The notes beneath the pieces were generated by a model. That model saw nothing but the letters and a program-made list of their open reading frames with translations, made no database searches and was not told where the DNA came from. A DNA stretch of 48,785 nt from Polyangium sp. 15x6. Lineage in GTDB: Bacteria > Myxococcota_A > Polyangia > Polyangiales > Polyangiaceae. Numbering within the stretch: position 1 is the first letter of the stretch; each line of letters opens with the position of its first letter. A program made the position numbers and the translations under genes. Positions 1 to 48,785 of the stretch are shown in pieces. Where the stretch lies: assembly GCF_029960785.1 (NCBI RefSeq), contig NZ_JASBQE010000091.1, positions 1-48,785 on the forward strand, read 5' to 3'.

Positions 1-145
1 TCGAAGGTAACCTCGGAGGTCGGTTCGGAGCTCGGCGCGGAGCTCGAAGGTAACCTCGGAGGTCGGTTCGGAGCTCGGCGCGGAGCTCGAAGGTAACCTC
101 GGAGGTCGGTTCGGAGCTCGGCGCGGACCTCGAAGGTAACCTCCC
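1..145. repeat. 43-bp tandem repeat, three full copies plus a partial fourth
   Basis: Units start at 1, 44, 87 and 130, exactly 43 bp apart; the first three are essentially identical and the fourth breaks off after about 16 bp. Each unit carries GGTAACC, a small palindrome, followed by a GGAGGTCGGTTCGG core. The period is not a multiple of three, so this is not a repeated protein segment. The array runs into the left edge of the window, so its true length is unknown. Diverged copies of the same motif occur near 447-462 and 1648-1706. Confidence 0.9.
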
Positions 146-493
146 CTGACCCGGCGTAACCCGCGCGAACCGCGCACGAAGCGGTAGGGAAGCTCCTCCG
201 CGCCACAGCAGCTTTGCCGGCGCCTCGTCGCCGGCCGGGTCGACCGCGCAAGGCCCGTGCCACCGGCGGCCAGTCTGCCATGCCATGGCGGTCCCGGCCG
301 CATGCGAGAACCCGTGCCGGCGGCTGGCACTGCGTGGCGGCCCGCTGACCGCCGCGCCATCTCGGGATCGGGCTCTCCACCCAGGTCTACGGCGAGCTGC
401 CGGTACCCATTGAAGAGCAGCGCGACGGCTTCTCACGTGGCCGGCGGGAGGTCGGTTCGGACCTTCACGTGCTGGCGTGCCGGGAACAGCGCA
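146..493. other. non-coding stretch with possible coding remnant
   Basis: No convincing intact gene. A plus-strand frame opening after the TGA at 346-348 reads like real protein for about 30 codons (roughly 349-440) and then dissolves into a second diverged copy of the GGAGGTCGGTTCGG repeat core at about 447-462. There is no start codon with a ribosome binding site, so I read it as a possible decayed gene fragment rather than a gene. Confidence 0.4.
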
Positions 494-1531
494 TCACACG
501 CCCTGCTGCCGTCTCCCCACCTTGTGCGGTAAGAACCAATCCGACCGATACCGCTCCATCGCCGTCCGCACGAGCCGCTCCAAAAGCCCCTCGAACGTCA
601 TCCCCGCGGCGTACGCCGATTTCGTGAAGCACGAAATGTAATCGAGCTCCGGGTAGATCCCCGGCAGCGGGTTGACCTCCAGCACGTACGGTTTTCCCGC
701 GCCGTCGAGGCGCAGATCCACCCGCGCCCAATCGCGGATCCCGAGCACCTCGCACGTGCGGATCGCCAGGGACGCGAGGTCACGCTCGAGCCCGCTGTCG
801 ACCTGCGCCGGACAGAGCATGTGCTTCGTGCTGTGCCACGTGAACTTGGCCTCGTAGCCATACACGCGCCGCGGGCTCCGGGGAATCGCCGTGAAATCGA
901 TCTCCACGAGCGGCAGCACCTCGAACGAGCCTCTATTGCCGATCACCGCCGCCGTGAACTCGCGGCCCGGCAAGAACTCCTCGACGAGCAGCGGCTGGCG
1001 ATATCGATCGAGGTATGCGCGCACGATGTCCGCGAGCGCCGCGTCGTCGTCGACCACGTTCGCATCGTAAATCCCTTTGCCTGCCCCTTCCGCCACGGGC
1101 TTCGCGATCACCGGAAACGCGAGCCCGAGCGCGCGGCGCAGCGGGTGATGCACCACCTCGGCGCGGGGCGTGGGAATGCCTGCGCGATCGAGAATGCATT
1201 TCGTGTACCATTTGTCGTGCGTGATCCCCAGCGTCACCGGATCGCTGCCCACGTACGGCCATTGCAGCCATTCGAAGAGGGCGGGGGCCTGGGCTTCGCG
1301 GCCGGTGCCATACATGCCCTCGGCCAGGTTGAAGATCAGGTCGGGGCGGCGCTGCGCGGCGATCTCCTGGGGCGAAAGGGTCGTCGTATCCCACACGCGC
1401 ACGGTGCCGAGGCGTTCGAGTGCCCGGACGACTGCGGCCTCGAGCTCCGGGCTGTCGAGCTCGGCGAGGTCTTCGTCTCCGAGGTGCGAGGTGTCTTTCG
1501 GGGTGAGCGAGATGCAGAGGGCGAGGTCCAT
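494..1531 (-). CDS. ATP-grasp protein, D-alanine--D-alanine ligase-like
   Basis: 345 residues. The order of motifs is that of the Ddl branch of ATP-grasp ligases: an N-terminal pre-domain, a lysine-containing HDKWYTK segment, the ATP-binding lysine in FPVIAKPVAEGAGKG, the VEEFLPGREF strand, and the metal-binding end DWARVDLRL...YVLEVNPLPG. Ddl enzymes join two D-amino acids using ATP; this protein has an unusual N-terminus (NLAEGMYG instead of the usual Ddl opening), so the true substrate could be another amino-acid or carboxylate pair. The start is the first ATG of the conserved frame. It stands alone on the minus strand, between copies of the 43-bp repeat. Family call is firm, substrate is inference. 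Confidence 0.8.
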   Translation of the reverse strand: MDLALCISLTPKDTSHLGDEDLAELDSPELEAAVVRALERLGTVRVWDTTTLSPQEIAAQRRPDLIFNLAEGMYGTGREAQAPALFEWLQWPYVGSDPVTLGITHDKWYTKCILDRAGIPTPRAEVVHHPLRRALGLAFPVIAKPVAEGAGKGIYDANVVDDDAALADIVRAYLDRYRQPLLVEEFLPGREFTAAVIGNRGSFEVLPLVEIDFTAIPRSPRRVYGYEAKFTWHSTKHMLCPAQVDSGLERDLASLAIRTCEVLGIRDWARVDLRLDGAGKPYVLEVNPLPGIYPELDYISCFTKSAYAAGMTFEGLLERLVRTAMERYRSDWFLPHKVGRRQQGV

Positions 1532-1910
1532 GAAGTCCGATCCGGGGCGCGAAGGTACGCGTCGAGTCGGTGGATGTCTTTGCTTCTCTGGCCTGAACGT
1601 GACGTGGACCTCCGATGCTCATCCTCCTCCTTGCTCTCCTTGCCATCGACCTCGAAGTCGGTTCGCAGGTCGGCACGAAGCTCGAAGATGACCTCGGTGG
1701 TCGGTTCCATCCCCCGCACGGCGTAACCCGCTCGATCCGCCTCCGCTCCCGCTCCCACTACGGGTTGAGACGAACCTGACCGTGCGGTGGTACGCCGCCT
1801 GCTTGACCTCCGCGCCGGGCAAGGGGTGCCTGCTCGAGCGTCCGTCTGGAGCTCTCGAGCCGCCAGGCGAGCTTCTTCGCGCCGAGGTCTGCCGAGGGCA
1901 CGGGGGAATC
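1532..1910. other. intergenic region with diverged 43-bp repeat copies
   Basis: This stretch separates the divergent ATP-grasp and FG-GAP genes and must hold both promoters. At about 1648-1706 it contains roughly one and a half diverged units of the 43-bp repeat found at 1-145, in the same orientation, followed by a CGGCGTAACCCGC block (1719-1731) that also follows the array at the left edge (about 153-165). I see no convincing promoter hexamers or small gene. Confidence 0.5.
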
Positions 1911-4112
1911 ATGAAGCAGCAAAGGAACGAGGGAGGATGGTTGGTGTGGGGTTCGGTGGGGCGCACTGCGCTTGGCGGGGCACTCTGTGCCGCTGTGTTC
2001 GGCTGCGGGGAGCATCCGGATGCGGACGGGGGGGCGAGCAGCGGGGCAGAAGGGGCGCTCCGCGCGGCGGACGGAGCGAGCCTTCCCTATTCCCGGATGC
2101 CCGTCCTGGCTTCTCGCGACCCGCTGGCGCATTCGCTGGGCGCGGCGCTCGCGGACATCAATGGGGATGGTTTTTCGGATCTGATCGTGGCGAACGGGAA
2201 CGACCTGGAGAAGCGCGCGGTGACCGTTTCCTACAATGATGGGCGGGGGCATTTCCCGCTCGATCCGAGCTGGTCTTCCGCAGATCTCGATTACCATACG
2301 GGGATCGCGGTGGGGGATATCAATGGAGACGGATGGATCGACGTGGTGGCCACCGTCGGTCCCAAGGTCGAGAACCCGGAGGAGGAGGGGAGCATCAAGG
2401 TCTATTTCAACCGCAATGGAACCCTCGAGTTCCTGCCGAGTTACCGCAATAACATGTATTTTGAGTCAATCTTCGGAAGCGCGCTCGGGGATTACGACGG
2501 CGATGGTGACCTGGATCTGGCTGTCCCTGTGGCAGTCGATCGCTCCATGGTTGACGTCGAGGGAGGGGGCATCTCGCCGAGCTCCTTGGGCATATTCGAC
2601 AACGACGCCGGCGTGCTCTCGTCGTTTGCTTCGTGGTACTCCGAAGACTACCTGCACGCCACCGGAGCGAAGTTCGCCGACGTCGACAGGGACGGTCTTC
2701 TGGACCTCGTCGTGGCGGCGAGGTCATTGCCCATCTATCGCGGCCGCCTCGACGCGTGTGGGGCCGTCCGGTTCCCGAGAAGGCCATGGTGGACGGCACG
2801 CGCGGAGTTCGGCTTTCCTTACTTCATCGACGTGGGCCAGATCGGGGCATCCACCACGGTGATCGCTTCGTACAACGATTACATCGACGTGCCCCGTGAC
2901 CACCTGGACCACGACCTACCACCACGGACGCTCGACTACGCCCATCACGCTTACGCGAGCTATCCCGTCGAGCCCCCGCCGCCCGGGAGCTGCGCGAGGG
3001 GCGTGAGTGGCGCGTCCCCCATCATGGCGTTTGCGCCTCTCGCGGGGAGGGACCCCGTCTGGATCTCCGACACCGTCGGCTGGGGCTCCGGTGTGCGGCT
3101 GGCCGATGTGAGTGGTGACGGCGCGCTGGATCTGCTCGCGACCCGCTGGGGCCCGGCGTACCATGGCATGGGCGCGCCCCTCGAAATGTATCTGGGCGCC
3201 GGGCGGGGGTTCCAGACGAACCCCGCGTGGACATCCGACACCTGCACCATCGGCGAGACGATCCTGGTCGCCGACCTGGATCGCAGCCACTGGAGGGAGG
3301 CCCGGGAGATGTTCCTGATCCAGCGCCCCCGCGCCGTGGTCACCCTCTCGCGTCAGACCACCGAGGCGATCCTGGAGGTGGAGCGCAACGGGCGCACGCT
3401 CGGTCCCCGCGAATGGATCTCCGTGCCCGGTGGCAACTGGATATCGTTTGCGGAGCGGCTCCAGCCAGGAGATGTCGTGCGTGTCAGGTACGCCCATTCG
3501 AGCCAGCCCGACATCATCGTCACGAATACCTACGCGCCGAACCACGTCTTTTACCGGAACCCGGCTGCGACGGACCTCGGAACGGCGAAAGCGTTGAACG
3601 AGGATGGCCTGCGCGAGCTCGTCCGCCGCCTGGAGGACGATCCGGATCTGCGGCGGCAATTCCTGGAGGATCCGGAGACCGTGGCGTCTCCCCTGGCGCT
3701 CTCCAGCGAGGCGAATTCCAACGGCTTTTTCTTCGATGATGAGGAATGGCTCCAGACATGCACCGGGGAGCCGAGGACGGGGCTCATGATTCAGCCCACG
3801 CCATGGATCCCCCCCGAAACGCGGACCACCGCGCCGAGAATCGCGGAAGGGCGCAGAGGAAATGCCGTCACCGTGACCTTCTACGGCGCCTTCTTCCCGG
3901 AAGCATTCCGCGCCTGGGAGCTCCAGTCGGGGAATACGAAGATCCCCGGGAAAACCTCGGTCGTGAAGAACCCCAAGGCCCTGCAATCGAGCGTCGACGT
4001 GACGTTTCACCTGGGCAGGGACATCCCCACGGGGCGGTACCGCGTTCACGTGCTCGACCAACAGGGAAAACCCTTCGAGGTGCGAGACATCGAATTCCTC
4101 GTGAAGAGGTGA
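1911..4112 (+). CDS. FG-GAP/VCBS repeat lipoprotein with internal leader-like segment
   Basis: 733 residues from the ATG at 1911, chosen because GGGGGAA precedes it and a type II signal peptide follows (hydrophobic stretch ending AVFGC, Cys32); the frame is open further upstream but without coding character. Calcium-binding FG-GAP motifs of the DxNGDGxxD type occur near residues 80, 134, 192, 254 and 397, suggesting a beta-propeller exported to the envelope. Residues about 561-600 differ in kind: an acidic-basic helix of pattern LRELVRRLEDDP-LRRQFLEDP, resembling the leader of Nif11/Os1348-type RiPP precursors. Residues about 640-733 look like an IPT/Ig-like beta domain. It is followed after 4 bp by an uncharacterised gene, so the two probably form an operon. 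Confidence 0.75.
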   Translation: MKQQRNEGGWLVWGSVGRTALGGALCAAVFGCGEHPDADGGASSGAEGALRAADGASLPYSRMPVLASRDPLAHSLGAALADINGDGFSDLIVANGNDLEKRAVTVSYNDGRGHFPLDPSWSSADLDYHTGIAVGDINGDGWIDVVATVGPKVENPEEEGSIKVYFNRNGTLEFLPSYRNNMYFESIFGSALGDYDGDGDLDLAVPVAVDRSMVDVEGGGISPSSLGIFDNDAGVLSSFASWYSEDYLHATGAKFADVDRDGLLDLVVAARSLPIYRGRLDACGAVRFPRRPWWTARAEFGFPYFIDVGQIGASTTVIASYNDYIDVPRDHLDHDLPPRTLDYAHHAYASYPVEPPPPGSCARGVSGASPIMAFAPLAGRDPVWISDTVGWGSGVRLADVSGDGALDLLATRWGPAYHGMGAPLEMYLGAGRGFQTNPAWTSDTCTIGETILVADLDRSHWREAREMFLIQRPRAVVTLSRQTTEAILEVERNGRTLGPREWISVPGGNWISFAERLQPGDVVRVRYAHSSQPDIIVTNTYAPNHVFYRNPAATDLGTAKALNEDGLRELVRRLEDDPDLRRQFLEDPETVASPLALSSEANSNGFFFDDEEWLQTCTGEPRTGLMIQPTPWIPPETRTTAPRIAEGRRGNAVTVTFYGAFFPEAFRAWELQSGNTKIPGKTSVVKNPKALQSSVDVTFHLGRDIPTGRYRVHVLDQQGKPFEVRDIEFLVKR

Positions 4113-4116
4113 ACCC

Positions 4117-5154
4117 ATGATCCTCGCCATCGACGACACCCTGAAGCTGGCTGCGTCGCTCTTTCCCCCGGCGCTCGTCCCGCCCGACACGCAGCGCGCG
4201 CTCGTGCGCTTGACGGGCGCGCTGCCGCCCGTGGCCTCGGGCGGCGCCGTCGAGTGCCGCCTCGGCAAAGACCCGCGCGTGGACCTCCTGATGTACCTGC
4301 TCGCCAAGGAGGGCGGTCCTCGGGCCATGCTGCGCCGGCCGGCCGGGGAGAACGATCCAGCCTGGCAAGCCGTACGGAGCTTCTGCGAAGCCTGGAGCTG
4401 CGAGGGCTCCTCCCTGCAAACCTGGGTGCCGGTGCTCTGGCTCGAATTCGACGTCGAGGGGGAAGACGCCCTGCCCTCGCCATTGCCCTTTCCCTGCGTC
4501 GATCGGCACCTGCTCGACGCGCTGCCCCCGGGGCCGCAGGACAGCGCCACGCGGGCCGTCTGCCTGCAGGTGATCCGCGAGGCCGCCACGCTCCTGCTCG
4601 GGCGTCCGCTCTCCGCGGTGACGGAGCGCGAGATGACCCGCTGCATCGAGCGTTTGCCTTCAGAGGGGCGCGCGCTGCATGTCGCGCCGCTCGCGACGCG
4701 CGGACTCGACGCCGTCCGCGTCGTCTCGACCCTGCCCGTGGACGCGCTGCCGGGTTACCTCGACGCCATTGCCTGGCCCGGCGCGAGGCCGCGCCTCGAA
4801 GACCTGCTCGCGTCCCTCTTCCCGCGCACAGGCCACGTCTCCTGCCACCTCGACGTGACGGCCCGCGTGGAGCCCGTCCTCGGCCTGGAGATCTACCACG
4901 CGCCCGGGGATTCGCGATGGGAGCCAGTGCTCGGCGAGCTCTGCACGCAGGGCGCCTGTTTACCTGAAAAAGCCGAGGCCCTCCTGCGCTGGCCTGCCGA
5001 AGCGGTCGTCGCCCTGCCGCATCACCGCTGGCCGAGTCGAATCCTGGGTACCGTGGGCATCAAGCTCGTCTTGCGGCCCGACGAGCCGCTCCTGGCCAAG
5101 GCTTACCTCGGGTTCACCGAGCGCCTCTGTATGCCCCGCCGGGGCTCCTCGTAA
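4117..5154 (+). CDS. uncharacterised 345-residue protein
   Basis: 345 residues, no signal peptide or membrane segment, so probably cytoplasmic. It starts 4 bp after the FG-GAP lipoprotein gene and is almost certainly co-transcribed with it. The C-terminus carries a distinctive GIKLVLRPDEPLLAKAYLG segment preceded by a helical EKAEALLRWP stretch. From memory only, this tail recalls an unnamed family seen beside RiPP biosynthetic genes; I could not verify that. No catalytic motif is recognisable, and I assign no function. Confidence 0.7.
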   Translation: MILAIDDTLKLAASLFPPALVPPDTQRALVRLTGALPPVASGGAVECRLGKDPRVDLLMYLLAKEGGPRAMLRRPAGENDPAWQAVRSFCEAWSCEGSSLQTWVPVLWLEFDVEGEDALPSPLPFPCVDRHLLDALPPGPQDSATRAVCLQVIREAATLLLGRPLSAVTEREMTRCIERLPSEGRALHVAPLATRGLDAVRVVSTLPVDALPGYLDAIAWPGARPRLEDLLASLFPRTGHVSCHLDVTARVEPVLGLEIYHAPGDSRWEPVLGELCTQGACLPEKAEALLRWPAEAVVALPHHRWPSRILGTVGIKLVLRPDEPLLAKAYLGFTERLCMPRRGSS

Positions 5155-5342
5155 GGCCGGTACGATTTCGAGCTCTGCACGCGTCGAGCGAGCCGTTGGT
5201 GCCACTGTCGCGCTCTCGCCGTGGCCATGGCTCGTATGCTGTGGGGGGAGAGGCGAGGACGTTCGTCGTTACCGCCACCCTCCACGTACCCGTCCGTGCT
5301 CACGCGCCTGCCACCGGCTCGCTTCCTCTCCGCGTCCTGCGC

Positions 5343-5348
5343 TATCGT
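5343..5348 (+). promoter_or_regulatory. -10-like hexamer TATCGT directly upstream of a GTG start
   Basis: TATCGT lies six bases before the GTG at 5355, with no Shine-Dalgarno sequence between. This is the geometry expected if transcription begins at the start codon (leaderless mRNA). Inferred from spacing only. Confidence 0.35.
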
Positions 5349-5354
5349 CGCGCC

Positions 5355-5663
5355 GTGACCCGGAAGGCCTTCGAGACCCACCCACGCCTCGTCCTCCTCG
5401 CGCTCCCGCTCGTCCTCTCGCTCCTCGCCGGCTGCAAGCGCGGCGTCGAGTGCACGACCGAGATCACCGCCGGCGCGGGGACGTTCAAGGGCACGGCCCG
5501 CGGCGAGGGCGAGAAGGGGCCGGTCATGAAGGCCGCGCTCCGCGACGCCTGCCAGAAGATGTGCGTCGACACGAAGTCCCCCATGATCGACGCGTGCATC
5601 ACGCGCTGCACCGTCGACGTCGGCGCGACGAAGATCGGCGCGCGCAGCTCGTGCAACGACTGA
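5355..5663 (+). CDS. small cysteine-rich lipoprotein
   Basis: 102 residues from the GTG at 5355. The frame is open further upstream, but this start gives a compact type II signal peptide ending LLAGC (Cys27), so the product should be lipid-anchored in the envelope. The mature part has further cysteines in DACQKMC, DACITRC and a terminal SSC context, suggesting disulphide-stabilised folding outside the cytoplasm. No known family recognised. It lies 13 bp upstream of the next unknown gene and may share its transcript. Confidence 0.7.
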   Translation: MTRKAFETHPRLVLLALPLVLSLLAGCKRGVECTTEITAGAGTFKGTARGEGEKGPVMKAALRDACQKMCVDTKSPMIDACITRCTVDVGATKIGARSSCND

Positions 5664-5676
5664 AGCAGAGGCTCCC

Positions 5677-6375
5677 ATGATGCTTGCCTGGTCCTTCTCC
5701 GCGCGCACGCTCGAAGAGATCGAGCGCCTCCTCCGCGCCCTCGGCAAACACCGCTACGTCCGCGAGGTCGATCATCGCATCCACTGGACCGTCGATCGCG
5801 CCCTCGCCGATCTCCCCGCCTTCGCCCCGCACGCCCAGGCCTTCGCCGCGCGCCGGAGCCGCGAGAAGGGGCTCGAGATCGCATCGCGTGATCCCTCCCT
5901 CTGGCGCTCGGCCACCGCGGACGAGATCTGCGCCGTCTTCCGCGCCTTCTGGACGCCGGGCGAGACCGCCGAGCGCTACAAACAAGCCCTGCGCGCAGCG
6001 CTCGCCGAGACGGGCCTGCCCCCCGCGACGCACGAGCCCTTCGACGCCTCCGCGGATGAACCCCCGCACCCCGAGCTCATCCTGCTCGACTGGGAGCTCT
6101 TCCCCGTCGACGAGCTCGACGCCGATCGGCATCGCGGCGCGCTCGAGGCGATGGAAGAAGCGGGCGAGGAGGTCGACGCCTCCGCGCCCGTCTTCCAGGA
6201 AGGCCCGATCCTCGCCGCGCCGGAGCTCCTCGACGGCGCCCCGGGCGGCGAGCTTCGAGAGGATTTTTTCGTTTGGTCGGACGGGCCCTACAGCTACTCG
6301 GATTACGTGTTTCGTGGAGCCGCGAAGGTCGCGAAACTCGCCGAGCCGCCCGTCGGGTACAACGACATCGACTAG
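5677..6375 (+). CDS. hypothetical protein
   Basis: 232 residues, soluble, rich in acidic residues, with strong GC bias at third codon positions that supports it as a real gene. Begins ATGATG, so the start may be 5677 or 5680. I recognise no domain. It follows the small lipoprotein gene by 13 bp. Its stop TAG overlaps the stop of the convergent holin-like gene within a shared CTAG (6372-6375), so the two mRNAs must overlap or be separated by processing. Confidence 0.65.
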   Translation: MMLAWSFSARTLEEIERLLRALGKHRYVREVDHRIHWTVDRALADLPAFAPHAQAFAARRSREKGLEIASRDPSLWRSATADEICAVFRAFWTPGETAERYKQALRAALAETGLPPATHEPFDASADEPPHPELILLDWELFPVDELDADRHRGALEAMEEAGEEVDASAPVFQEGPILAAPELLDGAPGGELREDFFVWSDGPYSYSDYVFRGAAKVAKLAEPPVGYNDID

Positions 6376-6938
6376 CCCCCTTGCGGTCCCACCATCGGCC
6401 TTGATCGGGCCGGCACGCCCGGGAGCGTCACGCCTGGCAGCTCCGCCTTGTGGACGCCCTCCTCGACCGGCGACTCCGTCGCGTTGATCGGCACGGCCAC
6501 GCTCGCCCGCCCCGAGCGCATCGCGCGCACCGCGCCGAAGAAGGCGACCACGAACAGCACACCCGCGAGGATCGCGAGCCTTCCCGCCACCGAGGGGATG
6601 ATCGCCCCGAGCCCGATCATCACCGCGACGATCGCCACCACGGCCGCCGCGGCCCCGCACACGAAGGCCACGAGGCCCCACACCACGCGCGGCACGGCCT
6701 CGCTCACGGCGCGCTGCGCTTCGAGCTTCCCGAGCGCGATGCCGTCCCGCACGAGCTCCGTCGCCACGTCGATCGTGTCGCGCGCGACGGCGGCGATCGC
6801 CTCTCCGGTCGACATCCCCACGCCGGCCGGCGGCCGCGCGATCGGCGGCAGCTCACGCTCCATGATGCCGGGCGGCATCCTCGAAGGGCCGCGCACGAGC
6901 GCGTGCCCGTTCCCGTTCGATGGTCGATCCTGCTTCAT
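6372..6938 (-). CDS. phage holin family / Holin-X-like membrane protein
   Basis: 188 residues. A basic, proline-rich N-terminus of about 45 residues is followed by an amphipathic helix (VATELVRDGIALGKLEAQRAVSEAVP) and two strong membrane segments separated by a short turn. This is the layout of the Actinobacterial Holin-X / DUF1469-type proteins, which despite the name are usually chromosomal envelope proteins and not lysis genes. The upstream minus-strand gene is DUF3618-like, and the two types commonly sit together, which supports the call. No phage genes are nearby. Confidence 0.6.
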   Translation of the reverse strand: MKQDRPSNGNGHALVRGPSRMPPGIMERELPPIARPPAGVGMSTGEAIAAVARDTIDVATELVRDGIALGKLEAQRAVSEAVPRVVWGLVAFVCGAAAAVVAIVAVMIGLGAIIPSVAGRLAILAGVLFVVAFFGAVRAMRSGRASVAVPINATESPVEEGVHKAELPGVTLPGVPARSRPMVGPQGG

Positions 6939-6950
6939 CGCTCGCTCCCT

Positions 6951-7223
6951 TCACAGCGAGCGCCACGCGAGGCGCCGACGCCGACGCACCACGGCCGTCA
7001 CGATCCCGAGGAGCAAGAGCCCTCCGATCGTGACGGCGGCGCGCACGATGTTCTTGCGCATCGAGCCGGCGCTCGATTTCAGCATCGACGAGACACGACT
7101 GAGATCCGCGACGAGGCGTTCCTTCGCCAGCTCCAGCCTATGCTCGAGCGCTCGCCGCTGTTGATCCACGGGCACCATCGTCGTGCCCGACGCCCTCAGA
7201 TCCTGGTCGCTGAGACGGTTCAC
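6951..7223 (-). CDS. DUF3618-like small membrane protein
   Basis: 90 residues if started at the GTG at 7223; an ATG at 7178 would give 75 residues, and neither has a clear ribosome binding site. The sequence is a charged coiled-coil-like helix (EHRLELAKERLVADLSRV) followed by a single membrane segment and a basic tail of consecutive arginines. This matches DUF3618-type proteins. It lies 12 bp upstream of the Holin-X-like gene and is probably in one operon with it; together they may act on envelope stability (inference from family context). Confidence 0.55.
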   Translation of the reverse strand: MNRLSDQDLRASGTTMVPVDQQRRALEHRLELAKERLVADLSRVSSMLKSSAGSMRKNIVRAAVTIGGLLLLGIVTAVVRRRRRLAWRSL

Positions 7224-7357
7224 GCCCGGCGAACGTGCAAGCCGCGTTCCCCACACGTGCGGCACCTGTGCGCAGCGAGCGGCCCCGACCACAGGCGAAC
7301 TTTGGGGTTTCGTTCCCTCGCCCGACGTGCCAAATCGGCCGGCGAGTAGGCATCCTC

Positions 7358-8758
7358 ATGAAGATCCCGCGCCATATCTTCCGCGAGTACGACATCCGCG
7401 GCGTCGCCGAGCGCGACATCGAAGACGACCTCGCCCGCGAGCTCGGCCGCGCCTACGCGCTCGTACTTCGCCAGGACGTGGAGACGCCGCGCGTCGCCGT
7501 CGCGCGTGACGGCCGCCTGTCGAGCGATCGCCTCTTCGCGGCGCTCACCGAGGGCCTACTCGCGGGCGGCGCGGACGTGATCTACGTCGGCGTGGGACCG
7601 ACGCCGATGCTCTACTTCGCCGCGCATCACCTCGAGACGCACGGCGCGGTGATGATCACCGCGAGCCACAACCCCGCGCCCGACAACGGCTTCAAGATGA
7701 TGCGCGGCAAGGGCTCGTTCTACGGCAAGGACATCCAGGCCCTCGCCGACCTCATCGAGCAAGAGGCCGCGCTCGCCGCTCCGCCCGCCGCGCGCGGCAA
7801 GCTCACGGAGACCAGCGTCCAGGATGCGTACATCGCGTCCGTCCGCCGATCGAGCCGCCTCGCCCGCACCGACGTTCGTTTCGTCGTCGACGCTGGCAAC
7901 GGCGCGGCCGGGCCGCTCGGCGTCGCGACCCTCTCCGCCCTCGGGCTCTCGCCGGAGGCGCTCTATTGCGACATCGACGGGCGCTTCCCGAACCATCACC
8001 CCGACCCCACGGTCCCTGCGAACCTCGCCGCGCTGCGCGAGCGCGTGCTCGCCACGGGCGCCACGTTCGGCGTCGCGTGGGACGGCGACGGCGATCGCAT
8101 CGGCGCGATCGACGAGACGGGCGAGGTCGTCTGGGGGGACAAACTGCTCCTGCTCTACGCCCGCGCCCTGCTCCGTGAACATCCCGGCGCCACCATCCTC
8201 GGCGAGGTGAAGTGCTCCGAGACGCTCTACGCCGACATCGCCAAGCACGGCGGGCGGCCGATCGTGTGGAAGACGGGGCATTCGCTGATCAAGACGAAGA
8301 TGAAGGAAGAACACGCGCTCCTCGCGGGCGAGATGAGCGGCCACATGTTCTTCGCGGACCGCTGGCCGGGCTTCGACGACGCGATCTACGCGACAGAGCG
8401 CCTCGTGGAGATCGTCGCGTCCGAGGGCAAGACGCTGCGCGAGCTGCTCGAAGGCGTCCCGCCGACGTTCGCCACGCCGGAGATCCGCGTCGATTGCCCC
8501 GACGCGCTCAAGTTCGACGTCGTCGCCGCCGTCGTCGCGCACTACCGCGGCAAGCGGCCCGTGCTCGACATCGACGGCGGGCGCTTCGATTTCGGCGAGG
8601 GCGGATGGGGCCTCTGCCGCGCGTCGAACACGCAGCCCGTGCTCGTGCTGCGCTTCGAGGCGGCCACGCCCGAGCGGCGCGACGAGATCCGGGCGGAGGT
8701 CGAGGGCGTGGTCGCAGACGCGATCCGCCGCGCGACCGAGGCAGGCGGCCGCCCGTGA
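7358..8758 (+). CDS. phosphomannomutase/phosphoglucomutase
   Basis: 466 residues from the ATG at 7358; the open frame extends upstream but the conserved N-terminus FREYDIRG begins here. All four alpha-D-phosphohexomutase domains are visible: the catalytic serine in TASHNP (Ser103), the magnesium loop DGDGDR, the sugar-binding loop GEMSGHMFF, and the phosphate-binding loop RASNTQP. It interconverts hexose 1- and 6-phosphates, feeding GDP-mannose or UDP-glucose synthesis for surface polysaccharides. Length is normal for the bacterial PMM/PGM group. It overlaps prmC by four bases (GTGA), which suggests translational coupling to it. Confidence 0.93.
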   Translation: MKIPRHIFREYDIRGVAERDIEDDLARELGRAYALVLRQDVETPRVAVARDGRLSSDRLFAALTEGLLAGGADVIYVGVGPTPMLYFAAHHLETHGAVMITASHNPAPDNGFKMMRGKGSFYGKDIQALADLIEQEAALAAPPAARGKLTETSVQDAYIASVRRSSRLARTDVRFVVDAGNGAAGPLGVATLSALGLSPEALYCDIDGRFPNHHPDPTVPANLAALRERVLATGATFGVAWDGDGDRIGAIDETGEVVWGDKLLLLYARALLREHPGATILGEVKCSETLYADIAKHGGRPIVWKTGHSLIKTKMKEEHALLAGEMSGHMFFADRWPGFDDAIYATERLVEIVASEGKTLRELLEGVPPTFATPEIRVDCPDALKFDVVAAVVAHYRGKRPVLDIDGGRFDFGEGGWGLCRASNTQPVLVLRFEAATPERRDEIRAEVEGVVADAIRRATEAGGRP

Positions 8759-9651
8759 CGACGACGCGCGCCGAGGCGCCGGGCGAGACGTGGACGATCC
8801 GTCGCGTGCTCGCGTGGGCGGTGGACGACCTCAAGAAGCGAGGTTTCTCCTCGGCGCGCCTCGATGCCGAGCTCTTGCTCTGTCACGTCCTCCGCATCGA
8901 CCGCATCAAGCTCATCGTCGACGCCGAGCGCCCCCTCGACAAGGCCGAGCTCGGCAGGTACCGCGAGCTCTACCAGCGCCGCCGCGCCGGCGAGCCGATC
9001 GCGTACCTGCTCGGCGTGCGCGAGTTCTACGGCAGGCCTTTCCGCGTCGATCGGCGTGTCCTCATCCCGCGCCCCGACACCGAGACGCTCGTCGAGGTCG
9101 CGCTCGCGCGCACGAAGCACCTCGACCTCGCGGCGCGCGTCCTCGACCTCTGCACGGGCTCCGGCTGCGTCGCGATCTCGCTCGCGCGCGAGCGCCCGAC
9201 CACGTGCGTCGTCGGCCTCGACCTCTCGCCGGACGCGGCTACCGTCGCGCGGGAGAACGTCGTGCGCCTCGGCGCCACGAACTGCGCGATCGGCGTCTCG
9301 GACCTCTTCTCCGCGCTCGAAGGCCGCGGCGTCGTGTTCGACCTCATCACGGCGAACCCGCCGTACATCCCGGAGGCCGAGATCGACACGCTCGCGGTGG
9401 ACATCCGCGCCTTCGAGCCGCACCTCGCGCTCTCGGGCGGGGCGGACGGGCTCGTGCTCTTCCGGCGCATCGCCGCGGAGGCGCCGCGTTACCTCGCCCC
9501 GGGCGGCGTGATCGCGGTCGAGGTGATGTCCGGCCAGGCGCATGACGTGGGCGAGCTTTTCGCCGCGCAGGGTTTTACCGATATCGAAACGCAAAAAGAC
9601 CTCGGCGGGCACGATCGGATCGTTTCCGGGGTCTGGAGAGAAAGACCATGA
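8755..9651 (+). CDS. prmC: peptide chain release factor N5-glutamine methyltransferase
   Basis: 298 residues from the GTG at 8755, which overlaps the mutase stop codon. The N-terminal helical domain (ARLDAELLLCHVL) precedes an S-adenosylmethionine-binding Rossmann fold with DLCTGSGCVAISLA and the family-defining NPPYIP motif that holds the substrate glutamine. PrmC methylates the GGQ glutamine of release factors 1 and 2 to support termination of translation. Length is close to that of E. coli PrmC. Usually it lies beside prfA; here that partner is absent and the gene sits between a sugar mutase and a DUF4272 gene. Confidence 0.93.
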   Translation: MTTTRAEAPGETWTIRRVLAWAVDDLKKRGFSSARLDAELLLCHVLRIDRIKLIVDAERPLDKAELGRYRELYQRRRAGEPIAYLLGVREFYGRPFRVDRRVLIPRPDTETLVEVALARTKHLDLAARVLDLCTGSGCVAISLARERPTTCVVGLDLSPDAATVARENVVRLGATNCAIGVSDLFSALEGRGVVFDLITANPPYIPEAEIDTLAVDIRAFEPHLALSGGADGLVLFRRIAAEAPRYLAPGGVIAVEVMSGQAHDVGELFAAQGFTDIETQKDLGGHDRIVSGVWRERP

Positions 9652-10322
9652 GAGCGCCTGGGGGACGCGCGCCGGGGGATTCGCCCGTGGATGGCGAGGC
9701 GCTGCGTATGATCCGCCAGCGCTCGCTCTTCATGGCGCGGCGGCTCGGCTACCCGGTCGACGTGAGCTTGCCGCTGATCACGGACCGCGGGGGTTTACGG
9801 GACAAGGACGAGGTCGTCGATCGCATGCTCGCGCTCGACGCGGTGATCGCCTGCGCCTCCGGCATGCCGCCAGAGACCGCCTTGGATTGGGTCTCCGAGA
9901 TCGGCGTCACGGGCGCGCTTTCGCCCTCGGAGGCGCGCGTGCTCGAAGGTCGCGCCGAGGACGTGCCCGCGGGCCTGCTCGACCGCATGGAGGCGCTCTG
10001 GGCGCTCGGCTGGGCGGCCTCGCTCTTCCGGGCCCTCGATTATTCGCGCATCTGCGGCCCCGAGCTCGCGATGATCTTCGGCGAGCTCGACGACGCCCGC
10101 GACGTGCGCGCCTTGCGCAAGCGCAGCCGATTGCGCCGCCACGAGGAAATCCTCGCCGCTTGCGACCTCGCCCGCTGCTTGCACCGCGGCCTCGAGATCG
10201 CCGCGCGCAAACGAATGAGCTTGCCGGGCAAGGTCCAGCCGAACGTCATTCTGGAGCGCCGCAAGGCACTCGAATGGCTGCTCGGCGAGGAGGAGTGGGA
10301 CGAGGTGTTCGTCGGGGTTTGA
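9648..10322 (+). CDS. DUF4272 domain protein
   Basis: 224 residues, overlapping prmC by four bases (ATGA). Residues about 20-205 follow the DUF4272 pattern: RSLFMARRLGY near the start, LSPSEARVLEG in the middle, then an EALWALGWAASLFRAL helix. The function of the family is unknown; members are soluble and helical. Translational overlap with prmC suggests co-expression only, not a shared pathway. Its stop lies 15 bp from the end of the convergent outer-membrane gene. Confidence 0.7.
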   Translation: MRAPGGRAPGDSPVDGEALRMIRQRSLFMARRLGYPVDVSLPLITDRGGLRDKDEVVDRMLALDAVIACASGMPPETALDWVSEIGVTGALSPSEARVLEGRAEDVPAGLLDRMEALWALGWAASLFRALDYSRICGPELAMIFGELDDARDVRALRKRSRLRRHEEILAACDLARCLHRGLEIAARKRMSLPGKVQPNVILERRKALEWLLGEEEWDEVFVGV

Positions 10323-10337
10323 ATCTGCCGGCGCGCC

Positions 10338-11108
10338 TCACTTGTGCCGCGGATAAAGCGCCGTCCGCCACCCGAGCACGAAGGCCCCGCCGCGGATCGA
10401 ATTGCCGTACATGTAATCGTACGAGAGATACGGCCCCATCCCGACCTTCGACCCGAGCCGGATCCCCTCGAAAAACACCCCGGCCCCGAGCGCCGAGGTC
10501 AAACCTCCGTCGACGAGCAGCGTGTCCTGATCGTCGGCCGGCGTCACGATCGCCGTCCCCACGCCCGTCTCCACCATCAGCCCGAGATCGCGCATCGCCC
10601 CGCCGAGCGAGTAGAGCGGAAAGATCTCCGTGTGAAACCCGACCATCCCGCTGAACATCACCGTCTCGCCCGCGTCGATCCCGAGCGACCCGAACGTCAG
10701 GCCAAACGTCAAGAAGTCCCTGAGCGCCACGCCCGCCCACGCGCGCGCGCCGAAGCCCGCGCCGATCCCCGTGTCCGTGTAGTACCGGAGCAGGCCGATC
10801 TTCGTCGGATCGTTCGGGAACCCCGCCGCGCTGCCGAGCGACGCGCCGATCGCGAGACCAAACGTAAAGCTGCTCCGCCGCTCCGCCGTCACCACGCGTA
10901 GGGTCGGGTCGTTCGGATCTTCGAGGCCGCTCGTTCCGAGCGTCCGCACGCCGGCCTCTTCCTTCTTCGCCTCGGCCGCCGCGTCCGTCGTGCTCCGGCC
11001 GCCGCGTGGGCCTTGCTGCGCGCTCGAAGGCGAGGTCCACGACGTGATCGCCGCGGTGAGGGCGATGGACAGAGCGGCCACTTTTTTCGGGGAAACAACC
11101 TTCGCCAT
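10338..11108 (-). CDS. putative outer-membrane beta-barrel protein
   Basis: 256 residues. The frame is open for 1050 codons, but the part upstream of 11108 is antisense to the radical SAM gene; the ATG at 11108 is chosen because AAGGGAAGGG precedes it and a Sec signal peptide follows (cleavage after SSA, near residue 30). After a low-complexity linker the mature part alternates short aromatic and glycine-rich strands (FTFGLAIGAS, FLTFGLTFG, PYLSYDYMYG) as in outer-membrane barrels. No specific family recognised. Divergent from the radical SAM gene with only 30 bp between the start codons. Confidence 0.65.
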   Translation of the reverse strand: MAKVVSPKKVAALSIALTAAITSWTSPSSAQQGPRGGRSTTDAAAEAKKEEAGVRTLGTSGLEDPNDPTLRVVTAERRSSFTFGLAIGASLGSAAGFPNDPTKIGLLRYYTDTGIGAGFGARAWAGVALRDFLTFGLTFGSLGIDAGETVMFSGMVGFHTEIFPLYSLGGAMRDLGLMVETGVGTAIVTPADDQDTLLVDGGLTSALGAGVFFEGIRLGSKVGMGPYLSYDYMYGNSIRGGAFVLGWRTALYPRHK

Positions 11109-11125
11109 GCGGAGCCCTTCCCTTA

Positions 11126-11131
11126 TACGAT
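11126..11131 (+). promoter_or_regulatory. -10-like hexamer TACGAT upstream of the radical SAM gene
   Basis: TACGAT lies seven bases before the ATG at 11139, without a Shine-Dalgarno sequence. The whole divergent intergenic region is 30 bp, so the promoters must overlap the neighbouring gene or drive a leaderless mRNA. Confidence 0.35.
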
Positions 11132-11138
11132 ACGGCCG

Positions 11139-13493
11139 ATGTCCCGCATCGCGATCGTCTTCGCCCCGATCCGCGTCTCGCGCGACTTCATCGACTACCC
11201 GTACTTCGCCGACCTCGGCGCCCTCCAGGCTGCCGCTGTCTTGCGCGCGTCGGGCTTCGAGGTCGACCTCGTCGACGCGCTCGCGATGGAGGGCGCGACG
11301 CTCGCGAGCCACGACGACGACCCGGGCTACGTGCGGCTCGGCGCGCCGCTCGACAGGGTCCTCGCGCGTGTCTCTGACGAGAGCGACGCCGTCCTCGTCG
11401 CGTACACGCCGTTTCACAGGCCGCCCTCGCGCGACGATCTGCTTGGGAAGCTCCTCGCTGGTCTCGCCGCGCATCGTCCGGATCGTCCCCTTGTCTTGGC
11501 AGACCTCTATCAGAGCGGCCAGCACGTCGTCGACGTCCCGTCGAGCGAGATCCTCGCCGCCTATCCCGAGGTCTCCGCCCTGATCCGGTACGAGGCCGAA
11601 GGCGTGCTCGCACGGGTATTTTCCGATCTCGTACGACGAGGCCGACCCGAAGAGCCGTTCGCCCTGGTCCCCGAGGACCCGCCGCGCCTCGACGACCTGC
11701 CCTTGCCCGCGTGGGACCTCGTCGATCTGCCCGCCTACTTCGCCTTCCACGAGGCCACGATCCGCGGCCTCGGCCGGCCCCACTGGGCCTTCCCGATCGA
11801 CGAGAGGAGCGCGCCGATCCTCACGAGCCGCGGCTGCCCCTACCGCTGCGTGCACTGCTCCTCGAACCCCACGGCCCGCAAGGACGGCGAGCTCGTCGCG
11901 CCGAAGACCCAGCGCCGGTACGGCCCCGCCTACCTCGATCGCCTCCTCGGGGACCTCGCCGCGCGCGGGGTGCGTCGCGTCCACCTGCTCGACGAGCTCG
12001 TGAACGTGAACGAGCGGCACTTCGACGCCGTGCTCGACCTCCTCGAGAAGCACGATCTGCGCTTCGAGATCCCGAACGGCGTGCGCGCCGACTACGTCCT
12101 TTCGCGCCACGTCGAGGCCATGAAGGGCCGGATGACCACGCTCAGCGTGAGCGCCGAGAGCGGCGTGCAGCGCGTCGTCGACGAGGTCGTGGACAAGCAG
12201 CTCGACCTCGACGCCATCAAGGAAGCGGCGAAGCTCGCGCACGAGGCCTCGCTCCCGATGCTCGTGCACTTCATGATCGGTTTGCCCGGGGAGACGAAGC
12301 GCGACATCAACGGCACGCTCGCCTTCGCGCTCGACCTCTTCGAGGAGACGGGCGCGTTCCCGAGCGTCCAGTTCGCCACGCCCCTGCCCGGCACGCGCCT
12401 CGGCGCCGAGGCCCGGAAGAAGGGCCGCGCGTTGCCCGTCGTGAACGACTGGGGACCGCGCTTCCAGCAAGCGCCGACGATCGAGACCGACGCCTTCACC
12501 GCGGAGGACCTCCGCCGCTTCAAGTGGACGTTCGATCAGCGCATCGGCGCCTCGCAGGGGCCGAAGAAGGTGATCATGAACGTCACCTACAAGTGCAATA
12601 ACCGCTGCACCTTCTGCGCGACCGGCACGCGCACGCAGTTCGACGGCGACCTCGATCGGCAACGCGAGCTGCTCGTGAAATACAGGAAGCTCGGCGTCAC
12701 GCTGCTCGACTTCGACGGCGGCGAGCCCACGCTGAACCCGAACCTCGTCCGCCTCGTCGGGTTCGCCCGCCGCATCGGCTACGAGCGCGTCAACGTCACC
12801 ACGAACGCGCGCATGTCGAGCTACGAGGAGTTCGCGAAGAAGCTCGTCCACTCCGGCGTCACCTCGATCCTGACGAGCATCCACGGCCCCGACGCGCAGA
12901 CACACGCGCAGAACGTGGGCGTCGCCGAGGCCTTCGATCAGACCATCCTCGGCGTGAAAAACTTCGTCCGCCTCGCGCCGCCCGGCGTCGAGCTCGGCGC
13001 GAACATCACGCTCACGAAGTCGAACCACAAGAAGCTCCACGACGTCGCCGCGCTCGTCTTCGATCTCGGCCTGCGCTGGTTCAACATCCAGTTCCTCACG
13101 CCCTTCGGCCGCGCCACGAGCTCGGTCTGTCCGGACACGAGCATCGCGGCGAAGGAGACGATGCGCGTCATCGACGACTTCCGCGACCGCATGAAGATCC
13201 AGGTCATCAACCTGCCCTTCTGCTTCATGCCCGGCTACGAGGAGTTCCTCCTCGGCGACATGCTCAAGCTCGAGCGGCACATGCTCTTCGTGAACAACGA
13301 GGAGGTGAACCTCTTCGAGTACCTGCGCGAGCGGCGCGTGAAAAAGCCCGTCTGCGCGACGTGCCCGCACGAGGTCTTTTGCGGCGGCTTCTACGAGCTC
13401 GAGGACGTCCCCGAGCCGACGTGGCTCATCCAGCCCGAGGATCTCGTCCGTCCGATCGCAGCGGATGTTCCGCGACCGTTCGCGCGCCACTGA
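11139..13493 (+). CDS. protein with two radical SAM domains and N-terminal B12-binding-like domain
   Basis: 784 residues. The first 160 or so residues resemble the Rossmann-like cobalamin-binding domain of BchE-type enzymes, though a clear DxHxxG motif is not visible. A first radical SAM core carries Cys233, Cys237 and Cys240 (CPYRCVHC) and a second complete core carries Cys486, Cys490 and Cys493 (CNNRCTFC). The C-terminus has Cys739, Cys742 and Cys748 (CATCPHEVFC), like a reduced SPASM or twitch cluster. Each core should bind a [4Fe-4S] cluster that cleaves S-adenosylmethionine; two cores in one chain suggest sequential radical steps on one substrate. Substrate unknown. The last 68 bp overlap the convergent ZIP-like gene. 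Confidence 0.82.
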   Translation: MSRIAIVFAPIRVSRDFIDYPYFADLGALQAAAVLRASGFEVDLVDALAMEGATLASHDDDPGYVRLGAPLDRVLARVSDESDAVLVAYTPFHRPPSRDDLLGKLLAGLAAHRPDRPLVLADLYQSGQHVVDVPSSEILAAYPEVSALIRYEAEGVLARVFSDLVRRGRPEEPFALVPEDPPRLDDLPLPAWDLVDLPAYFAFHEATIRGLGRPHWAFPIDERSAPILTSRGCPYRCVHCSSNPTARKDGELVAPKTQRRYGPAYLDRLLGDLAARGVRRVHLLDELVNVNERHFDAVLDLLEKHDLRFEIPNGVRADYVLSRHVEAMKGRMTTLSVSAESGVQRVVDEVVDKQLDLDAIKEAAKLAHEASLPMLVHFMIGLPGETKRDINGTLAFALDLFEETGAFPSVQFATPLPGTRLGAEARKKGRALPVVNDWGPRFQQAPTIETDAFTAEDLRRFKWTFDQRIGASQGPKKVIMNVTYKCNNRCTFCATGTRTQFDGDLDRQRELLVKYRKLGVTLLDFDGGEPTLNPNLVRLVGFARRIGYERVNVTTNARMSSYEEFAKKLVHSGVTSILTSIHGPDAQTHAQNVGVAEAFDQTILGVKNFVRLAPPGVELGANITLTKSNHKKLHDVAALVFDLGLRWFNIQFLTPFGRATSSVCPDTSIAAKETMRVIDDFRDRMKIQVINLPFCFMPGYEEFLLGDMLKLERHMLFVNNEEVNLFEYLRERRVKKPVCATCPHEVFCGGFYELEDVPEPTWLIQPEDLVRPIAADVPRPFARH

Positions 13494-14295
13494 AGAGCCC
13501 CTTCGCGACCACGGCCGCGACGAGCACCACGACGCCGAGGACCCGGAGCGGCCAGTCGAGGTAGAGCACCCAGCCGTCGTGCTCCAGGCTGAGGAGCGCG
13601 AGCGAGAGCCCCACGAGCCCCGCCACGACCTCCGTCACCCGGCTCCGCGTGGTCTCCTCGCCCGTCTTCTTCGGCGTGTGCGAGAGCGCGTGCAGGAGCA
13701 GCCCCGCCACCGCGGCGACGAGCCAAGGCCGGATCGAGGTGATCCGCGCCTCGCCCACGAGGTCGAGCGAGAGCGCGCCGCCCACGGTCGCGAGCGCGCA
13801 GCCGGCGAGCGAGAGCGCCGCGATGACCTTGCTCCTCGGCCCCGTCACGTGGTCGAGCGCCTGGATCGCCACCACCATCGCGAGCGGCACCGTGTGCCCC
13901 GCGATCGCGAGCACGATCGTCGGGTGGAGCTCCGCCGCGCGCGCGAGCGACGCGACGGCCGTCCCCTCGCCGGCCTGGTGCAGGAGCACCGCGACGTACC
14001 CCATCACGAGCGTGGGACCGTCCGCGTGCGCGTGCGCGTGCGCGTTCCGTTGCGGCGTGAGCCGTTCGATCAGGAACGGCACGAGGAAGCCGGCCGCCGC
14101 CGCGCCCAGGGCCAGCCAGCCGACCTCGGCGATGGCCTCGGGCAGGAGGTGCAGGAGCGCGATCGCGGCCGAGCCGACCATCGCGAACGTCCCGAGCCCG
14201 GGCATGACGCGCTGCCCGTGGTCGCGCCAGATCGCGGCGATGCCGCCGAGCAGGACGGCGAGCGCGAGGACGACGAGCCCGGCGGGGAGGGACAC
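13426..14295 (-). CDS. ZIP-like metal transporter / multipass membrane protein
   Basis: 289 residues if started at the GTG at 14295; the frame is open further upstream but that part lacks coding character. About eight hydrophobic helices are visible. The pattern HLLPEAIAE in one helix, a histidine-alternating loop (AHAHAHAD), then HQAGEGTAVASL and IAGHTVPLAMV recall ZIP-family metal transporters, where paired H/E residues in helices 4 and 5 bind zinc or iron. The match is remote, so this is a cautious call. It is convergent with and overlaps the radical SAM gene by 68 bp. Confidence 0.6.
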   Translation of the reverse strand: MSLPAGLVVLALAVLLGGIAAIWRDHGQRVMPGLGTFAMVGSAAIALLHLLPEAIAEVGWLALGAAAAGFLVPFLIERLTPQRNAHAHAHADGPTLVMGYVAVLLHQAGEGTAVASLARAAELHPTIVLAIAGHTVPLAMVVAIQALDHVTGPRSKVIAALSLAGCALATVGGALSLDLVGEARITSIRPWLVAAVAGLLLHALSHTPKKTGEETTRSRVTEVVAGLVGLSLALLSLEHDGWVLYLDWPLRVLGVVVLVAAVVAKGLFSGARTVAEHPLRSDGRDPRAG

Positions 14296-14423
14296 GGCGC
14301 GCGTCGTAGCATGAATTCGGGCCGGTCCGGTCGAGAGCCTTCTTCCCTCGCGGTGTGTCCCGGACAAGTGTACTGTCGGGCCCGTTCGTCGAAGGAGCGC
14401 CACACGGCGTGAGGGAGGATGGG

Positions 14424-14774
14424 ATGGACCCGGCAGAACGCGGTCTTTTGACAATGATCGGGGGCCTCGCCACGGGGGTGCATGTCCTCGTGGCCATCGC
14501 GGTGCTCGTGCTGGGGCTCGTCCTCGTGCGTCCCGTGAACCAGAACGCGGGGCTCGTCTTCGCGGGCGCCGGGGGCGTGCGGCTCTTTGGCCTCGTGCTC
14601 GACTTCATCCTCGACGCGATGACGGTGAAGGCCGATTCGATCATGACCTTGCACGTCATCGGCACCGTGATCTGGCTCGGCACGGGCACGGTCTTCTTCG
14701 GCGGGATCGCGTTCGGGTCGTACAAGCTCGCGGAAACGCGGCAGCAGAAGGGCGGCGGGGCATGGGCGGGATGA
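14424..14774 (+). CDS. small three-helix membrane protein, paralogue 1
   Basis: 116 residues from the ATG at 14424, preceded by GGGAGGAT. It has three hydrophobic segments separated by short loops and a conserved-looking AGAGGV turn after the first helix. The following gene has the same layout and the same AGAGG turn, so the two look like a tandem duplication. They overlap by 13 bp and are surely co-transcribed. No family recognised. The pair lies upstream of the encapsulin genes on the same strand (77 bp gap), but nothing in the sequence links them to iron storage. Confidence 0.65.
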   Translation: MDPAERGLLTMIGGLATGVHVLVAIAVLVLGLVLVRPVNQNAGLVFAGAGGVRLFGLVLDFILDAMTVKADSIMTLHVIGTVIWLGTGTVFFGGIAFGSYKLAETRQQKGGGAWAG

Positions 14775-15133
14775 GCGGACTCGGGATGAGCCTGCTCAGC
14801 CTCGCGAGCGCGGGCGTGCTCACGCTGCTCGGGGTCGCCCTCGTCGCCGTGGGGCTCGGCACCGTGAAGAAGGTGCATGACCTCGCGGGGTTCTGCCTCG
14901 CGGGCGCGGGGGGGCTCATGACGGTCGCCTCGATCTTGCGGCAGCTCTTGAGCTTCGCGTTGAGCTTCGCCGGCATGAGGGTCGGGACGATGTTCACGCT
15001 CACGCAGGTCCTCACGACGGGGATGCAAGTCCTCGCGGCGGTGCTCCTGCCGGTCTCGATCTTCCTGCTCGCGAACGCGGTGAAGCAGGGGGCCGGGCAG
15101 ATCCAGGCACAGGGGCCGCGCATTCACTACTGA
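14762..15133 (+). CDS. small three-helix membrane protein, paralogue 2
   Basis: 123 residues; the ATG at 14762 lies inside the end of the preceding gene. Three hydrophobic segments; the first is followed by KKVHDLAGFCLAGAGG, matching RPVNQNAGLVFAGAGG of the preceding protein, and the last ends in a short polar tail. It is probably the second subunit of a small membrane complex, by analogy with other overlapping duplicated membrane genes (inference). No known family. Confidence 0.65.
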   Translation: MGGMSGLGMSLLSLASAGVLTLLGVALVAVGLGTVKKVHDLAGFCLAGAGGLMTVASILRQLLSFALSFAGMRVGTMFTLTQVLTTGMQVLAAVLLPVSIFLLANAVKQGAGQIQAQGPRIHY

Positions 15134-15210
15134 TCTCCGGCCGCGCCTGCCTGCGTGGCCTTCACCCCCGACGCTCCGCAACTCGCGCCCGGCTCCGGCA
15201 TCCGAAGGGC

Positions 15211-15615
15211 ATGGGCAGCGAGACCTACCACGAGCCATACGACGTCCTGTCGCCTGCGGCTCGCGACATGCACCGAGCGATCTGGTCCCTCATCGAGGAA
15301 CTCGAGGCCATCGATTGGTACGCGCAACGCGCCGAGGTCACGAACGACGCGGAGCTTCGGGCCGTCCTTTTGCACAACCGTGCCGAGGAGATCGAGCACG
15401 CGATGATGAACCTCGAATGGATCCGCCGGCAGGATTCGTTATTTGACAAGAATATCCGCACCTATTTGTTGAAGGACGTGCCGATCACCGAGATCGAGGC
15501 GCGCGAGGAAGAAAAAGAAGGGGGCGGAGGCGAAAGCGAGGGTGCGGGTTCGTCGCCGCCCGAGCGAGGTGGCTCGGGTCGTGGGCTCGGCATTGGCAGC
15601 TTGAGGGGGAGGTGA
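15211..15615 (+). CDS. encapsulated ferritin (EncFtn), encapsulin cargo
   Basis: 134 residues. The N-terminal 90 residues match EncFtn, a half-ferritin that dimerises to build a ferroxidase site: EELEAIDWY and NRAEEIEHAMMNLEW place the expected iron ligands at Glu30, Glu60 and His63 (by alignment from memory with the Rhodospirillum rubrum protein). A disordered Glu/Gly/Ser linker leads to a C-terminal targeting peptide, LGIGSLRGR, the kind that docks cargo on the inner shell wall. It oxidises Fe(II) for storage inside the compartment. The shell gene starts 3 bp after its stop. Confidence 0.93.
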   Translation: MGSETYHEPYDVLSPAARDMHRAIWSLIEELEAIDWYAQRAEVTNDAELRAVLLHNRAEEIEHAMMNLEWIRRQDSLFDKNIRTYLLKDVPITEIEAREEEKEGGGGESEGAGSSPPERGGSGRGLGIGSLRGR

Positions 15616-15618
15616 ATC

Positions 15619-16428
15619 GTGGCCTTGGATCTGCTCCGTCGTGACCTCGCTCCGATCCTGCCCGAGGCGTTCGCGCTCATCGACGCCGAGGCGCGGCGCG
15701 TGCTCCAGTTGAGCCTCGCGGCGCGCAAGCTCGTCGATTTCCGCGGGCCGTTCGGCTGGGGGTATGCCTCGGTCAATTCGGGCCGGCTCCGCCCGCTCGG
15801 CGAGGGCCCCGTGTCCGGCGTGTCCATCGGACAGCGCCTGTCACAGCCGCTCCTCGAGGCGCGCACGCCCATCGTGTTCGACCTCGCGGACCTCGACGCC
15901 GCGTCGCGCGGCGCGGTCGACCTCGACATGTCTCCGGTCGTGGAGGCGGCCGAGCGGATCGCGCGCGTCGAGGACGGCGCCATTTTTCATGGTTATGCCG
16001 AGGGCGACATCCACGGCATCGTGCAGAAGAGCCCGTACCCGCCCGTGCGTATTCCGACGGTCACGGCGTTCCCGGCCGCGGTCGTGCAGGCGCAGGAGGT
16101 CCTCCGATCGGCCGGCGTCACGGGTCCGTACGTGCTCGTGGCGGGCTCGCGTGAATACGACGAGCTCGCGGCGGGCTCGGACGACGGGTATCCGATCTTG
16201 AAGCGCATCGAGCGGCAGATCATCGACCACGCCGTCGTGTGGGCGCCTGCGCTCTCCGGCGCGGTGCTGCTCTCCGTGCGCGGCGGCGATTTCGAGCTCA
16301 CGGTCGGGCAGGACCTCTCGATCGGATACACGTACCACGATAAACAGAAGGTCGAGCTCTTCCTGACCGAGTCGTTCACGTTCCGCGTGCTCGAACCGCA
16401 GGCGGCCGTGGTCCTCCGCCGCGGCTAG
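15619..16428 (+). CDS. family 1 encapsulin shell protein
   Basis: 269 residues from a GTG 3 bp after the ferritin stop; the ribosome binding site GGGGGAGG lies within the last codons of the cargo gene. The HK97-fold features of encapsulins are present: the N-terminal helix (LLRRDLAPILPEAFALIDAEAR) with the cargo-binding region, the FRGPFGWG segment, the E-loop region, and the C-terminal strand DLSIGYTYHDKQKVELFLTESFTFRV. It self-assembles to an icosahedral shell holding the ferritin. Length fits the 60-subunit class. Ferritin first, then shell, is the usual order. Confidence 0.95.
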   Translation: MALDLLRRDLAPILPEAFALIDAEARRVLQLSLAARKLVDFRGPFGWGYASVNSGRLRPLGEGPVSGVSIGQRLSQPLLEARTPIVFDLADLDAASRGAVDLDMSPVVEAAERIARVEDGAIFHGYAEGDIHGIVQKSPYPPVRIPTVTAFPAAVVQAQEVLRSAGVTGPYVLVAGSREYDELAAGSDDGYPILKRIERQIIDHAVVWAPALSGAVLLSVRGGDFELTVGQDLSIGYTYHDKQKVELFLTESFTFRVLEPQAAVVLRRG

Positions 16429-16505
16429 ATCCCGCCGGCCCTTCCGTTTGCCCTCGCCCTCGTGTACGGTGCGCTGCCGCTCGAACGGCAGGACCACCGG
16501 CCCTC

Positions 16506-16835
16506 ATGAAAAACCCCTCCTTGCGCGTCCTCGCCGCGCTCGTCTTCGCCTTGCCCATGCTCGCCCTCGGGTGCTCGAAGGAAGCGAAGGCCAAGGGGAC
16601 GCTCGAAAAGTACGAGGCGGTGTTCCGGCTATGCAAGGAAGAGACGGAGAAGGCGAAGCTCTCGCCCGGGGAGCATCGTTGCTCGCTCGTGGCGAGCATC
16701 GCCGTCGATCTCGGCCTCGAAGAGTCGGAGCTCGAAGAGCCGAAGCGGCGCGAGCTGCTCGCGGCCTGGCTCGAAAAAAAGGGATTCGGGGCCCATTACC
16801 TGCCGCCGGAAAAGCGGCCCAAGGAAGAGCGCTGA
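16506..16835 (+). CDS. small lipoprotein
   Basis: 109 residues. A type II signal peptide ends MLALGC (Cys23). The mature part is a short charged helical domain with two cysteines (RLCKEE and EHRCSL) that could form a disulphide. No family recognised. The next gene starts 20 bp after its stop, so they are probably expressed together. Confidence 0.7.
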   Translation: MKNPSLRVLAALVFALPMLALGCSKEAKAKGTLEKYEAVFRLCKEETEKAKLSPGEHRCSLVASIAVDLGLEESELEEPKRRELLAAWLEKKGFGAHYLPPEKRPKEER

Positions 16836-16855
16836 AGGCGCGAGAAAGGTTTGTC

Positions 16856-17512
16856 ATGTCCGAGGAAGGGATCGACGATCCGCGGAGCGTCCTGTCGCTC
16901 GCCGCGAACGAGCTCGGCGCGGGGCAATTCGAGGAGGCTCTCTCGCGCGTGAAGGCGCTCCAGCCGTCGCTTTCGGCCATACCCGACCTGCTCGCGCCCG
17001 CGCGCGCGCTCGAAGCGCGGGCCCTCGCGAGCCTCGGGCGCGGGGAGGAGGCGCTCGCGGTGCTGGATCAGGCGCAGAAGGACGCCGAGGCGGCGAACCT
17101 GCCCGCGCACGTCGATGGCCTCGGGCGGCTGCGGGCCGGGCTCGCGCAGGCGTTCGAGATGGAGCAGCTCGCGGCGATGTCGGCCGACGATCTGGACCGA
17201 CAAACCGAGGATCCGGCCCAGCGCGCCGTGCTTTATTCGAACAAGATCGTCGCGGCGCTCGCCGTGGGCGACGTCGAAGGCGCGCGCGAACTCCTGCCGC
17301 GCGCCCGCTTGGCCGCCGAGCAGGCCGAGGATCCGGCCGCGCTCCTGCCCGTCCTGCTCGCGACGACGCAGCTCTGCGTGGCGACGGACGACGTGAAGAC
17401 GGCGAAACGCGCGCTCGAAGCGGCCCGCAAGGTCGCCGAGTCGCACGAGCCGGACGCGATCCCGCTGATCGACGAAATGGCGGGGTATCTCTTGCGGGAT
17501 CCCGAAGCCTGA
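16856..17512 (+). CDS. helical repeat (TPR-like) protein
   Basis: 218 residues from the ATG at 16856; the open frame continues upstream but overlaps the lipoprotein gene in another frame. Alternating helices such as ALARAR/ALASLGRGEEALAVLDQAQKDAE follow TPR spacing, suggesting a soluble protein-binding scaffold. No catalytic motif. It follows the small lipoprotein gene by 20 bp. The end lies 8 bp from a strong hairpin at 17521-17547. Confidence 0.65.
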   Translation: MSEEGIDDPRSVLSLAANELGAGQFEEALSRVKALQPSLSAIPDLLAPARALEARALASLGRGEEALAVLDQAQKDAEAANLPAHVDGLGRLRAGLAQAFEMEQLAAMSADDLDRQTEDPAQRAVLYSNKIVAALAVGDVEGARELLPRARLAAEQAEDPAALLPVLLATTQLCVATDDVKTAKRALEAARKVAESHEPDAIPLIDEMAGYLLRDPEA

Positions 17513-17520
17513 TTCCCATA

Positions 17521-17547
17521 CCCCTCTCCCGCAGGACGGGAGAGGGG
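17521..17547. terminator. perfect 11-bp hairpin between convergent genes
   Basis: CCCCTCTCCCG (17521-17531) pairs completely with CGGGAGAGGGG (17537-17547) around a 5-nt loop. It lies between the ends of the helical repeat gene and the gamma-glutamyltransferase gene and could stop transcription from both sides. There is no immediate U-tract on either strand, so it may instead be a dispersed REP-like palindrome; a close relative is at 44262-44287. Confidence 0.6.
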
Positions 17548-17566
17548 CAGGGATGAGCGGTTTTTC

Positions 17567-19477
17567 CTATTTCGCCTCCACCACCATCGCGCTCCCGCCA
17601 TTGCGGCGCGCCGGCTCCGCCACGGCGGTCATCGTGCCATCGTCGTTCGAACGAATGGCCGTCGCCGCGCCGATGAGGCCCGCATCCGAAAACGCGTGCC
17701 CCTTGGCCTCTAGCGCCGTCGCCTCGGGCGAGCTCATGAACAGCGGCTCGGCGTTGCTCGTGGCGTTCGGCGCGTTTCGTTGCGACACGCGCGGCGCGGC
17801 CAGCGCCTCGTCGATCGGCATCTTGAAATCGAGGTGATTCACGAGGATCTGCATCACCGTCGTGATGATCGTCGCGCCGCCGGGCGAGCCGAGCGCGAGC
17901 ACGGGCGCGCCGTTCGAGAGCACGATCATCGGGCTCATGCTGCTGCGCGGCCGCTTGCCCGGCTCGAGCACGTTCGGGTGCGGCGTGTCCGGCGTGGCCG
18001 GGATGTTGAAATCGGTGAGCTCGTTGTTCAGCAGGAACCCGCGCCCCGGCACGACCATGCCATTGCCACCCTCGTATTCGATCGTGCAGGTGTACGAAAC
18101 CCAGTTCCCGAACGAATCCGCCACCGTGATGTGCGTCGTCTCCGGATCGAGATCGGCGGGTGATTCCCCGGCGTGAACCCAGGCCGGCGGCTTCGCCTTC
18201 GCGCCGCTCGGATCCGCCTGGTGCGCGAACGGATTGCCCGCGGGCTTGGCGTCGATGGAGGCCGTCGTCGCGTCGATGAGCGCCCGCCGCTCGGCCGTGT
18301 ACGCCGCCGACAGCATCCCTTCCACGGGCACGTTCACGTACTCGGGATCGCCCATGAAGGCATTTCGATCCGCATACGTGAGGCGGGAAGCTTCGAGCCA
18401 CAGATGCAAAAAGTCCGCTTTGCTCATCGAGGCCGGATCGAATCCCTCGAGCAGGTTCAGCGTCATGCCCGTGGTGAGCCCGCCGCTCGAAGGCAATCCG
18501 ACCCCGAGGATCGTGAGCCCGCGATAGGTCGTTTGCACCGCGGGGCGCACGCGCGCCTCGTACGCCGAGAGATCCGACAGGGCCATGAAGCCCGGGCGAG
18601 AGACGATCGTCGCGTCGCCCGTGAACGGCGGGTTCGTCACGGTCGTGACGATGTCCTTGCCGATGTCGCCGTCGTAAAACACCGCCGGACCACTCTTCGC
18701 GATGAGCTCGTACGTCGCGGCGAGGTCCGGGTTCGTGAAGATCGCTCCGACGGGGAAGGGATCACCGGCCGCGTTCAAGAAGAGCGCGCGCGTGCTCTGG
18801 ATCTGCCGGAACCGGTCGATGTTGCGCGTCGTCTGATCGAAGAACGTCGCGTCGACGTCGAAACCCTTCTTGGCCACGAAAATGGCGAGCTCGAGCGCGT
18901 CGGCGAGCGGGCGTTTTCCATATCGACGCAGCGCCTCGTCCCAGCCGCGCAGCGTCCCCGGCACGCCGACCGAGAGGCCACTCGTGAGCAGGTCGTTGAA
19001 TGCAATCGGCGCGCCGTTCTCGTAATACGCCGTGTGCTTCATTCCTTGCGGCGTCGTCTCGCGGTGGTCGATCACCACGGCCTGCTTCTTGTCGGCCAGC
19101 CACACGAGCATGAACCCGCCGCCGCCGATGCCGCACGAGAATGGATCGGTCACGCCGAGCATCGCGGCCGCGGCGACCGCCGCGTCGACCGCATTGCCGC
19201 CGGCTTTCAGCGCCTCGAGCGCGGCCCACGTCCCGCGATGGTCCACCGTCGCCGCGGCGCCGCCCTTTCCGACGGCGGTCGGCGCGAACATCGTGGGCGG
19301 CACCGGATCGGGCGGAGGCTCCGCGTCGGGCCCCGCGTCCATCGGCTCGGGCCCGGCGTCGTTTCCGCCGCCGCCGCCGCCCGCGTCCGGATTCGTGGTG
19401 GGAGGGGTCGGCTGCGAATCGAGCGAGCAGCCGAGGAGCGTGGCCGCAAGGAGAAGAGCGAGATTCGTGTGACGCAT
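17567..19477 (-). CDS. ggt: gamma-glutamyltransferase, lipoprotein form
   Basis: 636 residues. A type II signal peptide ends LLGC (Cys17), followed by a low-complexity Pro/Gly/Asp linker to about residue 60. The catalytic part has the GGT large-subunit features (KGGNAVDAAVAAA, GIGGGGFMLVW, DHRETTP) and the autoprocessing site PETTHITVAD, where Thr447 should become the N-terminal nucleophile of the small subunit. The GSPGGATIITTV oxyanion segment follows. It hydrolyses or transfers the gamma-glutamyl group of glutathione outside the cytoplasm. Lipid anchoring rather than a free periplasmic form is suggested by the lipobox. Confidence 0.92.
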   Translation of the reverse strand: MRHTNLALLLAATLLGCSLDSQPTPPTTNPDAGGGGGGNDAGPEPMDAGPDAEPPPDPVPPTMFAPTAVGKGGAAATVDHRGTWAALEALKAGGNAVDAAVAAAAMLGVTDPFSCGIGGGGFMLVWLADKKQAVVIDHRETTPQGMKHTAYYENGAPIAFNDLLTSGLSVGVPGTLRGWDEALRRYGKRPLADALELAIFVAKKGFDVDATFFDQTTRNIDRFRQIQSTRALFLNAAGDPFPVGAIFTNPDLAATYELIAKSGPAVFYDGDIGKDIVTTVTNPPFTGDATIVSRPGFMALSDLSAYEARVRPAVQTTYRGLTILGVGLPSSGGLTTGMTLNLLEGFDPASMSKADFLHLWLEASRLTYADRNAFMGDPEYVNVPVEGMLSAAYTAERRALIDATTASIDAKPAGNPFAHQADPSGAKAKPPAWVHAGESPADLDPETTHITVADSFGNWVSYTCTIEYEGGNGMVVPGRGFLLNNELTDFNIPATPDTPHPNVLEPGKRPRSSMSPMIVLSNGAPVLALGSPGGATIITTVMQILVNHLDFKMPIDEALAAPRVSQRNAPNATSNAEPLFMSSPEATALEAKGHAFSDAGLIGAATAIRSNDDGTMTAVAEPARRNGGSAMVVEAK

Positions 19478-19558
19478 GGCGTCGAGGAGAACACGGCCGC
19501 GACGACGAATCCATCGGGAAATGACGAATTGGCGCGCCGTCCAGGACGCGAGGTTCGG

Positions 19559-20428
19559 TCACGCCCCTTCGGAGAGCCGGCTCGCCAGCCGCACGTGGAG
19601 CGCGTGCCCCGCCTTGAACGCGAGGTAATGCGCTCGCGGCAGCGGATCCAGGAGCGAAAGATCTCCGATGAAATCCAGGAGCTTGTGGCGCGCGGGCTCA
19701 TCGTGGAAGCGCAGCGGCCCGTTCAGCCATTTGGCCTCGTCGCAGACGATGCCCGCATCGAGGCTCGCCCCCGCGAGCAGGCCCCGCGCCCGCATCGCCT
19801 CGACGTCGGAGACCACCCCGAACGTCCGCGCCGGCGCCACCTGCGTGAGGAATCGCTCGGGCGAGGCCACGAACGAGGCCCATTGCTCGCCGATCGGCGC
19901 CGCGTCGAACGCGATTCCACAGGAAAAACGTAATTCCGAGGAAGGGATCGCCGCGACGAACGCGTCGCCGCTCGAAGGCACCCAGATCGGCGCTTCCAGC
20001 ACCGTTTGCAGCCGCGGCGCGTACGCCGCCGAGAGCCCGACGCGCGCGATCGCCTCGGCCCACGGCAGCGCCGAACCGTCGAGGATCGGCACCTCGGGCC
20101 CCGTGAGCTCGATACACGCGTCGTCCACGCCCATCCCCGCGAGCGCGGCCAGCAAATGCTCCGGCGTGCGTACCTGCGCCTCGCCATTCGCGAGCGTCGT
20201 CGAGCGTGTCGTATCGACGACGAACGCCGCGCGGGCGCGGATCACGGGCTCGCCTGGCAGATCCTTCCGCACGAAGAAGCGCCCTTCGCCCGCCGCGACG
20301 GGGCGGATTCGCGCTTCCACGTGCTCGCCCGTGTGCAGGCCTCGCCCCGCGAGCACGACATCCTCGGCGACGGTTTTTCGCTTTTCGACCATTGTTCGTT
20401 CGTGGGGCTCGTGTCTTCGGCGCGTCAT
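19559..20428 (-). CDS. lpxC: UDP-3-O-acyl-N-acetylglucosamine deacetylase
   Basis: 289 residues from the ATG at 20428; a second ATG at residue 13 (20392) is equally possible. LpxC performs the first committed step of lipid A synthesis, removing the acetyl group with a zinc-bound water. Visible signatures: TVAEDVVLAGRGLHTG at the start, TPEHLLAALAGMGVDD carrying a zinc histidine, and HKLLDFIGDLSLL with the second metal-binding region. The length is slightly below that of E. coli LpxC. It stands alone, not in the usual cell-division cluster, with a lipid kinase gene diverging from it. Its presence implies lipid-A-bearing outer membrane. Confidence 0.92.
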   Translation of the reverse strand: MTRRRHEPHERTMVEKRKTVAEDVVLAGRGLHTGEHVEARIRPVAAGEGRFFVRKDLPGEPVIRARAAFVVDTTRSTTLANGEAQVRTPEHLLAALAGMGVDDACIELTGPEVPILDGSALPWAEAIARVGLSAAYAPRLQTVLEAPIWVPSSGDAFVAAIPSSELRFSCGIAFDAAPIGEQWASFVASPERFLTQVAPARTFGVVSDVEAMRARGLLAGASLDAGIVCDEAKWLNGPLRFHDEPARHKLLDFIGDLSLLDPLPRAHYLAFKAGHALHVRLASRLSEGA

Positions 20429-20537
20429 CGTCCACCGGCGGGAGGCGCGAAAAACATTTCGCGGCGCGCCCGAGAGTGGAGAACGAGGCCGGTTCGATCT
20501 TGTGGCGCGCGGTCATGTCGTGGCAAGGGTTAGGTCG

Positions 20538-21488
20538 ATGAAGCCGCTTCTCATCGTGAACCCCCAGTCGGCGGGAGGAAAGACGGGCGCGCTCTTCGAG
20601 AAGATGCGCGGTCCGATCGAGCGTCACCTCGGGAACGTCGACGTCGTGTTCACCGAACGTTCCCGGCACGCGGTCGACATCGCGCGAGAGGCGGCGAACG
20701 AGGGGCGGGAGATGGTGGTCTCCGTCGGCGGCGACGGCTCGATCCACGAGGTCGTCTGCGGGCTCATGGAGGCGCGCGACGCGGGCAAGAAGCTCCCGAA
20801 GTTCGGCATCATCGGCGCCGGCACCGGCGGCGACTACCGGCGCACGCTCGGCTTCGAGAACCGCCTCGATCGTTATTGCGAGGCCATCGCCGAGGGCAAG
20901 ACGCGCGCGGTGGACATCGGACGATTCTCCTACGCGACGCACACGGGCGAGCGGAAAAGTTCTTTCTTCGTGAACATCCTCTCCGTCGGCATGAGCGGGC
21001 TCGTCGATCAGCTCGTGGCCGAGTCGACGCGCACGCTCGGCGGCACGATGGCGTATTTCACGTCCTCGGTGAAAGGCCTCGCGCGGAGCGTCGTGGGCCG
21101 CGTCAAATGCACGATATGGCGGGAGGACGGCTCGCGCGAGGAGACGATCGAGACCCGCTGCATGGCGATCTGCAACGGCCGGTACTTCGGCAGCGGCATG
21201 CAGGTCGCGCCGATGGCGCACCCGGACGACGGGCTCTTCGACATCGTCGACCTCGGCGCCGCCTCGCGGCTGCGTTTTTTCATGGTCTCGTCGCGCATGT
21301 ACACCGGCACGCACGTGCACTCGCTCGACGTGAAGCACTACCGCTGCGAGCGCATCCAATTGGAACTTTTGAACGAGGACGTCGCCGATCGCTTCCTGCT
21401 CGACGTCGACGGCGAGCCGCTCGGTCGCTTGCCTTTGGAGATCGAGATGGTGCCCGGCGCCATCGAGGTCCTCGTCCCGAAACAATAA
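20538..21488 (+). CDS. YegS/DAGK-type lipid kinase
   Basis: 316 residues from the ATG at 20538. N-terminal catalytic domain with LLIVNPQSAGGK, the nucleotide loop VSVGGDGSIHEVV (usual form GGDGT) and GAGTGGDYRRTL (usual form GTxND), then the beta-sandwich domain ending in DVDGEPLGRLPLEIEMVPGAIEVL, typical of diacylglycerol or sphingosine kinase-like proteins. It would phosphorylate a membrane lipid head group using ATP. The lipid substrate is not decidable here. It diverges from lpxC, which may reflect shared envelope-lipid context. Confidence 0.88.
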   Translation: MKPLLIVNPQSAGGKTGALFEKMRGPIERHLGNVDVVFTERSRHAVDIAREAANEGREMVVSVGGDGSIHEVVCGLMEARDAGKKLPKFGIIGAGTGGDYRRTLGFENRLDRYCEAIAEGKTRAVDIGRFSYATHTGERKSSFFVNILSVGMSGLVDQLVAESTRTLGGTMAYFTSSVKGLARSVVGRVKCTIWREDGSREETIETRCMAICNGRYFGSGMQVAPMAHPDDGLFDIVDLGAASRLRFFMVSSRMYTGTHVHSLDVKHYRCERIQLELLNEDVADRFLLDVDGEPLGRLPLEIEMVPGAIEVLVPKQ

Positions 21489-21551
21489 TGCGCTGCGGCA
21501 TTGCGGAATGGGCTCGCGTCGCCCGCCATTCGATGTAGAATCGAACGTCCC

Positions 21552-22760
21552 ATGAGCCAAGACGGCGTCTCGAGCGGCGCGCGCTCCTCTGGACCGCGCT
21601 TTCTGGTCGTTGGATGCGGCGGTATCGGTGGCCTCGTGGCCGCGCACCTGTTCGCAGGTGGGCACGACGTCACGGCGCTGACCACGAATACACGGATCGC
21701 GGACGCGATCAATACGAAAGGCCTGCGCGTCCTCGGCGAGAACAGCCCCGGCACGGTGCGCGGGCGGGCGCTCACGGAGCTTTCGTCGGGCACCGAGCCG
21801 TACGATTACATCCTGCTCGCCACGCAGCCGCCACAGGTGGAAGAAGCCGCTCGTGGCGTATTGCCGTTCCTCGCGGAGACGGGCGCGATGGTGACGTTCC
21901 AGAACGGCCTCTGCGAGCCACGCCTCGCGCGGATCGCGGGCCCGGACCGCGTGCTCGGCGGCGTCGTCGCGTGGGGCGCGTCGATGGTCGAGCCCGGCGT
22001 GTACGAACGCACGTCGCCCGGGGGATTCGTCCTCGGACGCATGGACGGGCAGCCGGACGACAGGCTGTATCCGCTGGCGAAGGCGCTCTCCTCCATCGGC
22101 GAGACGATCATCACGGACAACCTCGCCGGCGCGCGCTGGTCGAAGCTCGCGATCAACTGCGCGATCAGCTCGCTCGGCGCGCTCGGCGGCGACAGGCTCG
22201 GCGCGCTCTTGCGCCATCGCTTCATCCGGCGGCTCACGCTGGAAATCATGACCGAGGTCGTGCTCGTGGCGCGCGCCTCGGGCGTGAAGCTGCAAAAGGT
22301 CTCGGGCACGCTCGATCTCGACTGGATCGCGCTCTCCGACGCCGATCGGATGGCCGTCGCCTCGCCCTCGCTCTTCGCGAAGCACGCCATTTTGCTCGCG
22401 GTGGGCACGCGCTTCCGCAAGATGCGCTCGTCGATGCTCGCCGCGATCGAGCGCGGCCGGCCGCCCGCCGTGGATTTCTTGAACGGTGAAATCACGAGCC
22501 GCGGCCTCTCGCTCGGCATCGCGACGCCCATCAATGCGGCCATCCAGGCCGAGGTGCACGCGCTCGCCGCGAACAAGACGCCGCCGTCGCTCGGGCTTTG
22601 CCGCGCGCTTTACGAGCGGACGCGTTCGCTCGTGAATGCGCCGTTCTCGATCCCGCCGCCCCCCGCGGAGGCGGATCCGGCCGCGCTCGACCCGGAGATC
22701 CCGCCGCCGCCCCGCAAGGCGACGGCGTCTCGTATCTCTTCCTCGTCGCTCGAACTATGA
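21552..22760 (+). CDS. ketopantoate reductase family (ApbA/PanE-like) protein
   Basis: 402 residues from the ATG at 21552. The NADPH-binding loop VVGCGGIGG, an FQNGL segment carrying the conserved Asn, and RWSKLAINCAISSLGAL with the catalytic Lys follow ApbA/PanE. The enzyme reduces a 2-keto acid; in pantothenate synthesis this is ketopantoate. At 402 residues it is about 100 longer than E. coli PanE, and the extra C-terminus (from about residue 350) is proline-rich and probably disordered, so the real substrate may differ. The last 6 bp overlap the convergent M49 peptidase gene. Confidence 0.85.
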   Translation: MSQDGVSSGARSSGPRFLVVGCGGIGGLVAAHLFAGGHDVTALTTNTRIADAINTKGLRVLGENSPGTVRGRALTELSSGTEPYDYILLATQPPQVEEAARGVLPFLAETGAMVTFQNGLCEPRLARIAGPDRVLGGVVAWGASMVEPGVYERTSPGGFVLGRMDGQPDDRLYPLAKALSSIGETIITDNLAGARWSKLAINCAISSLGALGGDRLGALLRHRFIRRLTLEIMTEVVLVARASGVKLQKVSGTLDLDWIALSDADRMAVASPSLFAKHAILLAVGTRFRKMRSSMLAAIERGRPPAVDFLNGEITSRGLSLGIATPINAAIQAEVHALAANKTPPSLGLCRALYERTRSLVNAPFSIPPPPAEADPAALDPEIPPPPRKATASRISSSSLEL

Positions 22761-24353
22761 CGTGACGCCGAGCAGACGCTCGGCGGCCGGATAGATCGGA
22801 CGGATATCCACGGGGATATCCCCGAGCTTGCCGAGCGCGCGCGCGAGCGGCTCGCTCATCACGCCGTATTTCGACAGCATCGCCCGCGCGCCTTCCTTGT
22901 CGCCGCGGGCCTGCACGAGGAGGATCTCGCCGAGCAGCGCCCGGATCGCGCCGGGCATCTTTTCGTGATCGATCGAGAAGGGCCCGCTCGACGTATCTTC
23001 GCGGATCACGCCTTTCTCCATCAGCCAGTGGAGCTGCAGCGCCGTCCCTTTGCCGTGTGCCTCCTCGATGCCGAAGCGCGTCGCGCGGAACATGCCGGCG
23101 AGGAACGTGGAGAAGAGCGCGGAGCGCCCCTCCGCGGCCAGGACCCCGCGATCCATCAAAAAGAGGATGTTGTAGATCCCCATCACGTCCGCCTTCGCCT
23201 CCTCGAACGGCGAATGCAGCTCCTCGAGCCGCAGCCGCACCTCGGCCTTTGTCCCGTCCACGACGATCCGGCCCGGCCCGAGGCCGTGCGACAGCTCGTG
23301 CAAAAGCGTGTGATGGAAGAACGCGTCCGCCGAGAGGCGCGCGAGCTCCTCGGCCGCGAGGACCCGCGCCGCGATCGGCTTCAGGATCCCCTCGAATTTG
23401 GCCTTCATCACGTTGCGGAGCAAAACGTTCTTGCTGCCCTTCGCCTCGCGCACCCGCTCGTCGTTGGGCAGGTTGAACGCGAGCGTCTGCACGCCCGCCC
23501 TCGTATCGCCGGCCGAATACACGAGGTCGGCCACGCGAATCGGCGAATCGGTGCCGCGGTTCGGGTTCTTGTGCTCGTCCGGGATCGGGAGGTTTTGCTC
23601 CATCGCCGGAAGCTCCGACTTCAATCGCGCGAGCGTGCTGCTCGCCGACGGATCGATCACGGTCACGAACGAGGTGAACGCGGCCTTGTACCCGAAGAGC
23701 CGATCTTCGTAGGTCTCGTACGGGCCGATCGTGACCTCCACGCGGCTCTCCATGTCCATCCAGGCGAGGTCACTCTCGTAATACTCGTCCGCCCCGAGCG
23801 CCTTCACCACGGCGCCGAGATACCGCGCGAGCCCCGCGTCCTTCGTCGCCGCCGCGGCCTTTCCGAGCTCCGCGACCACGGGCTCGAGAAGCGACCGGAA
23901 CGCCGTCGAATACGGGATCGTGACGAGCCCTTTTTCTCCGCGCCGGACGAGCGTGTAGAGGCTCCGGAGCGCGTCGGCCTCGGCCGGATGCGCGGCGATC
24001 CACGCCTCGAACTCGTCCTTCGTCATGTCGACCGGGTAATACCCCGCGCCCGGCGGCCGGAGCATTCCACCCACGAACGGCTCCTGATCGAGCCGATCCC
24101 AGGGCCCGGCCGAGAGGTCGAAATACGAGAGCGCGTCCTTCGCGAGCGGCGACGACTCCTTCGTGAGCTCCGCGCGCATCTCCGGCGCCTTCGCGAACGA
24201 TTGCCGCAGGAAGATCGCGTCGATCGGCAGGGACGCGCGGACGAGGTGCAGGAGGACCTCGCGCTCGTCCGGCGCGAGCGCGTCGAGGTCGGCGTCGATG
24301 GGCGTGGGTACGAAGCGCGCGAGGCGCGCCGAAACGTCGGGCAGGATGTGCAT
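22755..24353 (-). CDS. M49 (dipeptidyl-peptidase III-like) metallopeptidase
   Basis: 532 residues from the ATG at 24353. Zinc site HELSH at residues 352-356, followed by GLGPGR and, about 30 residues on, EEAKAD (384-389) carrying the third ligand glutamate, the arrangement of bacterial M49-type peptidases. The N-terminal half is the helical and beta region typical of the family, including PNRGTDSPIRVADLVYSAGDTRAG. It should cleave short peptides, but DPP III activity itself is not certain. The region just upstream reads like coding sequence in another frame (24354-24487), so the true N-terminus is doubtful. Confidence 0.82.
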   Translation of the reverse strand: MHILPDVSARLARFVPTPIDADLDALAPDEREVLLHLVRASLPIDAIFLRQSFAKAPEMRAELTKESSPLAKDALSYFDLSAGPWDRLDQEPFVGGMLRPPGAGYYPVDMTKDEFEAWIAAHPAEADALRSLYTLVRRGEKGLVTIPYSTAFRSLLEPVVAELGKAAAATKDAGLARYLGAVVKALGADEYYESDLAWMDMESRVEVTIGPYETYEDRLFGYKAAFTSFVTVIDPSASSTLARLKSELPAMEQNLPIPDEHKNPNRGTDSPIRVADLVYSAGDTRAGVQTLAFNLPNDERVREAKGSKNVLLRNVMKAKFEGILKPIAARVLAAEELARLSADAFFHHTLLHELSHGLGPGRIVVDGTKAEVRLRLEELHSPFEEAKADVMGIYNILFLMDRGVLAAEGRSALFSTFLAGMFRATRFGIEEAHGKGTALQLHWLMEKGVIREDTSSGPFSIDHEKMPGAIRALLGEILLVQARGDKEGARAMLSKYGVMSEPLARALGKLGDIPVDIRPIYPAAERLLGVTS

Positions 24354-24487
24354 GGCTCCGGCGGGGAGATGTAGTCGGAGCAAGAGGCCTTGGCGAGGTC
24401 CATCCTCGCGTGCTGGATCTCGGCCTCGCACTCCGGCCCGATCGAGCTCGCCTCCTCGTAATGGTCCCCGACCACCTGGCGCGGCAT
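24354..24487 (-). other. coding-like segment in a different frame just upstream of the M49 gene
   Basis: From the ATG at 24487 about 45 codons read with strong GC third-position bias and plausible protein composition, up to the M49 start codon, after which this frame becomes a shadow of the peptidase. An in-frame stop lies upstream, and no good ribosome binding site is seen. It may be the true N-terminus of the peptidase separated by a one-base frameshift (mutation or sequencing error) or an unrelated small gene. Confidence 0.4.
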
Positions 24488-24554
24488 TCGTCCCGGCCGT
24501 GTTTTCGCCGCGCGTCAAAATGGGCGACGCCGCGGCGCGTTCATCTCTCGGTCA

Positions 24555-24701
24555 TTAACGCGACCACTGCGACGGCTGCTGATTGTTTTGCCGCGCCGCG
24601 CAGCCGCAGCCCGGATCGGCTGCGGGAGGCCGTGCCCGCTGCGAGGAGCAGCCTGCGACGAGGGCCGAGAGCGCGACGAGAGCGAGGAGGAAGTGGCGCA
24701 T
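24555..24701 (-). CDS. 48-residue lipoprotein
   Basis: 48 residues from the ATG at 24701, hidden at the end of a much longer antisense open frame. It begins with a textbook type II signal peptide: basic start, leucine-rich core and lipobox LVAGC with Cys18. The mature 31-residue tail is Pro/Ala-rich with a CGC motif and Gln/Asn-rich end. The product would be a tiny lipid-anchored peptide. It precedes the M49 peptidase on the same strand by about 200 bp. No family recognised. Confidence 0.55.
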   Translation of the reverse strand: MRHFLLALVALSALVAGCSSQRARPPAADPGCGCAARQNNQQPSQWSR

Positions 24702-24785
24702 GCCCGCATCGTTTCCGAGCCGATGCGGCAGGTCAAGCGCCCGCGCTTTTCTCGGGGTGCGCTTCGGCGATAGCCTGCGTTGCGC

Positions 24786-26702
24786 ATGGGACGAAACCTC
24801 GGGCCCCGCATCCGCCGCGTGGTCCTCTCCAAGGAAGGCCTCGCCCACGTCGAGCGACGCGGCAGCGCGGACGGCAGCTTCGAGCTCCCCTTCGGTCGCG
24901 CCGAGCTCGGCGAGGTTCTCCGATCGCTCGTCGTCTGGGTGGAGCGCGGCGAGGGCCGAACGACGGCGCTCGCCTTCGACGCGCCCGAAGACCCGGACGC
25001 CGCGCTCGCCGAGCGAAAGTTGCGCTTCGAGCCAGGGACGACGCTGCGCGGCATCGTGCACGCGGCGCGGGGTCGGCGCGTGCGGGTCTCCGGCGGCGAC
25101 GGGCCCATCGAGGGCGAGGTCCTCGGCTTCGAAGAGTCGACGGGCGGGCAAGGGCCACGCAGGTGGCTGCTCCTGCGCACGGGAGCCGGGCAGATCGAGG
25201 TCGTCGACATGGCGTCCGTGCGGCAGATCGAGCTCGCCGATCCCGCGCTGCAAGGGAGCCTCGACGTGCTCGTGAGTCGCGGGCGCGCCTCCGCAGGCGG
25301 AGACGGTCGCGCGGTGCGCGTGGGCCTCGCGGGTCGTGTGGAGGACGTGCGCGTGCTCTACGTCGTGCCCGCCGCTCCGTTTCAGCTCTCGTACAGGCTC
25401 GCGCTCGCGGGCGCGGAGGCGCGGCTCTTCGCGTTCGCGCTCGTGCAGAACCCGCTCGACGAGGACCTCGAAGACGTGGAGCTCGTGCTGTCGAGCGCGC
25501 AGGCGGCCGCGGCGTCGAGCGACTCGTACGGGCGCGGCGATCGACGGAGCGACGACGAGATCGAGAACGCGACGAAGCTCGAGCGCACGCGCAGGGCGCA
25601 CGGCCAGCCGGCCACGATTCGCGCCGCGGCGCCGCTCGGAACGCTCGTCGCGCTCGCCGGGCGCGCGCCGGACCGCATCGACGAAGCCGACACGATGGAC
25701 ACCGAGCAGGCCGCGGCCGAGCTCGCCGCCGTCGCCGCCGCCGAGCCGAGGGAGTGGGCCGCCGAGGGCCCGGTCTCCATCCCGCGCCGCGGCGCCGCGA
25801 TGATCCCCGTGCTCGCCGCGGGCGTCCGCGTGCGCAGGGAGCGCATCTTCCGCGAGGGCGCGGGGCCGAGCCCCGACCTCGTGCTCTGCTTCGACAACGA
25901 CACCGGCGTGCGCCTCGACGAGGGCCGGTGCGCCGTCTACGACGAGGGCCGTTACGTCGGCGAATCCGCGATCGGGGCTGCTACGCGCGGCGCGCTCGTG
26001 CGTGTCTCCTTCACGAAGGACCCGCGCGTTCGTTGCCACCGCACGAGCCGCAAGGACACGACCTTCGCGGGCCTCGCCTTCGAGGCGGGCGGCCTCCTCG
26101 AGCAGCGGCGCGTCGAGGAGCGCCACGCCTACGGCGTGCGCAGCGATCACTCGACTGCCGTGGATGTCGTGATCGAGATCCCGCGCAAGGAAGGCCGCAC
26201 CCTCACGGCCGAGGGCCTCACGCCCCTCGCCGAGACGCCGCGCGTCACGCGCTTCCGCGTCGAGGTCCCGCCGCGCGGCGAGGCGACGATCGAGGTGCGC
26301 GAGGTGTGGACCGAGTCGACGCGCCTCGCCTACGAGTCGATCGAGCCCGGGCAGATCGAGACCTGGCGCGCCTCCGGGCGGGTCGACGTTTCGCGGCTCG
26401 ACGTGCTCTCCGAGCTTTCCCGCAACGTCGAGGAAGCGACGCGGTTCGAGGCCGAGCGGATGCGCCTCGATCGTGACCTCGTCGAGGTCTACACCCGGCA
26501 CGGAAAGATCGCCGAGCAGCTCGCCGTGCTGCGCGACGCGGGGCCGGAGGGGGCGCTGCGCGCGCGGTACGTGAGCGAGCTCGACGCCATGCAGCAGCGC
26601 ATCGGCCCGATGGAGACGGAGATGCGCAGGCTCCGGGACGAGGCCGATGCGCGCAGGCGTGGTGCGGAGCGAGCGCTCGCGAGCCTCGCGCGGAGCTCGT
26701 AA
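24786..26702 (+). CDS. DUF4139-like (mucoidy-inhibitor A type) protein
   Basis: 638 residues from the ATG at 24786; a TTG two codons earlier is possible. The middle of the protein has the layout of DUF4139: VRVLYVVPAAPFQLSYRLAL, then a strand-rich stretch, then VEVPPRGEATIEVREVW near residue 500. The N-terminal 130 residues are beta-rich with WVERGEGRTTALAFD. The last 130 residues are a long charged coiled coil. No signal peptide is seen, which is unusual for the family. Function unknown; the first 80 bp of the region are shared with the divergent 48-residue lipoprotein. Confidence 0.6.
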   Translation: MGRNLGPRIRRVVLSKEGLAHVERRGSADGSFELPFGRAELGEVLRSLVVWVERGEGRTTALAFDAPEDPDAALAERKLRFEPGTTLRGIVHAARGRRVRVSGGDGPIEGEVLGFEESTGGQGPRRWLLLRTGAGQIEVVDMASVRQIELADPALQGSLDVLVSRGRASAGGDGRAVRVGLAGRVEDVRVLYVVPAAPFQLSYRLALAGAEARLFAFALVQNPLDEDLEDVELVLSSAQAAAASSDSYGRGDRRSDDEIENATKLERTRRAHGQPATIRAAAPLGTLVALAGRAPDRIDEADTMDTEQAAAELAAVAAAEPREWAAEGPVSIPRRGAAMIPVLAAGVRVRRERIFREGAGPSPDLVLCFDNDTGVRLDEGRCAVYDEGRYVGESAIGAATRGALVRVSFTKDPRVRCHRTSRKDTTFAGLAFEAGGLLEQRRVEERHAYGVRSDHSTAVDVVIEIPRKEGRTLTAEGLTPLAETPRVTRFRVEVPPRGEATIEVREVWTESTRLAYESIEPGQIETWRASGRVDVSRLDVLSELSRNVEEATRFEAERMRLDRDLVEVYTRHGKIAEQLAVLRDAGPEGALRARYVSELDAMQQRIGPMETEMRRLRDEADARRRGAERALASLARSS

Positions 26703-26707
26703 CGCGC

Positions 26708-26735
26708 TTCGACGAACGCGGCGTGGCCTTATACT
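26708..26735 (+). promoter_or_regulatory. sigma70-like promoter for cstA, leaderless geometry
   Basis: TTCGAC (26708-26713) and TATACT (26730-26735) are separated by 16 bp, close to the housekeeping consensus. Only six bases separate TATACT from the GTG start at 26742 and no Shine-Dalgarno sequence is present, so transcription would begin at the start codon. Confidence 0.5.
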
Positions 26736-26741
26736 CGCCGC

Positions 26742-28481
26742 GTGCTGCCCCTGCTCGCGCTCGGCGTCATCGTCGTCCTCACCGTCGGCTACTTCTCCTA
26801 CGGCCGCCTCATCGCGCGGAACTACGCGCTCGACGACAGCACCGAGACGCCTGCGGTGCGCCGCGCGGACGGCGAGGACTTCGTGCCGACGAAGCCCTTC
26901 TACTTGCTCGGCCAGCACTTCAGCGCGATCGCCGCGGCCGGCCCCATCGCGGGCCCGATCCTCGCGGCGCAGATGTTCGGCTGGGTGCCGTGCGTGCTCT
27001 GGATCGGCTTCGGCGTGATCTTCATCGGCGCCGTGCACGATTTTTCCGCCCTCGTGGCGAGCGTGCGCCACGAGGGCGAGAGCGTGGCCGAGATCGTCCG
27101 GCGGCAGCTCGGCCGTCGCGCCTGGCTGCTCATCCTCACGTTCATCTGGCTCGCGCTCATCTACGTGATCGTGGCCTTCGCCGACATCACGGCGAGCACG
27201 TTCGTCGGCAAGACCGAGGAGTTCGAGGGCGGCAAGTACAGCTTCAACCCGGGCGGCGCTGTCGCCGCCGCGAGCACGATGTACCTCGGCCTCTCGGTCC
27301 TGATGGGCCTCATCGACCGGCGCTTGAAGCCCCCGCTCTGGCTCACCACGATCATCTTCGTGCCCGCGACGCTCGGCGTCGTCTGGCTCGGCACCAAGAT
27401 CTCCACCTCGTTCGTGCTCCCCTTCGAGAACCCGCAGCGCGCGTGGGGCCTCGGCATCCTCGTCTACTGCTTCGTCGCCTCGCTCCTGCCCGTGTGGCTG
27501 CTCCTTCAGCCGCGTGGCTACCTCGGCGGATTCGTCCTCTACCTCGCGCTCGCCGTCGGCACGATCGGCCTCTTCTTCGGCGGCCTGCGTTATCCCGGCG
27601 AGTTCGACATCCGCATGCCGGCCTTCAAGACCTTCGACGCCGGCGGCCCCTTCGGCGGGCTCTTCCCGTTCCTCTTCGTGACCATCGCGTGTGGCGCCTG
27701 CTCGGGCTTCCATGGCCTCGTCTGCTCGGGCACGACCTCGAAGCAGATCGCCAAGGAGTCGCACACGCACCCCGTCGGCTACGGCGCGATGCTGCTCGAA
27801 GCCTTCGTCGCCATCATCGCGCTGACCACGGTCATCACGCTCGCGCCCGAAGGAAAGCTCCCCGGCCCCGGCAAGATCTACGGCGACGGCGTCGGTCGCT
27901 TCATGACCGTCATCCTCGGCAAGGAGCACTTCCTCTTCGCGGCCACGTTCGGCGCGATGGCCTTCTCCACCTTCGTCTTCGACACGCTCGACGTCTCCAC
28001 GCGCCTCGGCCGTTACGTCCTCGAGGAGCTCTTCGGCTGGAGCAAGAAGCGCAAGGCGGGCGCGATCGCCACGGCGCTCACCTTGGTCCCGCCCGCGTAC
28101 TTCGTCGCGACGGCGCGCCCGCCCGCGCCCGGCGTGCGGCCCGCCTACCTCGATTTCTGGACGCTCTTCGGCACGAGCAACCAGCTCCTTGCCGCGCTCA
28201 CGCTCCTCGCCGTCACCGTCTGGCTCCACCGCGAGAAGCGCCGCATCTGGTACACGGCCGTGCCCATGGTCTTCGTCATGACCGTGACCCTCTGGGCGCT
28301 CATCGCCCAGATCCGCCACGCCTTCGGCTCCTTCCGCCAGGGCGGCTTCACCCTGAACACGGCGACGATGAACGGCATCGTCGGCGTCCTGCTCGTCGGC
28401 CTCGCGATCGCGCTCCTCGTCGAGTCGGGAAGAGCCCTCCTCGGCCGTGCCCCGGTTCCGGCCGAGACGCGCGCCGGTTGA
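26742..28481 (+). CDS. cstA: carbon starvation protein CstA family transporter
   Basis: 579 residues from the GTG at 26742. Many membrane helices with the CstA core: GQHFSAIAAAGPIAGPILAAQMFGW, the HDFSALVASVRHEG loop, and TLDVSTRLGRY late in the chain. CstA proteins import peptides or pyruvate in symport with protons, typically induced at carbon shortage. This is the short form (E. coli CstA is about 700 residues). The start is supported by the -10 hexamer six bases upstream. Confidence 0.93.
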   Translation: MLPLLALGVIVVLTVGYFSYGRLIARNYALDDSTETPAVRRADGEDFVPTKPFYLLGQHFSAIAAAGPIAGPILAAQMFGWVPCVLWIGFGVIFIGAVHDFSALVASVRHEGESVAEIVRRQLGRRAWLLILTFIWLALIYVIVAFADITASTFVGKTEEFEGGKYSFNPGGAVAAASTMYLGLSVLMGLIDRRLKPPLWLTTIIFVPATLGVVWLGTKISTSFVLPFENPQRAWGLGILVYCFVASLLPVWLLLQPRGYLGGFVLYLALAVGTIGLFFGGLRYPGEFDIRMPAFKTFDAGGPFGGLFPFLFVTIACGACSGFHGLVCSGTTSKQIAKESHTHPVGYGAMLLEAFVAIIALTTVITLAPEGKLPGPGKIYGDGVGRFMTVILGKEHFLFAATFGAMAFSTFVFDTLDVSTRLGRYVLEELFGWSKKRKAGAIATALTLVPPAYFVATARPPAPGVRPAYLDFWTLFGTSNQLLAALTLLAVTVWLHREKRRIWYTAVPMVFVMTVTLWALIAQIRHAFGSFRQGGFTLNTATMNGIVGVLLVGLAIALLVESGRALLGRAPVPAETRAG

Positions 28482-28719
28482 GCCCCCGGGCGCCCCGATT
28501 CCCCTGCGATCCCCGCTGTTTCGGGGTCATGTCGCTTTTCTGGAACCCGCCCCCGATCTTGCTGTCGTTAGGTACGTGGACGCGATGCTGAACGCCGGAT
28601 GAGACGCGCGGTTGCCCTGGAGAGGGCGCCCGACGAGTCGCCCGCGTAGCAGAGCTTCACCGGAAACACGGCAAGAGCAATCCCCGCCGATGCGCGGAGG
28701 AAATCAGGAGAGGTTTGTC

Positions 28720-30345
28720 ATGGATCATCGCAACGAGAAGAAGCCGGCACTCGACTCGAACAACCCGTTCGTCGCCAAGGCGCCCGTGGATCTTTTCGGC
28801 GCGACCCAGGCGCGCCCCTTCGATCCCCGCGCTCTCTTCGCCGACAAGGCGAGCGAGCCCGAGACCGTGGCTGCTGACGCGCCCGAGGGTTCGTACACGT
28901 ACGCGCTCCTCAAGAGCGGCCCCGAGGTCCCGGCCGAGGAGTGCGAGCGCGCGGACGAGGCGATCGAGATCATGATCCTCTGGGGCGACTCGATCCTCCA
29001 CGTCGCGCACCTCTCGCCGGTTCGTCCGTTCCACGTCGGCGAGGAGAACGCGGACTTCGTGATCCCGGCCGGCACGCTCGGCGCTTCGCGGCTCCCGGTC
29101 GTGCTCGTGGGCGCGGATGGCAAGGCGCGCGTGGTGGTGCCTGCGACGGCGAAGGCCTCGATCGAGACCGAGGGCCGGCGCGCGTTGGTCGACGCGACGA
29201 ACGCGATGCCGTGTGCGGAGCTCGCGGGCAGCGTCGAGGTCGCGCTCTCGCTCGGCGCGCGGGTGAAGGTGGAGATCGGCGGGCTCACGATGCAGGTCGC
29301 GAGCGTGAAGGCGGGCCGCAAGGTCAAGGGCGGCGCGGTGGCGATGCAGGGCAAGGGTCTTTCCTGGCACGGCGTCTCCCTCGCGGTGCACGCGGGTTTG
29401 CTCGCGGCGGCCGCGTTCTTCCTCCCGCCCCTCGGCGTGACGGACGAGGGCGAGATCTCGGACGAGGACCGGTACTTCATTCAGCACGCGCTCGACGTGA
29501 ACGCGGAGCGCGACGAGGAGAAGAAGGAGACGCCCGAGCTCGCCGAGAACACCGAGAAGGCCCCCGGCGGCAGCTCCGGCGCGCGTGCGCAGGACAGCGA
29601 GGGCAAGATGGGCAGCACGACGAGCCGGAAGAGCGACGGTCGGTTTGCGCTCGCCGGGGACAAGAACAACACGGACCCGCAGATCGCGCGGCACGCCGCG
29701 GTCGACGAGGCGCGCAACTTCGGCATGATCGGGCTGCTCAACGTGATGAACGGCGGCGACCCGAACGCCGTCACGGCGAAGTGGGGCGGCGACACCTCGT
29801 TCGGCAGCGACGATCGGAGCGCCCTCGGTAACATGTGGGGCTCGTCGATCGACGACGCCGCGGGTTCGGGTGGGCTCGGTCTGACGGCGAACGAGGAGGG
29901 TGGTGGTGGCAAGGGTGAGGGCATCGGGCTCGATCGCATCAACACGATCGGCGTGAACCTCGGCGGGCCTGGCGGCTTCAACCGTCAGCTCAAGCCGAAG
30001 GGCCACAAGACGAGCGCGCCGATCATGCGTCCGCAGGGCGTCTCGTCGAGTGGTCGTCTCCCGGCCGAGATCATCCAGCGGACCGTGCGGCAGAACTTCG
30101 GTCGCTTCCGGTTCTGCTACGAGCAGGGCCTGCGGACGAACCCGAACCTCCAGGGCCGCGTGGCCGTGCGGTTCGTGATCGGTCGCGACGGCAGCGTCTC
30201 GCAGGTGTCGAACGGCGGGTCGGATCTGCCCGACCAGAACGCGGTCTCCTGCGTGGTCCGCTCGTTCTACGGGATGAGCTTCCCGGCGCCGGAGGACGGG
30301 ATCGTCACCGTGACGTACCCGATCATGTTCCAGCCCGGCAGCTGA
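28720..30345 (+). CDS. AgmX/PglI C-terminal domain protein, copy 1
   Basis: 541 residues from the ATG at 28720, which has AGGAG upstream; an earlier ATG at 28690 is less likely. N-terminal domain with ILWGDSILHVAHLSPVRPFHVGEE, one membrane segment at about 217-236, a long Gly/Ser/Asp-rich periplasmic linker, and a C-terminal AgmX/PglI domain from residue 445 (GRLPAEIIQRTVRQNFGRFRFCYEQGL, NPNLQGRVAVRFVIG, CVVRSF). This end resembles TonB C-termini and the family occurs in myxobacterial gliding machinery, where it spans the periplasm. A paralogue with the same order of domains follows at 30763, separated by the 42-bp repeat array. Confidence 0.85.
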   Translation: MDHRNEKKPALDSNNPFVAKAPVDLFGATQARPFDPRALFADKASEPETVAADAPEGSYTYALLKSGPEVPAEECERADEAIEIMILWGDSILHVAHLSPVRPFHVGEENADFVIPAGTLGASRLPVVLVGADGKARVVVPATAKASIETEGRRALVDATNAMPCAELAGSVEVALSLGARVKVEIGGLTMQVASVKAGRKVKGGAVAMQGKGLSWHGVSLAVHAGLLAAAAFFLPPLGVTDEGEISDEDRYFIQHALDVNAERDEEKKETPELAENTEKAPGGSSGARAQDSEGKMGSTTSRKSDGRFALAGDKNNTDPQIARHAAVDEARNFGMIGLLNVMNGGDPNAVTAKWGGDTSFGSDDRSALGNMWGSSIDDAAGSGGLGLTANEEGGGGKGEGIGLDRINTIGVNLGGPGGFNRQLKPKGHKTSAPIMRPQGVSSSGRLPAEIIQRTVRQNFGRFRFCYEQGLRTNPNLQGRVAVRFVIGRDGSVSQVSNGGSDLPDQNAVSCVVRSFYGMSFPAPEDGIVTVTYPIMFQPGS

Positions 30346-30387
30346 TCCCGAACGAACTGCGGTGAACGGAGCGCCGGGGCCACCTCC

Positions 30388-30690
30388 CCCATGTGGAAGG
30401 TGGCCTCGGCGATTTCGTTTTGTGGGTGTCACGTGCGAGCGTCGTCAGCGCCGAGCGGCCGGGGCGCATGCCACGTGTGTCACTCGCCTTCGCCGAGCTG
30501 CCGGTGCGCGTGCCACGTGTGTCACTCGCCTTCACCGAGCTGCGGGGGCGAGTACCACGTGCGTCACTCGCCATCGCCGAGCTCCTCGGAGGATCTCCAC
30601 ACGTGGCAGGTGGGCGCGGAGGTCTCCGTCGTCGGGTGTCACGTGTGTGCACGCGCGTTCGAGGACGGGAGCGTCGTCGTGCACGTGTGG
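30388..30690. repeat. 42-bp periodic array centred on CACGTG
   Basis: CACGTG occurs at 30430, 30472, 30514, 30556, 30600, 30640 and 30682, and a variant CATGTG at 30390. Steps are 40, 42, 42, 42, 44, 40 and 42 bp. The three units at 30471, 30513 and 30555 are near-identical over about 30 bases (CCACGTGTGTCACTCGCCTT and GCCGAGCTGC); outer units are diverged but keep the palindrome. There are no spacers, so it is not a CRISPR. 42 bp is four helical turns, so all palindromes face the same side of the DNA. The same sequence also reads as an open frame with 14-residue repeats (see next entry). Confidence 0.85.
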
Positions 30691-30723
30691 GATCCGCTTC
30701 CCGCGGTGCCGGGCCTCATGTAG
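30391..30723 (+). CDS. possible 110-residue repeat peptide
   Basis: Low-confidence gene. The frame, identical to that of the preceding AgmX/PglI gene after its stop at 30343-30345, shows a 14-residue repeat with His at 14, 28, 42, 56, 70, 84 and 98, mostly as CHV; WKVASAISFCGCHV near the start matches WQVGAEVSVVGCHV later, with mostly conservative changes. This codon-phase retention, kept even where CACGTG shifts by 2 bp, is an argument for coding. Against: no ribosome binding site, no signal peptide and odd composition. Confidence 0.3.
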   Translation: MWKVASAISFCGCHVRASSAPSGRGACHVCHSPSPSCRCACHVCHSPSPSCGGEYHVRHSPSPSSSEDLHTWQVGAEVSVVGCHVCARAFEDGSVVVHVWDPLPAVPGLM

Positions 30724-30762
30724 CCTCTTGGAAGGTCCGGCTGGAACGATCGGGAGGGTGAC

Positions 30763-32019
30763 GTGGTCGGTGTGTCCGTGGCCTCCGATCCGCCGGTTCT
30801 GGGTGCAAGGGTGAGCGCAGCCTCGGCGCGCGCCGTCGACGTCATCGTGCGGTGGGGAGACGATTGCGTGCTCGCCGCCCGCGAGCTCTCGCCGCCGCGT
30901 CCGTTCTTCGTGGGCGAGGAAGAAGGCTGCGACGTCGTGTTGCCCGCGGAGATCACGGGGGCCTCGCGCGTGCCCGTGCTGCTCGCGCGCTGGGACGGCG
31001 ACGTGCGCGCCGTCGTGCCGAAGGGCGCGCGTGTCGTGTTCGACGGCGAGCGCAAACCGATGACGCCCGCGCGCGCCGTGGCGCGTGGCCTTGCGGAGAG
31101 CTCGCGCGCGTACCGCGACGCGGCGGAGATCCCGCTCGGGTCCGGCAGGACGATCGCCGTGCGCATGGGGCCGATCACGATCGAGATCACCGGCAGCGAA
31201 GGTGCTCCGCGCGCACCACGCGAGTCCGTGCTGGAGCGTCGCACCGGGCTCTCGCACCTCGCGTCGGTGCTGCTCCATCTGCTCGTCTTCGCGGCCCTTG
31301 CCTCGCGGTTCCGGCCCTTCGAGGACGACGACTTCGACGGCGTCACGGACGATCAGAAGTTCTTCATCCAGCAGATGCTCCGCCGCAGCGACGAGCGGGA
31401 GATGGAGGGGCTTTACGCCGACGAGATCGCGGGCCTCGAGTACAGAGCGCGGCGGCGGCAACGCAAGGACCGCGCGGAGATGGACCTCGAAGCGGCGTGG
31501 ATGCGCTCGCTCCAGGCCGCGGGCGAGCGCTGGAGCGCGGAAGAGTTCGCGCGCGCCCGCGCCGGTGAGCCCGAGGACGCCCACGACACCGGCTTGATCG
31601 GCCTGCTCTACGATCGCCCTCCGAAGCCGGCCCCGACCGCGGCGCCGGTTTCCTACAACGAATACTTGCAAGCCAAGGCGCGCGACGCGGCGACGCAGAC
31701 GCGCCCGGGCGCCATGGCTTTGAGCGGCCGGCTACCGCCGGAGGTGGTGCGCCGGATCATCCGGCAAAACTTCGGGCGCTTCCGGCTCTGTTACGAGAAC
31801 GGCCTGCGGAACAACCCGAACTTGCAGGGGCGCGTCGCCGTGCGGTTCGTGATCGGCGCCGACGGCGCGGTGTCGAACGTCGGCAACGGCGGGTCGGACA
31901 TGCCCGACGGCGGCGTCGTGTCATGCATCGTGCGCTCCTTCCAAGGCCTGAGCTTTCCGAGGCCCGAGGGCGGGATCGTGACGGTGGTCTACCCCATCAT
32001 GTTCTCGCCGGGCGGATGA
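30763..32019 (+). CDS. AgmX/PglI C-terminal domain protein, copy 2
   Basis: 418 residues from a GTG preceded by GGGAGGG. Same order as copy 1: N-terminal VRWGDDCVLAARELSPPRPFFVGEE, a membrane segment at about 163-181, a shorter linker, and the C-terminal domain from residue 322 with GRLPPEVVRRIIRQNFGRFRLCYENGL and NPNLQGRVAVRFVIG, nearly identical to copy 1. The linker is charged (Glu/Arg) instead of Gly-rich. It is clearly a diverged duplication of copy 1. Probably spans the periplasm as part of an energy-coupled envelope machine; the partner is not visible. Confidence 0.85.
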   Translation: MVGVSVASDPPVLGARVSAASARAVDVIVRWGDDCVLAARELSPPRPFFVGEEEGCDVVLPAEITGASRVPVLLARWDGDVRAVVPKGARVVFDGERKPMTPARAVARGLAESSRAYRDAAEIPLGSGRTIAVRMGPITIEITGSEGAPRAPRESVLERRTGLSHLASVLLHLLVFAALASRFRPFEDDDFDGVTDDQKFFIQQMLRRSDEREMEGLYADEIAGLEYRARRRQRKDRAEMDLEAAWMRSLQAAGERWSAEEFARARAGEPEDAHDTGLIGLLYDRPPKPAPTAAPVSYNEYLQAKARDAATQTRPGAMALSGRLPPEVVRRIIRQNFGRFRLCYENGLRNNPNLQGRVAVRFVIGADGAVSNVGNGGSDMPDGGVVSCIVRSFQGLSFPRPEGGIVTVVYPIMFSPGG

Positions 32020-32039
32020 GCCAAACGCCGAACCTTTGC

Positions 32040-32045
32040 TAGTCT
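32040..32045 (+). promoter_or_regulatory. -10-like hexamer TAGTCT upstream of asparaginase
   Basis: TAGTCT lies seven bases before the GTG start at 32053 with no Shine-Dalgarno sequence, another case of leaderless geometry. No good -35 hexamer is visible. Confidence 0.35.
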
Positions 32046-32052
32046 CGCGCCC

Positions 32053-33054
32053 GTGCGTCTTTTGCTGATCCACACGGGGGGGACGCTCATGATGCGCGGC
32101 GGCGATCCGACGCCGCTCGAACCCGACGTGTACACACGCGACCTCGTCGCGGAGCTGCCCGTCCTTCGCAAGCTCGCCGAGATCGAGACGAAGATTCTCT
32201 ACAACCTCGACTCGGCCGACTTCCAGCCGCACCACTGGGTCGAGCTCGCCGAGACCGTCCACGGCTCGCTCGATCGGTACGACGGCTTCGTCATCGTGCA
32301 CGGCACCGACACGATGGCCTACACCGCGAGCGCGCTCGCGTTCCTGCTCCCCGGGCTCGATCGTCCGGTGATCCTCACGGGCGCGCAGAAGCCGCTCGCG
32401 GACGTGCGCACCGACGCGCGGACGAACCTCGTCGACGCATGTCATCTGGCGACGACGCGTATCCCCGAGGTGGGCATCGCGTTCCACTCGGAGTTGCTCC
32501 GCGGCTGCCGCGCGACGAAGCTCGACGCGTGGGGGATGAAGGCCTTCGGCTCGCCCGCGTGCCCGCCGCTCGCGGAGCTCGGCCTCGGCGTGAACCACGC
32601 GCCGCACGTGCTTTCGCCACGGCCTTGGGCGTCGTTCGATGGTCGGCTCGAACCGCACGTGCTCGCGGTGCGCACGTTCCCGGGGCTCGATCCGCGGCTG
32701 CTCCACGGAGCGCTCGCGGCGGGCGTGAAGGGCATGGTGATCGAGGCGTTCGGCGCGGGGAACGTGCCGCGCCTCGAGAACTCGCTCGTGCCCGTGATCG
32801 AGGCGGCGCGCGCGGCGGACGTGCCCGTGGTGATCGTCAGCCAGTCGACGCGCGGGGCCGTGGATCTGACGCGGTATCACGGCGGCGTCGCGGCCGCGCG
32901 GGCAGGGGCGATCGGCGCCGGGGACATGACGACCGAGGCCGCGCTGACGAAGCTCATGATCGTGCTCGGTCGCGCCGAGGGTGTGAGCGAGGGCCGCACC
33001 TCCGCGGCGCGCGCGGCGTTCGCCGCGTCGTGGGCCGGCGAGATCAGCCTGTGA
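32053..33054 (+). CDS. ansA: type I L-asparaginase
   Basis: 333 residues from the GTG at 32053. Both catalytic Thr motifs are present: IHTGGTLM with Thr11, and HGTDTMAYTASAL; then GAQKPLADVRTDARTNL and the C-terminal EAFGAGNVP. It hydrolyses asparagine to aspartate and ammonia. No signal peptide, so a cytoplasmic type I enzyme like E. coli AnsA, with typical length. The EamA transporter gene starts inside its stop codon (GTGA). Confidence 0.92.
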   Translation: MRLLLIHTGGTLMMRGGDPTPLEPDVYTRDLVAELPVLRKLAEIETKILYNLDSADFQPHHWVELAETVHGSLDRYDGFVIVHGTDTMAYTASALAFLLPGLDRPVILTGAQKPLADVRTDARTNLVDACHLATTRIPEVGIAFHSELLRGCRATKLDAWGMKAFGSPACPPLAELGLGVNHAPHVLSPRPWASFDGRLEPHVLAVRTFPGLDPRLLHGALAAGVKGMVIEAFGAGNVPRLENSLVPVIEAARAADVPVVIVSQSTRGAVDLTRYHGGVAAARAGAIGAGDMTTEAALTKLMIVLGRAEGVSEGRTSAARAAFAASWAGEISL

Positions 33055-34004
33055 GCGGCGCGAGCTCGAAGCCCACGGGGCGCGGTCGCGCCGCGCTGTT
33101 CGTCACGCTCGCGAGTCTGTCCTTCGCCGTGAGCGCGCCAATGGCCGTGGTGGCGAAGCCGGCGCATCCGCTGTTCCTCGCGTTCGGGCGTGTCCTCCTC
33201 GCCTCGCTCCTGCTTTTCGCGTTCGATCCGGCGGGCGTCGTGCGCCACGCGCTCGCGCTGCCGCCCGCGGTGCGCCTGCGCATCCTCGCGTGCGGGGCGC
33301 TGCTCGGCGCGCACTTCGCGCTCTTCCAGGTCGGCCTCTTCGCGACCTCGCTGCCCGCGGCCGTCTCGCTCGTCTCGCTCGAGCCGCTCAGCGTGGTCGT
33401 CTTCGCGTTCCTCGTGCACGGCGTGCGTCCGACGCGCCGCGAGCAGGTCGGCGTGCTGCTCGCGACCGCGGGGGCCGTGGTGATCGGTCGCGCGGCGGGA
33501 ACGGGCGAGCACAAGCTCGCGGGGGATCTGTTCGTGCTCGGCGCGGTCTCGCTCTACGGGCTCTACGTGGCGGCCGCGCGCGCGATCAAAGATGCGCTCC
33601 CGGCGCGGCATGCGGGCTCGTTGATCTACGGCGTCGCCGCGATCGTGACGTTCGTGGTCCTGCCGCCGCTCGGCGCGCTCGACGGCGTGACGAGCTTGCC
33701 CGCGAGGTCGTTCGTCGCCCTCGCGGCGATCGCCGTCGTCCCCACGATCATCGGACACACCTCGGTGCAGGCCGCGGCGCGCACGCTCCCGCCCGCGATC
33801 GTGGCGCTCGTGTCGCCGGGCGAGACGCTCGGCGGGCTCGTGATCGGCGCGCTGTTCCTCGACGCCAAACCCACGGGGATGGAGCTCCTCGGCGCGGCCA
33901 TCATCCTCGCCGGCGTGCTCGTCGCGATCGTCGGACCTGAGCCCAGGACGGACGCGCCACGCGCCGCGGAAGCCCCGGACGCACGCGGGTCGACCCGGGC
34001 GTGA
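33051..34004 (+). CDS. EamA/DMT-family transporter
   Basis: 317 residues from the GTG that overlaps the asparaginase stop. About ten hydrophobic helices in two halves, each with the EamA pattern (first half ends SLEPLSVVVFAFLVHG; second half ends VSPGETLGGLVIGALFL). Such proteins move amino acids or other small metabolites; overlap with asparaginase makes an amino acid a reasonable guess (inference). The C-terminus is a hydrophilic tail of about 20 residues. Confidence 0.85.
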   Translation: MSGASSKPTGRGRAALFVTLASLSFAVSAPMAVVAKPAHPLFLAFGRVLLASLLLFAFDPAGVVRHALALPPAVRLRILACGALLGAHFALFQVGLFATSLPAAVSLVSLEPLSVVVFAFLVHGVRPTRREQVGVLLATAGAVVIGRAAGTGEHKLAGDLFVLGAVSLYGLYVAAARAIKDALPARHAGSLIYGVAAIVTFVVLPPLGALDGVTSLPARSFVALAAIAVVPTIIGHTSVQAAARTLPPAIVALVSPGETLGGLVIGALFLDAKPTGMELLGAAIILAGVLVAIVGPEPRTDAPRAAEAPDARGSTRA

Positions 34005-34079
34005 TCGAGGCCGATTTCACGCGGGATCCAGCACATCCGCGCGCTTGACAGAGTCCTCTCGGAGAGGACGCTCGCTGCG

Positions 34080-36614
34080 ATGTACGCGAGCCTGTTCCAG
34101 TCCGTGCTTTTCCCGCTGTACGAGACCCACCTCCGCAGGCGCGGCACGTTGCGCGCGCTCGCCGAGCTCGAACAGTCGCAGTGGCGCACGCCCGAAGAGG
34201 TCGCCGAAGACTCGTTCCGACGGCTCCTCGAAGCGCTCCACCACGCCGAGACGAACGTGCCGTTCTACCGTCGTCGCTTCGCGGAGTACGGCGTGCGCGC
34301 AAGCCAGGTGAAGGCGCCCGAGGACCTCGCCGCCTTCCCGATCCTCACGAAGGAAGACGTGCGCAAGCATGGAAGCGAGCTCGTCGCCGAGACGCACGTG
34401 GGCAAGCTCCACCCGAGCGCGACCGGAGGCTCGACCGGAGAGCCGATGCGCTTCGCCTACGATCATCCGACGTACGAGCGCCGCGTCGCGGGCGCGCTGC
34501 GCGCCGACGGCTGGGCCGGCGCCGAGATGGGCGAGAAGGAGCTGCACGTCTGGGGTCGTCCGCCCGGCGAGAAGAAGGGATTCGGCACGACGAAACGCGC
34601 GGCGCAGGAGACGCTCTGGCGGCGCAAGTACGTCTCGACGTTCCACCTGCGCGCCGATCGGCTCGCCGAGACGGTGCGCGAGATCGTCGACTACGCGCCG
34701 CGCGTGGTGGTCGGTTACACGACGCCGCTCTTCCTGCTCGCGCGCGCCGCGCTGGAGCACGGCATCGAGATCCCGCCGCCCCGCGGCATCATCACCGCAG
34801 CGGAAAAACTCTTCGATGCGCAGCGCGAGGTCATCGAGCGCGCGTTCGGGGCGCCGGTCTTCGATCGGTACGGCTGCCGCGAGGTGATGCTGATCGGCGG
34901 CGAGTGCGAGCGGCACGAGGGCCTGCACCTGCACGCCGAGGGCGTGTTCGTGGAGCTCTACGGCGGAGGCCGCCCCGTCGCCGTTGGCACGCCCGGCGAG
35001 GTGCTCCTCACCGACCTCTACAACCGCGCGATGCCGTTCATCCGCTACCGCAACGACGACGTCGCCGTCGCCAAGGCCGGCGCGTGCGCGTGTGGTCGAG
35101 GGCTGCCGCGGCTCGCGTCGGTGGAGGGCCGCGTGCTCGATCTCCTGGTCGGCGAGGACAGCCGCATCGTGGCCGGCGAGATGATCCCGTTCCTGTTCAA
35201 GGACCTGCCGGTCGAGCGCTACCAGGTCCACCAGCGGGCCGATCGCACCGTGACGCTGCGCATCGTGCCGGGCCCGAGCTACGGGCCCGAGGTGACGAAG
35301 CTCGTCGACGAGCGCCTGCGGCTCGTGCTCGGCCAGAGCGCGCCGCTGAAGGTGGAGATCGTGCGCGACATCCCGCTCACCGCCGCGGGCAAACATCGGG
35401 TCACGGTCTCCGAGGTGCCGGTCGATCTCGGCAGCGTGACGATGAAGAAGTCGAACGGGGACAAGCCCGCGGCCTGCGCCCCGGCGCCGAGGCCCCGCAC
35501 GCGTGTCGCGCACGTGGTGCTCGGGCTTCGAGCAGGCGGCCTCGAGCGCGTGGTGCTCGATCTCGTGCAAGGCATGGACCGCTCGCGCTTCGATCCCATG
35601 GTGATCGCGCTCGACGAGCCGGGCGAGCTCGCGCCGCGCCTCGCGCCGATCGACGTGCCGCTGCGGCTGCTCCGGCGCGGGCAGGGGTTCGATCCGTCCG
35701 TGATCGGCGAGCTCGCGGATCTGTTCGGTCGTGAAGGGATCGATCTGGTGCACACGCACAACCCTCGTCCGCACGTGCACGGCGCGCTCGCGGCCCTCGC
35801 CGCGCGGCGCGTGACGGGCAAGCGGCCGCGCGTGGTGCACACGAAGCACGGGCGCAACTACCCGGGCGACCTCGGGCGCGTGCTCGCGAACCGCATGGCC
35901 TCGGCGCTGTCGGACCGCATCGTGGCCGTGAGCGACGACGCGCGGCGCGTGGCGCTCGAGGTCGAGCACGGCAGCGCCCGGCGGCTCGTGACGATCCGCA
36001 ACGGCGTGGATACGCGCGCCTACAGGCCCGGCGACGCCGAGCGGGCGAGGCGAGCGCTCGACGTGCCCGCGGACGTGCTCCACGTGGGCTGCGTGGCGCG
36101 CCTCTCGGCCGAGAAGGACCACGCCACGCTGATCCAGGCGTTCGCGCGGGTGCGCACGTGCCACCCCGGAGCTCGGCTGACGCTCGTGGGCGAGGGGCCC
36201 GAGCGCGCTTCGCTCGAAGCGCTGGTCCAGAAGTTCGGCCTGCACGGCGCGGTGCAGCTCCTCGGCCACCGCGACGACGTGGCCACGCTGCTGCCAGGCT
36301 TCGATCTCTTCGCGCTCGCGTCGCGCACGGAGGGCACGAGCCTCACGCTCCTCGAAGCCGCGGCCGCGGGCCTGCCGATCGTGGCCACGCGGGTCGGCGG
36401 AAATCCCGAGATCGTGGCGGACGGCGAGACCGGCCTGCTCGTCCCCGCCGGAGAGCCCGCCGCGCTCGCGGACGCGATCGGGAGCCTGTGGGCGCGATCC
36501 GATCGCGCAGGCATGGGCCAAGCCGGCCGGGCGCTCGTCGAAACGCGCTACGGCATGGGGAAGATGATCTCCGCCTACGAGACCCTGTACGCCGAGGTCC
36601 TGCGCCTCGCTTGA
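34080..36614 (+). CDS. CapK/PaaK-like adenylating domain fused to GT4 glycosyltransferase
   Basis: 844 residues in one uninterrupted frame. Residues 1-450 match CapK/phenylacetate-CoA-ligase-like ANL proteins: SATGGSTGEP near residue 114, VVGYTTPLFLLARAA, FDRYGCREV, and PLTAAGKHRVTV near the end. Residues about 470-844 are a GT4 glycosyltransferase: VLGLRAGGLERVVLDL, THNPRPHVHGALAAL, and the EGTSLTLLEAAAAGLPIVATRVGG acceptor/NDP-sugar site with the paired Glu. An internal ATG at 35442 could start the GT separately, but it lacks a ribosome binding site and no stop separates the halves. Likely role: polysaccharide or lipid-linked glycan synthesis at the membrane face. Confidence 0.85.
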   Translation: MYASLFQSVLFPLYETHLRRRGTLRALAELEQSQWRTPEEVAEDSFRRLLEALHHAETNVPFYRRRFAEYGVRASQVKAPEDLAAFPILTKEDVRKHGSELVAETHVGKLHPSATGGSTGEPMRFAYDHPTYERRVAGALRADGWAGAEMGEKELHVWGRPPGEKKGFGTTKRAAQETLWRRKYVSTFHLRADRLAETVREIVDYAPRVVVGYTTPLFLLARAALEHGIEIPPPRGIITAAEKLFDAQREVIERAFGAPVFDRYGCREVMLIGGECERHEGLHLHAEGVFVELYGGGRPVAVGTPGEVLLTDLYNRAMPFIRYRNDDVAVAKAGACACGRGLPRLASVEGRVLDLLVGEDSRIVAGEMIPFLFKDLPVERYQVHQRADRTVTLRIVPGPSYGPEVTKLVDERLRLVLGQSAPLKVEIVRDIPLTAAGKHRVTVSEVPVDLGSVTMKKSNGDKPAACAPAPRPRTRVAHVVLGLRAGGLERVVLDLVQGMDRSRFDPMVIALDEPGELAPRLAPIDVPLRLLRRGQGFDPSVIGELADLFGREGIDLVHTHNPRPHVHGALAALAARRVTGKRPRVVHTKHGRNYPGDLGRVLANRMASALSDRIVAVSDDARRVALEVEHGSARRLVTIRNGVDTRAYRPGDAERARRALDVPADVLHVGCVARLSAEKDHATLIQAFARVRTCHPGARLTLVGEGPERASLEALVQKFGLHGAVQLLGHRDDVATLLPGFDLFALASRTEGTSLTLLEAAAAGLPIVATRVGGNPEIVADGETGLLVPAGEPAALADAIGSLWARSDRAGMGQAGRALVETRYGMGKMISAYETLYAEVLRLA

Positions 36615-36726
36615 GGCGTTCTGCCCTCGAAAGGCCCGCGCGCCGGCCTCCGAGCGGGCGCGCGCGGCTTTCACTCGCGCATTCCGGGCTTGGCGAGATG
36701 CGCGCTTACAGGGTATCGGAAAGGGG

Positions 36727-37389
36727 ATGTCCGACGGTCACCAGAAGCTCCCGCCCAAGAAGGAGGTCGCGCTCGCCCTGCTCGAGGGGCCCAGCATGTT
36801 CGTGCACCTCGACCCGCGACGCTCGGGCGTGCTGGTGCCGAAGCGCTTCCTCGACAAGCCGCAGCTCGTCCTGCAAGTCGGGATGAACATGTTCGTCCCG
36901 ATCCCCGACCTCAAGGTCGACGACGAGGGCATCACCTGCACGCTCTCGTTCGATCGGGCCCCCTTCTGGTGCCGCATGCCCTGGAACGCGATCTACGCGC
37001 TCGTCGGCGAAGACGGCCGGGGGATGATGTGGCCGACCGACATCCCGCCCGAGGTGGTGGCGCAGATGCAGGCGCCGCCGCAGCAGGCGAAGGAAGCACA
37101 AAGGCCGGCGGCGAAGAGGCCACGCCCCAAGCTCACCGCAGTTTCCGTTTCGCAAGAGGAGCCCGAGTCCAAGCCGCTCGCCGAGGAGCCCGCGCCGGCG
37201 CAGGCCGAGTCCGACGAGGAGTCCGCCGCGAAGGAAGGTGCGTCGGGCGAAGCGGCGGCGGCGAGCAGCGCCGAAGAGCCGAAGACCGTGGAAGCGACGG
37301 AGTCTCCGCGTCCGGAGGCGGCGCCCGCGCCGGCGCCCGGTCGCAAGCCGCGCCGCGAGCTGCCGCCCTACCTGCGGGTGGTGAAGTAA
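36727..37389 (+). CDS. sspB: SspB-like ClpXP adaptor
   Basis: 220 residues. Residues 1-115 show the SspB fold: a central strand with the conserved PIPDLKV segment and the FWCRMPWNAIYALVGEDGRGMMWP region that forms the ssrA-tag groove. Residues 116-205 are a Glu/Ala/Pro linker. The last seven residues, YLRVVK preceded by Pro, match the XB peptide by which E. coli SspB (LRVVK end) binds ClpX. SspB delivers ssrA-tagged proteins from stalled ribosomes to ClpXP. The domain order and the XB tail make this call firm. GGAAAGGGG precedes the ATG. Confidence 0.88.
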   Translation: MSDGHQKLPPKKEVALALLEGPSMFVHLDPRRSGVLVPKRFLDKPQLVLQVGMNMFVPIPDLKVDDEGITCTLSFDRAPFWCRMPWNAIYALVGEDGRGMMWPTDIPPEVVAQMQAPPQQAKEAQRPAAKRPRPKLTAVSVSQEEPESKPLAEEPAPAQAESDEESAAKEGASGEAAAASSAEEPKTVEATESPRPEAAPAPAPGRKPRRELPPYLRVVK

Positions 37390-37447
37390 GAACCCGCGTC
37401 GCTCCTGCTTGACCGTGGGAGCCGGTCGCGCGAGTTTTCACCCGCCC

Positions 37448-38680
37448 ATGCCCCCCTCGACGCTGGCAGACGGTGCTCGGACGAGCCGAGCCGCGTCGCC
37501 CAACCCCCTCCTGCGCCGCATCCTGGTCACGCTGGCCCTCCTCGGCGCCGTCGTGGGGCTCGAGTTCGCGTTCGACACGCTCGTGCCCGACGTGGCTCTG
37601 CAACAGCTCGTGCTGTTCGCCCTGGTCAACGTGGTCGTGGCCCTCTCGCTGAACGTCATCAACGGGATGGCCGGTCAGTTCTCCATCGGCCACGCGGGCT
37701 TCGTCGGGATCGGCGCGTACACGGCCGCGATCGTCGCAGGGCACATCCACAAGGCCCTCGGCGTCGACGACATCCTCTTCTCGAACTCGTTCATCGTCAT
37801 GCCCGCGGCGATCCTCGCGGCGGGCGGCGTGGCCGCGATCTTCGGGTTCGTCGTGGGTCTTCCGAGCCTCCGGCTCCGCGGCGATTACCTCGCGATCGTC
37901 ACGCTCGGCTTCGCGGAGATCTTCCGGCTCGTCATCGCGACGGCGCAGACGGGCGGCGACGTCGAGGGGCCGATCGCGCAGTTCCTCGCCTACCTCGGCG
38001 GGCAGAACGGTTACGCGGGGCCCGATCGCAACGGCGTGCCTCAGTATGCCGGTCCGTTCTGGATCTTCGGCGCGACCGTGGTCGCGGTGATCATCGCGTG
38101 GCGGCTCAAGTTCTCGGGCTGGGGTCGCGCGCTCCGGGCGCTGCGCGAGGACGAGATCGCGACGGCGAGCGTGGGCGTCGATCCGACGCGGTACAAGGTG
38201 ACCTCGTTCGTCATCGCCGCGACCGGGGCCGGCATCGCAGGCGCGATGCTCGCGTCGATGCGCAACGGCAACCCCACCGTGCAGCCCGATCAGTTCACCT
38301 TCGCCTACTCGTTCGACGCGATCACGATGGTGATCCTCGGCGGCTCGGGCAGCGTGTCGGGCGCGATCGTGGGCGGCGTGTTCGTCACGTTCACCGTGAA
38401 GATGATCGAGCAGCTCCAGCGCTTCGAGTCGGTGCAGGCGCTCCAGGCGGCCTACCCCGCGCTCGACCTCAACGCGCTGCGCATGGTCGTCTACGCCTCC
38501 GTGCTGATCGGCCTCATGATCCTGCGCCCCGAGGGCATCTTCGGCGAGCGCGAGATCCTCCGGCGCAAGCCTCGCCAGCGTGTCAGCCACGCCCCGCCCG
38601 AGCCTTTGCCGGCGCGCACCGACGTGGAGGCGAATCCCGAGAACGAGACGGGGCCCCTCACCGGAAAGGCGGAGAAGTGA
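37448..38680 (+). CDS. livM: branched-chain amino acid ABC transporter permease
   Basis: 410 residues from the ATG at 37448. About nine membrane helices; LSLNVINGMAGQFSIGHAGFVGIGAYTAA and the RALREDEIATASVGVDPTRYKV cytoplasmic loop are LivM-type. It forms half of the membrane channel of a branched-chain amino acid importer. A C-terminal hydrophilic tail of about 50 residues is extra. It overlaps livG by four bases. No livH lies next to it, so the second permease must be encoded elsewhere or the system differs. Confidence 0.88.
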   Translation: MPPSTLADGARTSRAASPNPLLRRILVTLALLGAVVGLEFAFDTLVPDVALQQLVLFALVNVVVALSLNVINGMAGQFSIGHAGFVGIGAYTAAIVAGHIHKALGVDDILFSNSFIVMPAAILAAGGVAAIFGFVVGLPSLRLRGDYLAIVTLGFAEIFRLVIATAQTGGDVEGPIAQFLAYLGGQNGYAGPDRNGVPQYAGPFWIFGATVVAVIIAWRLKFSGWGRALRALREDEIATASVGVDPTRYKVTSFVIAATGAGIAGAMLASMRNGNPTVQPDQFTFAYSFDAITMVILGGSGSVSGAIVGGVFVTFTVKMIEQLQRFESVQALQAAYPALDLNALRMVVYASVLIGLMILRPEGIFGEREILRRKPRQRVSHAPPEPLPARTDVEANPENETGPLTGKAEK

Positions 38681-39489
38681 GTGCGCTCGAGCTCCAGGGC
38701 GTGACCAAGACCTTCGGCGGCCTGCGCGCCGTCGGAGGCGTGACCTTCAAGGTGCCCGAGCGCTCGATCTTCGGCCTCATCGGCCCGAACGGCGCGGGCA
38801 AGACGACGGTCTTCAACCTCGTGACCGGCGTCTACAAGCCGGACTCCGGGTCGATCCGGTTCGACGGCGAGGAGCTCTCGGCGCTGAAGCCCGCGCAGAT
38901 CGCGCGCCGCGGCGTCGCCCGCACGTTCCAGAACATCCGCCTCTTCGGCCAGCTCACGGTCCTCGAGAACGTGCTCGTCGCCTGCGAGAACCGCCGGCGC
39001 TCGGGCCTCTTCTCCGCGCTCCTCCGCTCGCCCTCGTTCTTCCGGGACGAGGCCGAGATGCAGCGCCGCGCGATCGAGCTGCTCGCGATCTTCGACCTCG
39101 ACAAGCTCGCCGACGAGACCTCGACCTCGCTCTCCTACGGCAACCAGCGGCGGCTCGAGATCGCCCGCGCGATGATGCTCGAGCCGAAGATCCTGCTGCT
39201 CGACGAGCCGGCCGCGGGCATGAACTACGGCGAGGCCGAGGGCCTGAAGAAGCAGATCCGCTGGCTGCGTGATCGCTTCGATCTGACGGTCATCCTCGTC
39301 GAGCACAACATGCAGGTCGTCATGGGCGTGTGCGAAGAGATCCACGTGCTCGACCACGGCGAGACGATCGCCCACGGCACGCCCGAGGAGATCCGCAAGA
39401 ACCCGAAGGTCCTCGCCGCGTACCTCGGCGAAGAGACCCCGGATGAGGCCGCGTCCGCTGCCGCGGATCAGGAGGAGGCCGCGACGTGA
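38677..39489 (+). CDS. livG: branched-chain amino acid ABC transporter ATPase
   Basis: 270 residues from the GTG overlapping the livM stop. ABC ATPase with Walker A GPNGAGKTT, a LivG-type LSYGNQRRLEIARAM signature and LLLDEPAAGMNYGEAEG. Long LivG-type insert (RRRSGLFSALLRSPSFFRDEAEMQRR). It drives import together with LivF. Its end overlaps livF by four bases (GTGA), so the three genes are translationally coupled. Confidence 0.93.
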   Translation: MSALELQGVTKTFGGLRAVGGVTFKVPERSIFGLIGPNGAGKTTVFNLVTGVYKPDSGSIRFDGEELSALKPAQIARRGVARTFQNIRLFGQLTVLENVLVACENRRRSGLFSALLRSPSFFRDEAEMQRRAIELLAIFDLDKLADETSTSLSYGNQRRLEIARAMMLEPKILLLDEPAAGMNYGEAEGLKKQIRWLRDRFDLTVILVEHNMQVVMGVCEEIHVLDHGETIAHGTPEEIRKNPKVLAAYLGEETPDEAASAAADQEEAAT

Positions 39490-40244
39490 AGACCGCGCAC
39501 CCGACGCGAAAGGCCCCGACGGCCGAGACGGGCAAGCCGCTGCTCGTCGTGGAGAACCTCGCCGTCTCGTATGGCGGCATCAAGGCGCTGAAGGGCGTGA
39601 GCCTGGAGGTGCGCCGCGGCGAGATCGTCGCGATGATTGGCGCGAACGGCGCGGGCAAGACGACGACGCTGAAGACGATCGTGCGCCTCTTGCCGATCGC
39701 CGCGGGCAAGGTCGTCTACGACGGCAAGGACCTCGCGGCTGTGCCGGCCGAGGAGATCGTCGGCGTCGGCATCTCGCTCGTACCCGAGGGCCGCGCGATC
39801 TTCCCGAACCTCACGGTGCGCGAGAACCTGGAGATCGGCGCCTGGAACCACAGGAACCGGTCGACGATGGACGAGACGCTCGAGGACGTGGTGCGCCTCT
39901 TCCCGCGCCTCGGCGAGCGCATGAAGCAGGAGGGCGGCACGCTCTCCGGTGGTGAGCAGCAGATGCTCGCGATTGGCCGCGCGCTGATGGCCAGGCCTTC
40001 CATGCTCCTGCTCGACGAGCCCTCGCTCGGCATCGCGCCGCGGCTCGTCGCGGACATCTTCGAGGCGATCGCCCGCGTCGCGCAGGCCGGGACGACCATC
40101 CTGCTCGTCGAGCAGAACACGCGTCTGGCGCTGAAATACAGCATGCGTGCGTACGTGCTCCGCACCGGCGAGATCGCGATGACCGGCGACTCGAAGGCGC
40201 TCGCGGCGAACGAAGAGGTCCGCGCGGCGTACCTCGGCGGCTAG
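39486..40244 (+). CDS. livF: branched-chain amino acid ABC transporter ATPase
   Basis: 252 residues from the GTG overlapping the livG stop. Shorter than LivG and with LivF-type features: Walker A GANGAGKTTTLK, VGISLVPEGRAIFPNLTV, signature LSGGEQQMLAIGRALM, and LLLDEPSLGIAP. It pairs with LivG to hydrolyse ATP for import. The cluster ends here; the next gene is a receiver-like protein, and neither livH nor a substrate-binding protein follows. Confidence 0.93.
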   Translation: MKTAHPTRKAPTAETGKPLLVVENLAVSYGGIKALKGVSLEVRRGEIVAMIGANGAGKTTTLKTIVRLLPIAAGKVVYDGKDLAAVPAEEIVGVGISLVPEGRAIFPNLTVRENLEIGAWNHRNRSTMDETLEDVVRLFPRLGERMKQEGGTLSGGEQQMLAIGRALMARPSMLLLDEPSLGIAPRLVADIFEAIARVAQAGTTILLVEQNTRLALKYSMRAYVLRTGEIAMTGDSKALAANEEVRAAYLGG

Positions 40245-40396
40245 CGCTCCCGATCGCGCCCGCTGCGAAATGACGCGGCACGTGATGTGCAATCGCGATC
40301 GCACCGCGCTGCCCCGTGCGCCGCGCCGAACCCACGTTCTGCGGGTTCGCCGGTTCTTGGGCCCATCGGCGCGTCTTTTGCTAAGGGCGAACCATC

Positions 40397-40762
40397 ATGG
40401 ATAACGCATCGATACGCGTCCTGGTCATCGACGAGAACCCCAGGAGCGCCGGTGATCTCGCGTCGTTCCTCTCCGCGCATCATTACGATGTGTCGACCTG
40501 CTCTGCCCTGGACGGGGCCCGGAGCGCGGTCTCGTCGCGCAGGCCGCACGTGCTCGTGCTCGCGACGAAGGATCATCCGCACGCCGAGGTCGAGGAGGTG
40601 CGCAAGGTGTATCCCCGGCTGCCGCTCGTGCTCCTGACGGAGGAGGCGGGGCAGGAGCTTCTGCTCGACGTCGAGGCGTTCGCCCCCGCCGTTCCTGCCT
40701 GCCCCGCGCGCGGCTTGGGCCACATCGAGTCGGCCGTCGAAGCTGCGGCGCACTTTTCCTGA
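40397..40762 (+). CDS. receiver-like protein lacking the phospho-acceptor Asp
   Basis: 121 residues. The first strand and acidic pair (VLVIDEN, Asp12/Glu13) and the switch Thr81 in LVLLTEE fit a CheY-type receiver. In place of the phosphorylation-site Asp the sequence reads RPHVLVLATKD, putting Ala56 at the expected position, and the conserved Lys near the end is not obvious. It should therefore not be phosphorylated by a kinase in the usual way and may act as a fixed-state or ligand-controlled module. No output domain. It stands alone after livF. Confidence 0.6.
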   Translation: MDNASIRVLVIDENPRSAGDLASFLSAHHYDVSTCSALDGARSAVSSRRPHVLVLATKDHPHAEVEEVRKVYPRLPLVLLTEEAGQELLLDVEAFAPAVPACPARGLGHIESAVEAAAHFS

Positions 40763-40975
40763 CCAGACATCTCGATCCTCGGAAGGGCCCTCGTGTTCGT
40801 CGTGGCTCGACGGACACGTAGGTGTGTCCGCGCGCCGCGCTTGCGCAGCGCAGCGGGAAAGGCGACGATTCGCCCCCCTGGTCGAAGGACCGACCAAGGG
40901 ATGAGGCGCGCCCACCTTCCCCCCGGCGCGCCCTCGCCGAGGCTTCGCCTCGTTCGCGCCCTTCCCGGAGGACCG

Positions 40976-43900
40976 ATGTCGAAATTCAAGGGCTTCCTCG
41001 CCGTCCTTGCGGCGCTTTGCGTCTTCGTGTTCGCAGGGCGCGCGGAGGCGACCCATTTCCGCTACGGCAACGTCACGTGGAGCGTCCCCGATCCGGTATC
41101 GGCCCCACGCACCGTGCGCTTCGAGGTCACGATGGCGTGGCACGTCGAGTCGTTCATCGGGTCGACGACCCTCTACTTCGGTGACGGCGGGTTCAACCCG
41201 AATACGCAGGGTAACTTCGTGGGCTCGGGCTACGACGCGTCCGGCGACGAGTACCACTTCTATCGCTACGCCGCGACGCACACGTACAACGCGCCCGGGC
41301 AGTACACGGCGTACTTCAGCGACTGCTGCCGCATCTCCGAGCTGCTCAACGCGCACGACGAGTACTTCCGCGTCGAGGCCAAGGTCGACCTCACGCCCGG
41401 CAACACCGGCAACCCTGTCTCGGTCGTCCCCGCGATGATCCAGATGCAGGTGAACGGGATCCGGACCATCCAGATCCCCGCCGTCGACCCCGACGGGGCG
41501 CCGGTCACCTGTCGCTTCTCGACCATCCCCGAGGCGATCCCGAACCCCACCTATGCGACGACGCACCATCCGCCCAAGATCGCGTCGACCCAGGCGGCCC
41601 CGACGCTCGCGGTGAGCAGCTCCCCCCCGGGCTGCACGCTCACCTGGGACACGAACGGCGGCGTGGCCGGATCGAGGTACGCGGTCCAGGTGATGCTGGA
41701 GTCGCAGAATCCGAACAACGGCAACATCAGCAGCGCCGCGCTCGACTTCATCATCGAGCTCGTGCAGTCGCCGATCCCCACGTGCACGGGCACCGGCGAC
41801 TACGTCGTCGACATGGGGCAGACGTTCAACACGAGCTTCACGGGCACGTCGAACTCGTTCCTCAAGATGACGTCGATCGGCTCGTTCGGCGTCCTGAACC
41901 CGATCCCCGGCACGACCAAGCCGAGCCCCTTCACGACGAACCTCACCTGGTCGCCGGGCCTCGGCGAGGAAGGCACGCGCGTCCTCGCGGTCATCTACAC
42001 GAACCAGCTCAACGTCAGCGGCTACTGTACGCTCACCGTCACGGTGCCCGAGTGCGCCGTGTACGGCACACCCTGCTCGACCGGCATCGGCGCCTGTCAG
42101 GGTACGGGCATCGAGCAGTGCGTCGGGCCGAACGTCGAATGCACCGCCGTGGCGAAGGATCCGATGCCCGAGATCTGCAACGGCATCGACGATGATTGCA
42201 ACGGCACGAACGACGACAACAACCCCGAGGCCGGCACGGTCTGCCCGACGAACCTTCCCCCGGTCTGCGGCACGGGTCTGACGAACTGCAACGCCGGCGT
42301 GCTCGAGTGCATCCCCGACGTCGCGCCCGGCAGCATCGCCGAGACCTGCAACGCGGTCGACGACGATTGCGACGGCACGACCGACGAGGGCTTCAACCTC
42401 GGCACGGCGTGCATCGTGGGCAACGGCGTGTGCGAGGCGGCCGGCAAGCTCATCTGCGACGCGGCGGGCGGCACGATGTGCGACGCCGTCCCCAGCGTCC
42501 CCATGACGGAGGCGTGCGACGGCGCGGACAACGACTGCGACGGCGTGGCCGACGAGGACTTCGGGCTCGGCGATGCCTGCACGAACGGCCTCGGCGAGTG
42601 CACGGCGAGCGGCGTGAAGGTCTGCGATGCCATGGGCGGCGTGACCTGCACCGCGGTGCCCGGCGCGCCGGTGTTCGAGGTCTGCGGCGACGGCAAGGAC
42701 AACGACTGCGACGACGTGATCGACAACGGCTGCGGCGATCAGGACGGCGACGGTCTGCACGACGGCCTCGAAGAGGAAGTCGGCACGAACCCGGACGACG
42801 CAGACAGCGATGACGACGGCGTGATCGACAGCGAGGAGCCGCTCTGGGACGAGGACTCCGACGGCGACGGGCTCATCAACGCGCTCGACCCCGACAGCGA
42901 CGACGACGGCCTGTTCGACGGCACCGAGCTCGGCAAGGACTGCAACGACCCCGCGACGGAGGAGCAGTTCGGTCACTGCCGCGCCGACGGCGACTCGGGT
43001 CAGACGGGGACCGATCCGCTGAACCCCGACAGCGACGGCGACGGCAAGAGCGACGGCTCGGAGGACCCGAACCTGAACGGCGTCGTCGACATGAACGAGG
43101 GCAACCCCGAGAACCCCGGCGACGCGAACCTGACGAAGGACTTCGACGGCGACGGTCTCGGCGACGAGCTGGAGAAGGCGCTCGGCACGAACGAGAAGGA
43201 CGCGGACTCGGATGACGACGGCCTGCTCGACGGCGACGAGTCGAACCCGAGCGACGACACGGACGGCGACGGGATCGTCAACGTGCGTGACGTCGACAGC
43301 GACAACGACGCGCTCTTCGACGGCACCGAGGCGGGCAAGGGCTGCCAGCACCCGGCGACGAACGCCATGGCCGGTCATTGCCGCGCCGACGGCGATCTCG
43401 GCGGCACGAAGACCTCGCCCGTCTCACGCGACACCGACGGCGGCGGCGTGAGCGACGGCGCCGAGGACGGGAACCTGAACGGCGTGGTCAACGCGGGCGA
43501 GCTCGACCCGAGGGCCGGGTCCGACGACGCGGACGTGATCGACGCCGACGGCGACGGCCTGAGCGACGCGCTGGAGAAGGCGCTCGGCACGGGCGTGAAC
43601 GACGCGGACTCGGACGACGACGGCCTGCTCGACGGCGCCGAGCCGAACCCGAGCGACGACACCGACGGCGACGGCGGCATCAACCTGAAGGACGCCGACG
43701 CCGACAACGACGGCCTCGCGGACGGCACGGAGGCGGGCCGCTCGTGCGACGGCGAGGGGACGGACCCGGCCGCGCAGAAGTGCATTGCGGACGCGGACAA
43801 CGGCGCGACGAAGACGTTCGTGCTCGTCGCGGACACGGACGGCGGGTCGAAGCTCGACGGCGCCGAGGACGCGAACCTGAACGGCGTGATCGACCCGGGC

Positions 43901-44245
43901 GAGACGAACCCGCTCTTCGCCGGCGACGACCTCACGCAGCCCGAGTGCACGACGGACGCCGACTGCGGCGACGCGTCGAGCGGCAAGATCTGCCAGGATC
44001 AGCGCTGCGTCGCCGGCTGCCGCGGCGTGGACGGCAACGGCTGCCCCGACGGTCAGGTGTGCACGTCGACGTCGGGCTCGGCGGGCCAGTGCCAAGCCGA
44101 GCCGCCGCCGGACACCCAGCCCGAGCCGACGACTCCCGAGGGGTGCGGCTGCCGCACCGCGCCAGCGCAGGGCGGCGCGCTGCCCCTCACGCTCACGCTC
44201 GTCGCGGGCCTCCTCTTCGCGACGCGCCGCCGCCGCGCGGCCTGA
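40976..44245 (+). CDS. MYXO-CTERM surface protein with MopE-type and TSP3 repeats
   Basis: 1089 residues from the ATG at 40976, preceded by GGAGGACC. Sec signal peptide (cleavage after residue 25, AEA). Residues 26-380 form an Ig-like, PKD-type N-terminal part (THFRYGNVTW, YFGDGG). Residues about 395-585 hold four metal-binding MopE-type motifs such as ICNGIDDDCNG. Residues about 588-980 are Asp-rich thrombospondin type 3 calcium repeats in modules, with a 402-bp internal repeat (43172 and 43574). The C-terminus has cysteine pairs and a MYXO-CTERM tail: GCGCRTAP, a hydrophobic helix, and five Arg/Ala. It should be exported and anchored to the cell surface. Confidence 0.88.
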   Translation: MSKFKGFLAVLAALCVFVFAGRAEATHFRYGNVTWSVPDPVSAPRTVRFEVTMAWHVESFIGSTTLYFGDGGFNPNTQGNFVGSGYDASGDEYHFYRYAATHTYNAPGQYTAYFSDCCRISELLNAHDEYFRVEAKVDLTPGNTGNPVSVVPAMIQMQVNGIRTIQIPAVDPDGAPVTCRFSTIPEAIPNPTYATTHHPPKIASTQAAPTLAVSSSPPGCTLTWDTNGGVAGSRYAVQVMLESQNPNNGNISSAALDFIIELVQSPIPTCTGTGDYVVDMGQTFNTSFTGTSNSFLKMTSIGSFGVLNPIPGTTKPSPFTTNLTWSPGLGEEGTRVLAVIYTNQLNVSGYCTLTVTVPECAVYGTPCSTGIGACQGTGIEQCVGPNVECTAVAKDPMPEICNGIDDDCNGTNDDNNPEAGTVCPTNLPPVCGTGLTNCNAGVLECIPDVAPGSIAETCNAVDDDCDGTTDEGFNLGTACIVGNGVCEAAGKLICDAAGGTMCDAVPSVPMTEACDGADNDCDGVADEDFGLGDACTNGLGECTASGVKVCDAMGGVTCTAVPGAPVFEVCGDGKDNDCDDVIDNGCGDQDGDGLHDGLEEEVGTNPDDADSDDDGVIDSEEPLWDEDSDGDGLINALDPDSDDDGLFDGTELGKDCNDPATEEQFGHCRADGDSGQTGTDPLNPDSDGDGKSDGSEDPNLNGVVDMNEGNPENPGDANLTKDFDGDGLGDELEKALGTNEKDADSDDDGLLDGDESNPSDDTDGDGIVNVRDVDSDNDALFDGTEAGKGCQHPATNAMAGHCRADGDLGGTKTSPVSRDTDGGGVSDGAEDGNLNGVVNAGELDPRAGSDDADVIDADGDGLSDALEKALGTGVNDADSDDDGLLDGAEPNPSDDTDGDGGINLKDADADNDGLADGTEAGRSCDGEGTDPAAQKCIADADNGATKTFVLVADTDGGSKLDGAEDANLNGVIDPGETNPLFAGDDLTQPECTTDADCGDASSGKICQDQRCVAGCRGVDGNGCPDGQVCTSTSGSAGQCQAEPPPDTQPEPTTPEGCGCRTAPAQGGALPLTLTLVAGLLFATRRRRAA

Positions 44246-44257
44246 AGTCCCGCCTCT

Positions 44258-45343
44258 CTAGCCCTCTCCCGCGCCCGCGGGAGGGGGCTCATCCGAAGCC
44301 ACGAGCCCGTCGTAAAACTCGGCCACGATCGACGCGAGCCACGCTTGCGCGGCCGGCGTGCCGATCGTCGCCGTGAGCGCGGGGAACGTCGCGTCCGCGA
44401 GCGCGGTGACGATCTCGCGCGGAGGTTTGTCCGGCAGCCCGAGCGACGCGAAGACCTCGGAGACCGGCTTCGCCTCGTTCTCCTTCACCCACGCGAGCAC
44501 GAACGCGCGCCGCCGCGCGGCGAGCTCCTCGTTCGCCGCGAGGTGCGCCGCGATGTCGACGCCGATCCGCGTGCCTTGCTTCGTCGCCCCGACGTCGAGC
44601 AGCACCTCGGCGAACCGTTGCTCCAGGAGAAACCCCGCGAGCCTCTGCCGCAGCGCCACGAACGGCGGTTCCCCTGCCCGCGCGAGGATCGACTCGGCCG
44701 CGTTTTTCACGGCCTTCTGCGAGAAGCCGAGCAAGAACTTCCGGATCTCCGGATCGAGCCGCTTCTCGAAGTCCACGCGCAGCCCGTCGATGGACTTGCC
44801 CACGCCGCCGAGGCCGAACGGCCCGAGCTTCTTCATGAGCGAGGGCAAACCCCACTCCGCCACGAACGGGTTCACGCGCTCGGAGAACTGCTTCAGCGCG
44901 TCGTGCATCACCTCGCGCATCACCTCGCGCGCGGCCTCGCTCTCGGCGATCTCGCGCACGAGCTTCGGCGGCAGCACGTCGGGCCGCGCGAAGAGGGCGG
45001 CGAGGTCCTTCTGCGCGTGCTCCGGGACGAACGATCCGATGGTCGCGCGCTCCTTCACGAGCAGCGCGTGCGCTTCGCGCGCGAGCCGCTCGATCGCGGG
45101 CCTGAGCGAGCCGTCCACGGTCTGCTTCGTGATCGCCGAATCGAGCGCCCGCGCGAGCGAGCTCGGCTCGACGAGGCGACCGAGCGGCGCGAACCTGAGC
45201 TCGTCGAGCACGTCGGCCACGGTCTTCTGCCACTCGGCGCGCGCGGCGGGCGAGGTGAGCCGCGCTTTCAGGAAGGCGATGTGCCGCGTTTTGAGGTCCT
45301 CGAGCGCGGCGCGGGTCGTCTGCACGGATCGGTCGTTCACCAT
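44258..45343 (-). CDS. helical protein of unknown function
   Basis: 361 residues from the ATG at 45343; an ATG at 45364 would add seven. It is almost entirely alpha-helical and charged, with no signal peptide or membrane segment. No recognised domain. The stop lies 12 bp from that of the convergent MYXO-CTERM gene, and its last codons lie in the hairpin at 44262-44287. Strong third-position GC bias supports it as a real gene. Confidence 0.6.
   Translation of the reverse strand: MVNDRSVQTTRAALEDLKTRHIAFLKARLTSPAARAEWQKTVADVLDELRFAPLGRLVEPSSLARALDSAITKQTVDGSLRPAIERLAREAHALLVKERATIGSFVPEHAQKDLAALFARPDVLPPKLVREIAESEAAREVMREVMHDALKQFSERVNPFVAEWGLPSLMKKLGPFGLGGVGKSIDGLRVDFEKRLDPEIRKFLLGFSQKAVKNAAESILARAGEPPFVALRQRLAGFLLEQRFAEVLLDVGATKQGTRIGVDIAAHLAANEELAARRRAFVLAWVKENEAKPVSEVFASLGLPDKPPREIVTALADATFPALTATIGTPAAQAWLASIVAEFYDGLVASDEPPPAGAGEG
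44262..44287. terminator. 11-bp hairpin between convergent genes
   Basis: CCCTCTCCCGC (44262-44272) pairs with GCGGGAGGGGG (44277-44287) with one G-U pair and a GCCC loop. It overlaps the end of the minus-strand gene and could terminate both. It is a near copy of the hairpin at 17521-17547, again between convergent genes, without a U-tract. Confidence 0.55.
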
Positions 45344-45430
45344 GGGAAGGTAACCCGCGTGCATGGGCGGCGCGAGGCGGCGGCCGTCTCCGGGTCGTCA
45401 CGAGGCTTCGCGAAGTGTCGAGGTTCGTCA

Positions 45431-45530
45431 GGACTTGTCACGGGCGGCCGGGGAGTCGCGGCAGCTCGTGACGAGCAGAGACAAACCGAGACAACGTTTT
45501 ACAAGTCCATGACAACTATGACGGCCGGCC
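45431..45530. promoter_or_regulatory. AT-richer upstream region with inverted and direct repeats
   Basis: This stretch upstream of the glycosyltransferase gene is notably AT-rich for the window. GGACTTGT (45431-45438) is the exact inverse of ACAAGTCC (45501-45508), and GAGACAA is repeated 10 bp apart at 45478 and 45488. It looks like an operator or promoter region for the glycosyltransferase; no -35/-10 pair is firm. Confidence 0.35.
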
Positions 45531-45585
45531 TCTGGTACTCCCTCGTCGTTCCGCAGTTTTTTTGCGCCCGAGGGAGGCGCGCACG

Positions 45586-47118
45586 ATGCTCCACACGATG
45601 CTCGTCGTCCTGTACTTCGCCGTCCTCCTCGCTCTCAGCGCGTACGGTCTGCACCGGCTGCACCTCGTGATCCTGTGCTTGCGGCATCGCCGCGAGATCG
45701 AGCGCGCGAAGCAAATGCCCCACGTGGCCGAAGAAGACCTGCCTCGCGTGACGATCCAGCTCCCGCTGTTCAACGAGTCCACCGTGGCCGCTCGCCTGCT
45801 CGAGGCGACCGCGCGCATGGACTACCCGGCGGACAAGCTGGAGATCCAGGTCCTCGACGACTCCACCGACGAGACGCAAGCGCTCGTCCGCGCGCACGTC
45901 GACCGCCTGCGCGAGCGCGGCGTCGACGCCGTCTACCTGCACCGGACGAACCGCGTCGGCTACAAGGCGGGCGCGCTCGACGAGGGCCTCAAGGTCGCGA
46001 AGGGCGACCTCGTCGCCATCTTCGACGCGGACTTCATCCCGCAGCCCTCGTTCGTGCGCAGCATCGTCGGTCACTTCGCGGACCCGAAGATCGGCATGGT
46101 CCAGACGCGCTGGGGCCACCTGAACCGCGAGCACTCGGTGCTCACGAAGGTGCAGGCGCTCATGCTCGACGGCCACCACCTCGTCGAGAACCGCGCGCGG
46201 TACGGCGCCGGCCTGCTCTTCAACTTCTCGGGCACCGGCGGCATGTGGCGCAAGAACGCGATCCACGAGGCCGGCGGCTGGCAGCACGACACGCTCACCG
46301 AGGACCTCGACCTCTCCTACCGCGCGCAGCTCGCGGGCTGGAAGTTCGTCTACCGCGAGGACGTGGTCTCGCCGTCGGAGCTGCCCGAGGACGTCTCGGC
46401 CCTCCGCGCGCAGCAGTACCGCTGGGCGAAGGGCACTGTGCAGACGGCCCGCAAGCTCCTCAAGCGCGTGCTCTCGTCGAACATCAGCTTCGCGCAGCGC
46501 CTCGAGGCGCTCTTCCACCTCACGCCGCACTTCGCGTACCCGCTCATGGTGACCCTGAGCGTGCTGCTCCTGCCCGCGCTCGTGCTCCTGCCGGCCACGG
46601 ACACGCTCACGATGCTCATCGTGGACCTGCCGCTCTGCGTGGCCACGACGGGCTCGCTCGCGGCGTTCTACATGTTCGCCGAGGCGGCCCAGGGCCGGAG
46701 CCGCGCGAACGTGCTCACGCGGCTGCCGATGCTCATCGCCCTCGGCACGGGCCTCGCGCCGCACCTCTCGAAGGCGGTCTTCGAGGGCATGCGCCACATG
46801 GCCGGTGAGTTCGTCCGGACCCCGAAGCACGGCACGAACAAGGGCCGCTACCGCGCCCGCGCCGACCTGCCGCTCCTCGAGACGGGCCTCTGCCTGCTCT
46901 CGTTCGGCTCGACGGTCGCCTCGATCCAGACGGGCCACTACTTCGCCACGCCGTTCGCCGCGCTCTTCACGATCGGCTACGGCTACGTGGCGATGCTCGT
47001 GGCGCACGAGCAGTCGGCGCGCCGCCGCGAGACCGCGCCCATGCTCCTCGCCACGCCGAGCGAGCGCCCCAGCGAGCCCACGGCTGCCGAGCAGCCCGTC
47101 GGCAAGCTCGCCGCCTGA
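45586..47118 (+). CDS. family 2 processive glycosyltransferase
   Basis: 510 residues from the ATG at 45586, preceded by AGGGAGG. One N-terminal membrane helix, then the GT2 catalytic domain with the D,D,D,QxxRW motif: PLFNES, QVLDDSTDE, FDADFIPQP, LTEDLDLSYR, and QQYRW (residues 276-280). Four or so C-terminal helices complete a cellulose- or glucan-synthase-like layout. It should polymerise or extend a surface polysaccharide or glycolipid from a nucleotide sugar. No BcsB-type partner gene is next to it. Confidence 0.88.
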   Translation: MLHTMLVVLYFAVLLALSAYGLHRLHLVILCLRHRREIERAKQMPHVAEEDLPRVTIQLPLFNESTVAARLLEATARMDYPADKLEIQVLDDSTDETQALVRAHVDRLRERGVDAVYLHRTNRVGYKAGALDEGLKVAKGDLVAIFDADFIPQPSFVRSIVGHFADPKIGMVQTRWGHLNREHSVLTKVQALMLDGHHLVENRARYGAGLLFNFSGTGGMWRKNAIHEAGGWQHDTLTEDLDLSYRAQLAGWKFVYREDVVSPSELPEDVSALRAQQYRWAKGTVQTARKLLKRVLSSNISFAQRLEALFHLTPHFAYPLMVTLSVLLLPALVLLPATDTLTMLIVDLPLCVATTGSLAAFYMFAEAAQGRSRANVLTRLPMLIALGTGLAPHLSKAVFEGMRHMAGEFVRTPKHGTNKGRYRARADLPLLETGLCLLSFGSTVASIQTGHYFATPFAALFTIGYGYVAMLVAHEQSARRRETAPMLLATPSERPSEPTAAEQPVGKLAA

Positions 47119-47235
47119 TCGTCTCGCCCCTCACGCGCCGCCGCGGCGCCCCTCCTCGCCTTTCCACATCACTCCCCCCTGGATATTCCTGGCCCGGGCT
47201 CTTATCCTCGGCGTCGCAAGGGCGGGACTTCGTCT

Positions 47236-47562
47236 ATGACCAAGGCCGAAATCGTACAAGCCGTCTACGGTCGGCTCGGGGGGTTCTCGAAGAAGGAGTC
47301 GGCGGACCTCGTGGATCTCGTCTTCGAGACGATGAAAGAGACCCTCGGCCGCGGAGAGAAGATCAAGATCTCGGGCTTCGGCAATTTCGTTCTGCGCGAC
47401 AAACGCCAGCGTCAGGGCCGAAATCCGCAGACGGGCGATCCGATCGTGATCACCGAGCGCCGCGTCCTCTCCTTCAAGGCGAGCCAGATCCTCAAGCACG
47501 CGCTGAACCCGCGCGTCGCTGGGGCGAGCGGCGCCGCGGCTTCCGCCGTCGCGGAGGAGTGA
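47236..47562 (+). CDS. ihfA: integration host factor subunit alpha
   Basis: 108 residues; AAGGGCGGG precedes the ATG. HU/IHF fold: MTKAEIVQAVYGRLGGFSKKES helices, the ISGFGNFVLRDK sheet, and the arm GRNPQTGDPI with the Pro that intercalates in DNA. The conserved GRNP...TGEP-type arm and the following MerR-type gene fit ihfA. It bends DNA for recombination, replication and promoter control. C-terminal Ala/Gly tail of about 15 residues is extra. Confidence 0.9.
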   Translation: MTKAEIVQAVYGRLGGFSKKESADLVDLVFETMKETLGRGEKIKISGFGNFVLRDKRQRQGRNPQTGDPIVITERRVLSFKASQILKHALNPRVAGASGAAASAVAEE

Positions 47563-47957
47563 GCGGCTTGTCCGGGCGTCGAGAGCTTCCTGCGAAGCTC
47601 TACTACCGCATCGGAGAGGTCGCCGGGATCGTCGGCGTCGAGCCGCACGTGCTCCGTTACTGGGAGAGCGAGTTCCGCTCCATCCGACCGCAGAAGTCCG
47701 CCAAAGGGCAGCGTGTCTACTCGCGCCGCGACGTGGAGACGCTGCTCAAGGTGAAGGACCTGCTCTACGCGCACCGCTTCACGATCGCGGGCGCGCGTCG
47801 TAAGCTCCGCGAAGGCGGCATCGAGCCGCCCGGCGAGGACGATCCGAGCGTGGAGCAAGCGCGAAGGATGCGCGAGGCGCTGCTCGACATCCGGAGCGAG
47901 CTCGTCGCGATGATGCGTGAGCTCGACGAGCCCAAGGCCACGGGGCGCAAGAGCTAG
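47559..47957 (+). CDS. MerR family transcriptional regulator
   Basis: 132 residues; the GTG overlaps the ihfA stop (GTGA). MerR-type winged helix: LYYRIGEVAGIVGVEPHVLRYWESEFRSIRP, then GQRVYSRRDVETLLKVKDLLY, then a helical linker. It lacks the C-terminal metal or drug-binding domain, as in the short MerR protein that commonly follows ihfA. The ligand is unknown, and coupling to ihfA suggests shared regulation. Confidence 0.9.
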   Translation: MSGLSGRRELPAKLYYRIGEVAGIVGVEPHVLRYWESEFRSIRPQKSAKGQRVYSRRDVETLLKVKDLLYAHRFTIAGARRKLREGGIEPPGEDDPSVEQARRMREALLDIRSELVAMMRELDEPKATGRKS

Positions 47958-47968
47958 AGCGGCGCGCG

Positions 47969-48625
47969 ATGAGCGAGCGGCGCGAGGAGGCGCTCTCCGG
48001 CGGAGCGATCGTGCGCTTCGGCGTGCCCGTGGGCGCGACGGAGGAGCGCGCCGAGGCGCTGCCACAGATCGTGGTGTCGAGCCTGAAAGGCGCGCGCGTG
48101 GGCCTCCGGCGTGGCTTCGTGGACGAGGCGGGCCTCAGGCTGCGCGTCGCGTGCGTGGAGGCGCCCTCGGACCGCTTCGCGCCGGGCGTGGAGGAGATCG
48201 TGCTCGGCATGGCGACGTCGATCGCGCGGGGCGCGGTGTCCGACGGCCTCACGCTCGAGCGATGGGATGCCGAGGGCATCACGCGGCACGAGGGCCGCTT
48301 CGAGCAGGCGCTCACGGGGCAGGGCACGCGTGGCGAGAAGCCTGTCGTGCTCCGGGGCCGGCACGTGCTCGGCTTCGAGGGCGCCGCGAGCGAGGCGGTG
48401 CTGTGCACGTTCGTCTGCGAGGAGCCACGCGCGAGCGAGCGCTGTGCCGACCTCGTGACGAACGCCGAGCTCGCGTCGCTCGTGCCGCCGCCGCCGCCGA
48501 GCCTCTTCGTGCGTACGATCTTGATGGCTGCCGAGCGGCCGCGGGATGCGGCCTTGCTCGGCCTGGGGATCGGCGTGCTCTTCGTCGCGGTGCTTCTCGC
48601 GCGAAGGCCGCGACCTTCGCCTTGA
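47969..48625 (+). CDS. hypothetical protein with C-terminal membrane anchor
   Basis: 218 residues. Starts 12 bp after the MerR gene. Residues 1-185 form a soluble alpha/beta domain; a Pro run precedes a single C-terminal membrane segment (GLGIGVLFVAVLLA) and a short Arg/Pro end, so it should be tail-anchored with the bulk in the cytoplasm. No recognised domain. Its stop directly abuts the stop codon of the convergent ssb gene. Confidence 0.65.
   Translation: MSERREEALSGGAIVRFGVPVGATEERAEALPQIVVSSLKGARVGLRRGFVDEAGLRLRVACVEAPSDRFAPGVEEIVLGMATSIARGAVSDGLTLERWDAEGITRHEGRFEQALTGQGTRGEKPVVLRGRHVLGFEGAASEAVLCTFVCEEPRASERCADLVTNAELASLVPPPPPSLFVRTILMAAERPRDAALLGLGIGVLFVAVLLARRPRPSP

Positions 48626-48785
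<160 letters not shown>

Follow-up and report, generated by a model that had tools for sequence, protein, structure and literature searches.

The question raised by this locus is what a row of evenly spaced CACGTG palindromes is doing in the gap between two AgmX/PglI-like genes of Polyangium sp. 15x6. The window (the whole stretch of DNA that was analysed, 48,785 nucleotides) is contig C266 of the source genome (G000, 13.4 Mb), and it was compared with five sister Polyangium genomes (G001-G005). A first, sequence-only reading had placed seven exact CACGTG sites and one CATGTG variant, at steps of 40-44 bp, between two AgmX/PglI paralogues. Both parts of this description were borne out: the two flanking proteins match NF033768 (Table 1), with the upstream protein scoring under the cut-off of the GltG model NF033760, and exact CACGTG starts at 30430, 30472, 30514, 30556, 30600, 30640, and 30682 (steps of 42, 42, 42, 44, 40, and 42 bp), with CATGTG at 30390.

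The regular unit is CAC-RY-GTG, mostly lying within TGNCAC-RY-GTGNCA, and eight sites of this consensus occupy 30385-30692 with their centres on an exact 42-bp grid. The CACGTG hexamer shifts by 2 bp (the 40- and 44-bp steps) because some sites have GT at their centre and others AC; the regular spacing first ascribed to CACGTG therefore stands, but it is the dyad centre, rather than the hexamer, that holds the grid. The raw chain in the window had ten positions, the last two of which (scores -1.0 and 2.0) were dropped. Tandem Repeats Finder reported a 42-bp array at 30449-30583 (3.2 copies, 88% matches), so that the three central units, previously called nearly identical, are indeed near copies. 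Elsewhere the window carries a 43-bp tandem repeat at its start (1-143), a 402-bp repeat (42780-43930), and a CCG tract at its end (48699-48785).

Table 1. Features of the array region, in window coordinates
Feature	Coordinates	Strand	Basis or remark
Upstream gene, AgmX/PglI C-terminal domain protein, GltG-like, 541 aa	28720..30345	+	ORF; NF033768 E 1.3e-24
Terminator-like stem-loop, then T-rich DNA (GATTTCGTTTTG)	30372..30411	+	RNA fold -33.7 kcal/mol
Site 1, TCCCCCATGTGGAA	30385..30398		Lattice layout; forms stem-loop tip
Site 2, TGTCACGTGCGAGC	30427..30440		Lattice layout
Midpoint GNNC between sites 2 and 3, GAGC	30453..30456		Read from lattice layout and column counts
Site 3, TGCCACGTGTGTCA	30469..30482		Lattice layout
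Site 4, TGCCACGTGTGTCA	30511..30524		Lattice layout
Site 5, TACCACGTGCGTCA	30553..30566		Lattice layout
Site 6, CTCCACACGTGGCA	30595..30608		Lattice layout; AC centre, hexamer off by 2 bp, dyad on grid
Site 7, TGTCACGTGTGTGC	30637..30650		Lattice layout
Site 8, GTGCACGTGTGGGA	30679..30692		Lattice layout
Further midpoints	30495-30498, 30537-30540, 30579-30582 (GAGC), 30621-30624 (GGTC), 30663-30666 (GGAC)		Lattice layout
Downstream gene, second AgmX/PglI C-terminal domain protein, 418 aa	30763..32019	+	ORF; NF033768 E 6e-25

The lattice was scored as a chain of 14-bp inverted-repeat sites at 41-44 bp steps, with CAC/GTG letters rewarded. The window scored 39.8, a value inflated by the three near-copy central units, against a maximum of 10.8 in 200 first-order Markov sequences, and the G002 orthologue, with more diverged spacers (mean pairwise identity 0.42 vs 0.31 shuffled), scored 31.9 against a null maximum of 9.8. 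Since the entire window is rich in CACGTG (33 sites vs 12 expected), the signal is the regular spacing rather than the number of sites. The observation of a phased array is confirmed.

The spacing is also kept in close relatives, so the refuting outcome named in the first reading, its loss in such genomes, did not occur: seven or eight sites at 42-44 bp steps were found in the same agmX-like intergenic gap of four of the five sister species (G002-G005). The remaining lattice scores were 38.4 (G004), 31.0 (G005), and 25.0 (G003), with null maxima of 8.9-10.9 across genomes (200 Markov sequences for each). The raw chains of the five orthologous arrays had 8-10 positions; an end cut-off of 2.5 gave eight sites in all five, and a cut-off of 3.0 gave seven in G003 and G005. 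In G001 the agmX-like genes are separated by other DNA with no array there, and a genome-wide search of G001 returned nothing convincing (best E 0.007); the array is therefore not essential to the genus. By eye, the G001 DNA that takes the array's place between these genes (C6:614000-617200; L117 / L124) reads like an ATPase gene.

Across a 12-kb stretch the window shares 92.65% identity with G004; within the array the CAC/GTG core is 0.92 identical and the spacers 0.62. Core identity exceeded spacer identity in nine of ten species pairs (spacers 0.40-0.65 and core 0.75-0.85 in the eight besides window/G004), an excess that arises partly by construction because the lattice finder rewards CAC/GTG, and the order was reversed only in the close relatives G003/G005 (spacers 0.96, core 0.92). 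The outer arms (TGN/NCA) of the array at this gap, called array A, were no better conserved than the spacers (0.38-0.54 in the nine pairs other than G003/G005), and its centre was 0.50-0.75 identical between species. Many half-sites of G002, G003, and G005 read TGNGAC, which may reflect either altered specificity or decay. Because four of five sister species retain this arrangement although much of the DNA that separates the copies differs, the array probably carries a row of a DNA-binding protein.

The same DNA had been noted as an open His-Val frame, and a repeat peptide was one of the explanations offered for it. In the window this frame is open for 110 aa in 14-residue His-Val/Cys units, the His codons stay in phase when CACGTG moves, and the frame is free of stops in G003 and G005 as well. 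The openness of the frame and the phasing of His thus hold for the window, but the frame has eight stops in G004 and two in G002, and no one of the six frames is open throughout all five orthologues; for this reason the peptide idea fails and was rejected. Moreover, the 43-bp steps of G003/G005 shift the codon phase and break the repeat, the TGN positions alternate among Cys, Trp, and stop codons, and no Pfam match was obtained at E 1. A translated repeat is accordingly regarded as extremely improbable.

Arrays of the same kind were sought with R1, a 98-column sequence-only model of three units, alongside pattern searches. Over 183 genomes of the order, R1 gave strong matches in five genomes (G000 and G002-G005), and the single weak matches in nine other genomes of the order (best E 1.5e-5) were treated as chance. 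Measured arrays numbered seven in G000 (window included), four in G004, three in G002, and two each in G003 and G005. These 18 arrays contain 143 sites, and their 125 steps, weak end positions having been trimmed by hand, are 42 bp (100), 43 bp (22), 44 bp (2), and 41 bp (1), so that 122 of 125 are 42 or 43 bp where the finder permitted 41-44. Site counts were repeated with fixed cut-offs. At an end cut-off of 3.0, eight sites were counted in 12 of 18 arrays, seven in five, and three in L157, whose core identity is just 0.47; at 2.5, two group-C arrays reach nine because a weak final site (GGACACGCGGG) is counted, and two group-D arrays extend into weak positions, to twelve. The number of sites thus depends on the cut-off and is not fixed, and it varies among related arrays, the partial arrays L155 and L158 retaining about four. 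Left out of the 18-array counts were C256 (L030) and C275 (L032), which are differently built or near-exact repeats, the 43-bp CACGTGCTCGTGCCC repeats L033 and L034, the partial arrays L155 and L158, the homogenised G002 array L160, C202 (L035), and L161-L163, in which the finder placed no array.

By position and flank the arrays fall into four groups: A lies at the agmX-like genes, B at a glycosyl hydrolase family 77 / protein kinase flank, C beside a STAS-PAS protein, and D, of which G000 holds three additional copies, on a LysR side. A rearrangement in G002 has its breakpoint at an array: the flank of array C leads, via a degenerate array, into DNA that matches the non-LysR flank of array D (L157 in G002:C146; L158 in G002:C98), and the STAS side of array C lies on a separate contig. 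A repeat of about 110 bp that contains strong inverted repeats is dispersed over many places and flanks some arrays on both sides (L027 3957-4102 and 4452-4562; also L030, L031, L033, L034, L092, and L093). Close to this repeat, and distinct from the array family, L033 (G000:C22:175627) and L034 (G000:C239:5682) are near-exact 43-bp tandem repeats with CACGTGCTCGTGCCC and seven CACGTG copies each.

Letter counts over the 143 sites separate the two sides of the CpG steps. On the centre side transitions are common (position 7, G84/A49; position 8, C73/T68), whereas on the CAC/GTG side they are rare (position 6, C127/T12; position 9, G130/A6). This contrast, which like the core conservation is in part built in by a finder that rewards those letters, suggests that CAC and GTG are under selection. 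Of the 143 sites, 131 have an RY centre (GT 54, AC 41, GC 29, AT 7), and AT is rarer than the approximately 23 predicted from the columns.

A second conserved element lies at the midpoint between adjacent dyads, where most spacers read GNNC. Among 100 spacers of 28 bp (21, 23, 24, and 32 in groups A-D), G stands in column 27 in 100, 96, 83, and 88% of cases, and C in column 30 in 86, 100, 100, and 100%, respectively. The two columns are symmetric about the midpoint and two helical turns from each dyad. The spacers are C-rich, and in group B other columns are equally high (column 42, C 1.00; column 26, C 0.96). The midpoint columns were unused by the lattice score and the pattern searches but are part of R1, with which L154, L156, L157, and L159 were found. 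In the window, the midpoint between sites 1 and 2 reads GATT.

How far do these regularities reflect common descent? Spacers of equal rank were more alike among groups B, C, and D (0.54-0.58) than spacers of shifted rank (0.27-0.54) in three of four comparisons, the fourth showing no excess (0.46 vs up to 0.46). These three groups therefore probably descend from one array, and their agreement is not independent; group A showed no such likeness to the others. Within one array, spacers were 0.37-0.66 identical against 0.31-0.41 when shuffled, so tandem copying contributes. An ordinary 42-bp tandem repeat that duplicates and decays without function would account for the near-identical central units of the window, the homogenised units of G004 (spacer identity 0.66), the dispersal of the arrays, some with common flanking repeats, the variable number of sites with partial arrays, and the presence of near-exact 42- and 43-bp repeats elsewhere in the genome (C275, C22, and C239). 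It would not lead one to expect that the 42-43 bp spacing holds across species while most spacers diverge, that the midpoint GNNC is kept in four array groups, or that the two sides of one CpG, centre and core, differ in how they evolve. A functionless repeat is for these reasons considered unlikely.

Matches outside the family were also inspected. The pattern search gave 32 forward matches against one for the control, including the near-exact C22, C239:5682, and C275 repeats. Forward matches in G001 and G018 proved to be short tandem repeats, that at C275:72798 in G000 did not belong to the array family, and strict-pattern matches in G018 and G107 were low-complexity repeats. A swapped motif, suggested by matches of the reverse-read control in G002, G003, and G005, was dismissed, the matches being unrelated near-exact tandem repeats with a 21-bp period (42-bp in G003:C137). 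A GTDB scan for CACRYGTG three times at 42 bp gave at least 113 matches, and many of those listed were lattices of CACRYGTG with a 21-bp step, in Amycolatopsis, Bacteroidota, and other groups; a crude gene caller put 66 of the 113 listed arrays inside a gene, a result that was distrusted. Among 20 genomes chosen for having such a match, the 21-bp pattern was present in 17 and the control in none. A sample of 296 Actinomycetota genomes gave a match in the seed genome alone (control 0), and these lattices were on that account not merged with the Polyangium element. Dispersed 21-bp lattices were seen in Amycolatopsis (L175, L176, L183, L184, L205, L226, L234, and L285), Saccharomonospora (L239), and Prauserella (L263), with 4-32 overlapping matches per genome against 0 for the control pattern and with the 13-bp spacer in places flipped between neighbouring units. 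Others were seen in Bacteroidota (L283, L188, L279, and L266) and Planctomycetaceae (L277), where the RY centre varies in most and the spacers have diverged in some.

The position of the arrays bears on what they may do. Judged from ORFs and a home-made gene caller, three of the seven G000 loci lie between tandem genes, four between convergent genes, and none between divergent genes, a zero that is not significant (0.75^7 = 0.13); the placement at C239, where the G000 contig ends, was judged from the G004 orthologue. In the window, site 1 is the tip of the stem-loop just past the stop codon of the upstream gene. The stem-loop and its T-rich DNA are kept in all five species (-37.6 to -47.1 kcal/mol in the four orthologues), and a simple terminator scan did not report the stem-loop.

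These features could also belong to an RNA-level 3' UTR element, in which transcribed self-complementary motifs would protect or tether the upstream mRNA. Four of the seven loci (A, B, C239, and C225) have the array beginning about 7-70 bp past a stop codon, site 1 of array A tops the conserved stem-loop, and the window RNA folds better than shuffled sequences (z -3.25). Compensatory change in the arms would be expected of RNA hairpins, yet arm pairs are complementary about as often as the columns predict (for the 3-12 pair, 38 against 37.4 expected), which makes such hairpins unlikely; the consensus fold is weak (-1.17 kcal/mol, with a single pair altered in both partners), RNA would not need a near-exact spacing of 42-43 bp, and array B runs in the opposite orientation to its upstream gene. 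An Rfam search of 30300-30800 gave no match at E 1. With Rfam, consensus fold, and arm pairing all negative, a structured RNA was set aside, and action at the RNA level is judged very unlikely.

The reading preferred here, with a probability of about 0.58, is that the array is a DNA-level platform for a predicted cooperative filament of dimers that serves as a boundary at gene 3' ends. Whole-turn spacing that is conserved between species agrees with the general class of phased cooperative protein-binding arrays. A putative dimeric protein would bind each inverted repeat, and about eight dimers could lie side by side over some 310 bp, on one face of the DNA because the sites are four helical turns apart. 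Such a row would have symmetry axes at the dyads and at the midpoints, and GNNC may be the meeting point of adjacent dimers or the DNA contact of a second domain. The array would then separate adjacent transcription units, by acting as a roadblock or by holding supercoils; a boundary is put forward as the most likely job because arrays stand at gene 3' ends and site 1 lies within the terminator-like hairpin of the upstream gene. The earlier proposal of a cooperative array fits this anatomy (lattice, core above spacers, and midpoint), but control of the second paralogue is unsupported, since related arrays follow unrelated genes and are frequently flanked by convergent ones. Among the flanking proteins tested, no gene family recurred between array groups, and no candidate binding protein was found among the proteins tested. 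The other earlier suggestion, a nucleoid or recombination site, may also apply: arrays have been partly lost, and one in G002 appears to have been re-joined to the flank of another.

A fuller version of the preferred platform reading is offered tentatively, and as a whole it is rather doubtful: a previously undescribed chromosome element, met only in Polyangium among the genomes sampled from the order, on which about eight dimers of a two-domain protein would cover some 310 bp, read both dyad and GNNC, and form a gene 3'-end boundary. The preferred half-site would shift together with the protein, from TGNCAC in G000/G004 towards more TGNGAC in G002/G003/G005. Few sequence-defined elements of bacterial chromosomes have the look of a scaffold as opposed to a lone operator. 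Phased dyads that hold their spacing and core through the turnover of most spacers give a handle on a DNA-binding protein that probably forms filaments, and the natural comparison is between the five species with arrays and G001, where none was found.

Several known systems resemble the arrays in part. Iterons and operator arrays are helically phased repeated binding sites; the Polyangium sites differ in being dyads, not direct repeats. Like CRISPR, the arrays have short, partly palindromic repeats with differing spacers between them, but the repeat is 14 bp and degenerate and the spacers are interrelated with conserved midpoint columns; no cas domain was present in the 17 flanking proteins scanned, and the arrays are not assigned to CRISPR. 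The REP/BIME elements of enterobacteria (for REPs see PMC3733652) are palindromic units at gene ends in several copies per genome, characterised by hairpin formation, high copy number, and a RAYT transposase. The placement of the arrays at 3' ends agrees with them, but REPs are palindromic repeats of 20-40 bp, whereas the arrays lack the compensatory arm change of hairpins and keep helical spacing. A plasmid or phage origin was rejected: blastn against plasmid and phage collections gave no match to the array, and an IMG/VR scan gave two tandem-repeat matches. No description of such an array was found in the open-access literature, as covered by the best-ranked titles and the opening parts of abstracts.

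The parS consensus is TGTTTCACGTGAAACA, and it shares with the arrays a CACGTG core and dyad symmetry. The arrays differ in their 2-bp RY centre, TGNCAC half-sites, and fixed phasing, whereas parS-like sites are few and scattered. With the pattern TGTTYCACGTGRAACA and up to one mismatch, 4-6 sites were found in each of the six genomes, four being clustered in four genomes, while in G000 and G003 three lay together and one on a different contig; none of them lay at an array, and identity with parS was ruled out. A related possibility is a sopC-like tether, that is, centromere-like or domain-organising sites at which a ParB-type protein would cluster loci or tether them to the nucleoid rather than affect local transcription. 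The occurrence of several arrays per genome and the core shared with parS agree with it. On the other side, no ParA/ParB (SopA/SopB) domain was found by Pfam in the 17 flanking proteins, four of which lie beside the excluded C256 and C275 repeats, and the parS-like sites are away from the arrays, as in G005 (two contigs), with measured arrays at 6.28 and 12.50 Mb and parS-like sites at 12.90 Mb. A tether is thus held to be quite improbable. The architecture nearest to the arrays is nonetheless that of F-plasmid sopC, a row of twelve tandem repeats of 43 bp in which ten inverted repeats of 16 bp are embedded (PMC6238139). The Polyangium arrays differ in being chromosomal and several per genome and in having another motif, diverged spacers, and a midpoint element, and they are not classed with sopC for want of partition genes among the 17 flanking proteins scanned. 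They have in common with sopC tandem units of about 43 bp (here 42-43 bp, about 8 against 12) most of which hold an inverted repeat (here 14 bp), and by analogy it is possible that they work like sopC.
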